Source: Deltaproteobacteria bacterium
GTDB lineage: Bacteria > Desulfobacterota > Desulfobulbia > Desulfobulbales > Desulfocapsaceae
Assembly: GCA_026388715.1 (NCBI GenBank)
Contig: JAPLJF010000036.1
Coordinates: 1-64,000 of the forward strand
Length of the DNA stretch: 64,000 nt
Direction of reading: 5' to 3'
The position numbers and the translations under genes were made by a program. This document shows positions 1 to 64,000 of the stretch, in pieces. The stretch's first letter is position 1. Each line of letters starts with the position of its first letter. The notes below the pieces were generated by a model. That model had not been told where the DNA came from, ran no database searches, and saw nothing but the letters and a program-made list of their open reading frames with translations.

Positions 1-140
1 GCCTCTTGCAAAAATGGTCTTTTCGCCCAAACTCTGCGTTATGCTTAAAATTTTATCCTCGGAATATCAACTATATGCCTGCGGTAAAATTTTTCGCATG
101 CCTTGATTTTGAACGAAAATCCTCATTTTGCAAAAGGCTC
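1..140. repeat. MITE-like repeat family A, copy 1 (truncated by window edge)
   Basis: Near-identical to 7778..7919 (only differences seen: ctctgcgttatgc versus ctctgcaatatgc); ends are inverted: (GA)GCCTCTTGCAAAAATG ... CATTTTGCAAAAGGCTC. Confidence 0.9.
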
Positions 141-175
141 ATGTTGAAGAATGTATTTTAGTTAAAGGAGAATCC

Positions 176-391
176 ATGAAGATCATAATCGAATATTGTA
201 CAAAGTGAAACCATCAACCTCGTGCTTCCAGGTTGGAAGAGGAATTGAAGAAGGAGTTTGGCGCGGAGGTGGAGTTGATCCCTTCCACCGGTGGGGTGTT
301 TGAGATCACCGTTGACGGAAAGCTCGTATTCTCCAAGAAGGAGATGAAGCGTTTTCCTGAAGAGGGGGAGATCGCCGGATTGCTGCGGTAA
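176..391 (+). CDS. selW: SelW/SelT/SelH (Rdx) family selenoprotein with in-frame TGA (Sec) at 206-208
   Basis: Translation MKIIIEYCTK(U)NHQPRASRLEEELKKEFGAEVELIPSTGGVFEITVDGKLVFSKKEMKRFPEEGEIAGLLR*; CxxU redox motif, Rdx fold signature (IPSTGGVFEITVDGKLVFSKK), RBS AAAGGAG at 164-170, and a CAACCT/AGGTTG hairpin (215-220 / 230-235) just after TGA as a candidate bSECIS. Confidence 0.88.
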
Positions 392-410
392 CAGGGGATA
401 GGAAGCTTTG

Positions 411-935
411 TTACCTGTTCCCTGTTCCCTGTCCCTCCGGCTCCTGAGCAACAAGACAACTTGACATGCATGCATCGCAGTTGTCTCTGGTCTTGCCCTG
501 CTTGCAGTAGTCGGCAAAACCCCGGAGCAGTTCGCTGCCGCCGCGGGGGCAGATCTTGAGAAATTCGATGAAGGAGATCATGTGGGCGATGACCTCCGGG
601 GGGGCGGCATGTTCTACCCGGCAGGCGCCTTCTTCGGCCACACTGCGGTCAACGGCCAGCACCTCAATGAAAAATTGTTTCAGGGCGTCGTGGCGGAAGA
701 TGACGCTTTCTGCCGCTTTTTCTCCCTTAGTGGTCATGGTGATGGCCTCATAAGGGGCATAATTGATGAGATCTCTCTTGGCCAGGGCCCGCAGGGCCTC
801 GGTAACGGACGCGCGGCTGATTTGCAGGCGGGCGGCGATCTCTTTACTCCTGGCCACATGCTTGTCTTGAATGATATGGTATATTGCCTCCAGATAATCT
901 TCGAGACTGGCGCTGAGGGTATTTTTTTTGGGCAT
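411..935 (-). CDS. DtxR/MntR-family metal-dependent transcriptional regulator
   Basis: MPKKNTLSASLEDYLEAIYHIIQDKHVARSKEIAARLQISRASVTEALRALAKRDLI... winged-helix DtxR N-terminus; start placed at MPKKN because the upstream ORF extension reads through a repeat. Confidence 0.85.
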   Translation of the reverse strand: MPKKNTLSASLEDYLEAIYHIIQDKHVARSKEIAARLQISRASVTEALRALAKRDLINYAPYEAITMTTKGEKAAESVIFRHDALKQFFIEVLAVDRSVAEEGACRVEHAAPPEVIAHMISFIEFLKICPRGGSELLRGFADYCKQGKTRDNCDACMSSCLVAQEPEGQGTGNR

Positions 936-992
936 GGCGGGCCTGGTCTGGCGGTAAAGGATAGTAGAAAGGATGTATGTCGGTAAATTATT

Positions 993-1055
993 CCCGCAGA
1001 GGCGCAGAGAAAAGCCTGTTATGTCCTTCTCTGCGCCCCTGCGTCTCTGCGGGAG
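993..1055. repeat. Imperfect inverted repeat (CCCGCAGAGGCGCAGAGA ... TCTCTGCGCCCCTGCGTCTCTGCGGGA)
   Basis: Complementary arms read directly upstream of the DtxR-family gene and recN. Confidence 0.75.
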
Positions 1056-1161
1056 ATTTCGTTTATTTTTACAGGTGAAGTCGTACTGTTTTAGAATAGC
1101 GTTGTTTAGGGAGTGAGTCAAGATGTGACGAGAATTATGGGTATATGCCTGGAAGAAAAAA

Positions 1162-2898
1162 ATGCTATGTGAACTGAAAGTTGAAAATCTTGCTTTAATC
1201 GAATCCCTGCATCTCCATTTTGATCAGGAAGAGGGGGGTGGCCTGGTGGTGATGACCGGTGAGACCGGCGCCGGGAAATCGATCATGCTCCGGGCCATTC
1301 ATCTTCTCATGGGTGGCCGGGCGCAGGCGGACTGGATCAGAAATGGTGCGGATCAGTGTGTGGTAGAGGCGCTTTTTGTGGTCAACGCCAATCATCATGA
1401 CCTGCTGCAGGCCTTGCAGGAATCGGGATTTGGCGATGATCCCACGGTGATTCTCAAGCGGGTGCTCACCAGTGGCGGCAAGAGCAGGCTTTATGTGAAC
1501 GGATCCCTGGCAACGGCGAAGATGGTCTCCATACTGGCAGATAATCTGCTCAATGTCGCCAGTCAGCATGATCATCAACAGTTGTTGCAGCCGGCGCTGC
1601 ATCTTGATTTCCTGGATGCGCTTGGGGAACATTGGGCGGAACGGGCGCAGGTTGCCACGGTTTTTGCACAGTGGCAGCAGAAGAAGGATGAGCTGGTTCT
1701 GCTCCGTCAGCAGGAGCGGGATAAGGCCCAGCGGCGGGATTTCCTGCAGTACCAGCTGGCAGAGATCCAGCAGATTGGGCCGGTGGTAGGTGAGGATGAG
1801 GAACTGGCCGCCGAGAGAAAGCGGCTTAAAAGCGCGGATACCCTGATTGCGCTCAGCCAGAAGGTGTATCGTTTTATTTCCTCCACCCTTGTCGACGGGT
1901 TGTTTGAGGTGCGGCGTGACATGGAGCAGGTGGTGCAGCTTGACGCCCAGGTGGAAGGGCTGGCGGCCGAACTTATCGCTTACAGTTATCAGGCCGAGGA
2001 TTTTGTCAGCCAGTTACGAAGTTACAAGGATTCACTCGAGCATAATCCCGCCCGTCTTGAGCAGGTGAATGAGCGTCTCAACGCCCTGCACCATCTGAAA
2101 CGTAAATATGGCGAGACCCTGGAGGCTGTTCTCAGGTATGCGGAAGAGGCGGAGAGCGAGCTCCAGCTCATTGACAATATGGACAAGACAATGAGTGAGC
2201 TGGAGGCGGTGACAGCCGGTCTGGAACAGGAGTTGCTGCGCCAGGTTGCCGCCCTTTCGGCCAGGCGCCGTCAGACAGCCGGGCAGGTGACAAAGGCCAT
2301 GGCCGCGGAACTGGCATCTCTGGCCTTTAGCCACTCAGGGTTTGAGATTCGTTTTCAGGCGCAGGAACAAGGGCAGGAACAGGGCATTGAGGCGGTCCGA
2401 AGCCATGGTTGGGACCGGGTGGAATTCTTTTTCTCGGCAAATCCAGGCGAGCCGGCCAGGCCTCTGGCCAAGGTGGCATCCGGCGGCGAGCTCTCGCGGC
2501 TGATGCTGGCGCTCAAGTGTCTGCTGGCCAAAAAAGATATGGTGGAAACCGTCATCTTTGATGAGGTGGACGCGGGTATCGGCGGTGAGGCGGCTGAGGC
2601 GGTGGCCCGCAAGATCCAGGAACTGGCCGGTCATCATCAGGTCTTCTGTGTCACCCATCTGCCCCAGATTGCCGCCAGGGGAAACACCCATTTCCGGGTG
2701 GCCAAGCAGATGGTGCAGGGCCGCACCCTCTCTTCTTTCTCCCTGCTTGACCCGGAAGAGCGGGTGGATGAGCTGGCGCGGATGCTGGCCGGTGACTCGG
2801 TCTCGGCCCAGACCCGCGCCTGGGCCCTGGAGCTGCTGGCCAAAGGCGGTAACGGGCAGACAGGGCAGAAGGAAAAGGGGAATATGTGTCCCAGATAA
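1162..2898 (+). CDS. recN: DNA repair protein RecN
   Basis: MLCELKVENLALIESLHLHF; Walker A GETGAGKS; SGGELSRLMLALK; IFDEVDAGIGGEAAEAV; VTHLPQIAA. Confidence 0.96.
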   Translation: MLCELKVENLALIESLHLHFDQEEGGGLVVMTGETGAGKSIMLRAIHLLMGGRAQADWIRNGADQCVVEALFVVNANHHDLLQALQESGFGDDPTVILKRVLTSGGKSRLYVNGSLATAKMVSILADNLLNVASQHDHQQLLQPALHLDFLDALGEHWAERAQVATVFAQWQQKKDELVLLRQQERDKAQRRDFLQYQLAEIQQIGPVVGEDEELAAERKRLKSADTLIALSQKVYRFISSTLVDGLFEVRRDMEQVVQLDAQVEGLAAELIAYSYQAEDFVSQLRSYKDSLEHNPARLEQVNERLNALHHLKRKYGETLEAVLRYAEEAESELQLIDNMDKTMSELEAVTAGLEQELLRQVAALSARRRQTAGQVTKAMAAELASLAFSHSGFEIRFQAQEQGQEQGIEAVRSHGWDRVEFFFSANPGEPARPLAKVASGGELSRLMLALKCLLAKKDMVETVIFDEVDAGIGGEAAEAVARKIQELAGHHQVFCVTHLPQIAARGNTHFRVAKQMVQGRTLSSFSLLDPEERVDELARMLAGDSVSAQTRAWALELLAKGGNGQTGQKEKGNMCPR

Positions 2899-3947
2899 CG
2901 GCCCTGGCCCTCTTTTCCGGCGGTCTGGATTCGATCCTTGCCTGCCGGGTGGTGGCGGCGCAGGGGATCCGGGTGGTGGCCGTCAAGTTTGTGACCCCTT
3001 TTTTTGATTATGAGCTTCTGGCCGCTCCTGATGTCTACCAGGAGGAGGTCTTCAACAAGTATGGGATTGAGGTGCTCCTTGAAGACCTCAGCAGCGGCTA
3101 TCTGGAACTGCTCCATAATCCCCGGCATGGGTTTGGCAAGAACTTCAATCCCTGCATCGATTGCAAGATTCTCATGCTCGTCCGGGCCCAGGAGATGATG
3201 CCAGCCCTTGGCGCCTCTTTTCTGGTCACCGGTGAGGTGCTGGGGCAGCGGCCCATGTCGCAGCGTCGTGATACCCTGCGGGTCATTGAACGTGATTCCG
3301 GCGCTGATCGTTTCCTGCTGCGGCCCCTATCGGCCAAACTGCTTCCGGAGACCGAAGCCGAGGCGCGAGGCTGGATTGATCGGGAAAAACTGCTGGATAT
3401 GAATGGCCGCAGCCGCTCCCGCCAGATCGCCTTGGCCAGAGAGTTGGGGATCGTTGATTTTCCAACCCCGGCCGGCGGTTGTATCCTGACCGATCTTAAT
3501 CTCAGCCCCCGGATTGCCCGTATCTATCAGGGAAATTCCATTGTCAGTGTCGAAGATATCACGGTGGCGGATGTGCGCCTGCTTCTTACGGGCAGACAGT
3601 TTCTGCTTCCCGGTGGCGGCTGGTTGATCCTGGGGCGCAATGAGCAGGAAAACGTGCTGTTGCTGACCATGGTCCAGAATGATGATGCGGTGCTCTCCAT
3701 GCCGGTTCGTCCCGGTCCAACTGCCATTCTCAGACGGGCGGTGAGCTGCTATGAGCATGCCGCTCAATTGCAGGAGGCTTTGCAACTGGCGGCAGCACTG
3801 GTGGTACGTTTTGGAAAAAAAATAAAAGATAGTCCCCCGGAAGGGGAGGTGCGTGTTTCTGTGGGAAGAGAAATGCAGACCTTGACGGTTCTGCCCCTTG
3901 CTGACCAGGTGTTTCAGGAGTGGATCCTGAATGATGCTGAACGCTGA
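2886..3947 (+). CDS. PP-loop ThiI/MnmA-like thiouridylase-domain protein
   Basis: N-terminal PP-loop LALFSGGLDSILACRVVAAQGIRV; overlaps recN end; conserved TPAGGCILTD. Confidence 0.75.
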   Translation: MSQITALALFSGGLDSILACRVVAAQGIRVVAVKFVTPFFDYELLAAPDVYQEEVFNKYGIEVLLEDLSSGYLELLHNPRHGFGKNFNPCIDCKILMLVRAQEMMPALGASFLVTGEVLGQRPMSQRRDTLRVIERDSGADRFLLRPLSAKLLPETEAEARGWIDREKLLDMNGRSRSRQIALARELGIVDFPTPAGGCILTDLNLSPRIARIYQGNSIVSVEDITVADVRLLLTGRQFLLPGGGWLILGRNEQENVLLLTMVQNDDAVLSMPVRPGPTAILRRAVSCYEHAAQLQEALQLAAALVVRFGKKIKDSPPEGEVRVSVGREMQTLTVLPLADQVFQEWILNDAER

Positions 3948-3959
3948 CAGGCGCAAAAC

Positions 3960-4010
3960 GTAAATCCCCCCTGGCCCCCCTTTTTCAAAGGGGGATTGAG
4001 GGGGATTTAA
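3960..4010. repeat. Palindromic repeat TAAATCCCCCCTGGCCCCCCTTTTTCAAAGGGGGATTGAGGGGGATTTA flanking a DUF559 ORF
   Basis: Self-complementary arms; core AATCCCCCCTGGCCCCCCTTTTTCAAAGGGGG is repeated at about 4382-4416. Confidence 0.88.
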
Positions 4011-4013
4011 TTC

Positions 4014-4373
4014 ATGGAACACTATTATCTCAAACTCAAGGAATACTCCCGCACACTCAGAAACAACATGACTGATGCCGAGCAAGTAATGTGGCATCAC
4101 ATTCGACGTAAGCAAATACAAGGTGTACAGTTCTATCGGCAGAAACCCTTGTTGTCTTTTATTGTGGACTTTTATTGTCCGGTTGCGAAACTGGTCGTCG
4201 AACTTGACGGTAGCCAGCATTTTGAAAAAGAATATCAGGATAAAGACCAAACTCGAGATGATGTACTGGCGGGATTAGGTCTGCGCGTATTGCGCTTTGA
4301 TAATCGGCAGGTTTTATTGGAGACCTATGGTGTGCTGGAAGAGATAAATGAAATTGTGAAAGAGCGGTTGTGA
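4014..4373 (+). CDS. DUF559 (Vsr-like PD-(D/E)XK) endonuclease-domain protein
   Basis: LRNNMTDAEQVMWHHIRRKQIQGVQFYRQKPLLSFIVDFYCPVAKLVVELDGSQHFE...RVLRFDNRQVL: DUF559 signature. Confidence 0.92.
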   Translation: MEHYYLKLKEYSRTLRNNMTDAEQVMWHHIRRKQIQGVQFYRQKPLLSFIVDFYCPVAKLVVELDGSQHFEKEYQDKDQTRDDVLAGLGLRVLRFDNRQVLLETYGVLEEINEIVKERL

Positions 4374-4379
4374 GTAAGT

Positions 4380-4418
4380 GTGAATCCCCCCTGGCCCCCC
4401 TTTTTCAAAGGGGGGAAA
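4380..4418. repeat. Second copy of the CCCCCTGGCCCCCCTTTTTCAAAGGGGG palindrome, downstream of the DUF559 ORF
   Basis: Direct sequence match to the core at about 3962-3996. Confidence 0.88.
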
Positions 4419-4467
4419 TCGATGTGGATTTTTCCGTGTTTGCAACTGAGTTGAAGAGAAAAAGATC

Positions 4468-5034
4468 ATGGATACAATCACTTTATTAGGCATTGCCGTG
4501 GCCCTGGCCATGGATGCCTTTGCCGTTGCCTTGGCCACCGGTCTTGCCTTATCGGTCATGAACGGGCGACACCTGTTTCGTCTGGGTTTTCATTTTGGTC
4601 TTTTTCAGGCGTTGATGCCGGTTATTGGCTGGCTGGCGGGGATGACCATTCAGAAATGGATTGCCGCCTATGATCACTGGATTGCCTTTACGCTCCTGGC
4701 CTTTGTTGGCGGCAAGATGATCTATGAGGCCTTTGCCGACCATGATGAAGACGATCTGGGCCGCGATCCGACCCGCGGCTGGTCTCTGATCATGCTTTCG
4801 GTGGCCACCAGTATCGATGCCCTGGCCGTGGGTCTGAGCCTGGCCCTGCTCAGTGTCAGCGTTTGGGTGCCATCGCTTGTGATTGGCCTTACGGCAGGGG
4901 TACTGACGGTGATCGGGATGCTGCTGGGCCGGCGGATCAACGGTATCTGGGGAAAACGGGTTGAGGTCCTTGGCGGCCTGGTTCTGTGCGGGATCGGGGT
5001 GAAGATCCTGGTGGAGCATACACTGTTGCCGTAG
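4468..5034 (+). CDS. mntP: Manganese efflux pump MntP (YebN) family
   Basis: MDTITLLGIAVALAMDAFAVALATGLAL ... ATSIDALAVGLSLALL ... GIGVKILVEH. Confidence 0.93.
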   Translation: MDTITLLGIAVALAMDAFAVALATGLALSVMNGRHLFRLGFHFGLFQALMPVIGWLAGMTIQKWIAAYDHWIAFTLLAFVGGKMIYEAFADHDEDDLGRDPTRGWSLIMLSVATSIDALAVGLSLALLSVSVWVPSLVIGLTAGVLTVIGMLLGRRINGIWGKRVEVLGGLVLCGIGVKILVEHTLLP

Positions 5035-5066
5035 TTCGAATATTTTTCAAAATGAGGGAATAAACA

Positions 5067-5999
5067 ATGAAGAAATCGGTATTGATTCTTTGTGCGCTTT
5101 TTTTTAGCCTTTGCAGCCAGGCGCTTTATGCTGCTGAACAACCGTTGACCTCATCGAGCAGTTTTTTGGCTGCTCCCCAGATAATAGGCGGCTATGAAGC
5201 ACCTGTCGCCTATCCATGGATGACGGCAATCTTGCATGCAAGTGAATCTAATTTGTATCAGGCCCAGTACTGTGGCGGGGCACTGATTGCCCCTAATTGG
5301 GTACTCACTGCCGGTCATTGTGTTGATAGTAATATAGCAACGTCGGTAAACAAGGCCAGTGATTTGGAGGTGGCGGTTGGCGTTCATGACCTTAACAACT
5401 GGAGCGGGACGAGAATCCAGGTGAAACAAATTGTCAAACATCCATTTTATAAAGTTTATTACGACGCCAATAATAATCTTGTTAACATTGCCAATGACAT
5501 TGCCCTGCTTGAACTCAACTCGCCGTCAGAGCAGCAACCCATTCCCATATTTTCCGGCGCTTCTGTGCAGGGGATTGACCCGAAACTCCTGAATTACCTA
5601 ACCACCCTGATTGGCTGGGGAGTCTATGTTTTGCCAGACTTGTATCCCTCGATATTGCAGCAGGTCAATCTGCCGGTTGTTGCTGATGCGTATTGTAACA
5701 GTGCCTATGGGGTCACATTGTCAGGTTCACAGCTTTGTGCCGGGTATGCGGCGGCCAAGGATGCCTGCAGCGGCGATAGCGGTGGCCCCATGATGCTGGT
5801 GATTGACGGGCAATGGGTGCATGTGGGGCTTGTCTCTTATGGCTCGGATTGTAAGTTGTCAAATGGATATTATGGGGTTTATACCCGCAGTTCGGCATTT
5901 GTCGATTTTATCAAACAGTATGTGCCGGCGGCCAAGTTTACCCCAGTAACGGCTCCCAAATCTCTGCCCTGGCTCATGTTATTGCTACATAACCCATGA
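5067..5999 (+). CDS. Secreted S1-family trypsin-like serine protease
   Basis: Signal peptide; IIGGYEA activation-type motif; LTAGHC (His), NDIALLEL (Asp), KDACSGDSGGP (Ser). Confidence 0.93.
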   Translation: MKKSVLILCALFFSLCSQALYAAEQPLTSSSSFLAAPQIIGGYEAPVAYPWMTAILHASESNLYQAQYCGGALIAPNWVLTAGHCVDSNIATSVNKASDLEVAVGVHDLNNWSGTRIQVKQIVKHPFYKVYYDANNNLVNIANDIALLELNSPSEQQPIPIFSGASVQGIDPKLLNYLTTLIGWGVYVLPDLYPSILQQVNLPVVADAYCNSAYGVTLSGSQLCAGYAAAKDACSGDSGGPMMLVIDGQWVHVGLVSYGSDCKLSNGYYGVYTRSSAFVDFIKQYVPAAKFTPVTAPKSLPWLMLLLHNP

Positions 6000-7585
6000 T
6001 GGGCTTACATGTCACGCAAAAGGTTGAGGGTATTATAAAGACCTTTATTCTCGGTCTGGTTCTGTTATTGAATGTTACGACGGCAGGCTGGGCCGCTCCC
6101 GTTACCTTTCGGATTTACCATATCAATGATTTTCACGGCTTTGCCAATCCGACTCAGCCTCCCGGGACAAAAGGCCGGCAAGGGGGCGCGGCCTGGCTGG
6201 CTGCGCGGTTGAAAGAGCTCAGGGCTGAGCAGCCGGGTATTTTCCTGGCCGCAGGAGATATGATCCAGGGGGATACTTGGACAAATTTCTCACAGGGGTA
6301 TTCGACCATTGCCTTGCTCAATCAGTTACAGGTTGACGCTATGGTGACGGGCAATCACGAATATGATTTTGGCCAGGAGGTGTTGAAACAGCGGATCCGC
6401 GAGGCCCGGTTCCCAGTTCTGGCCGCTAATGTCATTGGTTTGCCGGGGGTCACTCCCCGGACTTCTTTTAACCTCCCTCAGGGGAAGGTTGCCGTGATTG
6501 GTCTGGTGACCGATGACGTGCCCCAGTCCTCCCATCCCCGTAATACTAAAGGCCTGACCTTTGCTCCACCGTTGCCGACCGCGCGGGACCAGATTAGGGC
6601 CAGGGAAAAGAACACCAGGCTGGTGGTGCTGTTGACCCATATCGGTCATGAACAGGATTTGGCGCTTGCCGCAGATCTCTGTACGGGTCCTGATGCCCTT
6701 GATGTTCCCATCCTGATTGTCGGCGGCCATTCCCATACCGTGGTGCCAAAGCCGGTGCGGATCGGCAATTGTGCGGTGGTGCAGGCCGGTGATCATGGCC
6801 GGTTCCTGGGGGTGGTGGATATGACCGTTGATCAGGGAAAATTGCTGGCGGCAACAGGCCGGCTGGAGGAGATTGTGCCAACGCCTGGGGGAGCTGATCC
6901 GGCAACAGCAGCACTGGTCGAGCGATATAACGCCCAGGTGGATATCGTGTTGAACCAGAAGGCCGGCACCACCGACGTCGATCTGATCCAGGAAGGGGCG
7001 CGTCAGCAGGAGACCAATCTGGGGGATCTGGTGGCCGATATCGTTCGCCGTACTACTGGCGCCCAGGCGGCCCTGGTGAACGGCGGCAGTCTGCGGACCG
7101 GCCTGAGCAAGGGTGAGATCACTTTCCGGCAGATCTATGCCGCACTCCCGTTTAATAATTACCTGGTGGCGGTCAGGATGAGCGGACAGCTTCTGCTGCA
7201 GACTCTGGAACATGGAGTTTCCGGGGTGGAACGGGGAGAAGGGCGTTTTCCTCAGATCTCCGGGATGGCCTTCACCTTTGATCGTCGCCAGCCTGTGGGC
7301 CAGCGGATTGTCTCAGCCACCCTTGGCGGGAAACCTATTGATCCGCAGCAGGAATATACCGTCGCCACCCTTGATTTTATGGCGGCTGGAGGGGATGGCT
7401 ACACCGCCTTTGGGCAGGCGATCAAAAGCGCCGGCGATTATGCCGAAACAGGTGGGGCCATGCGCAGCAGCCGGCTGGTGTACAACGATCCCGGCCAATT
7501 CCTGCGGGATGTGGTGTTGGATGCACTGGCCACGGGCTCGCCAGTGGCCCCAGCTGTTGAGGGGCGTATTGTCGAGATACGGTAA
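5996..7585 (+). CDS. Secreted 5'-nucleotidase / UshA-like metallophosphatase
   Basis: Signal peptide; INDFHG, AAGDMIQGD, GNHEYDFG, VGGHSHT; C-terminal 5'-nucleotidase domain (NGGSLRTGL...FNNYLV). Confidence 0.93.
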   Translation: MMGLHVTQKVEGIIKTFILGLVLLLNVTTAGWAAPVTFRIYHINDFHGFANPTQPPGTKGRQGGAAWLAARLKELRAEQPGIFLAAGDMIQGDTWTNFSQGYSTIALLNQLQVDAMVTGNHEYDFGQEVLKQRIREARFPVLAANVIGLPGVTPRTSFNLPQGKVAVIGLVTDDVPQSSHPRNTKGLTFAPPLPTARDQIRAREKNTRLVVLLTHIGHEQDLALAADLCTGPDALDVPILIVGGHSHTVVPKPVRIGNCAVVQAGDHGRFLGVVDMTVDQGKLLAATGRLEEIVPTPGGADPATAALVERYNAQVDIVLNQKAGTTDVDLIQEGARQQETNLGDLVADIVRRTTGAQAALVNGGSLRTGLSKGEITFRQIYAALPFNNYLVAVRMSGQLLLQTLEHGVSGVERGEGRFPQISGMAFTFDRRQPVGQRIVSATLGGKPIDPQQEYTVATLDFMAAGGDGYTAFGQAIKSAGDYAETGGAMRSSRLVYNDPGQFLRDVVLDALATGSPVAPAVEGRIVEIR

Positions 7586-7777
7586 GACGCTGTCGTGCCA
7601 TCGGAATTATATCCAAGGTGGAGTCCGGGCAGGTAGTCTTGGCGCAGGTTGTGTTTTTCCATACCCTTGCTTTTCTTCCGGGTGAGGAAATGATATGGTT
7701 TAAAGAAGGTGAATGGCCTTGTTCATACAGTTATTTCATAACGGTTTCGAACCTTTTCAGCCTTTTGTTTATTGCTT

Positions 7778-7919
7778 GAGCCTCTTGCAAAAATGGTCTT
7801 TTCGCCCAAACTCTGCAATATGCTTAAAATTTTATCCTCGGAATATCAACTATATGCCTGCGGTAAAATTTTTCGCATGCCTTGATTTTGAACGAAAATC
7901 CTCATTTTGCAAAAGGCTC
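7778..7919. repeat. MITE-like repeat family A, copy 2 (full length, about 142 bp)
   Basis: Terminal inverted ends GAGCCTCTTGCAAAAATG / CATTTTGCAAAAGGCTC; near-identical to 1..140. Confidence 0.93.
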
Positions 7920-7950
7920 GCTTTTATTTATTTTTTTTTGAGGTGCGGCT

Positions 7951-9744
7951 ATGGAAGAACCAGTGGATTCAAGGGATTCCCGTGGCTGGTGTTCAATCTG
8001 TCTGCCCTTTTTAAAGTGGTGGCCTCGGGTGACGCCCACGACCTTGCGTGCCGACCTGATTGCCGGTCTGACCGGGGCGATTCTCGCCCTGCCCCAGGGG
8101 GTTGCCTTTGCCACCATTGCCGGCATGCCTCCCCAGTATGGCCTCTATGCCGGCATGGTCCCGGCCATTGTCGCGGCCCTGTTCGGTTCTTCCTGGCAAC
8201 TGGTGTCCGGGCCGACGACCGCGGCATCCCTGGTCCTGTTTTCGAGCCTCAGTAAATATGCGGTGCCCGGCAGTGCTGAATATGTCCAGCTGGCGCTGAC
8301 CTTGACCATAATGGTCGGGCTGATTGAATTGGCCATGGGGCTGGCCCGTTTAGGCGCCCTTGTCAATTTTATTTCCCATTCCGTGGTCATTGGTTTTACT
8401 GCCGGGGCAGCCCTGCTGATCGCCTCCAGTCAGTTGAAACACTTTTTCGGCATTGAGATGCCCAGAGGTGGCCATTTCCACCAGACGGTGTACGGAGTGG
8501 CCAGTCAATGGGCCGATTTTAATCCCCATGTGGTTGCGGTTGGTCTGGCGGCCATGATCTCCGGGCTTCTTGTCCGCCGTTTTCTGCCGAAAGTCCCTTA
8601 TATGATTGTTGCCATGCTGGTTGGTTGTGCCGTCTCCTTTGGTCTTTCCCGATTTCTGGGGGTGGACGATATCCCGATGGTAGGCGCCTTGCCCTCTTCC
8701 CTGCCGCCGTTGTCTTCTCCGCATTTTACCCTGAGTACCATCAGGGATCTGACCCCTCCGGCCCTGGCAATGACCCTTTTTGCCCTGACCGAGGCGGTTT
8801 CCATTGCCCGGTCGCTGGCGGTCAAGACCGGGCAGGATCTGGATGGTAATCAGGAGTTTGTCGGTCAAGGACTCTCCAATATGGTCGGCAGCTTTTTTTC
8901 CGGATATGTGTCCACCGGTTCTTTCAACCGCAGTGGTCTGAACTTTCAGGCAGGGGCCAGGACCCCGCTTGCCGCCATCTTTGCCGGCGTCTTGCTGATA
9001 GTGGTGGTGTTGTTTGTGGCCCCTTATGCCAGCTATCTTCCCAATGGTGCCATGGCAGGTATTTTGTTTCTTGTGGCCTGGGGGCTTATTGATTTTCATC
9101 ATATCAAACGGATCCTGAAGACGAGCAGGGCGGACAGTGCCATTCTGGTGGTCACCTTTCTGGCCACGCTCTTTCTTGAACTTGAATTTGCCATCTTCTT
9201 TGGGGTCTTGCTTTCCCTGATGCTCTACCTGAACCAGACCTCCCATCCCCGGGTACTCAGCCGGGTTCCCGATCCCCGTAGCCCTCATCGGGCCTTCACT
9301 ACCGACCCCTTATTGCCTGAATGTCCGCAACTGAAGATCATCAGGATTGACGGATCCTTGTTTTTCGGGGCGATCAACCATGTGCAGGAGCAACTGCGTC
9401 AGCTGTTTCGTGCCTCATCCGAGCAGAAAAATTTCCTGCTGATCTTTGCCGGGGTCAATTTCGTTGATATGGCAGGGGCGGATTTTATTGTCGATCTGAT
9501 TAGAAAGGAGCAGGAAAAAGGGGAAAGGCTGTATCTCTGCGAGATTAAAAAACCGGTGCTTGAGGCCCTGCATCAGAGCGGGAATGGAGATATCCTGAGG
9601 GCCGATAACGTTTTTGAACTGAAGAATGAGGCGGTTGCCGCCATATTCAAGCGACTGGACAGGGATATCTGCGCCCGTTGTCAGGCCCGGATCTTTTTAG
9701 AGTGCAGGGATTTGCCAATAGTGAAAGAAGACGCAAATACTTAG
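7951..9744 (+). CDS. SulP-family anion permease with C-terminal STAS domain
   Basis: LRADLIAGLTGAILALPQGVAFATIAGMPPQYGLYAGMVPAI...; STAS region LKIIRIDGSLFFGAINHV...NFVDMAGADFIVDL. Confidence 0.94.
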   Translation: MEEPVDSRDSRGWCSICLPFLKWWPRVTPTTLRADLIAGLTGAILALPQGVAFATIAGMPPQYGLYAGMVPAIVAALFGSSWQLVSGPTTAASLVLFSSLSKYAVPGSAEYVQLALTLTIMVGLIELAMGLARLGALVNFISHSVVIGFTAGAALLIASSQLKHFFGIEMPRGGHFHQTVYGVASQWADFNPHVVAVGLAAMISGLLVRRFLPKVPYMIVAMLVGCAVSFGLSRFLGVDDIPMVGALPSSLPPLSSPHFTLSTIRDLTPPALAMTLFALTEAVSIARSLAVKTGQDLDGNQEFVGQGLSNMVGSFFSGYVSTGSFNRSGLNFQAGARTPLAAIFAGVLLIVVVLFVAPYASYLPNGAMAGILFLVAWGLIDFHHIKRILKTSRADSAILVVTFLATLFLELEFAIFFGVLLSLMLYLNQTSHPRVLSRVPDPRSPHRAFTTDPLLPECPQLKIIRIDGSLFFGAINHVQEQLRQLFRASSEQKNFLLIFAGVNFVDMAGADFIVDLIRKEQEKGERLYLCEIKKPVLEALHQSGNGDILRADNVFELKNEAVAAIFKRLDRDICARCQARIFLECRDLPIVKEDANT

Positions 9745-9765
9745 GTGGTTAGTCTGGAGGCGAAA

Positions 9766-9907
9766 GACTGAAGGCTGAAGACTGAAGGATAACAATTATT
9801 ATGCAACGCCAGGAAAAAGTCAGTATGTGAGAAATTCCGGCATGTTGTATGGTACAGTATTGTCTGTCTCTAAGAGCCTTCAGTCTTCAACCTTCAGCCT
9901 TCAGTCT
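9766..9907. repeat. Inverted repeat GACTGAAGGCTGAAGACTGAAGG ... CCTTCAGTCTTCAACCTTCAGCCTTCAGTC
   Basis: Long complementary arms (about 9766-9788 and 9876-9907) between the sulP and rnd genes. Confidence 0.8.
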
Positions 9908-9923
9908 GTCGATCAAGACAAAA

Positions 9924-11018
9924 TTAAAGCATTTCCGCCAGGAACCCTTTTCGCCATCCGCTGGCCAGTCTTTTGGGGTAGATTTGTTCCGGTTGTTTCT
10001 GGGATCGAATCAGGGCCCGCAGTTCGGCATTATTACTTATCAGACCGGGATCCAGGCCGAGAACATCGCTTTTCAGGGTGATATATTCCTGCAGTTTTCT
10101 TAATCTTTCCTGCTCCGTTTTATTCAGTTTCACAGTCTGGAGTGAAGGCGGACAGTCTTGTTCAGGACAAGACAGACCCTTGTGAGTCAGGGCGATGAGC
10201 TGCTGGCCGTATTGGTCAATGGCATGCTTTGACAGCATCTCGCATTGCTGCATCTCTTCAGGGGTCTGGATCTGTCTTGCGGCCAGCCAGAGAAGGGCCT
10301 GATCGGTCAGGATATGTCCACGCGGACGGTTGCGTTGTCGTGCCTCCTGTTCGCGCCAGCCTGTCAATTCCTGCAGCGAGGCCAGGGCCTGCCGGTTCAG
10401 TTTGTCAGCGCCTTTGATCTTCAGATAACGGGTTTCATCGGCTGGCGGCTGGTAGAATCCTGGTTCGTTGTATCGATTCAGTTCTTCCTCGAGCCAGCCT
10501 GTGACTGTCGGGTTCAGAATACGGGCGAGGAGCAAGACTCGCAGGGCCCGTAAATAGCGGACATCATCAAGGGCATATTCAATCTGCTTGAGATTGAGTG
10601 GGCGGCGCAGCCAGTTGGTGCGGGTCTCGGTTTTGGGCAGGTCGATGTCGAGCAGTTCCTTGATCAGATTGCCCAGAGAGATCGTGGCCGAGATTCCGGC
10701 AAAGCCCGCGGCCAGTCTGGAGTCAAAGATCGTCTGGGGAAGAACGCCGGTGGCCTGGTACAGAATCGCAAGATCCTGGGGGGCATCATGAAATATTTTG
10801 ACAACCGCCGGATCTCCGAGTAATTCTCCCAGGGGAGAAAGATCGGTCAGGGCGCAGGGATCAATAAGAAAGCATTCCTCATTGGAGAGCGCCAGTTGGA
10901 TGAGCCCCAGTCTCGGGTAATAGGTGCGTTCCCAGACAAATTCGGTGTCGAGAGCAACGGCATCAATGGCTCGTGCCCGATCGATCAGGGCCTGCAGATC
11001 TTCTTGGTTGGTGATCAT
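9924..11018 (-). CDS. rnd: Ribonuclease D-like 3'-5' exonuclease with HRDC domain
   Basis: VALDTEFVWERTYYPRLGLIQLA; FHDAPQDLAIL; YALDDVRYL; HRDC-like region. Confidence 0.92.
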   Translation of the reverse strand: MITNQEDLQALIDRARAIDAVALDTEFVWERTYYPRLGLIQLALSNEECFLIDPCALTDLSPLGELLGDPAVVKIFHDAPQDLAILYQATGVLPQTIFDSRLAAGFAGISATISLGNLIKELLDIDLPKTETRTNWLRRPLNLKQIEYALDDVRYLRALRVLLLARILNPTVTGWLEEELNRYNEPGFYQPPADETRYLKIKGADKLNRQALASLQELTGWREQEARQRNRPRGHILTDQALLWLAARQIQTPEEMQQCEMLSKHAIDQYGQQLIALTHKGLSCPEQDCPPSLQTVKLNKTEQERLRKLQEYITLKSDVLGLDPGLISNNAELRALIRSQKQPEQIYPKRLASGWRKGFLAEML

Positions 11019-11209
11019 TGTTGACGGTATGGCGTAACCAGTTTAAGTTTGAAGGGTTCATCTTTATACACTCTTTTATCTGTGCACAAAGACATAAAGA
11101 TGGAAAAAAAACAAGAGAAATTCCAATCAGCAGCGGGTTCCCTTCTCGTCTGCCGGTTACAACTCAGGCTGCATGGCTTGCCGTCAGGGCGACGTTACAG
11201 GAAAAAGGT

Positions 11210-12262
11210 ATGTTCTATTATATATTGAAACGCATAGGGCTTATGATCCCGACCCTGTTTGGGGTGATGCTTGTCACCTTCACGGTTACCCAGTTTGTTC
11301 CTGGGGGGCCGGTGGAGAGGATGATTGCCCAGATCGAGGGGCATGGCCAGGGCGGCGGTGAGGTCGGCGCGGTCACCTCATCTATGTATCGCGGTGACTC
11401 CGGGCTTGATCATGAGAAGGTGGCCAAGTTGAAGGCGCTGTATGGTTTTGACAAGCCTCCCCTTGAGCGTTTTTTGCGCATGATGAAGGACTATCTGGTC
11501 TTTGATTTCGGCTCGTCCTATTATTATCATACCAGTGTGGCGCAACTGGTGATCTCCCGGATGCCGGTTTCCATGTCCCTTGGTTTGTGGAGTTTTATTA
11601 TTGTCTATGGGGCGTGTATCCCTTTGGGGATTGCCAAGGCGGTGCGTGATGGCTCGCGTTTTGATGTCCTCAGTTCCACCGCCATTCTCATTGGCTATGC
11701 TATCCCCGGCTTTGTCCTGGCCATTGCCCTGATTGTCCTCTTTGGCGGCGGGAGCTTCTGGAGTGTCTTCCCTCTGCGGGGGCTGGTTTCTGATAACTGG
11801 TCGCAACTGGGCCTGGTTGGCAAGATCACCGATTATCTCTGGCATATGGTGCTCCCTATTACGGCCAGCGCCGTAGGCAGCCTGGCGGTGATGACCATGC
11901 TCACTAAAAATTCCTTTCTGGAAGAGATCCGCAAACAGTATGTGCTCACTGCCCGGGCCAAAGGACTCAGTGAGCAGCAGGTATTGTATAAACATGTTTT
12001 CAGAAATGCCATTATTCCCATTATCACCGGGTTTCCTGGCTATTTTATCGCCGCTTTTTTTACCGGCAGTCTTCTGATTGAGACGATCTTCTCGCTCGAT
12101 GGGATGGGACTGCTTGCCTATCAATCCGTTTTAAACCGGGATTATCCAGTCGTGCTGGGAACGCTTTATTTCTTTACTATTGTCGGTCTCATCTCCCGTC
12201 TGCTGTCAGACCTCAGCTATCTGTTTGTGGACCCCAGAATAAGTTTTGAGAGTGTTGAGTAA
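11210..12262 (+). CDS. yejB: ABC transporter permease, YejB-like
   Basis: MFYYILKRIGLMIPTLFGVMLVTFTVTQFVPGGPVERMIAQIEG; binding-protein-dependent permease motif EEIRKQYVLTARAKGLSEQQVLYKHVFRNA. Start set at internal ATG. Confidence 0.88.
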   Translation: MFYYILKRIGLMIPTLFGVMLVTFTVTQFVPGGPVERMIAQIEGHGQGGGEVGAVTSSMYRGDSGLDHEKVAKLKALYGFDKPPLERFLRMMKDYLVFDFGSSYYYHTSVAQLVISRMPVSMSLGLWSFIIVYGACIPLGIAKAVRDGSRFDVLSSTAILIGYAIPGFVLAIALIVLFGGGSFWSVFPLRGLVSDNWSQLGLVGKITDYLWHMVLPITASAVGSLAVMTMLTKNSFLEEIRKQYVLTARAKGLSEQQVLYKHVFRNAIIPIITGFPGYFIAAFFTGSLLIETIFSLDGMGLLAYQSVLNRDYPVVLGTLYFFTIVGLISRLLSDLSYLFVDPRISFESVE

Positions 12263-13310
12263 CGTGGAAGAGCAAAATGCAACGCCAGATTTTGGCCATG
12301 CCCCGGAGTACAGACGTTGGCGGAGGTTTAAGCGGAACCGGCGCGGCTACTTAAGCCTTCTGCTCTTTGGCCTGTTTTTTGCGATCAGTCTGGGTGCCGA
12401 ACTGCTCAGCAATGATGTGCCGCTCCTGATTATCTATAATGGCGATTTTTATTTTCCACTGGTGCGTGCGTATCCAGAGAAGGTCTTTGGCGGGGACTTT
12501 GAGACCGAGGCAGATTATAAAGATCCCTATATCATGGAGCGGATCACCAGCGGCGGCAATCGGGCCTTTTTTCCGCTCAACCGCCATAGTTTCAACACCA
12601 TCAATCTGGCCATAGACGGCCCGGTGCCTTCACCGCCGACCAGCGAGAATATCCTGGGTACCGATGACCGGGGGCGGGATGTCTTGGCCCGGCTGCTCTA
12701 TGGCTTCCGGCTGAGCGTGCTGTTTGGCTTTGCCCTGACCCTGGTAGGCACCCTGGTGGGGATCTTTGCCGGGGCCATCCAGGGATTTTTCGGCGGCAGA
12801 ACGGATCTCCTGTGCCAGCGTTTTATCGAGGTCTGGAGCGCCATGCCCGAGCTCTATTTGCTGATCATCTTTGCTTCGATCTTTAAACCGAGCGTCCTGC
12901 TGCTCCTGATCCTGCTTTCGCTCTTCAGCTGGATGGGCCTTTCCGATTATGTCCGCGCGGAGTTTCTTAAAGGGCGGAACATGGAGTATGTGAAGGCGGC
13001 CAGGGCCCTTGGTGTCTCCAATGTCACGATCATGTATCGCCACCTCCTGCCGAACGGCATGACGCCGGTTATCACGTTTCTCCCTTTTCGGATGTCGGCC
13101 TCGATCCTGGCCCTGACCAGTCTCGACTTCCTTGGCCTCGGTGTGCCTCCCGCCACCCCCAGTCTGGGTGAACTGCTGGCCCAGGGCAAGGCTAATATCG
13201 ATGCCTGGTGGCTTTCTCTGTCCACCTTTATTCTGCTGGTTGGCACTCTGGTCCTGCTGATTTTTATTGGCGAGGCCCTGCGTGAGGCCTTTGATCCCAG
13301 GAAGATATAA
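12246..13310 (+). CDS. yejE: ABC transporter permease, YejE-like
   Basis: RRWRRFKRNRRGYLSLLLFGLFF...; ILGTDDRGRDVLARLLYGFRLSVLFG; EYVKAARALGVSN; overlaps yejB. Confidence 0.88.
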   Translation: MRVLSNVEEQNATPDFGHAPEYRRWRRFKRNRRGYLSLLLFGLFFAISLGAELLSNDVPLLIIYNGDFYFPLVRAYPEKVFGGDFETEADYKDPYIMERITSGGNRAFFPLNRHSFNTINLAIDGPVPSPPTSENILGTDDRGRDVLARLLYGFRLSVLFGFALTLVGTLVGIFAGAIQGFFGGRTDLLCQRFIEVWSAMPELYLLIIFASIFKPSVLLLLILLSLFSWMGLSDYVRAEFLKGRNMEYVKAARALGVSNVTIMYRHLLPNGMTPVITFLPFRMSASILALTSLDFLGLGVPPATPSLGELLAQGKANIDAWWLSLSTFILLVGTLVLLIFIGEALREAFDPRKI

Positions 13311-13444
13311 CGACTGACCGCCCATGACTACCAAGGACAGGAATGTGGATAAAAAGTAAATGATTAGTGCGAGTTGGCGGCAAATAAGGTATTATGTTTA
13401 AGATGATTTGATGATTTTGCTGGTATTTTTAAAATGGTGCTTAG

Positions 13445-14263
13445 ATGACGTTTAAGCAGGGTGAAGGCAGTATGCAACGAAATCCCGTGGAAAAATTAGG
13501 AGAGACCGGCCTCTATGTGCTTGAGGATACGGGGCGGATGGGCCTCTATCTGCTGCTGGCGCTCAAGGGGATATTCAGGCGTCCTTTCCGGATGGCCGAG
13601 TTCATGCGACAGATGCATTTTATCGGGGCCGGGTCCATGGCGGTCATTTTTTTTACCGCTGCATCCACGGGAATGGTGTTGGGCCTGCAGGGATATTATT
13701 CGCTGCATAAGTTCGGGGCGGAGGGGATGCTTGGTTCTGCGGTTTCGCTGACCCTGATCATGGAGCTCGGGCCGGTCCTGACCGCCATCATGGTGGCCGG
13801 ACGGGCTGGGTCCGCCATGTGCGCCGAGATTGGCATTATGCGGATCTCGGAGCAGATTGATGCCCTCGAGTGCATGGCCATTGATCCCTTTCGCTATCTG
13901 ATTTCCCCCAAATTCCTGGCCGCGCTGGTGTCTATTCCCCTGCTGACGGCCTTCTTTGATGTGGTGGGGATTGCCGGCGGCTATATTGCCGGGGTGAATC
14001 TCATGGGGGTAAATCCCGGGAGTTATCTGGAGGGGATGCGCTCGAGCGTGACCAATCATGATATCTGGCTGGGGACGGTCAAATCTTTTGTCTTTGCCCT
14101 GCTGGTGGTCTGGATCTGCACCGGACGCGGCTATCTGGTCTATCAGATACGTGGGGCCGGGTTCGGGGCCCAGAGTGTCAGTCGGGTGACTACCCAGGCC
14201 GTGGTCTTTTCGTCTATTGCGGTGCTTATCTTTGATTATTTATTAACAGCGGTGCTGTTATGA
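13445..14263 (+). CDS. mlaE: MlaE-family lipid transport ABC permease
   Basis: MRQMHFIGAGSMAVIFFTAASTGMVLGLQGYYSLHKFGAE...ELGPVLTAIMVAGRAGSAMCAEIG. Confidence 0.94.
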   Translation: MTFKQGEGSMQRNPVEKLGETGLYVLEDTGRMGLYLLLALKGIFRRPFRMAEFMRQMHFIGAGSMAVIFFTAASTGMVLGLQGYYSLHKFGAEGMLGSAVSLTLIMELGPVLTAIMVAGRAGSAMCAEIGIMRISEQIDALECMAIDPFRYLISPKFLAALVSIPLLTAFFDVVGIAGGYIAGVNLMGVNPGSYLEGMRSSVTNHDIWLGTVKSFVFALLVVWICTGRGYLVYQIRGAGFGAQSVSRVTTQAVVFSSIAVLIFDYLLTAVLL

Positions 14264-15048
14264 GTGACTTTGCCATAGAATTCAGGGATGTGGTTAAATC
14301 CTTTGCCAAAACGGATGGGGGCAGACAGACGATCCTTGATCATGTTAATTTTACCATCCCTGTCGGCAAGACCACCGTCATTGCCGGCGGCAGCGGTCAG
14401 GGAAAAAGTGTCACCTTGAAGCTGATCCTTGGCCTGATGTCGGTGGATAGCGGCCAGATTCTGGTCTCAGGTATTGATGTGACCGGGCTGCGGGGGCGGG
14501 CTCTTGAGCAGTTGCGCACCCGTTTTGGTGTCCTGTTTCAGGGCGCGGCCCTTTTTGATTCCTTGAGTGTTTTTGAGAATGTGGCCTTGCCGCTGCGGGA
14601 GCGAACCACCAAGTCGGAACAGGAGATCCATGACCAGGTCATGGCCATCCTGACTCAGCTTGAGCTGACCGGCCATGAGGAAAAGTTTCCCGCCCAGTTG
14701 AGTGGCGGCATGCGCAAGCGGGTGGGGTTGGCCCGGGCCTTGCAGTTGAAACCGGAAATTATGCTTTTTGATGAGCCAACTACCGGCCTTGATCCAGCCA
14801 TGACCCAGGATATCTATAACCTTTTTGCCAGGACCCAGAAACAGGTCGGGTACACGGCGGTGATTGTCAGCCATGATATCCCCAAGGTCTTTCGGCTGGC
14901 CGATCAGATTGTTGTTTTAAATGAGGGGAAGACCGATGTGTTTGCCAGCCCTGAAGCCATGCAAAGGTCGCAGGAACCGCATATCCGTGCATTTGTGGAA
15001 AGTACAATGGGTACCAGCGAATGCGTGAAAGAAACGAGTAAAAAATAG
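14260..15048 (+). CDS. mlaF: MlaF-family ABC ATPase
   Basis: Walker A GGSGQGKS; LSGGMRKRVGLARAL; DEPTTGLDP. Confidence 0.94.
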   Translation: MSDFAIEFRDVVKSFAKTDGGRQTILDHVNFTIPVGKTTVIAGGSGQGKSVTLKLILGLMSVDSGQILVSGIDVTGLRGRALEQLRTRFGVLFQGAALFDSLSVFENVALPLRERTTKSEQEIHDQVMAILTQLELTGHEEKFPAQLSGGMRKRVGLARALQLKPEIMLFDEPTTGLDPAMTQDIYNLFARTQKQVGYTAVIVSHDIPKVFRLADQIVVLNEGKTDVFASPEAMQRSQEPHIRAFVESTMGTSECVKETSKK

Positions 15049-15052
15049 TATA

Positions 15053-15152
15053 AGCCGCTGTAAATAAATAACATGGCCACCTGAATGGCCGGAACGGCAT
15101 TAGGGGCCGTAATGAAATAGGTATAAAGAGACAAGTTATTTCGTAACGGCTC
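15053..15152. repeat. Repeat family B, copy 1 (about 100 bp, inverted ends AGCCGYTG...CGTAACGGCT)
   Basis: Homologous to 55628..55729; shared blocks ...GCCGTAAYGAAATRGGTATRAAG...TTATTTCGTAACGGCT. Confidence 0.85.
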
Positions 15153-15202
15153 TTAATCAATCAGTGAAATGTCTCAGATTTATGTGATGGAATGGTGGAG
15201 CA

Positions 15203-15655
15203 ATGAAACAGAACGGTCTTGAATTATTTGTTGGTCTCTTTATTGTGGTTGGTTTTCTCGCCTTTGGCTATCTGGCCTTGCAGCTTGGCGAGGTCTCGTT
15301 TTTGAGCGCGAGGAAGAGCTATGTGATCAACGCTGAGTTTGACAATATTTCCGGGATTAAAAAGGGCGCAGCGATCCAGATCGCCGGGGTGGTTGTGGGT
15401 CAGGTTAGGGATACCTGGCTTGGCAAGGATGATCTGGCCCATGTGGCCTTGCAGATTGATAACGGGGTAAAGGTTCCTGTTGATTCCATGGCCTCAGTCA
15501 AGACGCAGGGGATTGTTGGCGATAAATACATTCAACTGACCCTGGGCAGTGATGAGAAACTGTTTGCTGATGGGGGGACGATGGTTGATACCGAGTCAGC
15601 AGTTGATCTGGAATCACTGATCAGCAAGTTTGCCTTTGGCAGTGTGAAAAAATAA
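15203..15655 (+). CDS. mlaD: MlaD-family (MCE domain) lipid-binding protein
   Basis: MKQNGLELFVGLFIVVGFLAFGYLALQLG...VINAEFDNISGIKKGAAIQIAGVVVGQV. Confidence 0.93.
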   Translation: MKQNGLELFVGLFIVVGFLAFGYLALQLGEVSFLSARKSYVINAEFDNISGIKKGAAIQIAGVVVGQVRDTWLGKDDLAHVALQIDNGVKVPVDSMASVKTQGIVGDKYIQLTLGSDEKLFADGGTMVDTESAVDLESLISKFAFGSVKK

Positions 15656-15705
15656 GGACGCTGATAAGCGGGACGCATGCATTACCATTTTCAACAGTCT
15701 TATCC

Positions 15706-16662
15706 ATGAGCGTCAAAAACTGCCTTCAACAGATTCGCAATGGCGGTGTCCTCAGTTATGAGCAGGCCCTTGCGCTGGCCGATGGTTCTGATTTAAGCGA
15801 ATTGTGCCGGGCGGCAGACGAGATCTGCCGTTTTTTTCATGCCAGCTCTTTTGACCTCTGCTCCATTATCAATGCCCGTTCCGGGCGCTGTTCCGAGGAC
15901 TGCCGCTATTGCGCCCAGTCGGCCCGGTATCCGGCGGCCATTGACAGCTATGAGCAGATCGAGACGGGAATTGCGCTGGAACAGGCCAGGGAAAATGACC
16001 GCCACGGTGTGCGTCGGCTGTCTCTGGTCACGGCTGGCCGCTCTGTCGCCAGCGACCAGCTTGAGAATCTGGGACAGTTGTACGCGGATCTTGGCCGGGA
16101 TACAGGGCTTCTCTTCTGCGCCTCCATGGGTTTGTTGACCCGCGAGAAGGCGGAGCGCCTGGTCGCCTTCGGGGTACGGCGCTATCACTGCAATCTGGAG
16201 AGCTGCCGGGGCTATTTCCCGCAGGTGTGCACCACCCACACCTGGGAAGAGAAGGTGGAGACCATCCTTCTGGCCCGGGCGGCGGGCATGGATATTTGTT
16301 CCGGCGGCATCATCGGCATGGGTGAGAGCCGGGAACAGCGTTTGCAGCTTGCCTTTGAGCTGCGGGAGCTTGCGGTCTTGTCCATCCCCGTCAATATCCT
16401 GACCCCCATTGCCGGAACCCCCATGGCCGGAGTGGAACCCATTTCCCTCCCCGAGGTCCTGCGCACCATCGCCATGTTCCGTCTTATCAACCCGCAGGCA
16501 GTCATCCGTCTGGCTGGAGGCCGCAATCAGTTCGGGCTCGATCAGTATCAATGCTTTGCCGCCGGCGCCAACGGCGCTATTGTCGGTAACTATCTGACCA
16601 CGGCCGGGAATGGCCTGGAACAGGATCTGCAAGCTATCGCCAAGATGGGATTCCGGTTTTAA
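15706..16662 (+). CDS. bioB: Biotin synthase
   Basis: Radical SAM CxxxCxxC: NARSGRCSEDCRYCAQS; CSGGIIGMGE. Confidence 0.96.
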   Translation: MSVKNCLQQIRNGGVLSYEQALALADGSDLSELCRAADEICRFFHASSFDLCSIINARSGRCSEDCRYCAQSARYPAAIDSYEQIETGIALEQARENDRHGVRRLSLVTAGRSVASDQLENLGQLYADLGRDTGLLFCASMGLLTREKAERLVAFGVRRYHCNLESCRGYFPQVCTTHTWEEKVETILLARAAGMDICSGGIIGMGESREQRLQLAFELRELAVLSIPVNILTPIAGTPMAGVEPISLPEVLRTIAMFRLINPQAVIRLAGGRNQFGLDQYQCFAAGANGAIVGNYLTTAGNGLEQDLQAIAKMGFRF

Positions 16663-16692
16663 AACAGCCTGACCATAGAAATATTTACTGCC

Positions 16693-17982
16693 ATGGATAC
16701 CCAAACCCTTCTTTGCTACGACCGGGAGCATCTCTGGCACCCGTACACCTCCATGGAAGATCCGTTGCCGGTTTATGCGGTGGAGTCGGCGGCGGGCGTG
16801 CGCATCCGGCTGATGGATGGCCGGGAGCTCATTGATGGCATGGCCTCCTGGTGGTCGGTGATCCATGGTTACAGCCATCCGGTGCTGGTTCAGGCCCTGC
16901 AGGAACAGGCGGCCCGCATGTCCCATGTCATGTTCGGCGGTCTGACCCATGGACCGGCCGTGGAGCTGGCCAGGATGCTGGTGGAGATGACGCCGGCTGG
17001 CCTCGACAAGGTCTTTCTGTGCGACTCGGGTTCGGTGGCAGTAGAGGTGGCCATGAAGATGGCCATCCAGTATCAGTATGCTGCCGGTCATCCCCGGCGT
17101 TGTCGTTTTCTCACTATCCGTTCCGGTTATCACGGGGACACCTTTCACGCCATGTCGGTCTCTGATCCGCAGGGAGGCATGCACCAACTCTTTGCGGGAT
17201 CCCTGCCAAAATACCTCTTTGCCGACCGGCCCGAGTGTCTGTTCTCACAAGTCTGGGATGACCGTGATATTGTATCATTTGCGCGGCTGATCGAGCAGCA
17301 CCATCAGGATTTGTGCGCCGTGATCCTCGAACCTATTGTTCAGGGCGCGGGTGGCATGCGTTTTTATCACCCGGAGTATCTGCGGCAGGTGCGTTCCCTC
17401 TGCAACACCTATGGCGTTCTTTTGATTGCCGATGAGATCGCCACTGGTTTTGGTCGCAGCGGAGCCCTGTTTGCCTGTGATCATGCCGGGATCAGCCCCG
17501 ATATCATGTGTCTGGGCAAGGCGCTGACCGGCGGAACCATGACCCTGGCCGCGGTCCTGGCCACCTCTGAGGTCGGCCGGGGTGTCTCCCGGGGGACGCC
17601 CGGCGTCTTCATGCATGGCCCGACCTTTATGGCAAATCCCCTGGCCTGTCATGTGGCCTGTGCCTCGATCCGGCTTCTGCTGGAATCTGACTGGCAGCAG
17701 CAGGTGGGCCGGATAGCGCAGTTGCTGGAGCAGGGACTGGCACCGTGCCGGGAACTGGCGCAGGTGCAGGATGTCAGGGTACTGGGCGCCATCAGCGTAG
17801 TGGAGATGAAGGGGCCGGTGGCTATGCAGGAGATGCAGGCGGCCTTTGTCGAGCGCGGGGTCTGGGTGCGGCCCTTTGGCCGCCTGGTCTATGTGATGCC
17901 GCCCTATTGTATCACGGCCGAAGATCTGCAGACCCTGACGGCGGCCATTGTCCAGGTGGTGGCGGGTGAGGGGCGGTCATGA
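16693..17982 (+). CDS. bioA: Adenosylmethionine-8-amino-7-oxononanoate aminotransferase
   Basis: [54 protein letters not shown]. Confidence 0.96.
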
Positions 17983-19181
17983 CTGCTGATTACCAGGAAG
18001 AGCTGACCCGGCTTCAGGAGAGCGGACGGCTGCGGCAGCTCAGGCCCCTTGCCGGCCGCCGGCGTTGCCGTGTCGAGTACCAGGGAAGAGAGTTGCTGAA
18101 CCTGACCTCCAATGATTATCTGGGTCTGGCCGGGGATGCCTCTTTGCTCCGCCGCTTTTATCAGGGGATGGATGCGGGGAGTCTGCTTGATGGCTATGGT
18201 CTGGGCGCCAGCTCTTCGCGTCTGCTCACCGGCGATACGGATCTGGCCCATTACCTGGAGCAGGATCTGGCCGCGGCCTATGCAAGGCCGGCGGCCCTGC
18301 TCTTTAATTCAGGCTATCATGCCAATATCGGCATCCTGCCCGCCCTGCTTGGCAAAAATGATCTGATCCTCTCTGACAAGCTGAATCATGCCTCCATTCA
18401 TGACGGCATGCAGCTCTGCCGGGCCGCTCATAAACGTTTTGCGCATCGTGACTATGACCAGCTGGAGCGTCTGCTGGCCACACATCGCCACCGCTATGAG
18501 CGGGCGGTGATTGTCAGCGAATCGGTCTTCAGCATGGATGGCGATGTGGCCGACCTTGTCCGGCTGGTACAGTTGAAAAAAGAGTTTGGCGCCATGCTTT
18601 ATGTGGACGAGGCCCATGCCGTCGGCCTCTATGGCGCCAGAGGGCTGGGCCAGGCGGAAGAGCAGGGGGTTGCGGCTGATATCGATCTGCTGGTGGGCAC
18701 CTTCGGCAAGGCCTTCGCCTCCATCGGGGCCTTTGTCATCTGCGGTCAGGATATTCATGACTATCTGGTCAACTACAGCCGGTCGCTGATCTTTACCACG
18801 GCCCTGCCGCCGGTGGTGCTCAACTGGAATCGCTTTGTCTTTCAGCAGCAGCAGACCATGGCCGAACAGCGGCGTCATCTGGCCACATTGGCGGGGCAAC
18901 TGCGGCAGGCCTTGCAGCAGCACGGTCTGCCCACCGCTGGAGACACCAATATCATCCCGCTTATTATCGGCGGCGATCAGGAAACGGTGCGTCTTGCCGG
19001 AAAACTGCAGGACCAGGGGTTCCTGATATTTCCGGTGCGTCCCCCAGCCGTCCCGGAAGGCACGGCCCGTTTCCGTCTGTCTCTGACTGCGGATATGACA
19101 TGGCAGGATATCCAGAGGCTCCCCGAGATCCTGGCCGGAGAGATTGCCGCCAGCCGGCAGGGCCTTGGGAGCGGCAGATGA
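17979..19181 (+). CDS. bioF: 8-amino-7-oxononanoate synthase
   Basis: [55 protein letters not shown]. Confidence 0.95.
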
Positions 19182-19846
19182 AAAGCGCCTGGCTGCACCA
19201 GCACCAGCACGAGCAACTGATCATCTTCTGTAATGGCTGGGGCATGGATGGCGCTCCGTTTCTGCCCCTTGGCGCCAGGGAGTATGATGTCCTCATGCTC
19301 TTCGATTACCGTGACCCAACCCTTGACTGTGATCTCGCGACCCTGTTCAAACAATATCAAAATACGTTCCTTGTCTCCTGGTCCATGGGGGTGTGGGCTG
19401 GACAGCAGATCTTCCAGCCGTGGTCGCATTGCCTGCAGGGAGCGATGGCCATCAATGGCACCCTTTGTCCTGTCCATGATCAGTTCGGCATTCCCGTGCA
19501 GCTCTATGCCGCCACCCTGGAACAGTTCAGTGAGACCACCCGTCTCAAGTTTTATCGCCGTATGTGCCGGGATCGCCAGACCTTCAATACCTTTCTTGAC
19601 AATCAGCCGCAGCGATCCGTTCAAAATCAGGGTCTGGAACTTGCGGCCCTGCAAGGTCAGGTGACCTGTCATCCAGCAGAGACCGCGATCTATACCCATG
19701 TCCTGATCGCCGATCAGGACATGGTGGTGCCCACTGCTAACCAGCTTGCCTTCTGGCAGGGGCGAGAGGTCCGTCGGATCGAGGGCCCTCATTTTCTCTT
19801 TTATGGCTGGAATACCTGGGATGAACTGGTGGGTACCGTCTTATGA
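19178..19846 (+). CDS. bioG: Pimeloyl-ACP methyl ester carboxylesterase BioG (DUF452)
   Basis: IIFCNGWGMDGAPFLPL; YRDP; VSWSMGVWAG; GPHFLFYGW; sits between bioF and bioC. Confidence 0.88.
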   Translation: MKSAWLHQHQHEQLIIFCNGWGMDGAPFLPLGAREYDVLMLFDYRDPTLDCDLATLFKQYQNTFLVSWSMGVWAGQQIFQPWSHCLQGAMAINGTLCPVHDQFGIPVQLYAATLEQFSETTRLKFYRRMCRDRQTFNTFLDNQPQRSVQNQGLELAALQGQVTCHPAETAIYTHVLIADQDMVVPTANQLAFWQGREVRRIEGPHFLFYGWNTWDELVGTVL

Positions 19847-20622
19847 TCAAGGCTCCCATGATTCTGAACAAGGACAAGATCGCCCACTGTTTCCGACGGG
19901 CCCTGGCAACCTACGACCTCCAGGCAACGGTGCAGAGGCAGGTCAGCGCCCGGCTGCTGGAACTTGCCGGGCAGATTCCGGCCATCAGCTATGAGCGGGT
20001 GCTTGAGATCGGCTGCTGTACGGGGATGCTGACCCAGATGCTCTGTCAGCAACACCGGGTGAAAACCCTTTTTCTCAATGATCTGGTTCCTGAGTTTGCC
20101 GCTCCTGTCGTGGCCAGGATTCCAAGGGAGAGGATGCCGCTTCTCCAGCCCATTTTTGGCGATATTGAAACCATCGAGCTTCCGGACAGGTTAAGCCTGG
20201 CCCTGTCCAGCGCCACCTTCCAGTGGCTGGCGGATCTGCCGGGCTTTCTTCATCGTCTGGCTCAAGGCTTGCGCAAGGATGGCTTCCTTGCTTTTTCTGT
20301 TTTTGGCCCTGGCACTCTTGCGGAGTTCACGGAACTGACCGGGGTGGGCCTTGACTACCGCAGTCCTGAACAGATTGCCGTCTTGCTGGAAAGAGATTTT
20401 GTCCTGGAGCAGATGGTAACCGATCAGGACCGGCTGTTGCTGCTCACCCCCAGAGATGTCCTGCATCATCTGCGGGCCACCGGGGTGGGCGGGGTGCGTG
20501 ACTATCGCTGGACGAAAGCCGGACTCAGGCGTTTTGAGCAGGAGTATCGAACCCGCTTTGGTACTGCGGGCGGCGTTCCCGTGACCTATGCCAGTACCTG
20601 CTGTATTGCCCGCAAAAAATAA
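19843..20622 (+). CDS. bioC: Malonyl-ACP O-methyltransferase BioC
   Basis: VLEIGCCTGMLTQML SAM motif; TFQWLADLPGFLHRLAQGLRKDGFLAFSVFGPGTLAE. Confidence 0.92.
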   Translation: MIKAPMILNKDKIAHCFRRALATYDLQATVQRQVSARLLELAGQIPAISYERVLEIGCCTGMLTQMLCQQHRVKTLFLNDLVPEFAAPVVARIPRERMPLLQPIFGDIETIELPDRLSLALSSATFQWLADLPGFLHRLAQGLRKDGFLAFSVFGPGTLAEFTELTGVGLDYRSPEQIAVLLERDFVLEQMVTDQDRLLLLTPRDVLHHLRATGVGGVRDYRWTKAGLRRFEQEYRTRFGTAGGVPVTYASTCCIARKK

Positions 20623-20660
20623 TCTCTTCCCCTTTTATGGTGAGTCGGTCGAACCATACA

Positions 20661-23600
20661 TTATTTCCCATCCCCCCGGCCGCTGTCACGGAGCAGGGCG
20701 AGCAGTTCACCCGCGTTCAGTTTACCGGCAACATCCGCCCCATCCAGCAGCGAGTCGGCAAGATCGCGCTTGTCTTTGTGCAGGCTGATGATTTGTTCCT
20801 CAATGCTGTTCTTCATCACCAGCCGATAGACGGTGACCGGTCTCTCCTGACCGATGCGGTGGGCCCGGTCCGAGGCCTGGTCTTCTACCGCCGGATTCCA
20901 CCACGGGTCCATGTGGATCACATAGTCAGCGGCGGTTAGATTCAGGCCGGAGCCGCCTGCCTTGAGGCTGATCAGAAAAACCTCACCCATCCCTGATTGG
21001 AAAGCGGCGATCCGCTCCTTGCGTTGCGCGGCTGAAGTTGATCCGTCCAGGTACTGGTAGGGGATTTTTTTCTCATTCAGCAAGGTGCGGATGATGGCCA
21101 GGTGGTCGATAAACTGGCTGAAGACCAGGGCCTTGTGCCTGTTTTCCAGCATCTCGGCCAGGATATCACCAAAGACCTTGAGCTTGGAGCTTGCAATACC
21201 GGCCTCCGGCAGGACCAGGGCCGGATTGCAGCAGAGGCGGCGCAGTTTCATGATCTCGGCCAGGATCTGCAGGTGCTGGGTCTCACCCTGACCATTGCCG
21301 TCACTTTCCAGCTTGGCAAGGGCAGTCCGACGTTGGGCCTCGTAGAGTGTTGCCTCCTGTGCGGACATCTCCACCTGCAAGGTGATTTCGGTCTTGGCCG
21401 GCAGCTCCTGGAGGACCTCGTTTTTCATGCGCCGGAGGATGAAGGGGTGGATCAGTCGCTGCAACTGCTGCAGGCGATTACGGTCCTTGTCGCGCTCAAT
21501 GGGGATGGCAAAGTTCTCGGTGAAGCGTTGATGGGTGCCGAGCAGGCCGGGGTTGATAAAGTGAAAGAGGGCCCACAGCTCGCCCAGATGATTCTCCAGA
21601 GGGGTGCCGGTGGTGATGATGCGGAATTCCGCGTTCAGGGCCATGGCAGCCTTGGCCCGTTTGGTCTGGCGGTTTTTGATGGCCTGGGCCTCGTCAAGGA
21701 CCACGGTCTGCCAGGCGACCCCGGCCAACCGTTCCCCATCCACCTGGAGCAGCCCGTAACTGGAGATCAGCAGGTCAAAGGGGCCAAGAACGGCCAGCAT
21801 CTCCTGGCGATCACCCTGGCCAAAGATCTTGACCTGCAGGGTGGGGGCGAAACGGCCGGCCTCCTCTTGCCAATTACCGGCCACCGACAGGGGGGCGACC
21901 ACCAGGGTTGGCCCCTTGGAAGCCCGGAGGAGGATGGCGGCCAGTGCCTGGATGGTCTTGCCCAGCCCCATGTCATCGGCGAGGCAGGCCCCCATCTGCC
22001 AGTGGCTGAGCTGGGCCAGCCAGGAAAATCCTTGGCGCTGGTAGTCACGTAAGGTGGCGGTGAGCGTCGAGGGGACAGGGGGTTGTACCACTTCAGCCAG
22101 CCTGTTCTTGTGGGCCTGCCACTGCTGGTCGCCGTCTACGGACGCCTCTGAGGTCAGGTCATCGAGGGCGAGGGCCGCCAGAGGGTTGAAGCGAATCCCA
22201 TCCTTGCCCTTTTCCGAATAGGTACGAAATTCCTCCAGACGTTTTTGCAGGGCCTTGGTCAAGGCCAGGAAGGAGCCATCCTCCAGGGGGATAAAACGGC
22301 CATTGGCCTGGTCGAGCAGACCCAGGAGCTTCTGCAGATCAAGGACGGTCTCCCCATCCACTTGCAGGCTGCCCGAAGCGGCAAACCAGTCGCGATCTTT
22401 TTTGATGCGCAGGGAAAGATTGCTAAAGCCGGTCTCCGCCCGCAGGGAAAAAGTTTGGCCCTTTGGCCAGTGCAGGGTGCAGTCGGGAAACTGCCGGAGT
22501 TGACAGAGCAGTTCCAGGCTTGTTGCCGGATCGGGAAAGAAAAATTGGCCATCGACCTCTTCGGTATGGGTCATGATCGGGCAGGCTCCAAGGAGCTGGT
22601 CGCGTTGGTCCGACTCCTTGGCCAGATCCCGCCGGGCCTGGACCCGTTTGCCTTCCTGCTCACCAAAGACAATAGCCCCGCCTTGGCCAGGCTGAAGCCA
22701 GGAGCCGCCGGTGCTGATCGGCCTGACCAGGATCTCGGCCCGCAATCCCTCCTGAAAGGGGAGCAGCTGAAGATGAGGCCTGGGGTCTGAATCCACCTCC
22801 TCTACCTCCTGACCGCCGCCCACATCGGAATGAACCGTGACCATGGTCGACAGGGAGGAGGCCAGCTCCCGCACCTGCTCGGTGGCGCTTACGGGCAGAA
22901 CCAGTTCCTCATTGAGCAGGGTGACCAGGTTGGCCTGGGCCGGCTTGATCTCATAGACCTTGAAGGAGGTGGTGTTCTCCCGCTGGAGAAAGGCAGTGGT
23001 GGCGGCTGCGGGTGGGGTTGGCCACAGCGCGAGGGTGAGTTTGTCGTCTTTTTGGGTGATCCGCAACTCCAGTTCGCCACGCATCAGTTCAACCTGCACC
23101 CCGGGGGTATCCGCCAGGAACAGGAGGGGGTGGTCTATGGCCGCAACCAGGGTCTTTTTCATATCGAACTGGTAGGCATCCTCGTAGTAATAATATTGGC
23201 GATTGTAGATAAGGGTTCGGCACATACGCCGGTCCTGGTCGCTCAGTCCCTCCATCTTTTCAAACTGCTCGTACAGGGTCTTGAGGGCAACACCCCGGCC
23301 CTTGCTCCACTTGCCGGTTTTGCCCATTTTTTGCAGAACCGGGGCGAGAATACAGTAATTTTTTGATGGATAGTAGGAGAACATCCAGATCAGCCGTTGA
23401 CCATTGGGGGCCGACGCATTTCCCGACAGACTGTCCTTGGCAATCAGCGCCAGCAGGGCTTGCAGGCGCTGGGTATTCTTGTCCTTGGGCTGGACGATGG
23501 GGACGCAACTGGTGGTCCGGCAACGCTTATGGAGATCATCCGCCAGCTTTTTGTTGTTGCTTGTCTCCCGGCCCATGGCCGCCAGGAGGGCCGCGCATTC

Positions 23601-24839
23601 GGCGGCGATCCAGGGGTAACCATTTTTAATGGCATTGAGGTAAAGGGGCTCGCATAGCTTGGGTAGAACCTGGTATGCCTTCTTCCGGTCGGCCCACCAG
23701 AGGCTGAGGAAATACAGGAATTGGTGTAGGGGATATTGGGATAAGTTGTTTTTATCCCAATACCCTTCTCCATGCGGTTGGCCTTCTTGCTGGGCAAAGA
23801 CGATCTTGAGGTTGCTCGTGATTCCATCAGGCAGCAGCTCCTGCTTGTGAGCGGTTTCCACCAGATCAGTGCCTGTCTTCAGGTTCTGCATCCCAGGGAT
23901 GGCCAGGAGCGAGTAGAGGTGGAAGATGCCGGGGAGCCCGAAAATGACTATTTTTCGTTTCCCGGTGATTTTTTTGACTTCCACCAGGGCCTCGGCAAAG
24001 AGATAATTGGCCGTTTGGTATTGTCCCTGGAGAAAATGGATGGTTGCCAGGCCACATTTCCGGCTGGTGGAAAAGTGGTCAGGCCAGGAAAGATTGACGA
24101 GCTCCATGGCCTGATCCATCTTGCCGGTAACGAGCAGATACAAGATCAGGGTCAGGGGAGAACCGGTCATGGGCGCACTGCGAAAATCCTCAAACAGGAA
24201 GACCGCGAGTTCGGGGTTGGGCTGCATGGAGTTGAGGTCGTCTTCAAGAAAATGGCGGCCAATGGTCTGGCGGTGGGGTGAGTGGCGCAGGAGCGACAAG
24301 GAGAGGGGCGAACCGAACAGGGTGTTGAATGGATGAGAATCCAGGACATGACCAAACTCATGATAGATGGTGTTGATGGTCTCTTGCACCCCGGTCATGG
24401 ATATCGACTGGTCGAAGATCTGCCCCTGCAGGATCCGCAGGGCATGGTCAAGGGATGGAAAAAAACGATTCCAGGCGGGTTTGGCGCCTCGGTAGAGAGC
24501 GGTCAGGCAATCGTTGAGCGTGGCAAAAAGATTGTGGTCAAGGAGATCAAGGAGGACATGGACTCTGAGCAGCGGTTGATGGCCGGCCATTCCTTTTTGC
24601 TTGCAGGTCAGTTCGGCTTCTTCGAGCCGGTGCAGGGCCGCGGCAATCTCTTTGCGGTCTGGGTACCATTTTTTCTGGTTGCGAAGATCAAGACGATCCA
24701 GACAGCTAAGGAGATCGTCCTGGCGCATGGTCCCGATGTTGAGGCAGAGTAGGCGGACAATGGTCTGTTCCAGAGGGGCGAGAGACTGATAGCGGGCGAT
24801 AAGTTCAACGGATGTGGTGGTCATGGTGTCGGGTGGCAT
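20661..24839 (-). CDS. SNF2-family DEAD/DEAH helicase (SWI2/SNF2)
   Basis: GACLADDMGLGKTIQALA; VLDEAQAIKN; TGTPLENHLGELWALF; MDPWWNPAVEDQASDRAHRIGQERPVTVYRL. Confidence 0.95.
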   Translation of the reverse strand: MPPDTMTTTSVELIARYQSLAPLEQTIVRLLCLNIGTMRQDDLLSCLDRLDLRNQKKWYPDRKEIAAALHRLEEAELTCKQKGMAGHQPLLRVHVLLDLLDHNLFATLNDCLTALYRGAKPAWNRFFPSLDHALRILQGQIFDQSISMTGVQETINTIYHEFGHVLDSHPFNTLFGSPLSLSLLRHSPHRQTIGRHFLEDDLNSMQPNPELAVFLFEDFRSAPMTGSPLTLILYLLVTGKMDQAMELVNLSWPDHFSTSRKCGLATIHFLQGQYQTANYLFAEALVEVKKITGKRKIVIFGLPGIFHLYSLLAIPGMQNLKTGTDLVETAHKQELLPDGITSNLKIVFAQQEGQPHGEGYWDKNNLSQYPLHQFLYFLSLWWADRKKAYQVLPKLCEPLYLNAIKNGYPWIAAECAALLAAMGRETSNNKKLADDLHKRCRTTSCVPIVQPKDKNTQRLQALLALIAKDSLSGNASAPNGQRLIWMFSYYPSKNYCILAPVLQKMGKTGKWSKGRGVALKTLYEQFEKMEGLSDQDRRMCRTLIYNRQYYYYEDAYQFDMKKTLVAAIDHPLLFLADTPGVQVELMRGELELRITQKDDKLTLALWPTPPAAATTAFLQRENTTSFKVYEIKPAQANLVTLLNEELVLPVSATEQVRELASSLSTMVTVHSDVGGGQEVEEVDSDPRPHLQLLPFQEGLRAEILVRPISTGGSWLQPGQGGAIVFGEQEGKRVQARRDLAKESDQRDQLLGACPIMTHTEEVDGQFFFPDPATSLELLCQLRQFPDCTLHWPKGQTFSLRAETGFSNLSLRIKKDRDWFAASGSLQVDGETVLDLQKLLGLLDQANGRFIPLEDGSFLALTKALQKRLEEFRTYSEKGKDGIRFNPLAALALDDLTSEASVDGDQQWQAHKNRLAEVVQPPVPSTLTATLRDYQRQGFSWLAQLSHWQMGACLADDMGLGKTIQALAAILLRASKGPTLVVAPLSVAGNWQEEAGRFAPTLQVKIFGQGDRQEMLAVLGPFDLLISSYGLLQVDGERLAGVAWQTVVLDEAQAIKNRQTKRAKAAMALNAEFRIITTGTPLENHLGELWALFHFINPGLLGTHQRFTENFAIPIERDKDRNRLQQLQRLIHPFILRRMKNEVLQELPAKTEITLQVEMSAQEATLYEAQRRTALAKLESDGNGQGETQHLQILAEIMKLRRLCCNPALVLPEAGIASSKLKVFGDILAEMLENRHKALVFSQFIDHLAIIRTLLNEKKIPYQYLDGSTSAAQRKERIAAFQSGMGEVFLISLKAGGSGLNLTAADYVIHMDPWWNPAVEDQASDRAHRIGQERPVTVYRLVMKNSIEEQIISLHKDKRDLADSLLDGADVAGKLNAGELLALLRDSGRGDGK

Positions 24840-24879
24840 GGATGTTTGCGGGATGGCGGATGACTTGGGAGCGACCCCA

Positions 24880-24922
24880 TGGGATAGATTTTTTCAAGAT
24901 TGAAAAAAATAATTTATCCCAT
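24880..24922. other. AT-rich imperfect palindrome TGGGATAGATTTTTTCAAGATTGAAAAAAATAATTTATCCCA
   Basis: Arms TGGGATA/TATCCCA and ATTTTTTCAA/TTGAAAAAAAT around a 2-nt centre, about 40 bp upstream of the SNF2 start. Confidence 0.7.
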
Positions 24923-25101
24923 AACCCGGCTCGTGTCCATTGCCATTTGCACAAGTCTTATTCTCCCAAGAAACATTGAGCAGTGTTTAAGAAAAAATGG
25001 CAACAACTTGTCAATACTGCTGAACTCGGTTTCCACAAAAGAGGGGAGAAAGAGAATTTGTTCAAATCTATAAAAAAACATGCCCTCAGGTCGTGGCCTT
25101 T

Positions 25102-27900
25102 TTATTTTGCATCCAGTGACTTGCGCACTGCTATGGCCAGTTCGTAGACCGAAACGGGTTTCATCAGGTAGGCCCGGATACCAAGGGCACGGGCCTGTTC
25201 TTTGTTGATCAGTTCGCTGAAACCGGTGCAGAGAATGATCGGCAGGTCTGAGCGGATGGCCAGCGCCTTGGCAGTGAGCTCAAGGCCGGTCAGTTGCGGC
25301 ATGGTCATGTCGGTGATGAGCAGGTCAAAGGCCGCAGGGGAATCGGTGATCAGGGCCAGGGCTTCCTGACTGTTGTTGGTAACCATTATCTGGTAGCCGA
25401 GATGGGTGAGAACTGCCTTGAGCATGGTGGTGATCACTTCTTCATCATCCACCACCAGCAGCCGTTCGGACCCGGTGGGCAAGGGGGATGTCCGTACCGA
25501 TTCGACAAGGGTTGGCGCTTCAACGATCAGGGGAAAATAGACATGAAAACATGTGCCTTTGCCTGGCTCACTGTAGACCGTGATCTGCCCCTGATAACTT
25601 TTGACAATGCCGTGCACCACGGAAAGGCCCAGGCCGGTGCCTTCTCCCTTGGGCTTGGTGGTAAAATAAGGTTCAAATATCCGTTCCATGGTTTTGTGCT
25701 CCATGCCGCAGCCGGTATCGCAGACTTCAAGTTGGACATAATCGCCAGGCGTAAGCTCGGAGCTGACTACCTTGCTGTCTTCCTTGTCGATGCTTGTCTT
25801 AAAAAGGCGTACCCCCAGGATCCCGCCGCTCTCCCGCATGGCCTGGTAGGCATTGGTACAGAGGTTCATGACGATCTGATGGAGCTGGATTGGATCGGCG
25901 AGGATAGCCCCGCAATCGGTGGCTATCTCTTCACGGATTTCGATGGTGGTGGGCAGGGAGGCCCGCAGGAGTTTGAGCGCCTCCTTGATCACCAGATGTG
26001 GCCGCAGGGGTTTTCGTTCCTGGGGAGCCTGACGGCTGAAGGCCAGGATCTGCTGGATCAGGTCCTTGGCCCGCAAGGCCGCCTTGGAAATCTGGAGCAG
26101 ATCTGCGGCCAGGGGGGTGTCGGGGGCAATCCTGGTCAGGGCCAGTTCACCATAGCCGAGGATGGGGACCAGGATATTGTTGAAATCGTGGGCAATACCG
26201 CCGGCCAGGGTGCCGATGGCCTCCATCTTCTGGGATTGCCTGAGTCGCTCCTCCATCTTGATCAATCCACTGATATCTTTGGCAATATTGACAAAGCCAG
26301 TGACCCCGGTGCTGTCAGTAAGGGGAAAGGAGGCGGCGGCAAAAGTCTTGTCCAGCTTTTTGTGGTAGATGTTGGCCCGCTGATTGGTCTGGGTCTGGTG
26401 GGCAAGAACCTCCGGGCAGCCGGGGCAGGGTTCGGTGCCGCCGTGAAAAACTTCATAACAGTATTTGCCGATGAGCTCGTTGGGCGCCATCTGGAAAAGC
26501 TCACCTGCCGCCTTGTTCGCCCGGACAATCCGCATATCCTGATCGTGGATGGTGACGATATCATCGATGGCGTCAAAGGTTTGTTCCCATTGTTCTTTGA
26601 TGGCATGGATCTCAAGTTCCATGAGCTTCTGTTTAAGAATGGTCCAGACCTCGTTCATATAGAGGGCAAGCTGGTTAACATCCGCCTGATCGTAGGGTTC
26701 CTTCTTGTTGCCGACACCGATGACGGCGACAATACGTTCGCCTTCAAAGATCGGCACACTCAGATGGCGCCGCACGGGAAAATGGCCTTCCGGGTAGCCT
26801 TGGCGATTCGGGGTGTTCGGGTAATCGTTGTGGATCACCGGTTGGTGGAGGCGAACTGAATCGGCCCAGATCCCGGCCTTTTTGAGCGGATAGTGAACAG
26901 ATTTTGCCGCAGTACATTCGTTCCTGACCTTTTCTGACCAGGTAAAAAGTTCAATGGTCTGTTGATCCTCATCCATGAAATGAAGATAGCCCCCTTCGCT
27001 GCTGGTGAGCAGTACCGCCTCGTTCAGGGCATGATTGGCCAAGGCTTCCCTGGAGATCCATGGCTGACGCGCCAGGGTGAGCAGGGCATCCGTCCGGTCC
27101 TTATCGCGCCTGCTCTTTTCCTCTGCTGTCTTGCGCTCGGTGATATCGGTGGCGATCTCCAGGCGAACGATCCGGCCGTTGGTCCAGGTGATGGCCCGGT
27201 CATGGATATGAAACCAGCGACCGGTGACCGTGTTCTGGAAATCCCAGGTGTACACCTCCGCCGGCTTTCCCTCCGGGGTGATCAGATATCTGTTGGTGCA
27301 GAAGGGGCATGGCCCGGTTTGATTGTTCTGGATGGTCTGCCAGCAGATGGCGCCGGTGATATCTTTTCCCAGCATATTCTGGCCATACTTGTTGATAAAG
27401 AGGACCTCGTAGGTCTCCATATCGGCCACATAGACAAAGGCGTCCAGGCTGTCGAGAATGGTCTTCAGCATGGCATGGGAGGCCAGCAGCCGATGATGGG
27501 TTGCCTGTTGTCGTTCCAGTTGCTGGTTGATGGCGATGAATTTGTCGCTTGCGTTTTTTGATTGTGAACAGCGGATAAAGATAAGGGGTGGTTCCTCTGG
27601 CTGCGGCTGGATTCGATAGCCGAGACACGTGTATTGGCAGGTTTTGCCGTTTGGGTCCAGGCGGGAGAGGGAGCCTGGCATCTGCTGCCGGTTTCTGACG
27701 CAGGTCGTGAGATAGTCAGAGATCACTTGGGCCGGTTCGCGGAAACACGCAGTAAAGTTTCGTCCGACTATCTCCTGATGAGGCAGTTCGAGCATGGCGG
27801 CGCCGGCAGGATTGGCGGCCACGATTATCCCTTCTCTGGTGAGCAGAAAACAGCCATCCTGCCAGGGTCCACTGAGTTCCGTAAACAGTTTGGTCAGCAT
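25102..27900 (-). CDS. Hybrid sensor histidine kinase (PAS-PAS-GAF-PAS-HisKA-HATPase-REC)
   Basis: MEAIGTLAGGIAHDFNNIL (H box), GEGTGLGLSVVHGIVKSYQG, C-terminal receiver LLVVDDEEVI...DLLITDMTMP...KPV. Confidence 0.93.
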   Translation of the reverse strand: MLTKLFTELSGPWQDGCFLLTREGIIVAANPAGAAMLELPHQEIVGRNFTACFREPAQVISDYLTTCVRNRQQMPGSLSRLDPNGKTCQYTCLGYRIQPQPEEPPLIFIRCSQSKNASDKFIAINQQLERQQATHHRLLASHAMLKTILDSLDAFVYVADMETYEVLFINKYGQNMLGKDITGAICWQTIQNNQTGPCPFCTNRYLITPEGKPAEVYTWDFQNTVTGRWFHIHDRAITWTNGRIVRLEIATDITERKTAEEKSRRDKDRTDALLTLARQPWISREALANHALNEAVLLTSSEGGYLHFMDEDQQTIELFTWSEKVRNECTAAKSVHYPLKKAGIWADSVRLHQPVIHNDYPNTPNRQGYPEGHFPVRRHLSVPIFEGERIVAVIGVGNKKEPYDQADVNQLALYMNEVWTILKQKLMELEIHAIKEQWEQTFDAIDDIVTIHDQDMRIVRANKAAGELFQMAPNELIGKYCYEVFHGGTEPCPGCPEVLAHQTQTNQRANIYHKKLDKTFAAASFPLTDSTGVTGFVNIAKDISGLIKMEERLRQSQKMEAIGTLAGGIAHDFNNILVPILGYGELALTRIAPDTPLAADLLQISKAALRAKDLIQQILAFSRQAPQERKPLRPHLVIKEALKLLRASLPTTIEIREEIATDCGAILADPIQLHQIVMNLCTNAYQAMRESGGILGVRLFKTSIDKEDSKVVSSELTPGDYVQLEVCDTGCGMEHKTMERIFEPYFTTKPKGEGTGLGLSVVHGIVKSYQGQITVYSEPGKGTCFHVYFPLIVEAPTLVESVRTSPLPTGSERLLVVDDEEVITTMLKAVLTHLGYQIMVTNNSQEALALITDSPAAFDLLITDMTMPQLTGLELTAKALAIRSDLPIILCTGFSELINKEQARALGIRAYLMKPVSVYELAIAVRKSLDAK

Positions 27901-27903
27901 GGT

Positions 27904-28428
27904 TTAGTCCCCGTAATATTCCCGACCTTGGGCGGCCTCGGCCTCAGGACACTGTTCCAGGTAGATGGTAACCCGGCACTGTCCGCATCCTGTGGCAAAG
28001 GTTTCTTCAAGTATCACCTTGGCATAGCCCAGATTTCTGGCGGTGATGACCCCGAAGACATTGGAGGTCATCATGCACATGGATGGCCTGTCCCGCACCG
28101 TATCTCCGAAGGGGCAGGAGGAGCTGGAGAGGATGATCTTCTGGTGGTCCTGCACGACTATGGAGAAATCGCCGCCGATCCGTTGTTTCAAATCAACCAG
28201 AACCTGGGCCACCTGCTCCCGGCTCAGCGAGGCAACCTCGAGTTCTTTGGTGTAGAGGCTGTTGATCCAGTCACCCATGTGTTGGCCGACCAGGCTGATA
28301 TAACCGGCAGCTTCCTCATAGCCAATTACGGCCTCCAGGGTGCCGGCCAGTTCCCGGATCAGGGTTGTGAAAAAAATGTCTCTGTTCAAGGGGATGTCGA
28401 GTTGTTGCATGGCTGTTTTTTCGTCCAT
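27904..28428 (-). CDS. Small cysteine-containing sensory protein, MetOD1 (methanogen output domain 1)-like
   Basis: SCPFGDTVRDRPSMCMMTSNVFGVITARNLGYAKVILEETFATGCGQCRVTIYL pattern; next to hybrid HK genes. Family call is from memory of the motif. Confidence 0.55.
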   Translation of the reverse strand: MDEKTAMQQLDIPLNRDIFFTTLIRELAGTLEAVIGYEEAAGYISLVGQHMGDWINSLYTKELEVASLSREQVAQVLVDLKQRIGGDFSIVVQDHQKIILSSSSCPFGDTVRDRPSMCMMTSNVFGVITARNLGYAKVILEETFATGCGQCRVTIYLEQCPEAEAAQGREYYGD

Positions 28429-28484
28429 AGAGACTCCTTTGTGGGGGATCAGATTTTAGGGCGTAGGCCTTTCATTTTTTGTCT

Positions 28485-31400
28485 TCAAGAGATCTCCCTC
28501 TTTGCATCCAGCGCCTTCCGCACGGCCTGGCCCAGATCCTGAATTGAAACGGGTTTCATCAGGTAGCTCCGGATGCCCAGGGCCTGGACCTGCTCTTTAT
28601 TGATCAGGTCGCTAAAGCCGGTGCAGAGAATGATTGGCAGGTCCGGCCGGAGGGCCAGCGCCTTTTGGGCCAGCTCAAAGCCGGTCAGATACGGCATGGT
28701 CATGTCGGTAATAAGAAGGTCAACGGCCATGGGGTCTTGCTCAATAAGGGCCAAGGCCTCCAGGCTGTTGCAGGAAGATCGCACCTGATAGCCAAGACCT
28801 TGGAGGATGAGCTGCAGCATGGTGGCAAGAACCTCCTCATCGTCCACTACCAGCAGTCGTTCCGTACCGGTGGGGATTGCCTCGCTGTGGACGGCCTCAG
28901 TCAGGGAAGGCGCCTCTGCTATCCTCGGCAGATAGACATGAAAGCTCGACCCCTTGCCCGGCTCGCTGTATACCGCAATATGCCCCTGATAACTTTTGAC
29001 AATGCCGTGGACCACGGCAAGACCGAGGCCGGTGCCCTCCCCCTTGGCCTTGGTGGTAAAGTAGGGGTCAAAGATATGGGCCATCGTTTTTTGCTCCATG
29101 CCACAACCGGTGTCACTGACATCAATCATTACATACTCTCCCGGGGCGAGTTCGGAGCTGGGTACCCTGCCGTTATCCTCACCAATGGTAATTTTTGTCA
29201 GCCTCACCGCCAGCACGCCGCCGGTCTGCTGCATGGCATGGTAGGCGTTGGTGCCGAGATTCATGATGATCTGGTGGAGCTGGGTTGGATCGGCGAGAAT
29301 AGTGCCACAATCCGCAGGAATCTCCTCGCGGATTTCAATGGTGGAGGGCAGGGAGGCCCGGAGCAGCTTGAGCGCCTCCTGCACCACCAGTTGCGGCTGC
29401 AAGGGCTTTCGCTCCTGCGGGGCCTGGCGGCTGAAGGCGAGAATCTGCTGCACCAGCCCCTTGGCCCGCCCGGCAGCGGTGATGACCTGCTGCAGATCGG
29501 CAGCCAGAGGATCGCTTGGGGAAATCCTGGCCAGGGCCATCTCTGAATAGCCGAGAATGGGGGCCAGCATGTTGTTGAAGTCGTGGGCAATACCGCCGGC
29601 CAGTGTGCCGATGGCCTCCATCTTCTGGGATTGACGAAGTTGATCTTCGAGTTTGTACTTTTCGGTGATGTCAACCAGCGTCACGATCGCGGTGATAACC
29701 TCGCCTGAGTTGTCTTTCGAGTAGGGATAGGCCTTCATGTCTATATAAGCTACCCTTCCCTTGGCATCTTCACATTGATGAATGGCCGAGTGCGATTTTC
29801 CGGTCGCGAATACTTTCTGCACCGCACAATCACGTTCGGGTTCAGAACAGGGCGCAGATTTGTGATGCACAATTTCGTAACAGTATTTACCTATGATCTT
29901 GTCGATGGGCATCTCGACTATCTTCGAGTAGGCCTTGTTGGCAGACAAGATCCGGAAGTCACGGTCGATGATGATGAATCCTTCATCAACGCACTCAAGA
30001 ATGTTTTTAATAAATTCTTCGGATTTCTTGCGTTCGGTGATGTCGCTGAAGCTTACCACCGCCCCTGCCAGTTCGCCCCGCTCGTCCCGTATGGGTGTGC
30101 TGACATAGTCGACGAAAAAGCTCGTGCCGTCCTTTTTCCAGAATATCTCGTCGGCCACATGGTGGACAACGCCGTCCCGGTAGGCTGCGTAGATGGGGCA
30201 TTCTTTCCTGGGATACGGCGTGCCGTCGGCCTTGGTGTGATGATGCAGGGCATGCATGTCCTGGCCGATGATCTCTTCCGTCGTCAATTGCAGCATCGCC
30301 GCGCCGGCCGGATTGATAAAGGTGGCACGTCCCTCCCGGTCCAGGCCGAAGATGCCTTCGCCGACCGAGTTGAGGATGAGCGTGTTCCGTTTTTCCAGCC
30401 GTTGCACATCGGCCCGCGTGCGCTCATGCTTGGCCTCCGCCCGCCGCATGGTGATGCCGTAGGCCAGATCGACCGCCGCTTCGTTGAGCAGTTCGACCGC
30501 ATCTTCATCGAAGACGTCCGGCTTTACGGCGTAGATGTTGAGCGTACCGATGACGGCGCCGTCCAGCCGCAGCGGCAGGGCCACCGACGAGGCAAAGCCG
30601 TAGCGTTGCCCTCGTTCCCGCCAGGGGCCATAGTCCGGGTCCGTTTGGACATTGCTGCAGGTGACGGGAGTGCCCCGGCGGATTGCCGTGCCGGTCGGCC
30701 CGCGGCCCGACGCGGTTTCATCCCAAGTGATGTTCAGGCTGTCGAGATAATCCGCATCGGCGCCCCGGGAAGCCACCACCCGCACACGCTTGTCGTCTTC
30801 GGCAAAGCCCACCCAGGCCAGGAGATAGCCGCCGATCTCGACCATGACCCGGCACATCTCTTCCATCAGCGTCTGCTCGTCCCTGGCGCGCAGCAGCGTC
30901 TGATTAGTTGCCGACAGTGTCCGTAGCGCCCGGTTGACGCGGGCCAGCGCCTCTTCAGCATGCTTGCGCTCGGTGATGTCGCGATCGATACCGTGATAAC
31001 CGCGAAAATTTCCATCCTGGTCGATGACGGGGACAGCGCTTGTTTCCAGAATGACTTGATGGCCATCCCGGTGCAGATTGATGTTTTCGTGGTTGACGAA
31101 GGTTTCGCGTGCCGAGATGTTGGCGGCAAACAGTTCCGCCATGCGTTGCGCTTCCTCGGCGGGCATCAGGTCGAAAGGCGTTTTCCCGATTACCTCCTCG
31201 GGCCGATAGCCGAGGAGGTCGTGGATTCTCGGACTCACGTAAGTATAGACACCATTTTCATTGACCTCCCAAATCAAGTCACTTGTGGTTTCCACGATAT
31301 TACGAAACCGGGCCTCGCTTTGCCCCAGAGCCTTGGTGCGCTCACGCACCTGGCCGTCGAGGTCCTCGTTCAGCAGGTTGAGCTGGGATTGGATGATCGT

Positions 31401-31943
31401 CAGTTCCCGGTTCTGATTGAGGCTGTTCTCGTACAGCGAGAACAGCAGGTTCAGTATCTGCTGGCCGCTGCCGGCGATGGAGTGGCGCTTGCCGTTGTAG
31501 CTCACCACTTCCGTTCGCCGCTCTTCTGCCCGTCGCCTCTCGATCGGGGCATCCAGTAGGGAACGGATGCGCTCCAGCAGGTTGGCTTCCACGAAGGGCT
31601 TGACGATGTAGGCGTCGGCGCCGGAATTGATCGCCTCGATGATGTCTTCCGGCCCTGACAGCACCGTGCACAGCATCAGCGGGATGTTCCACAGGTCATC
31701 GTCAAACTTGATCGCGCGGCACAACTGGTAGCCGTTCATCACCGGCATGTTGATATCGCTCATTACCAGGGCGGGCCGGTGCGCCCGCGCCGCTTGCAGC
31801 CCTTCCTCGCCGTCCTGCGCCACGCTCACCGCGTAACCCGCCCTGGTGAGGGTGCGGCGTAGTAATTCCGTTGCCACCGGGCTGTCCTCGACGATCAGGA
31901 TTTCGGGCAGGTTGTCGGATGTTTCAGTTTGTTGAGTTGTCAT
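28485..31943 (-). CDS. Hybrid histidine kinase (REC-PAS-GAF-PAS-PAS-HisKA-HATPase-REC)
   Basis: N-terminal REC EILIVEDSPVATELLRRTLTRAGY...KPFVEANLLERI; PAS and GAF; H box MEAIGTLAGGIAHDFNNML; C-terminal REC. Confidence 0.93.
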   Translation of the reverse strand: MTTQQTETSDNLPEILIVEDSPVATELLRRTLTRAGYAVSVAQDGEEGLQAARAHRPALVMSDINMPVMNGYQLCRAIKFDDDLWNIPLMLCTVLSGPEDIIEAINSGADAYIVKPFVEANLLERIRSLLDAPIERRRAEERRTEVVSYNGKRHSIAGSGQQILNLLFSLYENSLNQNRELTIIQSQLNLLNEDLDGQVRERTKALGQSEARFRNIVETTSDLIWEVNENGVYTYVSPRIHDLLGYRPEEVIGKTPFDLMPAEEAQRMAELFAANISARETFVNHENINLHRDGHQVILETSAVPVIDQDGNFRGYHGIDRDITERKHAEEALARVNRALRTLSATNQTLLRARDEQTLMEEMCRVMVEIGGYLLAWVGFAEDDKRVRVVASRGADADYLDSLNITWDETASGRGPTGTAIRRGTPVTCSNVQTDPDYGPWRERGQRYGFASSVALPLRLDGAVIGTLNIYAVKPDVFDEDAVELLNEAAVDLAYGITMRRAEAKHERTRADVQRLEKRNTLILNSVGEGIFGLDREGRATFINPAGAAMLQLTTEEIIGQDMHALHHHTKADGTPYPRKECPIYAAYRDGVVHHVADEIFWKKDGTSFFVDYVSTPIRDERGELAGAVVSFSDITERKKSEEFIKNILECVDEGFIIIDRDFRILSANKAYSKIVEMPIDKIIGKYCYEIVHHKSAPCSEPERDCAVQKVFATGKSHSAIHQCEDAKGRVAYIDMKAYPYSKDNSGEVITAIVTLVDITEKYKLEDQLRQSQKMEAIGTLAGGIAHDFNNMLAPILGYSEMALARISPSDPLAADLQQVITAAGRAKGLVQQILAFSRQAPQERKPLQPQLVVQEALKLLRASLPSTIEIREEIPADCGTILADPTQLHQIIMNLGTNAYHAMQQTGGVLAVRLTKITIGEDNGRVPSSELAPGEYVMIDVSDTGCGMEQKTMAHIFDPYFTTKAKGEGTGLGLAVVHGIVKSYQGHIAVYSEPGKGSSFHVYLPRIAEAPSLTEAVHSEAIPTGTERLLVVDDEEVLATMLQLILQGLGYQVRSSCNSLEALALIEQDPMAVDLLITDMTMPYLTGFELAQKALALRPDLPIILCTGFSDLINKEQVQALGIRSYLMKPVSIQDLGQAVRKALDAKREIS

Positions 31944-33016
31944 ATTGACTCCTTTCGTCGGGGCGTTGCGCCCACGCCGTTGCGGTTGTCTGCCAGTGCC
32001 GCCAGTGCCGGGGCGATTTGTTCGATGGGGAGCACGTGCTGCGCTGCCCCTAAAGCCACTGCCTCCTTGGGCATGCCGTAAACCACGCTGCTTGCCTCAT
32101 CCTGGGCGATGGTGACGCCGCCGGCTGCGGCAATGGCCACCATGCCCTCGGCGCCGTCGCGGCCCATGCCGGTGAGCAGAACGCCCACCGCACCGGCGCC
32201 GAAATACCGCGCCGCCGCGCGCAGGGTGACGGTTATCGAGGGTTTGTGGTCGTCGCAGGGCGGTGCCTGGGAGAGATCGAATCGTCCGCCGCCGTCCAGT
32301 TCCAGGTGGACGTCCTCGGGGGCGAAATAGACCACTCCGGCTTGCGGCACCTCGCCTTGGGCCGCCTTGCACACCGGTAGCGGGCTGGCTTCGGCCAGCC
32401 ATGCAATCATTCCGGACAGAAAGTCACTGCCGATATGCTGCACGCACAGCACCGGCGCCGGGAAGCCAATGGGCAGGTGGGAGAGGATCTCGCGCAGGGC
32501 CTGCGGGCCGCCGGTTGAAGCGCCGATCGCCACGATGCGCACGGGGCTGCTGGGCGGCAGTGAGAGGGGTGGCCGTGGCGGTACCGTCCCGGCGTGGCGG
32601 AACATATGGACGCCGGCAAGAATGCGAATCTTGCTGGCGAGTTCCCTGGCCAGCTTCTCCTGATCCGCAACCAGGATGGCGCGCGGCTTGGGGTAAACAT
32701 CCACCGCCCCCGCCTCCAGCAGTCGGAAGACGTTGGGTGAGCCCGTTTCTACCGACACGCTCACCACCAGGATCGGGCGCGGGCGGCTGGCCATGACTGC
32801 ACGGGTAAGTTCCAGCCCATCCATCACCGGCATGTGCAGATCCGTGCAGATGACGTCGGGATTCAGCGCCGGCAGCAGAGCGAGCGCCTCCCTGCCGTTG
32901 GCGGCAGTGCCAACCACCTGGATATCGGGTGATAGGGACAGCAGACGTTGCAGGATGTTAAGGGCGATGGGGGAGTCGTCGACCAAGAGAACACGGATCA
33001 TTTTATCACCTCGCAT
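31940..33016 (-). CDS. cheB: Chemotaxis methylesterase CheB
   Basis: REC IRVLLVDDSPIALNILQRLL; IVAIGASTGGPQALREIL; VLLTGMGRDGAEGM. Confidence 0.95.
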   Translation of the reverse strand: MRGDKMIRVLLVDDSPIALNILQRLLSLSPDIQVVGTAANGREALALLPALNPDVICTDLHMPVMDGLELTRAVMASRPRPILVVSVSVETGSPNVFRLLEAGAVDVYPKPRAILVADQEKLARELASKIRILAGVHMFRHAGTVPPRPPLSLPPSSPVRIVAIGASTGGPQALREILSHLPIGFPAPVLCVQHIGSDFLSGMIAWLAEASPLPVCKAAQGEVPQAGVVYFAPEDVHLELDGGGRFDLSQAPPCDDHKPSITVTLRAAARYFGAGAVGVLLTGMGRDGAEGMVAIAAAGGVTIAQDEASSVVYGMPKEAVALGAAQHVLPIEQIAPALAALADNRNGVGATPRRKESI

Positions 33017-33044
33017 GGATCAATTTGAAAATCCATCGTTGCCC

Positions 33045-33265
33045 TCACCCCCGTTGCCCCCACCCCAACCCTTCCCCGCAAGCGGAGGAGGGAGCCAAAT
33101 ACTCCTCAGCTTTTTCTCGCAAGTGAGGGATGTAGCCAAATTCCACTTCTCCAACTTTTCCCCCGCAAGAGGAGGAGGGAGAAGAATAGCCCTGCGTTCC
33201 GCGTAATGTGGCCCCCTCACTTGCGCGGAGCGCGGGGGAGGGTTGGGGTGGGGGCAGTGGGGAAA
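33045..33265. repeat. Cluster of G/C-rich REP-like palindromes (family C) between cheB and cheA
   Basis: Units such as CCCCACCCCAACCCTTCCCCGCAAGCGGAGGAGGGAG and GGCCCCCTCACTTGCGCGGAGCGCGGGGGAGGGTTGGGGTGGGGGC. Confidence 0.88.
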
Positions 33266-33277
33266 GCACTTGAAAAA

Positions 33278-35482
33278 TCATCTCACAATCAATCTCTTCA
33301 AAGTGTCCAGCAATACCCGCTGGTCGAACGACGGTTTGGGGATGTAGGCGTTGGCGCCGGCATCAAGGCCGCGCCGCTTGTCCTCATCTGAGGCAAGAGT
33401 AGTCACCAGGATCACCGGCAGCTCCTTGTGGCGCGGCTCCGCGCGAATACGCGTAGTGAGGGCGAGGCCATCCATGTTGGGCATCACAATGTCCGACACC
33501 ACCGCCGCGAAGGGACGGCTGCTGAGGGCGTTGAGCGCGTCCACACCGTCCACTGCCGTGACCACCTCGTAGCCGCCGTCCTCGAGAATCCGTTTCTCCA
33601 TGGCGCGGATCAGCACTGAATCCTCCACCAGCAGCACAACGGCCTTGACCTCCTCAGTCTGTATTGCCAATTCCGCACTCCGCACTCCGCCTTCCACACT
33701 CCGCATTTCCTTATGCGCTGAGCGCAGCAGGTCGGCGGGGTTCAGGACCGCGCAGATCTCGCCGCTGCCCAGCATGGCCAGGGCGGAAACATTGCGCACC
33801 CGCTGCAGCGGCGTACCGAGCGGCTTGGGCACCACTTCCTCCTCGGCCAGCAGATCGTCTGCCAGTAGGCCCAACCGCTCGTCACCCGTCTGGATTACGA
33901 TACAGGCCTGGGTGTCAGGTGGAGCTGCCTCCCGCTCTTCGGCCGGTAGCTCCAGCAGGTCGGCGAGGCGGGCGGCGATTACTGGTTGGCCGTCAAGCAG
34001 GACGGCGGGGCGGCCTTCGAGGGTAAAGATATCCTTTTCGTGCACGCGCCGTGAGGTATGGACGAACTCGACCGGTAGTCCGTAGAGTCGGCCGCCCGCG
34101 CTTACCAGTAGGAGTCGCGTGGTGGCGAGGCTCAACGGTAGGCGCAGTTGCATAGTTAAGCCCTGACCGGCGGCGGATTCCAGGTGGATGCTGCCCTTCA
34201 TCCGCTCGATATTGACCCGTACCACGTCCAGCCCTACGCCGCGTCCTGACAGCTCGGTGACATAGGTGCTGGTTGAAAAACCGGCCATGAATATCAGTTG
34301 CTGCAATTGTGCCGGGGGCATGGCGTCGAGCGTCCCTTCGTCGTGGAGGCCGCGCTTTATCGCCACCTGCCGGATTGCCACCGGATCCAGTCCGCGGCCA
34401 TCGTCGCTTACCTCCAGCAGTACGCTGGTATTTTCGCGCACTGCGCGCAGCCGCACCGTGCCGCCGCGGGGCTTGTCCAGCTGTTCGCGCTCGGCTGGCG
34501 GCTCGATACCGTGGTCGATGGCGTTGCGGATCAGGTGCATCAGGGGGTCCTTCATCTCCTCAAGGATGCGCTTGTCCACGGTAATGTCGCCGCCCTCGAG
34601 CGCCAGTTCCGCTTCCTTGCCCTGTTCCCTGGCCAGGTCGCGCACCATGCGCGGGAACAGTGCGAACACGGAGGAGAGAGGCAGCAGGCGGATGCTGCGC
34701 ACCTGATCTGCCAGCAGGTTGACGGTGGACTCCAGGCGCGCGTTGTCGTCGAAGAGCACATCGCGCGCCTGATTGAGCAGGCCGCCGAAGCGTAGCGGCG
34801 CATCTCTCTCCTCCCCATGCCGTGTGGACGGGACGGTGCTGCGGGTGTTGCGTCCGTGTGCCAGCGCCGCCCACTGCTCCAGCAGTTCCTCCATCAGCGC
34901 CAGCCGGTGCTGCGCCCGTCCCTGGATCACGGAGAGTTCGCCCACCTGGGTCAGCAGATCGTCCAGCTTGCGGGTTTCCACGCGCACGGTCTCGATGCGG
35001 AATGGTTCACTGACGGCGGGTGCAGGTTTGACGGGAAGGGTGGTCGGCACCTTCTCCAGCTCTTCCCCGGGAGCGGGGGAGAGGGTTGCCTCACTCCCTT
35101 GCTCCCGGGGGAGGGTTGAGGAGGGGGCCTTGGAATCTTGGGAGGGAACAGTAGCAGACTCGCTGCTGAGTGCCTCCTGCACGCGCTGGCGCAGGTCGGT
35201 CAGGGCGGTGTTCATGTGCTCGATCGTTTCCGGCGTGAGCGGCGCCTCGCCCTTGCGCGCCGCGTTGAAGATGCCTTCCAGGCCGTGGGCGGCGGTCTCG
35301 ATCCTGCTAAGGCCCAGCATGCGCGCCGCACCCTTCAGACTGTGGGACTCCCGGAACACCTCTTCCAGCAGCGCCTGGTCGGTGGGCGTTTTCTCCAGGC
35401 GCAGCAGACCGTCGTCGAGGTGGGCGAGATGCTCCGCGCTTTCAGCCTTGAACAGCCTGTGCAGTTCCGGGTCTTCGATCAT
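33278..35482 (-). CDS. cheA: Chemotaxis histidine kinase CheA with C-terminal receiver
   Basis: Hpt ESHSLKGAARMLG; kinase MHLIRNAIDHGIEPP, GRGVGLDVVRVNIE; CheW-like domain; REC VLLVEDSVLIRAMEKRIL. Confidence 0.95.
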   Translation of the reverse strand: MIEDPELHRLFKAESAEHLAHLDDGLLRLEKTPTDQALLEEVFRESHSLKGAARMLGLSRIETAAHGLEGIFNAARKGEAPLTPETIEHMNTALTDLRQRVQEALSSESATVPSQDSKAPSSTLPREQGSEATLSPAPGEELEKVPTTLPVKPAPAVSEPFRIETVRVETRKLDDLLTQVGELSVIQGRAQHRLALMEELLEQWAALAHGRNTRSTVPSTRHGEERDAPLRFGGLLNQARDVLFDDNARLESTVNLLADQVRSIRLLPLSSVFALFPRMVRDLAREQGKEAELALEGGDITVDKRILEEMKDPLMHLIRNAIDHGIEPPAEREQLDKPRGGTVRLRAVRENTSVLLEVSDDGRGLDPVAIRQVAIKRGLHDEGTLDAMPPAQLQQLIFMAGFSTSTYVTELSGRGVGLDVVRVNIERMKGSIHLESAAGQGLTMQLRLPLSLATTRLLLVSAGGRLYGLPVEFVHTSRRVHEKDIFTLEGRPAVLLDGQPVIAARLADLLELPAEEREAAPPDTQACIVIQTGDERLGLLADDLLAEEEVVPKPLGTPLQRVRNVSALAMLGSGEICAVLNPADLLRSAHKEMRSVEGGVRSAELAIQTEEVKAVVLLVEDSVLIRAMEKRILEDGGYEVVTAVDGVDALNALSSRPFAAVVSDIVMPNMDGLALTTRIRAEPRHKELPVILVTTLASDEDKRRGLDAGANAYIPKPSFDQRVLLDTLKRLIVR

Positions 35483-35949
35483 GGCGCACCCTCACCCCAA
35501 CCCTTCCCCGTAAACGGGGAAATGACTTCTTCACCATCCCCAGCTCGCGGCGCGTCTCCTCTTGCTCCCTCCCTCGCTTGCGGGGGAGGGTTGGGGTGGG
35601 GGCATATCCTCCCCTCCAAAGCCCGTAGAATCACCTCTAACACCGTCTGCGTTTCTTGGAACACCTGATTATCCCAGAACCGCAGAATACGGAACCCCTC
35701 TGTTTCCATTTTTCTATCCCGGCGCGCATCATAGTCTGCCTGTTCCTGATGCTGCCCACCATCCAGTTCGATAATCAGCTTTGCTTCCAGGCAGGAAAAA
35801 TCGGCGATATAGGCACCGATGGGGACTTGGCGCCGGAATCTGTAGCCCCCAAGCTGTCGATTTCGCAGAGAGTGCCAAAGGTGACGCTCGGTATCCGTTG
35901 CCTGATTTCTCAGCGAGCGCGCCCGGTTTTGGGTTATGATGTTTCGCAT
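35479..35949 (-). CDS. DUF559 endonuclease-domain protein with repeat-encoded C-terminal tail
   Basis: RARSLRNQATDTERHLWHSLRNRQLGGYRFRRQVPIGAYIADFSCLEAKLIIELDGGQHQ; tail CPHPNPPPQAREGARGDAPRAGDGEEVISPFTGKGWGEGAP encoded by palindromic repeats; 4-bp ATGA overlap with cheA. Confidence 0.9.
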   Translation of the reverse strand: MRNIITQNRARSLRNQATDTERHLWHSLRNRQLGGYRFRRQVPIGAYIADFSCLEAKLIIELDGGQHQEQADYDARRDRKMETEGFRILRFWDNQVFQETQTVLEVILRALEGRICPHPNPPPQAREGARGDAPRAGDGEEVISPFTGKGWGEGAP

Positions 35950-35969
35950 ATTTTTTATCCTTGTCTCTC

Positions 35970-36175
35970 TGCCCCCATCCCAACCTTCCCCCGTGAACGG
36001 GGGAAGGAGCTAAATACCCCCTCCCTTGCGCATAAGGGGAAAGGAGTTAAATACCCCCTCCCTTGCACGTAAGGGGAAAGGAGTTAAAAGCCCCCTTCCT
36101 TGCGCATAAGGGGGAAGGAATTAAAATCTCCCTCCCTTGCGCGTAGCGCGGGGGAGGGTTGGGGTGGGGGCATAT
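35970..36175. repeat. Array of family C palindromic units with 37-bp period (non-coding)
   Basis: Units TACCCCCTCCCTTGCGCATAAGGGGAAAGGAGTTAAA recur with corresponding bases at 36017, 36054, 36091, 36128; ends in GCGCGGGGGAGGGTTGGGGTGGGGGCAT. Confidence 0.92.
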
Positions 36176-36180
36176 CCGCA

Positions 36181-37647
36181 TCACGCGATCGCCTTGAGAT
36201 TTTCCGCTGCCTCGTTCAGATTCTGCACACCTATCTTGGTCTGGCTGATGCCGGTGGCGGTCTCCTTGGCGCCGGCGGCGATGCTGTTGGTTGCCTCCAC
36301 CACCTGGTTGAAGGCAGCGGATTGTTGCCTGGCGTTGAGCATCACCTGCTGGGCGTTTTCATTGGCGCTGCCGGCCAAGCTGGCCAGGTTCGTGAACAGT
36401 TCAGCTACCTTCTGCACCAGTTGGGTCACCTCGGTAACGGTGCGGGTGCCTTCCTCGGTCATCATGATCGAGGAATTAGTGGCCTTCTGGATGTCGGCCA
36501 CCAGCACCGCCGTCTGTTCTGCCGATTTTTTGCTTTCATCGGCGAGCTTGCGTATCTCGCTTGCCACCACGGCGAAGCCCTTGCCGTGCTCGCCGGCGCG
36601 GGCGGCCTCCACCGCGGCGTTCAAGGCCAGCATGTTGATCTGCCCGGCCAAATCCTTGAGCACGGTGGCGATGCTGCCGATCTGGCCGGTCTGCTCGCCC
36701 AGGTGCAGGGTCTGCTCGGCCATGGCGCTGATCTTGCCCTTGAGGTCGCTCATTACCGCCACTACCTGACGGGTGGCCTCGTCACCCTGCACTGTGGCGG
36801 CTCCGGCCTTTTCCGTTACCACCGCCGCGTTTGCCGCCTGCTCGGCTGACTGGCGCGAAGAGGCGGACAGTTCCGTGATAGTGGCCGAGGTCTCGTCGGC
36901 CGCGGCCGCCTGCTGGCTGGCGGTGCGTTCATGCTGGGCAATGGTGGCGGCAATTTCGCAGGCGGCGGCGGAAAGCTGGGTGGCGTTGGCGGTGATCTTG
37001 CGGCTCACCGCTGCGGCGAGCCAGAAGGCGATGGCGATTGCCAGTCCGATGGCGCCCAACATGCCGTAGATGATCGAATTAGTGACGGTTTGGATGGCCG
37101 CATCGTAGGCTTTCTGGCGCTCATTCACGATCTCGGTCTCCCGCTGTTTGAAACGATTCCACAGCGAGTCCAACTCTGACGATTCCTTAACAGCCTCGCC
37201 GCTACGGAACTGGGTCAAGGCTTCCGCCTCTTTGCCTTCGTCCACCAGGGTCAGGAACTGGTTGTCTCGTTTGATCAGGTCTTGCCCCTGGTTGAGCATG
37301 CTGCGCAGAGTGTCCTGCTGCTGCGGGTCTTTCACCAGGATGGTCAGCTTTTCACTCCGGCCCTTGTACTCCTTTTCGTTATCCAAGAACGTCTGGCGCG
37401 AGGTCGGGTTTTTCAGCAGCAGATAACCGCGCACTGCCCGCTGTATCTTGTTCAGATTGTAGACGAGGTCCTTGGCTTCGTTTATGGTGAGGTGCGAGGC
37501 CTCTACCGCCGCCGCTGTGTGCGTTGCCTTCTGCAGGTTGACGAACACCAGACCCATGGCGCCAATCAGCAGCAGGAGCGGGGCCAGATAACCCAGCAAT
37601 ATGCGTTGACGCAGCTTCATTTTTGTGAACATGGCAAATCTCCCCAT
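36181..37647 (-). CDS. Methyl-accepting chemotaxis protein (CHASE3-like input)
   Basis: Two TM segments around [25 protein letters not shown]; signalling hairpin [47 protein letters not shown]. Confidence 0.94.
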
Positions 37648-37653
37648 CAGTTG

Positions 37654-38811
37654 TTACACGTTTTCATTGACAATCCATTCCTCCCGCGCCAGCAGCGCGG
37701 GCAGGTCCAGTACGGTCATCATCCGGCCGGCATAGGGCGCGGTGCCCGTGATTTCCGCTCCGCACCGCTCGCGCAGCGCCGGCGGCGCCTGCAATTCTTC
37801 GCCCCGCAGGTAAACAACGTCATGCACGGCATCCACGGCGATTCCCATCGCCTGCTCGCCGAGGCGGGCCACCACGGCCTTGCCGCCCCTGGCGGCAGGC
37901 GGTAGATTGAGGGCGGCCCGCGGGTCGATCAGGGTGAACAGATCGCCGCGCAGGCTCATGGCGCCCAAAATATGCGGCGGGCAGCAGGGAATCGGGCTCA
38001 ACTGGGCGATGTCGCAGAATTCCTGCACGGCCGCCAGCTCAACGCCGAAATATTCGCCGCCAAGCTCCATCACCGCCAGCCCCAGGCGCGTGCCTTCCTC
38101 TTCGCCGGTGGCTTCTTGCAGTGCCATGGCCCGGGCGTGGAACAGCGCGCGCATCTCCGGTGTGGCTTCCGGGCAGAAAAGCCCGGTCGGTACTGGGTGC
38201 TCCGCGCCATTGCCCCCTCCCCAACCCTCCCCCGCGCTCCGCGCAAGGGAGGGAGCTTCAACCCCATCCCCCGTTCTACGCGCAAGGGAGGGAGTTTCGA
38301 CCCCATCCCCCGTGCTATGCGCCAGGGAGGGAATTTTAACCCCCTCCTCCGCTTGCGGGGGAGGGCTGGGGAGGGGGGCTTGCGGCAGGTGGGTCAGTCG
38401 GGAAATATCGAGCAGGGCCACGAGGTCGTCGCCGACGCGTGCCTCGCCCGTTATCAGGTTGGCAGGGCCGGGGGGCGCGGCATCGAACTGGGGTGGCGGC
38501 TGGATGGCATCACCGGAGAGCTCGATTACTGCGCACACTTCACTGACGATCAGTCCCATCAGCAGGTGGTCGGCTTCCAGCACCACGACCTGATCGTCGG
38601 CAGTGTAGCGCCGCGCCGGATGGCCGAAGCGCAGATGGAGATCAGCGACCGGTACGATCCGGCCGCGCAGGCTGAAGATGCCGACGATCCAAGGCGGCGC
38701 TTCCTCGACCGGCGTCAGTTCCGGCAGCCAGACACATTCGCGCACCCGCATCGCATCCAGACCAAAGCGCGCGCCATCAAGATCGAAAATCAGCAGGGAT
38801 TGGAAATCCAT
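37654..38811 (-). CDS. cheW: CheW-like adaptor with two CheW domains and repeat-encoded linker
   Basis: LLIFDLDGARFGLDAMRVRECVWLPELTPVEEAPPWIVGIFSLRGRIVPV and VMELGGEYFGVELAAVQEFCDIAQLSPIP...GAMSLRGDLFTLIDPR; linker LPSPPPQAEEGVKIPSLAHSTGDGVETPSLARRTGDGVEAPSLARSAGEGWGGG. Confidence 0.9.
   Translation of the reverse strand: MDFQSLLIFDLDGARFGLDAMRVRECVWLPELTPVEEAPPWIVGIFSLRGRIVPVADLHLRFGHPARRYTADDQVVVLEADHLLMGLIVSEVCAVIELSGDAIQPPPQFDAAPPGPANLITGEARVGDDLVALLDISRLTHLPQAPLPSPPPQAEEGVKIPSLAHSTGDGVETPSLARRTGDGVEAPSLARSAGEGWGGGNGAEHPVPTGLFCPEATPEMRALFHARAMALQEATGEEEGTRLGLAVMELGGEYFGVELAAVQEFCDIAQLSPIPCCPPHILGAMSLRGDLFTLIDPRAALNLPPAARGGKAVVARLGEQAMGIAVDAVHDVVYLRGEELQAPPALRERCGAEITGTAPYAGRMMTVLDLPALLAREEWIVNENV
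38210..38380. repeat. Family C palindromic units with 39-bp period inside cheW coding sequence
   Basis: AAGGGAGGGAG units spaced 39 bp (about 38245, 38284, 38323), flanked by CCCTCCCCAACCCTCCCCCGCG and GCGGGGGAGGGCTGGGGAGGGGG. Confidence 0.92.
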
Positions 38812-38931
38812 GTCGCCATCCTCCTTATCCTTATATGATATATTATAGGCACAGCGGAAAGGGGAAGTCAACTTTCATTCAGCCGGTTCGGCTACAAGGG
38901 AAACAAGGAACAGGCAGCAATCCACGGCGGC

Positions 38932-40128
38932 TCATTGGGCGAGCCACTGCGCCATCTCTGCGGCGGTGGTTTCATACGGCTCGATCGTTGCGTCGCCGGG
39001 CAGGGCGCGGACGATCTCCAGCGCCGCACGCCGTAGGGTCTGCGCTCGCGGCAGGTTTTCGGCGCGCTCGCACAGTGCCGCCTGTTCCAGATAGGCGGCA
39101 ACGCAGTGGGGATCGAGGTAGAGGGTCTGATCCAGCAGTTCCCCGGCCCGCTCGAAATCCCCCCTGAGTTGCGCCAACTGCGCCAGCAGGAAATGCGGCC
39201 CTGCGGCGAGCGGGACGACGGCCAGCGCCTGAAGGCAGGTCTGCTCGGCCCGATCATATTCGCCGCGGTCGGCAAATTCCCGTGCCGTTGCCAACAGATC
39301 TTCTCTGCTCGGCGCCGCCGGTGGCGGTACGGGAAGCTTGCCCCCATCCCAGCCCTCCCCCGCGCTACGCACAGGGGAGGGAGCTTCAACCCCTTCCGCC
39401 GCGCTATGCGCAAGGGAGGGAGTCTTTTTAGCTCCTTCCCCTGCTTGCGGGGGAAGGTTGGGAAGGGGGGTATAGGGCGCTTGGGCAACCCGCTGATACA
39501 CCACTCCCTCGGCGAATAATCTGCTCCGCAGATCTCGCACACGATGGCCGATAAGCTCAGTGTGACCGGTCAGGAGGTAACCGCCTTCGCTCAGGGCGGC
39601 ACTCAGCTTGTCGGCGACGGCGGTCACGGCGTTGACCGCAAAGTAGATGAAGACGTTGCGGCAGAGGATCAGGTCCATATCCCGCCATTCGCCGCCGGGG
39701 GACGGCTCGCCGATCAGATTGCCGGCGCGGAAGGTTACCATGCGGCGGATGCGCTCGTCCAGCGCCCATTCGTCGCCCATGCGCTGGAAATAACGTTGTT
39801 GCAGCGCGGTCGGCACCATGCGGAACGACCATTGCCCATAGCGTCCGCGCCGCGCCTTTGCCAGCGCCGCCTGGTTGATATCGCTGCCGAGGATGACGAT
39901 GTCCCAGCCGTCGTGCTCCGGCAACAGCATGTCCACCAGCATGGCAAGGGAATAGGCCTCCTCGCCGCTGGCGCAGCCGGCGCTCCACAGGCGCAGGGTT
40001 CTGGCACTGCGGCGCCGCTCGATCAGCTCCGGCAGAAGGCGCAGGCGCAGCAAATCAAACTGGCCGTGGTCGCGGAAGAAATATGTCTCACCGCTGGTGG
40101 GCGGCGCCATATCATTCACGAGGGGCAT
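38932..40128 (-). CDS. cheR: CheR-type methyltransferase with C-terminal TPR-like region and repeat-encoded linker
   Basis: TYFFRDHGQFDLLRLRLLPELIERR; LWSAGCASGEEAYSLAMLV; ILGSDINQAALAKARRGRYGQWSFR; DLILCRNVFIYF; linker PLPNLPPQAGEGAKKTPSLAHSAAEGVEAPSPVRSAGEGWDGG. Confidence 0.92.
   Translation of the reverse strand: MPLVNDMAPPTSGETYFFRDHGQFDLLRLRLLPELIERRRSARTLRLWSAGCASGEEAYSLAMLVDMLLPEHDGWDIVILGSDINQAALAKARRGRYGQWSFRMVPTALQQRYFQRMGDEWALDERIRRMVTFRAGNLIGEPSPGGEWRDMDLILCRNVFIYFAVNAVTAVADKLSAALSEGGYLLTGHTELIGHRVRDLRSRLFAEGVVYQRVAQAPYTPLPNLPPQAGEGAKKTPSLAHSAAEGVEAPSPVRSAGEGWDGGKLPVPPPAAPSREDLLATAREFADRGEYDRAEQTCLQALAVVPLAAGPHFLLAQLAQLRGDFERAGELLDQTLYLDPHCVAAYLEQAALCERAENLPRAQTLRRAALEIVRALPGDATIEPYETTAAEMAQWLAQ
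39343..39470. repeat. Family C palindromic units with 39-bp period inside cheR coding sequence
   Basis: CCCCATCCCAGCCCTCCCCCGCGCTACGCACAGGGGAGGGAG... second unit 39 bp later, ending GCTTGCGGGGGAAGGTTGGGAAGGGGG. Confidence 0.9.
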
Positions 40129-42395
40129 TATTCCCTTTTTGCATCCAGCACCTTCCGCACCGTCTGGCTCAACTCCTGCACCGAAACAGGTTTCATCAGG
40201 TAGGCCCGGATACCCAGGGCCTGGGCCTGCTCTTTGTTGACCAACTCGCTGAAGCCGGTGCAGAGAATGACGGGCAGGTCTGCCCGGATGGCGAGCGCCT
40301 TCTGGGCCAGCTCGAAGCCGGTCAGGTGCGGCATGGTCATGTCGGTAAGAAGGAGGTCAAAGGCCATGGGGTCCTGCTCAATAAGGGCCAGGGTCATCTG
40401 ACTGTTGTTGATGACCGTTATCTGGTAGCCAAGATGGGTAAGTATGGTCTCGAACATGGTGGTGATCGCTTCTTCATCATCCACCACCAGCAGTCGTTCG
40501 CTCCCGGTAGGCAAGGGGGATGTGAGTACCGACTCGCCCAGTGTTGGTGCTTCGGCCATCAGGGGGAGATAGACATGAAAACATGTGCCTTTGCCTGGCT
40601 CACTGTCAACGGTGATCTGTCCCTGATAACTTTTGACAATGCCGTGCACTATGGAAAGTCCAAGACCGGTGCCTTCTCCCTTGGCCTTAGTGGTAAAATA
40701 GGGCTCAAAGATCCGTTCCAGGGTCTTGCGCTCCATGCCATAACCCGTATCGCTGATCTCAAGTTGGATATAATTGCCAGGCGTAAGCTCAAAGCTGCCA
40801 ATCTTACCGTCTCCCTTGGCGATACTTGTTTGAGAAAGGCGTACTCCCAGGATCCCGCCGCTCTCCCGCATGGCGTGATAGGCATTGGTGCAGAGGTTCA
40901 TGATGATCTGATGGAGCTGGGTTGGATCGGCGACGATAGCCCCGCAGTTAGTGGATATATCTTCACGGATCTCGATAGTGGTGGGCAGGGAGGCCCGTAG
41001 AAGTTTGAGCGCCTCCTTGATCACCAGATATGGCTGCAGCGGTTTTCGTTCCTGAGGAGCCTGACGGCGGCTGAAGGCCAGGATCTGCTGAATCAGATCC
41101 CTGGCCCGCAAGGCCGCCCTGGTAATCTGGTGCAGATCTGAGGTCAGGGTATTGTCAGGTGTAATCCTGGTCAGGGCCAGTTCGCTGTAGCCGAGAATGG
41201 GAGTCAGGATGTTGTTGAAATCGTGGGCAATGCCTCCGGCCAGGGTGCCGATGGCCTCCATCTTCTGGGCCTGGCTGAGTTGCTCCTCCAACTTTTTCTG
41301 GGCAGTGATATCGCGGACACTTTCAATCCCGGCGATAATATTGCCAGCCGCGTCTTTCATCGGGCTGGAGGTGACCTCCAGATGGATGAGCCCATGTTCG
41401 CCAGTGGCAGTGGTCTCGCGGCGATGAACCTTGCCGTCGGCAAAGGATTGAACGAGGAGACAGCCATCGCATATTGTTGTCCGGTGTTGATACGCCTGGT
41501 AGCAGTATTCACCGGTGTGTACTCCCTGTTTGTCCATGTGGACCTTGTTTTGATACAGAACCTTGAAATCTGTGTCCTGTACGGTGATCCCGTCTGATAA
41601 GGTGGCGAATAAAGACTCAAGTTTGTTTCTTTCCTCAAGAAGCGCTTGGGTCTGAGTCTGGCGTTCGCTGATATCGCGCGCTACCGAGACAATAAAATTC
41701 TTCTCGCGGCGAGGAACAAAGCTGGCAGTTATCTCAACAGGGATGTGACTGCCATCCTTGCGAATATGTCCAGCTTCAAAGAGACGGTTTTGTTCGCGGA
41801 TGCGGGCGGCATGTCTGAGCCAGTTGGGCATATCCATGAAATTTGTCGAGATATCGATGACTCGGAGGGCCAGGAGATCCGTCGTACTGTACCCCAGGCT
41901 GGAGCAGGCCTTGTCGTTGACGTAGATGAAGGCACTGGTGTCGGCATCAATCACGAAGATGGCATCATTGCTCTGATTGATAAGGGTCTGAAACAGGGAG
42001 AGCTCTTCCTTGGCAAGATGGGTCTCGGTGATATCCATGAGCAGGGACTGTTTGGAAATGGTGCCATCGCTATTGCGGATGGGGGTGTTGATGACATCGT
42101 ACCAGCGCTCATCCTTGGGGCTTTTGAATTGTCGGCGGAGGGTTTTCTGCTCGCGGAACAATTGGTCGTTGTTGCACCAGGGGCAGAGCTCTTCGCGGCC
42201 GTGCAGAATTTTGTAGCAGAGTTCGCCGGTGGCGTCATAACCGGTGCGTTCCCGCAGCTTGTCGTTCATGTACTGAATGCGACGATCCTGAGAACAGATA
42301 TAGATAAAACCGTCAAAGGCCAGGGTCAGGGCATCAAGGTCCGGCACCCGCTGCAAGGAACTGGCTGTTGTTGGCAGGGCAGGAGTGGGAGGCAT
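40128..42395 (-). CDS. Hybrid sensor histidine kinase (PAS-PAS-PAS-HisKA-HATPase-REC)
   Basis: MEAIGTLAGGIAHDFNNILTPILGYSELALTRI; GEGTGLGLSIVHGIVKSYQG; REC LLVVDDEEAITTMFETIL...KPVSVQEL. TAATG overlap with the cheR start. Confidence 0.93.
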   Translation of the reverse strand: MPPTPALPTTASSLQRVPDLDALTLAFDGFIYICSQDRRIQYMNDKLRERTGYDATGELCYKILHGREELCPWCNNDQLFREQKTLRRQFKSPKDERWYDVINTPIRNSDGTISKQSLLMDITETHLAKEELSLFQTLINQSNDAIFVIDADTSAFIYVNDKACSSLGYSTTDLLALRVIDISTNFMDMPNWLRHAARIREQNRLFEAGHIRKDGSHIPVEITASFVPRREKNFIVSVARDISERQTQTQALLEERNKLESLFATLSDGITVQDTDFKVLYQNKVHMDKQGVHTGEYCYQAYQHRTTICDGCLLVQSFADGKVHRRETTATGEHGLIHLEVTSSPMKDAAGNIIAGIESVRDITAQKKLEEQLSQAQKMEAIGTLAGGIAHDFNNILTPILGYSELALTRITPDNTLTSDLHQITRAALRARDLIQQILAFSRRQAPQERKPLQPYLVIKEALKLLRASLPTTIEIREDISTNCGAIVADPTQLHQIIMNLCTNAYHAMRESGGILGVRLSQTSIAKGDGKIGSFELTPGNYIQLEISDTGYGMERKTLERIFEPYFTTKAKGEGTGLGLSIVHGIVKSYQGQITVDSEPGKGTCFHVYLPLMAEAPTLGESVLTSPLPTGSERLLVVDDEEAITTMFETILTHLGYQITVINNSQMTLALIEQDPMAFDLLLTDMTMPHLTGFELAQKALAIRADLPVILCTGFSELVNKEQAQALGIRAYLMKPVSVQELSQTVRKVLDAKRE

Positions 42396-42618
42396 CTGTT
42401 ATCTCCGATTGATTTTTAAAAAAATATAGATAGAGTTTTTTGCAGATTCCATGGCTGAATTGATCTGAGGGACGATCCCTCTATCTGGGTAGGTTATCAC
42501 TTATTCCATTTTCAAATCAAGCGTTAACTTTGACGCTTTGCTGGTGCTGCTTCCTCGCTCTATTTCTTGAATCGAGAACGGGGAATGAGGTACTCAAGAC
42601 AGCGGGAACAGCCCTTTA

Positions 42619-43566
42619 TTACTTTTGAAGTCTGGGCAGGGCGTCAACCACCTGCTTCCCCTTCCCGTCCTGGGTAAAGAATCCCCAGAAGGCCTCACTG
42701 GCGTGATTGCCGGGTAGGGTTGCGGCCATTTCCTGTGGTTTCCAGGGGGCGTCAAAGGCCTCAAAACAGGCCAGAGACTGGTTGGGGGAGAAGGGAAATC
42801 GTTTGAGGAGCTCTGACCAGAACAGCGTCTGGCGCTCCGGGGAAAAACCTTGGTCTTTGGGACCGGACGGCAGGCCCGTCTCCTTGATCAGGAGCGGTTT
42901 GTTGTAGGTTGTCTGGAATTTTTCCGCCATCTGCACGACCATATCCACCCCCTGCCGGGTTGGGGTGCTTGCGGTAAACCATTTTTCAAAGACCGGATGG
43001 ACATTGGGCATCAACAGGTCGTGGGAGGTGAAAAACTGGCTGTACTCTTTTTCAAAGTAGAGGAAAAAAGGCTCGGAGGTGGTGACGGCCAGGGTCGGGC
43101 ACTCTTTCTTGATCCGTTGCCTGGCCTTTTGGACGTCCTGCGGCAGGTATCGTTTGGTGTAAAGGCCTTCGTTGCCGACAATAATCGCGGCAATCAGGCC
43201 CGGGTATTTTTGGGCGGCATGAATGACGTTCTGGATCTCGGTATCGGATGAGGGATCCCAGATGCCCAGGATGACTGCCCGGTAGGCCAGCTCATGGGCA
43301 ATTTCAGGGACGGCTTCCAGCCCACTGGTGGCGGAGTAGGTGATCAACCCGTTAAAGGAAGAGCGCAGGAGTGTCAGATCATCCCTGATTCCGGTTGCGG
43401 TGGCAGCCCTTACCTTGCCGCCGGTAATGGCGAAGCTGCGGGGGGTATAGGCGATGAACCGGGTCTGCTGAATGAGATCCGGTAAAGAAGGATTGACGGC
43501 ATGTGCCCTTGTCACTGGCCCCAGCCACAAGGTGATAATCATAAGAATCAGGATGATGTGCTTCAT
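42619..43566 (-). CDS. Secreted GH17-like (exo-beta-1,3-glucanase type) glycosyl hydrolase
   Basis: Signal peptide; IAYTPRSFAI, LVILGIWDPSS-like strand, IVGNEGLYTKRY, PNVHPVFEKWF, LLIKETGLPSGP. Confidence 0.75.
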   Translation of the reverse strand: MKHIILILMIITLWLGPVTRAHAVNPSLPDLIQQTRFIAYTPRSFAITGGKVRAATATGIRDDLTLLRSSFNGLITYSATSGLEAVPEIAHELAYRAVILGIWDPSSDTEIQNVIHAAQKYPGLIAAIIVGNEGLYTKRYLPQDVQKARQRIKKECPTLAVTTSEPFFLYFEKEYSQFFTSHDLLMPNVHPVFEKWFTASTPTRQGVDMVVQMAEKFQTTYNKPLLIKETGLPSGPKDQGFSPERQTLFWSELLKRFPFSPNQSLACFEAFDAPWKPQEMAATLPGNHASEAFWGFFTQDGKGKQVVDALPRLQK

Positions 43567-43596
43567 GATTTTTCCTTTATTGTCAGTTTATTATGC

Positions 43597-46227
43597 TCAT
43601 TCCGAGCAGATGTTGTCGGGTTGAAACCCGACAACATCCGCTTTATCCTCCCCAATGCTGTGCCAGCCAGTTTTGAGTACCTTGCTGGTTGCGGCTGTTT
43701 CGGCGTCCATCCCCAGAACCTGGGTCAGGATCTCAATGGGCTTGACGCCAGGCAGACCGCTGGTGTAGAGAAGTTCCAGTCTGAGTGTATTTTCCGTTTC
43801 CGGGATGATGGCTGCCACCAGGGGACGAATGTCAAATGCGGTGTTGTTTTTTCCTTTACGGCTGCGGGTGACGGGAAACTGCTCCCGGCCCAGGAACTCA
43901 TCGATACGGGAGATCTCCTCTGGTGACAACGGTCGCGGACAGGTGATGATAAAGCTGCTTTGCAGGTTCTGGGGCACCTTTCCCGAGTGCAGGGCCACGG
44001 ATTGCACCGTAATCCCTGGCGGGAGTTGTTTGTTGAGGTGTGAGACGGTGTCTTCTGGTGATTTGAGCGGGGCCGGAAGATCCATGATGAAGTATTCGGC
44101 CAGACTCTCGGTGCCAACCGGCAGGGCCAGGCCAAAGGAGATCTTCGGTGAGGGATTGAACCCCTGCGAAAAATGGGTGGTGATCCCGGCCCGGCGCAGG
44201 GCCCGGAACACCAGTTGCAGCAGTTCCAGATGCCCGAGAAAGCAGATGTCGCCGGTGCGGGAGTAGATGACGTTGTACTTGAAGTGGCCCGCTGCGGTTG
44301 CTGTTGCGGCATGAGGCACGGGTGGAGTCGCAGGAGCGGCGGAGGCCATAGGTGGTGTGTCAGGTCTTTTTTCGTCACTGTCTTCTGCCTTGCGGCCCTG
44401 GACAATGGGCCTGATCTTCTTGAAATCACAGAGGCCGCATTGCTGGCAGCCATGATAGCGGCAGTCCGGAGTATAGGCCTCGATGTGGGCCTTTGCCAGT
44501 TCATCCCGGAGGAAGGCGGTCTCTATGCCGCTGTGCAGGTGCTGCCAGGGCAGGATCTCATCAGGATCGCGCCGGCGCAGGAAGGTGTCGAGAGAAAGGC
44601 CGCACTCCTCGCCAGCTGCCCGCCAGATGTTCATATTGAAGTGGTCGGACCAGCCATCGAGCCTGGCCCCGCCCTTCCAGGCGGTCTCCAGGAGTCGGGC
44701 CAGTCTGCGGTCACCCCGGGAAAAGACCCCTTCCAGAAAACTCTGTTCCGGGTCATGCCATTTCAGGTTGATGCCGGTGCGGGGCAGGGCTGCCTTGATC
44801 CGTCTGATCTTCTCCCGGCTCTCATCGATGCTGATCTGCTGCTCCCACTGGAAAGGGGTGTGCGGTTTGGGCACAAAGGTGCCGACGCTGACATTGATCT
44901 GGCGGCGGCCGCGTCCGTCTTTGTCACCCTCTTTTTTGGCCTTCATCGCCAGTTCGACAATGGCGTCGATGTCCTCCATGGTCTCGGTGGGCAGGCCGAT
45001 CATGAAATAAAACTTCATGACCTTCCAGCCTAAGGCGAAGGCGTCCCGGCAGGTGGTCAGCAGGTCCTCCTCGGTGATCCCTTTGTTGATGACCCGGCGC
45101 AACCGCTCGCTGCCGGCCTCGGGCGCCAGGGTAAATCCGGTCTTGCGCACCCGTTTGATCTGGTCCATGACCGACTGGGTCAGGGTGCCCACGCGCATGG
45201 AGGGCATGGAGACCGAGACATAGTCGCTGGCAAAGGTGTCCATCAGTTGCTTTATGAGCTGTTCTATGCAGGAATAATCACCGGTGGACAGCGACAGGAG
45301 CGCCAGTTCATCAAATCCGCTGTCGCCAAGACCGCAGCGGGCAATGTCCATGATCTGTTCCGGGCTGCGCTCCCTGACCGGGCGGTAAATGATCCCTGCC
45401 TGGCAGAAACGACAGCCTCTGGTGCAGCCGCGGGCGATCTCCACTCCTAGACGGTCATGGACGATCTTGGCGTTGGGCACCAGCGGTCGTTTCAGGTGCT
45501 CGGTCTGGGAGAGATCGGCCACAATCCGGCGCCGAACATGGGGGGTGTCGCTGTGGAAGGCCTGGATCTCGCGGATTGTGCCCTGATCCGTGTACAGGGG
45601 TTGAAAAAAAGAGGGGATATAGAGGCCCTGGATGGTGGCCAGTTGCGACAGCAGTTCCGCCCTTGAGGATTTGTTTTTCTTGGCCTGGCCCACCATGGTG
45701 GTGATCTCCAGCAGCGCCTCTTCACCGTCGCCGAGCAGGATGGCATCAAAGAAGTCGGCAACCGGTTCCGGGTTCATGGAGCAGGAGCCGCCGCCCAGGA
45801 TCAGCGGGAAGGATTCATTGCGATCTTTGGCCCATAGAGGGATTCCGGCAAGACTGAGGATGGTGACAATATTGCTGTAGCACAGCTCGTAGGGCAGGGT
45901 GATGCCCAGGATGTCAAAGTCGGCCAGGGCATGGTCTGACTCCAGCGAGGTGAGGGGGGATTGTCTTTCCAATAATAATTTTTCCATGTCCCGGTCCGGG
46001 CAATAACTCCGCTCCGCCAGCACCTGATCCTGGCCGTTGAGAATGTGGTAGAGGATCTGCAATCCTTGATGAGACATGCCGATTTCATAGAGGTCGGGGA
46101 AGATAAGGGCGCAGTGGACCTGCGTTTGATCCCAGTCCTTGACAATTGCATTGTGTTCATGGCCCAGATAGCGACCTGGTTTGGTGACAAAAGGGAGAAG
46201 TTTGTTTCTTGTGATTTTAGCTTGCAT
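43597..46227 (-). CDS. TIGR03960-type radical SAM protein with C-terminal TIGR03936/DUF2344 domain
   Basis: EIARGCTRGCRFCQAGIIYRPVRERSPEQI; LPTETMEDIDAI; C-terminal YNVIYSRTGDICFLGHLELLQLVFRALRRAGI. Confidence 0.92.
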   Translation of the reverse strand: MQAKITRNKLLPFVTKPGRYLGHEHNAIVKDWDQTQVHCALIFPDLYEIGMSHQGLQILYHILNGQDQVLAERSYCPDRDMEKLLLERQSPLTSLESDHALADFDILGITLPYELCYSNIVTILSLAGIPLWAKDRNESFPLILGGGSCSMNPEPVADFFDAILLGDGEEALLEITTMVGQAKKNKSSRAELLSQLATIQGLYIPSFFQPLYTDQGTIREIQAFHSDTPHVRRRIVADLSQTEHLKRPLVPNAKIVHDRLGVEIARGCTRGCRFCQAGIIYRPVRERSPEQIMDIARCGLGDSGFDELALLSLSTGDYSCIEQLIKQLMDTFASDYVSVSMPSMRVGTLTQSVMDQIKRVRKTGFTLAPEAGSERLRRVINKGITEEDLLTTCRDAFALGWKVMKFYFMIGLPTETMEDIDAIVELAMKAKKEGDKDGRGRRQINVSVGTFVPKPHTPFQWEQQISIDESREKIRRIKAALPRTGINLKWHDPEQSFLEGVFSRGDRRLARLLETAWKGGARLDGWSDHFNMNIWRAAGEECGLSLDTFLRRRDPDEILPWQHLHSGIETAFLRDELAKAHIEAYTPDCRYHGCQQCGLCDFKKIRPIVQGRKAEDSDEKRPDTPPMASAAPATPPVPHAATATAAGHFKYNVIYSRTGDICFLGHLELLQLVFRALRRAGITTHFSQGFNPSPKISFGLALPVGTESLAEYFIMDLPAPLKSPEDTVSHLNKQLPPGITVQSVALHSGKVPQNLQSSFIITCPRPLSPEEISRIDEFLGREQFPVTRSRKGKNNTAFDIRPLVAAIIPETENTLRLELLYTSGLPGVKPIEILTQVLGMDAETAATSKVLKTGWHSIGEDKADVVGFQPDNICSE

Positions 46228-46370
46228 GGGGAGGTCTTCAAGAACGTGTTAAGGGAGATTGTTGACCAGTTATTGCTTGTTGGCCGTGGCTGTAATTCAT
46301 CTGCAGATGTACTGGAAATAGGTTGACTTTACAAGGGCGGATGATGTATTCAAGGTAAAGATGTATTTGT

Positions 46371-47528
46371 TTGAATAAAAATAACATGTTATCTTGCGCA
46401 AGGGTTGCTTCTATGAAAAATAAAGGTCTTGTGAAAAATTCCCTGTTTCTTTCGCTTTCCAGGAAGCAACTGGGGGCATCCAGGTCACTGTCATGTGGGT
46501 TTTCAGGGCGACGGGCTATGCGGCAAGCTGTCCATCTTTTTGTGGTGGCCGTTGTCCTTTTTTTTTCGTTATCAGTGTCGTTGTTGCGTGCCGAAGAGAC
46601 GGGTGGATTGCTTGAAAATATTACTTTTGACCGGGAAAGCAGCACCCGGGAAACGGTCACCTTTAAACTGAATGGCCCCCATATCCCCAAGATGTTCGCT
46701 ACGAAAGGGAAAGTGCCCAAGGTTGTTTTTGATTTTGACAATACCCGGCAATCCCCATCGATCAAGCCCGTGATTAAAAGCATGGGAAATCTGATTTCGA
46801 CAATCAGAACCGCAGTACATAAAGATCCTCAGCTCAAGACCAGGGTGGTTTTTGATCTGGTTCCTGCCGGTGACTATGATTTTGCCATGGATTTTAAGAA
46901 AAAAGATAATATCCTGGTCATTACCATTTTTCGTATCCAGCCGAAAAAGGAGACACAACAACATGAACAGGCAGGCGGGAAGACGAAAAAAATTGACGTT
47001 GTTGCTGCAAAAAGCACTCATCCTCTTGAGGCGGTGAAGAAAGAAGCGGCCTCTGTGCCGCCGGTGAAAGAGAAAAAAGTTGAGACACCGCAGGTGAAAG
47101 AGAAAAAGGTTGAGCTGCCGCAGGCTGTTGCCGTAAAAAAGCCATCGGTTTCGTCGTCACAACTGGTGATTAATAAAATTTCTTTTGAGAAAAGCCCTGA
47201 TAAAGAGGAAAAGGTGTTGTTTCAATTGACCAATTTTCATCCCCCTGTGATTTTTGGGGTTGAAGAGGGGACCCCCAGTATTGTTTGTGATTTTATGGAT
47301 GCAGGCGTCGGGGATAAGGTACCTGAAACCATTTCTGCACAGGGTGAATTTGTCAAGCAGGTTCGGGTGGAAAAGGATGTGAAATCTCACAAGATACGAG
47401 TGGTTCTTGAGCTCGTGCCAAATCGACATTATGATCTGCGGCAGGTGTTTTTCAAAGAGGAAAATTTGTACGTTCTTTTTGTAAAATTCCAAGACAACAT
47501 CAGGGCAGGGAGAAGTGGCAAACTATGA
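46371..47528 (+). CDS. AMIN-domain protein (two AMIN-like modules, no amidase domain)
   Basis: TM/signal segment then LENITFDRESSTRETVTFKLNGPHIPKMFATKGKVPKVVFDF and ISFEKSPDKEEKVLFQLTNFHPPVIFGVEEGTPSIVCDF; start codon uncertain. Confidence 0.75.
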   Translation: MNKNNMLSCARVASMKNKGLVKNSLFLSLSRKQLGASRSLSCGFSGRRAMRQAVHLFVVAVVLFFSLSVSLLRAEETGGLLENITFDRESSTRETVTFKLNGPHIPKMFATKGKVPKVVFDFDNTRQSPSIKPVIKSMGNLISTIRTAVHKDPQLKTRVVFDLVPAGDYDFAMDFKKKDNILVITIFRIQPKKETQQHEQAGGKTKKIDVVAAKSTHPLEAVKKEAASVPPVKEKKVETPQVKEKKVELPQAVAVKKPSVSSSQLVINKISFEKSPDKEEKVLFQLTNFHPPVIFGVEEGTPSIVCDFMDAGVGDKVPETISAQGEFVKQVRVEKDVKSHKIRVVLELVPNRHYDLRQVFFKEENLYVLFVKFQDNIRAGRSGKL

Positions 47529-47562
47529 AGGACTGTCATGTCAAAGTTGGCGTTGAGGTCGT

Positions 47563-48288
47563 ATGCCCCCGTTAAAAGAAGACATTTTACAGAATATTTA
47601 TGAGGTCTTTACCGAGTGGTCGGCCGGCTTTTCCTTTGCCTGTACAAAAAACTGTGCGGCCTGCTGTACCCAGAATGTGACCATGACGGCCCTTGAAGGA
47701 GAGGTCATCCATCGTCTGATTCGCGAGAATGATCGTCAGGGATGGCTTGCCGGAAAATTGCAGGGAAAAAAGGAAACTGAGCGTCCCCGGATGACCACCA
47801 ATGATTTTGCCAGCGCCTGTCTTGGCAAGGGCGAGGTTGTCCAGTCTGAACAGAATGGAAATATGTCTTCCTGTCCTTTTCTGGAGAATGGCTGTTGTCA
47901 GATCTATGAGGTCAGGCCATTTTCCTGTCGTTGTTTTGCCTCCGAACAGAGGTGCCTTTCCGGGACTTCCGCCCTTCTGCCCGAATACTACCTCTCAGCA
48001 TCTACGGCTGTTATGCAGATCATCGAGCATCTGGGGCAGGGAGAGTACTGGGGCAACATGCTTGATGTCCTCTCAGCCCTTTGTGATCTGCCGGAAAACA
48101 GGAGCTGCGCAACGCTGCTTCCACCCAACTTTGCCGATCAGTCCCGGGTCCAGGTGATTAAGGCGAAACCTTTGCCCGGTTTTTTGCTGCTTGATGAGGA
48201 GATGGAAAAGATTGCCCCGCTTCTGGATGCAATTTTCACCAGGAAAGTTGGTGAAAAAACAGTGGAATCGATCTTGAATGGCAGGTGA
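47563..48288 (+). CDS. YkgJ-type cysteine-cluster protein
   Basis: FACTKNCAACCTQNVTMTALEGEVI; SCPFLENGCCQIYEVRPFSCRCFASE. Confidence 0.8.
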   Translation: MPPLKEDILQNIYEVFTEWSAGFSFACTKNCAACCTQNVTMTALEGEVIHRLIRENDRQGWLAGKLQGKKETERPRMTTNDFASACLGKGEVVQSEQNGNMSSCPFLENGCCQIYEVRPFSCRCFASEQRCLSGTSALLPEYYLSASTAVMQIIEHLGQGEYWGNMLDVLSALCDLPENRSCATLLPPNFADQSRVQVIKAKPLPGFLLLDEEMEKIAPLLDAIFTRKVGEKTVESILNGR

Positions 48289-48294
48289 CGCCTG

Positions 48295-49137
48295 TCATCT
48301 ATCACCTGTCACTTGAACATCATAGTCTGCTGGTACTTTCAGTCTGAAATTGGCAGCAGTAAAAGAGCGATCTGTCAGGATCTCGGCAAAATCGATACTG
48401 AGCTTTGATCCGTAGGGCAGGTCGGTGATGGTGATGCTGCTGACCGGCGCACAGTCGTCTTGTCCGCTCCGTCTATTGTAGGAGATGGTGGCAATGGTGT
48501 CTCCCTGGTGATCGACAAGAACTCGGGCGAGAAGTTGCCTTGTCTCCGGCCGAATCAAGAGATGGGTTTTGGCTAAGGCTGCATCGCCTGGGTATTGCAT
48601 GGTGATCCAGACCCCACGGCCCGAGCCATCTCGGCGTATGGTCTCAATCATTACGCCCTTCTCCTGGAGTCGTCCTGTCAGCCAATACCCCCAGTTCTCA
48701 GAAAGGAGAGATTCCGGAATTTTGTACTGCGCGGCCAGGGAACTGATCTTGCCGATCATGTGCTGTTTCAGGGTGGTATTGATGGATTGAAACTCCTGTC
48801 CGTCACTGACCAGGGCGTAAAGAGGTTGCCCCAGGGGGTTAAGCACCACGAATTTAAGGGATGCGGGGAGCATAAGCTGAAGAAAGCCGGCGACGGAGCG
48901 ATCTTCTCCCGGGCCATCCCACGAAAGAGTAGTCTTGGCATCCAGACAACAGGAACATGAGGCGTCCCGCTGCTGCATTTCCGCAAAAGTCCGGGTGATG
49001 AGTGCGGTCTCATCTTCAGCCACCGGGCTGGTCCACGGCTTGCCGGCACAGCCGTTTAAAAACAAGACCAGCAGAATCAGGACGAACAGGAAAGGGTTTG
49101 GGCCTGCCTGCGCAATATGTATTTTATTTAATCTCAT
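48295..49137 (-). CDS. LolB/DUF4292-like outer membrane lipoprotein
   Basis: Lipobox LVLFLNGCAG; DGPGEDRSVAGFLQLMLPASLKFVVLNPLGQPLYALVSDG. Confidence 0.65.
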   Translation of the reverse strand: MRLNKIHIAQAGPNPFLFVLILLVLFLNGCAGKPWTSPVAEDETALITRTFAEMQQRDASCSCCLDAKTTLSWDGPGEDRSVAGFLQLMLPASLKFVVLNPLGQPLYALVSDGQEFQSINTTLKQHMIGKISSLAAQYKIPESLLSENWGYWLTGRLQEKGVMIETIRRDGSGRGVWITMQYPGDAALAKTHLLIRPETRQLLARVLVDHQGDTIATISYNRRSGQDDCAPVSSITITDLPYGSKLSIDFAEILTDRSFTAANFRLKVPADYDVQVTGDR

Positions 49138-50890
49138 CGATTTTTTCCTGTATCTTTTCTTTCATCTCCCGATCCTTGAACATCTCCAGAGCCTGGCGAT
49201 AGGTCTCCTTTGCTTTTTCTTTTTGTCCGGTTGACTGGTAGATATCGCCCATATGCTCATGGATATAGGGAGCATTCGGTTCAAGGGTCAGGGCATGTTC
49301 CAACTCTGTCCTGGCCTTTTCCAGCTCTCCCATGCGAAAATAGACCCAGCCCAGACTGTCAAGGATATAGCCATTGTCAGGTTTGAGGGTGATGGCTTTT
49401 TTTATGTATTCCAATGCCTTTTCAAGATGGATGTTGTTGTCGGCCCAGGTATATCCAAGGTAATTCAAGGCCTCAACATGGTCAGGCTGGAGCTCAACTA
49501 CTTTTTCCATGCTGGCTATAGCCTCGTTTTGTTTTCCTTCCTGCTCCAGCAGGAGCCCATACTCAAATAAGAGTTGCACATTGTCAGGATACAGTTCGAC
49601 CCCCTTTTTCAGGATTTCATCGCCGAGGGCAAGCTGGTCCTGATTGACATAGATACCTGCCAGAAGGTTGTAGTAGAGTGGTTGGCGGCGATTTGGATTA
49701 TCAATTAATTTTTTTACCAGGGTGATTGCCTCCGGTGTTCTTTTCAAATCACTCAGGATCTTGGTCTGAAGAACAATACTGTTGTCAAATTCTTCGTCGC
49801 CATGAGTTATTTTTCTGAGATGGGCCAGCGCTGCCTCTCGTTTGTTCTTTTCATAGCGAATCACTGCCAGCATGTATCTGGCCGCCGATGATTCTTTCTT
49901 GGCCAGAATTTTTTCCAGCAGGGCATTGGCCTTGTCAAAATTTTTGGCATGGATGAACACCCGACTTGAGATGAGATCAATGTCGGTGGGTTTGTTGCTG
50001 AAGGTACGAATCCTGGCCAGTTCCGCCAGTGCTTTCTTGTCCTGGCCCGCGAGAAGAAGGGCGTTGACACGTCCAAGAGCCGCCCGTTCATTCTCAGGTT
50101 CTTTTTTGAGGATGGAGGCGTACAGTTCTTCGACTCGTTGATATTGCTCACGCATACTATAAAATTCGGTCATTTCATAAACCAGATCTTGAGACCAGTT
50201 CAGTGACAGGATTTTTTCATAGAGGGTGGAGGCGGTGTTAAAATCACCGGATTGAATGGCAAGACGGGCCAGATAGAGGAGGGCAAAATAAGAGTCCGGA
50301 TCCTTGGTCAGAAGGATCTTGATGGTTTTTTCCCCTTCCTGATAGCGACCCTGTTGGCTGTACAGGTAGCCAAGGCGGAGACGGACTGTACTGTTGTCGG
50401 GGGCAAGTTCAAGGATTCTTTCATAAATCTGGATAGCTTCATCAATGTCGCCGCTATTGACATCCAGACGTGCCAGAAGCAGTTGACTGTCAATATCGTT
50501 TGGATTTTTTTTGATGGCCTCTCTGAGCCATTGTGCCGCCGCGTGCAGTTTCTCCATTCTGATAAGGAGAACGGGAAGTTTTTTGAGGACATAATCAGCA
50601 TCAGGGTCACAGATGAGAGCTTTTTCATAGGCTTCCTGGGCTTCACTGTACTTTTTAGTGCTCTCGGCGTGGGTGCCCCAGAGAAAATAAAAATAGGAGC
50701 AGGAGAGATCTCTGTTTTCATCGGTAGCGGCCACTGGTGGTGCAGGAGGAGCAGAAACAGTGGCAGGAGCTATAGAAGTAACAGGGGCAGGGTGTTTCTC
50801 ACTGGCACAACTGGTCAGGGAACTTTGCAGGCTCAGGAGGAGCAGGAAGATGAGCTGCCAGCGCTTGATGAGAGGTTTTTTGTTACACAT
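49124..50890 (-). CDS. TPR-repeat lipoprotein
   Basis: Lipobox LQSSLTSCAS; many TPR units (AIASMEKVVELQPDHVEALNYLGYTWADNN...). Confidence 0.88.
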   Translation of the reverse strand: MCNKKPLIKRWQLIFLLLLSLQSSLTSCASEKHPAPVTSIAPATVSAPPAPPVAATDENRDLSCSYFYFLWGTHAESTKKYSEAQEAYEKALICDPDADYVLKKLPVLLIRMEKLHAAAQWLREAIKKNPNDIDSQLLLARLDVNSGDIDEAIQIYERILELAPDNSTVRLRLGYLYSQQGRYQEGEKTIKILLTKDPDSYFALLYLARLAIQSGDFNTASTLYEKILSLNWSQDLVYEMTEFYSMREQYQRVEELYASILKKEPENERAALGRVNALLLAGQDKKALAELARIRTFSNKPTDIDLISSRVFIHAKNFDKANALLEKILAKKESSAARYMLAVIRYEKNKREAALAHLRKITHGDEEFDNSIVLQTKILSDLKRTPEAITLVKKLIDNPNRRQPLYYNLLAGIYVNQDQLALGDEILKKGVELYPDNVQLLFEYGLLLEQEGKQNEAIASMEKVVELQPDHVEALNYLGYTWADNNIHLEKALEYIKKAITLKPDNGYILDSLGWVYFRMGELEKARTELEHALTLEPNAPYIHEHMGDIYQSTGQKEKAKETYRQALEMFKDREMKEKIQEKIDEIK

Positions 50891-51557
50891 TATGGTTCAT
50901 GGGGCGCAGAAATGGGGTGACGGCCTGCAGCACCGATTGATGGATAGATGCAATGGAGCCAGAGGCGTTAATACGCTTGATATAGGGGAGTTCCAGACTG
51001 TCAAAAATGGACGCTACCTTTTGCAGAGTGGCCTCTTGTTCAAAATCATTGAGTGTGTCGCCACGCCCCTTTGTGATTCGTTCAATGCCAAGACGTGGTG
51101 GGGCGCAGAAGAGCAGGGCCAGGTCAGGAGTCGGGGCAAAGTTGTTTTTGGCAATGATCTCTGCCGGCGAAAATCCGGCAGCCATGGCCGGTTTAGTGTC
51201 GCTCGCTCCAGGAAGCGCCGCGGCGGAAGGGCGATCGACGACACCCTGATAGGCGGCAGTGGAGAGAAAATATCGGTCACAGAGGACAATCTTTCCTTCC
51301 TGCAGCGCGGGTGTCAGCACGTTGTGGACATGTTCCCGGCGATCAGCGAGAAAGAGCTCCAGCTCCTGTTCCGGCGAGACACCCTTCCTGTTGGTGTAGA
51401 GTGCTCTGATCTGCTGGCCGAACTGCCCGTTGGTAGGCTCTCTGGTCTCAATGACGGCCAAGCCTTTTTCTCGCAAATATCCTGCCAGGAGTGACATCTG
51501 GGTTGATTTTCCGGTGCCGTCGATTCCTTCAAATACAATAAGCAGACCTTTGTTCAT
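50883..51557 (-). CDS. tmk: Thymidylate kinase
   Basis: MNKGLLIVFEGIDGTGKSTQMSLLAGYLREKG; LFLADRREHV; DRYFLSTAAYQG. Confidence 0.95.
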   Translation of the reverse strand: MNKGLLIVFEGIDGTGKSTQMSLLAGYLREKGLAVIETREPTNGQFGQQIRALYTNRKGVSPEQELELFLADRREHVHNVLTPALQEGKIVLCDRYFLSTAAYQGVVDRPSAAALPGASDTKPAMAAGFSPAEIIAKNNFAPTPDLALLFCAPPRLGIERITKGRGDTLNDFEQEATLQKVASIFDSLELPYIKRINASGSIASIHQSVLQAVTPFLRPMNHNV

Positions 51558-51708
51558 TTGATTGTGCATCCTCTTGTCTCTTGTCTGACCACTCATCCTT
51601 AAGCTTGCCATGTTTCTGAATTAAATAATCACAAAAGAGATGAAATACACGAAAATAATACATTGAAAGAGTGTGTGTCCATGGGGGCGCTGCTGCCAAA
51701 GCCCTTTT

Positions 51709-52734
51709 TTAAAGGGTGTCCCGGTTCCTGGCAATCCGGGCGGCCAGATCAACGGCTGCGGCAAGGCTTGCCGGGTCTGCCAGGCCATGTCCGGCGATAT
51801 CGTAGGCGGTTCCATGGTCAACAGAGGTGCGGACAATGGGCAGGCCCAGGGTGACGTTGACACCGTCCTTGAAATGAAGAAGCTTGAACGGGATAAGACC
51901 CTGATCATGGTACATGCAGATGACCGCGTCATACATCCCTGCCGCGGCCTTAAAAAAAATAGTATCAGGAGGAAAAGGACCCTCAATGTGAATCCCGCCT
52001 GTCTGCATCTTCTTGATGGCAGGCAGAATAATATCTTCTTCTTCATGGCCAAAAAGACCAGCCTCTCCGGCGTGGGGATTGAGTGCGGCTACGGCGATCT
52101 TCGGGGCAGAGATACCAAAATCCTGGCGCAGGGCCGTGTCTGTGGTCTGAATAAGGGCGCTCAGGGCCTCCTGGTTGAGACGGGCCGGCACTTCCGCCAA
52201 TGGACAGTGGATGGTGGCCAGGGTGACGCGCAACTTGCTGCCGGCCATCATCATGACGTAATTTGTGCTCCCCGTGAGCGCGGCCAGCATTTCGGTATGG
52301 CCGGGGAAGGAGTATCCGGCACGGTTCAGGCTTGTTTTAGAGATGGGGCAGGTGACCATAGCCGAAAAGGTTTTATCGAGGAGAAGGCTGACCGCTTTTT
52401 CAATATAGCCGACCATGGCCTTGCCGGTGGCGATTGTCGGCTGACCCCAGCTTAATTCCCTGGCATTGAAACGGGATAGTTCCAGGACAGGGATTTGTCC
52501 TGTATGCATTGGGCTCCCTGGCTGCCATGACAGGAACTCAGCGTTGATTCTCAGCTCAGTTGCGCAGCGTTGCAGGACTCCGATGTCGCCAATGACTACC
52601 GGAGAATATTGTGAAAAGCTGTCGGCTTGGGCGAAAAATTTCAAGATTATCTCGGGCCCGATTCCGACTGGGCAGCCCATGGTGATGGCAATGTGGCGCA
52701 TAGGGGTTTTCAAGGATGATGGGACATAGGACAT
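51709..52734 (-). CDS. pdxA: 4-hydroxythreonine-4-phosphate dehydrogenase
   Basis: IAITMGCPVGIGPEIILKFF; FPGHTEMLA; ALNPHAGEAGLFGHEE; CMYHDQGLIPFKLLHF; TSVDHGTAYDIAG. Confidence 0.95.
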   Translation of the reverse strand: MSYVPSSLKTPMRHIAITMGCPVGIGPEIILKFFAQADSFSQYSPVVIGDIGVLQRCATELRINAEFLSWQPGSPMHTGQIPVLELSRFNARELSWGQPTIATGKAMVGYIEKAVSLLLDKTFSAMVTCPISKTSLNRAGYSFPGHTEMLAALTGSTNYVMMMAGSKLRVTLATIHCPLAEVPARLNQEALSALIQTTDTALRQDFGISAPKIAVAALNPHAGEAGLFGHEEEDIILPAIKKMQTGGIHIEGPFPPDTIFFKAAAGMYDAVICMYHDQGLIPFKLLHFKDGVNVTLGLPIVRTSVDHGTAYDIAGHGLADPASLAAAVDLAARIARNRDTL

Positions 52735-52739
52735 AGCGG

Positions 52740-53180
52740 TTAGAAACCAGCGATCAGATCAAAGGCGTTCTGGATGAGATCAATTTGGGGCGGTCCATTC
52801 TCCGGGAGGATAATGGCCACCACATCAAAGCGGGCAGCGATTTCTGTCAGGTTGTTTTTTGCCAGGTAATCCAGGGCTACCATGCTGATCTGGCTCTGCT
52901 TTTTTGTGGTGACGGCCTCACTGGGGTGGCTGAACAAGGTATTCTTTCTAGTTTTGACCTCGACAAAAACCAGGGTCTTGGTCTTCTGCGCAGGAGAGAG
53001 GGCGATAATATCAATCTCACCGTAATGATTCCGGTAGTTTCGTTCAACGATTCGATATCCTGCATCCAGAAGGTACGCGGCGGCCAGATCTTCACCCCTT
53101 TGACCAAGAATATTTCTCCGAAGGTCAGACAAATTCCTTGACCCCTTTGAATGTCCTGCGGTGGCATGGCACCGGGCCAT
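52740..53180 (-). CDS. yraN: UPF0102/YraN-family endonuclease-like protein (start uncertain, overlaps rnhB)
   Basis: LGQRGEDLAAAYLLDAGYRIVERNYRNHYGEIDIIALSPAQKTKTLVFVEVKTRKN. Confidence 0.88.
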   Translation of the reverse strand: MARCHATAGHSKGSRNLSDLRRNILGQRGEDLAAAYLLDAGYRIVERNYRNHYGEIDIIALSPAQKTKTLVFVEVKTRKNTLFSHPSEAVTTKKQSQISMVALDYLAKNNLTEIAARFDVVAIILPENGPPQIDLIQNAFDLIAGF

Positions 53181-53781
53181 GTTTTTCAATGGCCTGTCGA
53201 TGTTCTCTGGTGGGATAGCCCTTGTTCTGGCCGAAATTGTAGGCGGGGTATTGTTCGGCAAGCTCATCCATCAGTGCGTCCCGTGTCACCTTGGCCAGGA
53301 TGGAGGCAGCGGCAATGGAGGCGCTCTTCGATTCACCGTGAATCATGGTATGCTGGGGGGTCTCCATGGGAATCTTGAATTTGCCATCAATCAGCAGAAA
53401 GTCGGGTGAGGGAGATGTGCTGGCCTGATTTTCAACGGCCCTTTTCATAGCCAGAAGAGATGCCTGCAGGATGTTGATACGATCAATGGTTGTGTGAGAG
53501 ACAATACCCACACCTGTTGCGGCGCCTATTTCCTTGAGGACCCTGGCCAGGAAACAACGTCTTTTATGGGAGAGCTTTTTTGAGTCGAGGAAAAGAGAAG
53601 AGTCGCAACGGGGCGGCAGAACGACACAGGCAGCGACCACTGGTCCAGCCAGTGGTCCTCTGCCTGCTTCGTCCAACCCTGCAACACAAGAAAAACCTCT
53701 GGTGTACAGGGTCCGTTCAAAAAGGAAGGTGTCGTCCGTATCGGGAACGACGGTGGAGAGAATCGCTCCTATCCGTTGCAA
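53125..53781 (-). CDS. rnhB: Ribonuclease HII (TTG start proposed)
   Basis: CVAGLDEAGRGPLAGPVVAACVVLP; DSKKLSHKRR; GESKSASIAAASILAKVTRD; GYPTREHRQAIEKHGPVPCHRRTF. ORF extension overlaps rplS, so an internal start was used. Confidence 0.92.
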   Translation of the reverse strand: MQRIGAILSTVVPDTDDTFLFERTLYTRGFSCVAGLDEAGRGPLAGPVVAACVVLPPRCDSSLFLDSKKLSHKRRCFLARVLKEIGAATGVGIVSHTTIDRINILQASLLAMKRAVENQASTSPSPDFLLIDGKFKIPMETPQHTMIHGESKSASIAAASILAKVTRDALMDELAEQYPAYNFGQNKGYPTREHRQAIEKHGPVPCHRRTFKGVKEFV

Positions 53782-53809
53782 CTCGATTTTCCGGTCTGAT
53801 TTACGGTAA

Positions 53810-54172
53810 TCAGTGGTTGTCCTTTTGATACAAACGCTCACGAATACGTGCTGCCTTGCCGCGTCTGTCACGGAGATAGTAAAGGCGTGAACGGCGAACA
53901 CGACCATGACTGACGACCTCGATCTGTTCAATCCTGGGATTGTGCAGGGCAAAGGTCTTTTCAACGCCGATTCCGTGTGACACTTTACGAACGGTGTATG
54001 AAGCATCCATTGTGCCATTTTTGCGTTTGATGACAACACCCTGGAAGATCTGGATCCGCTCCTTGTTTCCCTCAATGATCCGGATGTGTACCTTTACGCT
54101 GTCGCCGGAACGAAAGTCCGGGTGATCAAATCGCATCTGTTCCTGATTGATTCTGTCAAGTATTAAGCTCAT
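53810..54172 (-). CDS. rplS: 50S ribosomal protein L19
   Basis: [55 protein letters not shown]. Confidence 0.97.
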
Positions 54173-54257
54173 AATTTTACTCTACGTTAAGTATGTTGAA
54201 GGGGATAGTTGTTGGCCACTCTCTTTGATGAGGCCTCGAAAAATTGTCTTACTGCTA

Positions 54258-54848
54258 TCATTCTTCGTGGACGCCAAGGAGCCGATCAAGGATGATCGAG
54301 ACTGCCGAGCGTACAGAAAGATGATTATAGCCGGTTGTACTCTCAATGGGAGGCAGGGTGTAATCCGCTGTCTCGCTGAGCTCCGGGGCAAGTCCATGGG
54401 CGGTGCCGAACAGGAGAAGTATTGGCTCTCTTGTTGCAATGCGCCTGCGGGTTTCCCGGTAGCTGATACTGTTTTTCTGGGCACGGGCACTCGTGGTCAG
54501 AAGCAGGGGTTTCTGACCTCTCTGCGCAGTGACCAGGGTGATGACCTCTGCCAGTGACCCGGCAATCTTTACCCGGTCAAGGGCAGTTTTACGGGCCGGA
54601 TTGTATGTTGCCCCATAGCCTGTCTGCCAGTGATCGAGAATCTCTTGAACCAGTGTGTGCTGGTCGGTATACGGGGTGACAATATAGTAATGATCAACCC
54701 CAAATGTCCTTGCCGCCCGGGCTATATCGTGCAGATCAAGATTGGTTACTGCCGAGCCTATGGTTTCTCCGGTCTTGTTGATGACAGGGTAATGGATAAG
54801 GGCGATATCAAGAGCGATACCTGAGTCTTTCATCTTTTCCTTATTCAT
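54258..54848 (-). CDS. SPOUT-type RNA methyltransferase (PF09936-like)
   Basis: [57 protein letters not shown]; follows trmD. Confidence 0.85.
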
Positions 54849-55621
54849 TCGGGGCCGGTCGGTAACGCTTCTATCTTCTGATACAGACCATGTTCTTTGA
54901 GCAGCTTTTTTTCACTTTTGCTGAAATCGGCCCGTTTGCATAACTCCGGTCGTCGTTCCAAGGTGCGTCGTACTGACTCCAGAAACCGATATTGCTCGAT
55001 TGCCTCGTGATTGCCAGACAGGAGAACTTCAGGTATCTCTTGTCCTGCAAACACCCTTGGCCTTGTGTATTGTGGGTGTTTGAGCAAATCTCTGCTGAAC
55101 GTATCCCTGGTTGCCGACTCGGAACAGCCAAGAACTCCAGGAAGAAGCCGGGTTACAGAATCAATAATAATCATGGCTGCCAGCTCACCACCAGTCAGGA
55201 TGTAATCACCAACCGAGATGGCATCATCGACGGAAGCGGTCACAAATCGTTCGTCAACCCCTTCGTACCGGCCGCAGACCAGAATCAGATGGGACAATGA
55301 ACTGAGCTCTTCAGCAACCTTCTGGGTGTAAGCGCGTCCTTGCGGGCTGAGCAGGATGACCCGACCAGCTCCGTTTTTCTCTTGCACCGCGTGCAGGGCA
55401 GCGGTCAGGGGCTCCGGCTTCATGACCATGCCTTCTCCGCCGCCAAAGGGCCGGTCGTCGGTTGTGGCATGTTTATCCAGCGCAAAATTCCGGATATCAG
55501 TGATATCAATGCGGATCTTGTTATCCTCTCTGGCCCGGCGAATAATAGATTCATTCAGCGGTGAATCAAGAAGCCCTGGAAAAAGAGTCAATATGTCAAA
55601 AATCAGAGTGCCCATGGACAC
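54845..55621 (-). CDS. trmD: tRNA (guanine-N1)-methyltransferase
   Basis: [65 protein letters not shown]. Confidence 0.96.
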
Positions 55622-55627
55622 TAACTA

Positions 55628-55729
55628 AGCCGTTGTAACAAAAATTTTCATCGTCATCTGGATGGCAAAAACGGCCTGTGAAGCCGTAACGAAATGGGTA
55701 TGAAGGGAATGATTATTTCGTAACGGCTT
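55628..55729. repeat. Repeat family B, copy 2, filling the rimM-trmD intergenic gap
   Basis: Homologous to 15053..15152; inverted ends AGCCGTTG / TAACGGCTT. Confidence 0.85.
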
Positions 55730-56284
55730 CTAAAGAGCACTGTCCCCGGAGTTTATCTCCAGAAGTCCGGGTGGAGGCTCTATCACAATCTTTTCAGCAT
55801 CATGGTGGATAATAATAGAATCAAGGATGGGGATCAAATATTCCTCATCCTTGTCGTGCACCACCAGCAGATCCTGTGCTCCATTGGAAAAAATATTTAT
55901 CACTGTTCCCAGTCTGCGGCCTTGGGTGGTTACAACGGGCAGACCTACCATCGGATACAGATAAAATTCATCCTTGCCTGGTTGCGGCAGATCCTCTTTG
56001 AGGATCAAAACACCCAGACCTGTTATTGCCTCGGCCCCACTGCGGTCACTGACAGAGCTCAGCCGGACAATTGCTGATTTTCCTTTTATCCGGCACGTCT
56101 CGGTACCATAGGGTTGAGAGATTTTCCCGGCTGGGGTTACCAGAAACAGTTTCTTGTAGTGCTGAATGTTTTCCGGTTGTCCCGCAAAAGAAAAAATCTT
56201 TATCTCACCCTTCAGGCCGTGGGGTTCGATAATCTTTCCGATCAGGAGATAGGACTCAGCGAGATATAAAAAATCGTCAGTCAT
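55730..56284 (-). CDS. rimM: Ribosome maturation factor RimM
   Basis: LLIGKIIEPHGLKGEIKIFSF; DEFYLYPMVGLPVVT; GAQDLLVVHDKDEEYLIP. Confidence 0.93.
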   Translation of the reverse strand: MTDDFLYLAESYLLIGKIIEPHGLKGEIKIFSFAGQPENIQHYKKLFLVTPAGKISQPYGTETCRIKGKSAIVRLSSVSDRSGAEAITGLGVLILKEDLPQPGKDEFYLYPMVGLPVVTTQGRRLGTVINIFSNGAQDLLVVHDKDEEYLIPILDSIIIHHDAEKIVIEPPPGLLEINSGDSAL

Positions 56285-56297
56285 GGCTCTGTGGATA

Positions 56298-56528
56298 TTA
56301 CTCCAGAATATCAAGCCTTGATCGCTTGTTCTCCTTCCCGGCAGTGACCGCAAGGAGAGAACGCATGGCCCTTGCTGTCCTGCCCTGTTTGCCGATCACC
56401 TTGCCGAGATCTTCTTTGGCAACGGCCAGACCGATGGTGACTGTGTCATCTTCCTCGCTCATGGTGACGGTTACTACCTCAGGATTATCGACCAGCGATT
56501 TAGCAATATGGGAGACCAGTTCTTGCAT
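56298..56528 (-). CDS. khpA: KH-domain RNA-binding protein KhpA
   Basis: LVSHIAKSLVDNPEVVTV; VAKEDLGKVIGKQGRTARAMRSLL. Confidence 0.93.
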   Translation of the reverse strand: MQELVSHIAKSLVDNPEVVTVTMSEEDDTVTIGLAVAKEDLGKVIGKQGRTARAMRSLLAVTAGKENKRSRLDILE

Positions 56529-56534
56529 GGTTCG

Positions 56535-56780
56535 TTATTCGCTGACCGCAGTCTTGGCAATCAAACTCTGAACCGTGGTGGATGGCAAAGCGCCTTTCCC
56601 AATCCAGTCCTGGAGTTTAGCCGTGTTAATGGTGATGGCGGCAGGATTCTGCATGGGGTCGTAGGTTCCGACGATATCAAGGAACTTTCCATCACGCTGA
56701 CGCTCACTGTCTGCAACCACAATACGATAGAAGGGTTTTTTCTTTCTGCCAAGCCTGGTTAAACGAATTCGAACTGCCAT
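56535..56780 (-). CDS. rpsP: 30S ribosomal protein S16
   Basis: MAVRIRLTRLGRKKKPFYRIVVADSERQRDGKFLDIVGTYDP. Confidence 0.97.
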   Translation of the reverse strand: MAVRIRLTRLGRKKKPFYRIVVADSERQRDGKFLDIVGTYDPMQNPAAITINTAKLQDWIGKGALPSTTVQSLIAKTAVSE

Positions 56781-56862
56781 TCCTGATAACTCCTTTGATG
56801 TATTTAAAAAACTATGAATAAAGCCTGAGTTGTCTCTGACTGTTCCAGCCAGAAGGTGGTAT

Positions 56863-58218
56863 CTAATTTTTACGCAATCCCTTGGGAAGTTTTCGTCTTT
56901 TCTGACCGGTGATCAGTCCGGGTTTGCCGCGCATTTTCTGCATCATCTTTAACATGGTCGAATAACTTTTGATGACCCGGTTGACATCGGCCACATCCGT
57001 GCCGGAACCGGTTGCGATCCGTTGCCTGCGGCTGGTGTTGATAATGGCGTAATTCTGTCGCTCTTTCCTGGTCATGGAGCGAATAATGGCCTCGGTCTTG
57101 GACAGCTCTTTCTCGTTGGGCTGGGGCGCGTCTTTCAGCTGCTTGAGCTTGTTGATCCCTGGAATCATGCCCAGAATCTGCTCCAGCGACCCCATTTTTT
57201 TGATCTGCTGGATCTGGTCGAGAAAGTCTTCCAGGGTAAAGGTATTCTGCCGGAGTTTATTGATCAGTTTGTCGGCTTTTTTCTTGTCAACAACGGCTTC
57301 GGCCCGTTCTATTAGGGTGAGGACATCGCCCATTCCCAGGATGCGTGAGGCCGTCCGGTCAGGATGAAAGATTTCCAGCGCGTCCAGGCCTTCACCGACA
57401 CCCGTAAACTTGATGGGCTTGCCGGTGATGTTCTTGATGGAAAGTGCTGCGCCGCCACGGGCGTCACCTTCCATTTTGGTAAGAACGATACCGGTTATTT
57501 CCAGATCCTGGTTGAATTTGCTGGCAACGGTAACCGCATCCTGTCCGGTCATGGCATCGGCCACGAAGAGAATTTCAGAGGGCTTTATTGCTGCCTGGAT
57601 CTCTTTGAGCTCACCCATGAGAAGCTCATCAACATGCAGGCGGCCTGCGGTATCAATGATCAGGGTGTCGTAATTTTTTTCCCTGGCAACAGCCACCGCC
57701 TGCCGGCAGATATCCACCGGTTTGGTCCCGGTGGTGGATGGATGGACCGGGACATCAATCTTCCCGCCAAGGATCTGGAGCTGTTCAATAGCTGCGGGCC
57801 GATAGACGTCGGCAGGCACCAGATAAGGTCGTCTGCCCTTGTTCTTGAGCATGCGTGCAAGTTTACCCGAGGTGGTCGTCTTGCCGGAGCCTTGCAGGCC
57901 AGCCATCATGATAATGACCGGCTGGCGGCCATCAAGGCGAATCTGTTCCGTGTTGCCGCCGAGAAGGGCTACCAGTTCCTCGTGGACTATCTTGATGATC
58001 TGCTGACCCGGAGACAGTGCCTGGCTGACTTCAAGCCCCACAGCCTTTTCGGTAACCGTGGCAATAAATTGCTTGACCACATTGAGGTTGACATCGGCCT
58101 CAAGGAGTGCCATGCGCACTTCCCGCATGGATTCCTGAATGTTTTCTTCAGTGAGTTTGCCGTGGCCTCGGAGTTTTTTGAAGACCCCTTCCAGCCTGTC
58201 TGTTAGATTCTCAAACAT
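56863..58218 (-). CDS. ffh: Signal recognition particle protein Ffh
   Basis: MFENLTDRLEGVFKKLRGHGKLTEENI; GLQGSGKTTTSGKLA; DTAGRLH; TKMEGDARGGAALS. Confidence 0.97.
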   Translation of the reverse strand: MFENLTDRLEGVFKKLRGHGKLTEENIQESMREVRMALLEADVNLNVVKQFIATVTEKAVGLEVSQALSPGQQIIKIVHEELVALLGGNTEQIRLDGRQPVIIMMAGLQGSGKTTTSGKLARMLKNKGRRPYLVPADVYRPAAIEQLQILGGKIDVPVHPSTTGTKPVDICRQAVAVAREKNYDTLIIDTAGRLHVDELLMGELKEIQAAIKPSEILFVADAMTGQDAVTVASKFNQDLEITGIVLTKMEGDARGGAALSIKNITGKPIKFTGVGEGLDALEIFHPDRTASRILGMGDVLTLIERAEAVVDKKKADKLINKLRQNTFTLEDFLDQIQQIKKMGSLEQILGMIPGINKLKQLKDAPQPNEKELSKTEAIIRSMTRKERQNYAIINTSRRQRIATGSGTDVADVNRVIKSYSTMLKMMQKMRGKPGLITGQKRRKLPKGLRKN

Positions 58219-58720
58219 GGATGCTTCTATTGTTGCAAAAGTTACAGAAAAATAATAATGTTAGCAACTGATTGTAATAACAAGAGTTACATGGAAATTT
58301 CAAATATGTCGATGGCCAGGGTTCAGCAAGAGGACAAGAATATTTGATGAAAATATTTTATTTTAACCCGAAAAGGAGGGAAAATACTAAAAAAGGCAAG
58401 CTCTGTCAAGCAGGGAACGAGAGGAAACAGAAAAAGGCAGTGAAGATATTTCCAAAATGATAAAGCAATCTTTTTTCTGTAAATCCGTCACGGCCCTGTT
58501 TCAAACGGGAAAGAAGGTATAGGTGGTGTTGACAGCACGAAACGTGGATAACGATCGGGTATGAATATTTTGCAAGAGGCTCAAAAAGAGGATATGAGCT
58601 TTACTTGCTTCTTGTGAACCAGATTTTGTGTCTTGACAAGGGGCTACTTTAGTTGAAAGAGTGTTGGTGTTGAAGGAAGAGTTGGCGTTAGTGTGGAGTT
58701 TATGATTGGAGGAGAAATAA

Positions 58721-58891
58721 ATGTTGAATAAAGATTTACTTGATATCCTGGTCTGCCCTCAATGCAAAGGGCCGGTCAGACTCACCGAGGCGGCAGATGG
58801 TCTTGTCTGTGAAAAATGTCGATTGCTCTACGCAATCCGTGATGATATCCCGGTGATGCTGATTGATGAGGCCAAGAGTCTGGATGGGTAA
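58721..58891 (+). CDS. Trm112-family small zinc-ribbon protein (below ORF-track length cutoff)
   Basis: MLNKDLLDILVCPQCKGPVRLTEAADGLVCEKCRLLYAIRDDIPVMLIDEAKSLDG*; RBS GGAGG upstream. Confidence 0.93.
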   Translation: MLNKDLLDILVCPQCKGPVRLTEAADGLVCEKCRLLYAIRDDIPVMLIDEAKSLDG

Positions 58892-58927
58892 GAGATGCAG
58901 CTGGTTTTAGGGGCAGATACTGGGAAT

Positions 58928-58964
58928 AAAAAAGGCATGACCCGAAAGGATCATGCCTTTTTTG
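58928..58964. terminator. Bidirectional intrinsic terminator between the Trm112 gene and ppsA
   Basis: AAAAAAGGCATGACCCGAAAGGATCATGCCTTTTTT hairpin with A/T tracts, between convergent genes. Confidence 0.88.
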
Positions 58965-58994
58965 TTTACTTGTTACGAACTAAAAAGAGGTCGG

Positions 58995-61436
58995 TCAAGG
59001 GTTAATGCCCATCTCTTTTTCCTTCTCATGCACGGCCAGTCTGGTCTTGATGGCGGTGTCAGGGATCAGGCTCATGGAATCGATGCCGCATTCCACCAGG
59101 AAGGTGGCAAATTCCGGGAAGTCGGAGGGGCCTTGGCCGCAGATTCCGATCTTCTTGCCGCGCCGTTTGGCGGTGGCGATGACCATGCGGATCATGTCCT
59201 TGACCGCGTCGTCACGCTCATCCGCGATGCCGGCAATAATACCGGAATCACGATCAAGACCGTAAGTAAGCTGGGTCAGGTCGTTGGAGCCGATGGAGAA
59301 GCCGTCGAAGATGTCGGCGAAGGCATCGGCGGAGATGACATTGCTGGGGATCTCGCACATGACATAGACCTCCAGGCCATTTTCGCCCTGGACCAGACCG
59401 CACTCGCGCATAACCTCGATTACTTTCCTGCCTTCCGCAGGGGTCCTGCAGAAAGGAATCATCAGCTTGATGTTGGTCAGACCCATATCGTTACGAGCCT
59501 TGAGCAGACCCTGGCATTCCAGTTCAAAGGCAGGCCGATACTTGGGGTCGTAGTAGCGTGAGGCACCGCGCCAGCCGATCATGGGGTTTTCTTCCTCCGG
59601 TTCATAGAGGGTGCCGCCCGCGAGGTTGGCATACTCGTTGCTCTTGAAGTCGGAGAGGCGGACGATGACATCCTTGGGATAGAAGCCGGCGGCAATGCGG
59701 CCGACACCTTCGGCTACCTTGTCGATGAAGAACTGCTTTTTGTCGGTATAGGCACCTGTCTTGGCGTCGATTTGTCTGACGATATCCTGTTTTACCGGAT
59801 CTTTAGAGGCCTTGAGCTCCTCGTAGTTATACAAAGCCAGGGGGTGGAGGCCGATGTGGGAGTTAATGATAAACTCTTCCCGGGCCAGGCCAACGCCGTC
59901 GTTGGGGATCTGGCATTCGGTGAAGGCCTTTTCCGGAATGGCCAGGTTCATCATGATCTTGGTCTTGGTAGCTGGCAGGTCGCCCAGATCTACTCTGTCA
60001 ATCTGGAACTTGAGCAGTCCTTCATAGACATAACCTTTCTCGCCTTCTGCCGAAGAAGCGGTGATGTCCTGGCCGTGTGCGATTTTCTTGGTGCCGTCAA
60101 CGGTGCCGATAACGCAGGGGATGCCCAGCTCGCGAGAGATGATGGCAGCATGACAGGTCCTACCGCCACGGTTGGTGACGATGGCGCTGGCGATCTTCAT
60201 GATTGGTTCCCAGTCCGGATCGGTCATGTCGGTCACCAGGACCTCTCCTTTTTTGAAGGAGTGGATGTCCTTGACATCGGAGATGACGTTGGCCTTGCCC
60301 TGGCCGATTTTGGTACCTACTGCCAGTCCGGTGGCAAGCACCTGGCCCTTCTCCTGCAGCTTGTAGGTCTCCATGACCTTCTTGTCGTCCTGGGAGTGGA
60401 CGGTCTCGGGCCTGGCCTGGACAATGAAGAGCTTGCCGGTACCGACTTTAACCCCGTCTCCGTCCTTGGCCCACTCGATGTCCATGGCCTTGCCGTAATG
60501 GTCCTCAATGATGCAGGCCCATCTGGCGAGCTGGAGGATCTCATCGTCACTGATGACGTAGGCGTTCCGCTCTTCCATGGTAGTGGGGATATTTCTGACC
60601 GGATGCGGGGTGTTGGGGTCGTTGTCGTAGATCATCTTGATCTCTTTGGAGCCGATGGTCTTGGAGACAATGGGTCTCTTGCCCTCTTTGAGGGTGGGCT
60701 TGAACACGAAGTATTCGTCCGGGTTGACCGCGCCCTGGACCACATTCTCGCCCAGACCCCAGGCGCCGGTGATAAAGACCGCATCTTTAAAGCCTGATTC
60801 GGTGTCGATGGTAAAGAGAACACCGGAGCTGGCTGAATCGGAGCGGGCCATTTTCTGAATAACAATGGAGAGATAGACATCAAACTGGCCAAAATCCTTG
60901 TCATGACGGTAGGAAATGGCGCGATCGGTAAAAAGACTGGCAAAGCACTGGCTGCAGTAGTCAAGGATGGCGTCGTAGCCACGGACATTCAGGTAGGTCT
61001 CCTGCTGACCGGCAAAAGAGGCGTCCGGCAGGTCCTCGGCGGTGGCGGAGGAACGGACGGCAACATCCACATCCTTGCCGTATTCCGCTTCCATCTTTTT
61101 ATAGGCATTGATGATTGCGTCTTGCAGATCCTGGGGGAATTTTGCGCCCCGGATAATGGCGCGTACCTTTTTGCCGCGTTCCTGGAGATTGTGAAGGTCG
61201 TGGGTGTCAAGACCGGCAAGGGCCTCGCGGACACCATCTTCAATGCCTGCGGATTTGATCAGATATTGATAGGCGTAGGCGGTAATGGCAAAACCGTGGG
61301 GAACAGCAACACCTTTTGAGGTGAGATGCTGATACATTTCGCCGAGGGAGGCGTTTTTGCCGCCAACCATGGGGACATCGTCAATGCCGATATCATCAAA
61401 CCAGATAATCAGTTCTTTGTCGTGAGTGTGGCCCAT
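58995..61436 (-). CDS. ppsA: Phosphoenolpyruvate synthase
   Basis: DVPMVGGKNASLGEMYQ; VAVRSSATAEDLPDASFAGQQETYLN; GGRTCHAAIISRELGIPCVIG; FSIGSNDLTQLTYGLDRDS. Confidence 0.96.
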   Translation of the reverse strand: MGHTHDKELIIWFDDIGIDDVPMVGGKNASLGEMYQHLTSKGVAVPHGFAITAYAYQYLIKSAGIEDGVREALAGLDTHDLHNLQERGKKVRAIIRGAKFPQDLQDAIINAYKKMEAEYGKDVDVAVRSSATAEDLPDASFAGQQETYLNVRGYDAILDYCSQCFASLFTDRAISYRHDKDFGQFDVYLSIVIQKMARSDSASSGVLFTIDTESGFKDAVFITGAWGLGENVVQGAVNPDEYFVFKPTLKEGKRPIVSKTIGSKEIKMIYDNDPNTPHPVRNIPTTMEERNAYVISDDEILQLARWACIIEDHYGKAMDIEWAKDGDGVKVGTGKLFIVQARPETVHSQDDKKVMETYKLQEKGQVLATGLAVGTKIGQGKANVISDVKDIHSFKKGEVLVTDMTDPDWEPIMKIASAIVTNRGGRTCHAAIISRELGIPCVIGTVDGTKKIAHGQDITASSAEGEKGYVYEGLLKFQIDRVDLGDLPATKTKIMMNLAIPEKAFTECQIPNDGVGLAREEFIINSHIGLHPLALYNYEELKASKDPVKQDIVRQIDAKTGAYTDKKQFFIDKVAEGVGRIAAGFYPKDVIVRLSDFKSNEYANLAGGTLYEPEEENPMIGWRGASRYYDPKYRPAFELECQGLLKARNDMGLTNIKLMIPFCRTPAEGRKVIEVMRECGLVQGENGLEVYVMCEIPSNVISADAFADIFDGFSIGSNDLTQLTYGLDRDSGIIAGIADERDDAVKDMIRMVIATAKRRGKKIGICGQGPSDFPEFATFLVECGIDSMSLIPDTAIKTRLAVHEKEKEMGINP

Positions 61437-61664
61437 GTGAAATTCTCCTGATGGGATGAGTTGATTAAGTGAAAGGGCTTTTGCCCAAGTTTTGTAGGTG
61501 TTGCGTGGGTGCCTATTTATATGCCTGGCTAATATATAAAGAATAGTGCCTATTCGTCAAGGCTTAGCCTGAGATATTGTAAGGAACTTTATTCGGTTGA
61601 CTTTTTATCAAATTTTATTCCATACTTAAAAAAGGATGGAATAAAAGCTGTTGCGATTATCAGT

Positions 61665-62171
61665 ATGGAGGAAATGATGGCGCCATTGAGCAGGAAATTA
61701 TTTCGAGAAATTCAAGAGATGCAGATGCAGACCGGTCGTATGCTGCGGAATATGTCCTTTACGAGAATGGCCAAGATCGAGTCAGGACTGTGGCAACCTC
61801 CTGTGGATATTTATGAGTCCGGTGAGGAGATAACGGTCTATTGTGATCTTGCCGGTGTGATGAAGGATTCGCTGGAACTTCTGGTGGAAGAACATCAGTT
61901 ACATATTAGTGGCAGGAGGCAACTTCCAAGGACGCAGGTGACGGCCAGGGAAGGCATAGTGTCTCTCGAGCCAGGGATGGTGGAAGAGCGACCCGTTGTT
62001 TGCATCCATCAGTTGGAAATTGAATTGGGGGCTTTTGCGCGGACGGTGGCATTGCCTGTGATAATTGATGTGGAACAGGCATCATCTTTCTATCTTGATG
62101 GAATTCTTGTTGTTTCCCTGAAGAAGAGAGTGGAGAATCAGATAATAGTCAGGATACAGGTTGAGGGCTGA
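61665..62171 (+). CDS. Hsp20/alpha-crystallin family small heat-shock protein
   Basis: WQPPVDIYESGEEITVYCDLAGVMKDSLELLVEEHQLHISGRRQ; conserved C-terminal GILVVSLKK. Confidence 0.9.
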   Translation: MEEMMAPLSRKLFREIQEMQMQTGRMLRNMSFTRMAKIESGLWQPPVDIYESGEEITVYCDLAGVMKDSLELLVEEHQLHISGRRQLPRTQVTAREGIVSLEPGMVEERPVVCIHQLEIELGAFARTVALPVIIDVEQASSFYLDGILVVSLKKRVENQIIVRIQVEG

Positions 62172-62174
62172 AAT

Positions 62175-64000
62175 ATGGAGAAAGAAAAGCAGCAAGCAGA
62201 TAAGCAAGCAGAAAAGAAAGTGGATCCTGCCAGTCTGGCAGTCCCTGAAATCCTTTCCATTTTACCTCTTCATGGTTTTGTCTTTTATCCTGGAATGGGC
62301 TTTCCCCTGCAGGTGGCTGATGAGCCATCCAAACACCTTATTGATGACGCGCTCCTTGGCGACCGGATCATAGGGCTTGTCTCCACCCGGAAAACGGCGC
62401 CGGAAGGCATGGAGCATCTTCCAGAAGATGCTCTGTACCGGGTGGGGGTGATTGGCTATATCCATAAGCTCAGCAAAGAAAAAGAGGGGTATTATCATGT
62501 CGTGATCAGTGGCACCAAAAAGATTGAAATAGTAAAAATTATTGAGACTACGCCCTATCACCGGGCCACCGTACTGGAAGTCCCCATGGCCTGGAATGAG
62601 AGTCCGCAGGGTCAGGCCATGATCCACAGCCTGCGCACCCAGTTTACCCGGCTTGTCCAGTTGACGGAACTGCCAAAAGAGTTGGGGCTGACCCTGAATT
62701 CTCTGGATAACCCTTTTCATATCAGTTATCTGGTCACCACTCAGCTCAATCTGAAAGTTGAGGAGGAGCAGGAAATCCTGGAGATCAGGGATTTTGAATC
62801 ACTCCTGAAACGGGTTATGCTGGAACTCAGCAAACGTCTGGAAACAGTGGAGACCAGTCAGAAACTTCAGGAGTCGGTAAAAAAAGATATTGATGGCCGG
62901 CAGCGTGAATTTTTCCTACGGCAACAACTGGAATCCATTCGCAAGGAACTGGGCGAGGATGGTGAAAAGGTCGAGGTCAAGGAGCTGCGGGAGCAGTTTG
63001 CGGTCAAAAAGTTGCCGGAAGAGGTGCGGAGGGTAGTGGAAAAAGAACTGGCCCGTCTGGAACGGATTTCCCCTTCATCCCCGGAGTATTCAGGCACCCG
63101 TAATTACCTCGACTGGATTCTTGATCTTCCCTGGCTGGAATCCACCATTGATACCCTTGACCTGGAAAAGGCTGAGAGTGATCTGGATCGGGATCATTAT
63201 GGTCTGAAAAAAATAAAAAAACGGATACTGGAGTTCCTGGCGGTTCGCAAACTGAAACAGGATATGCACGGGCCGATTCTTTGTTTTAGCGGCCCGCCGG
63301 GGGTAGGGAAGACCTCTCTTGGCCAATCCATTGCCAAAACTATGAATCGTGAATTTGTACGTATCTCCCTTGGCGGAGTCAGGGATGAGGCTGAAATCAG
63401 GGGACATCGGCGCACCTATGTTGGCGCCCTGCCAGGCCGGATTATCCAGAGTCTGAAAAAGGCAAAAACAAATAATCCGGTCTTCCTCCTGGATGAAATT
63501 GACAAGCTGGGCAATGACTTTCACGGTGATCCCTCGTCGGCGTTGCTTGAGGTGCTTGATCCTGAACAGAATTCGACCTTTACGGATCACTATCTGGATA
63601 TGGAATTTGATCTTTCAAGGGTCATGTTCATTGCCACGGCCAATGTCCTTGACACTATCCCTGAGCCTTTGCGTGACCGGATGGAGGTGGTTGAACTGTC
63701 TGGGTATACCTTGCAGGAAAAAGTGGCCATTGCCAGACGTCATCTCCTGGCCAAACAGATGGAGGCCCATGCCCTGGGCCAGGACGATCTGGTCCTTTCG
63801 GATGAGACCCTGGCTAGTCTTGTTGAGTCGTATACCCGTGAGGCCGGGGTGCGGAATCTGGAACGGGAGATTGCCGCTATCTGCCGGGGAGTAGCGGCGG
63901 AAATTGCCAGGGGACGAACGAAAAAACGAGTGGTTGGCCCTGATGATCTGTACACCTTTCTTGGCCCCGTTCGATTTTTTCCGGAAATCAAGGCCCGGAG
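62175..64000 (+). CDS. lon: ATP-dependent Lon protease (3' end beyond window)
   Basis: Open frame from ATG 62175 (MEKEKQQADKQAEKKVDPASLAVPEILSILPLHGFVFYPGMGFPLQV...) with GPPGVGKTSLGQSIAK and SLGGVRDEAEIRGHRRTYVGALPGRIIQ; not in ORF track because it has no stop in the window. Confidence 0.95.
   Translation, partial: MEKEKQQADKQAEKKVDPASLAVPEILSILPLHGFVFYPGMGFPLQVADEPSKHLIDDALLGDRIIGLVSTRKTAPEGMEHLPEDALYRVGVIGYIHKLSKEKEGYYHVVISGTKKIEIVKIIETTPYHRATVLEVPMAWNESPQGQAMIHSLRTQFTRLVQLTELPKELGLTLNSLDNPFHISYLVTTQLNLKVEEEQEILEIRDFESLLKRVMLELSKRLETVETSQKLQESVKKDIDGRQREFFLRQQLESIRKELGEDGEKVEVKELREQFAVKKLPEEVRRVVEKELARLERISPSSPEYSGTRNYLDWILDLPWLESTIDTLDLEKAESDLDRDHYGLKKIKKRILEFLAVRKLKQDMHGPILCFSGPPGVGKTSLGQSIAKTMNREFVRISLGGVRDEAEIRGHRRTYVGALPGRIIQSLKKAKTNNPVFLLDEIDKLGNDFHGDPSSALLEVLDPEQNSTFTDHYLDMEFDLSRVMFIATANVLDTIPEPLRDRMEVVELSGYTLQEKVAIARRHLLAKQMEAHALGQDDLVLSDETLASLVESYTREAGVRNLEREIAAICRGVAAEIARGRTKKRVVGPDDLYTFLGPVRFFPEIKAR

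Follow-up and report, generated by a model that had tools for sequence, protein, structure and literature searches.

A putative SelW-like selenoprotein gene with a conserved in-frame UGA and downstream hairpin in a Desulfocapsaceae bacterium

SelW-like selenoproteins carrying the PF10262 domain and a CxxU motif are tabulated in reviews (PMC13188914, PMC9312934), are one of the most frequent selenoprotein families in a large survey of marine metagenomes (PMC2398784) and were listed in 2006 for Desulfotalea psychrophila (PMC1794560), a related sulfur-cycling deltaproteobacterium of another species, which we liken to our case by its listing. Bacterial members of the family (SELENOW-like; PF10262, NF041051, TIGR02174) have an N-terminal CxxU and ca. 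70 residues, and their TGA is followed by a bacterial SECIS. The gene described here, at the start of a window of 64,000 nt (the whole stretch of DNA analysed, from contig JAPLJF010000036.1), shows no difference of substance from them, only the exact species and locus being new. Given how familiar such selenoproteins are in bacteria, and with one on record for D. psychrophila, we regard the gene as ordinary; what it contributes is a further species for an already well-described family.

An ATG at position 176 opens a frame of 71 codons that contains an in-frame TGA (206-208) and ends at TAA 389-391, exactly as an earlier note on this DNA had claimed. With UGA read as Sec, its translation is MKIIIEYCTKUNHQPRASRLEEELKKEFGAEVELIPSTGGVFEITVDGKLVFSKKEMKRFPEEGEIAGLLR, a product of 71 residues with the motif C-T-K-U at residues 8-11 and Sec as residue 11. 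A purine-rich stretch similar to AAAGGAG precedes the gene in most relatives. Scanning the window for TGA-interrupted frames yielded a long list, mostly due to chance, in which only the frame with the TGA at 206 had the context of a CxxU Rdx protein. The features of the gene are as follows, with their basis in brackets:

165-171, + strand: Shine-Dalgarno-like AAAGGAG, 5′ of ATG 176 (sequence; relatives)
176-391, + strand: predicted CDS of a selW-like (Rdx family) selenoprotein (translation, family matches, homologues with the same TGA)
206-208, + strand: in-frame UGA, predicted to be read as selenocysteine (TGA conservation in homologues, complete Sec machinery in the genome)
225-239, + strand: candidate upper stem-loop of a bacterial SECIS, formed by CUUCCA (225-230), loop GGU (231-233) and UGGAAG (234-239) (minimum-energy fold, conservation, wobble covariation)

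The read-through product matches Pfam family PF10262 (Rdx; E 9.2e-24, 83.9 bits against a cut-off of 22.6), NCBIfam NF041051 (SelT/SelW/SelH family (seleno)protein; 106.3 bits against a curated cut-off of 88) and TIGR02174 (67.1 bits, cut-off 34.2), and its relatives of solved structure are annotated as SelW-related proteins. An AlphaFold model of the product, with a mean pLDDT of 95.8, was most similar in the PDB to 2fa8, the SelW-related protein Atu0228 of Agrobacterium (TM-score 0.93, 1.1 Å), and also resembled mouse SelW (2npb, TM-score 0.70). According to this model, the product has the thioredoxin-like Rdx fold. Atu0228 is a Cys form of Rdx with the same fold and a CxxC motif, whereas the product from the window has CxxU; when the protein is aligned with Cys forms, C8 and residue 11 are invariant and CxxU lines up with CxxC.

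A homologue was found in 61 of 78 related genomes, and nearly all the matches have a single TGA, in the corresponding position. Extending the comparison to 131 homologous loci, from relatives and many other phyla and with some genomes counted via two collections, the codon for residue 11 was TGA in 117 and Cys (TGC or TGT) in seven, the rest being partial matches or having a misplaced anchor codon. The nearest named loci are from Desulfocapsa and from Desulfocapsaceae and Desulfobulbaceae MAGs, which points to a Desulfocapsa-like deltaproteobacterium (Desulfobacterota) as the host. Nucleotide differences 3′ of the TGA accumulate at the third codon position (5/1/10, 6/4/23 and up to 11/9/32 for positions 1/2/3), which indicates that the part downstream of the UGA is under protein selection.

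The genome carries the complete set of genes for selenocysteine synthesis and insertion: selA (C36:1026-2375, 614 bits), a single selB over the cut-off (C34:8471-10381, 392 bits), selC (C25:203447-203540, 70.6 bits with RF01852, and called tRNA-SeC by ARAGORN) and selD (C25:161437-162375, 377 bits), the last itself with one in-frame TGA. No tRNA was found within the 64-kb window. The earlier note had predicted SelA, SelB, SelC and SelD in the host, and held that a genome lacking selA, selB and selC would speak against the gene; the presence of all of them, together with the PF10262 and NF041051 matches and the homologues, bears out what the note took the gene to encode, a selenoprotein of the SelW/Rdx type carrying Sec as residue 11. 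In one relative (G016) we found selB, a UGA-containing selW and a selC*-like tRNA, but neither the canonical selC nor its flanks, so that an assembly gap is possible.

In the published model of the bacterial SECIS, an upper stem of 4-16 bp closes a loop of 3-9 nt, with a G in the first two loop positions, a distance of 16-37 nt from the UGA and an MFE of -7.5 kcal/mol or lower (PMC13188914). The hairpin at 225-239 agrees with this model in stem, loop, spacing and energy: it has 6 bp, lies 22 nt after the UGA, has an MFE of -9.3 kcal/mol and is part of the minimum-energy structure. Among 110 distinct TGA-containing homologues, 94 % of the pair cells hold, 82 sequences are fully paired and the first loop base is G without exception. 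When synonymous codons were redrawn with the proteins held fixed (300 runs), only 64 % of pair cells were expected to hold (maximum 69 %) and five sequences to be fully paired (maximum 12). The Cys homologues (n = 7) keep just 0-3 of the six pairs.

Positions 226 and 238, which pair in this stem, are both wobble positions, of an Ala codon (224-226) and a Glu codon (236-238). Of the 36 homologues that encode Ala and Glu at these sites, 30 have T-A and six C-G, and none has a mixed combination (Fisher p 5e-7, without correction for relatedness). A tree of 102 homologues requires 17 and 12 changes at positions 226 and 238 taken separately and 18 taken jointly, indicating that they mostly change together; an independent-pairs test restricted to supported branches, which is underpowered, gave agreement in about three of four pairs (p 0.25). 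As judged from these alignments, compensatory changes have maintained the hairpin to a degree that constraint on the protein does not account for. The fold energy of the single sequence was not unusual compared with shuffles (z -0.06 and -0.57), and the case for a SECIS is therefore a comparative one. The Rfam model SECIS_1 (RF00031) gave no match here, which is uninformative because it was also silent in every control genome.

The earlier note had proposed a different, overlapping stem as the candidate SECIS, CAACCT (215-220) with AGGTTG (230-235) and the loop CGTGCTTCC. This stem is literally present in the sequence, but it does not hold as a conserved SECIS: across the 110 homologues only 58 % of its pair cells are kept and seven sequences are fully paired, and the 12 nt between the UGA and its loop fall short of the 16-37 nt of the published model (PMC13188914). 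The comparative evidence supports the 225-239 hairpin in its place, and the SECIS can now be assigned to it.

We give a probability of about 96 % to the reading, drawn from sequence comparison, that the gene encodes a SelW-like selenoprotein of the Rdx family, of the standard bacterial type, with Sec inserted at UGA 206 in dependence on SelB and the hairpin. Translation would initiate at ATG 176; by analogy with the family, SelB bound to the 225-239 hairpin would bring Sec-tRNA-Sec to UGA 206 instead of termination, and translation would then run to TAA 389. The predicted product is a thioredoxin-like protein of 71 residues whose redox motif, Cys8-x-x-Sec11, sits in the loop that follows the first strand. 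Going by the family, its most likely role is that of a small thiol/selenol oxidoreductase; we know of no established substrate for the bacterial SelW-like members.

The most unusual thing near this finding, though outside the window, is a second tRNA-Sec-like gene (L002:1501-1599(-), equal to G000:C4:19021-19119(-)) with an RF01852 match of 58.5 bits, over the cut-off. It has a UCA anticodon, D and anticodon stems of 6 bp, acceptor and T stems of 7 and 5 bp, a G1:C72 pair, U73 and an encoded CCA, and it was not called by ARAGORN. It lies between hdrA-like and mvhD-like genes, directly in front of the latter. Nearly identical copies occur in four other genomes of the genus (L181-L184, in G006, G009, G012 and G016), making five with the host, and one compensatory change in the variable arm distinguishes the genus copies; L185 and L186 are more distant relatives. 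An extra, apparently degenerate copy with a mismatched acceptor stem was found in G006 (L192, C62:6722-6820). Two further tRNA-like sequences with a long variable arm, in G011 (L191, C90) and G006 (L193, C114), matched the tRNA-Sec model at a borderline 46-48 bits. Compared with its relatives, the hdrA-like frame has a small deletion at ca. 3020 of L002 and thereby acquires an in-frame stop, through either a genuine lesion or faulty assembly.

In the delta-proteobacteria, the published selC* tRNA-Cys have U73 and can have a UCA anticodon, with an 8/4 acceptor branch and an A51a bulge as hallmarks, and are linked to a downstream selB* and, in the Desulfobacterales, also to a downstream cysS* (PMC7609411). 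The second tRNA resembles them in its tRNA-Sec-like shape, U73 and UCA anticodon, but differs in being 7/5 instead of 8/4 and in having an mvhD-like gene next to it and no adjacent selB or cysS. In a genome from the same taxonomic order (G056), a second selB-like gene (C104:7084-8205) sits immediately beside its own selC*-like tRNA, an arrangement described for selC*-selB* loci.

This tRNA and its likeness to selC* give some footing to the idea that the UGA of selW is read as Cys, always or under selenium shortage, by a second tRNA-Cys with a UCA anticodon. We consider this very unlikely. No such tRNA was found in most relatives, and they nevertheless keep the UGA of selW and the hairpin, so that the second tRNA is not needed to explain the gene; besides, the conservation of the hairpin points to SelB-dependent delivery of Sec, the hairpin is lost in the true Cys homologues, and no second selB over the cut-off was found in the genome. 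Slightly less improbable, while still a long shot, is that the genus decodes UGA in two ways, as Sec with the canonical tRNA-Sec and SelB and as Cys with the selC*-like tRNA (U73, UCA). With such dual decoding, selW and other genes with UGA would give Sec or Cys forms according to selenium supply, and the second tRNA, if charged with Cys, would matter more than selW itself.

The remaining alternatives to a SelW-like selenoprotein gene have next to nothing in their favour. The TGA does formally interrupt the frame, as expected of an ordinary stop in a broken Rdx pseudogene with a decaying downstream part, or of a sequencing error; this is hardly credible given the recurrence of the same TGA across the homologous loci, the third-position bias and the Sec machinery, and what follows the UGA in homologues is an intact frame, not the degraded region that the earlier note had named as evidence against the gene. 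A real gene on the opposite strand is just as implausible: the antisense ORFs 158-517(-) and 214-471(-) are, as previously noted, the longest uninterrupted frames at the locus, but they exist mechanically, the sense frame matches families over curated cut-offs, and the antisense frame that is open in the window has stops in 10 of 12 relatives of the genus. Automatic gene calling would miss the selW-like gene, conserved as it is, and leave the antisense ORFs standing in its place; its annotation is corrected here.

The ca. 140 bp directly 5′ of selW, at the edge of the contig (1-141), form a repeated, MITE-like element with nine other copies in the genome at 97-100 % identity and several at 83-86 %; another copy lies at 7780-7919 of the window. 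Close relatives have a different region upstream of selW in place of this element, whose position implies that transcription of selW is not assured here; the native promoter may have been displaced by the element. Downstream, selW is followed by two neighbours:

411-1121, - strand: convergent gene for a DtxR/MntR-type iron-dependent repressor (PF01325, PF02742; Pfam and gene order)
1162-2898, + strand: recN, a conserved neighbour (Pfam and gene order)

The true start of the repressor gene is probably near 941. The arrangement of selW, the convergent dtxR-type gene and recN, the latter in the same direction as selW, is kept in most of the family members examined. The end of recN is overlapped by a gene situated 3′ of it (2886-3947, + strand), coding for a protein with ThiI-like and NFACT-R domains that is conserved in the genus.
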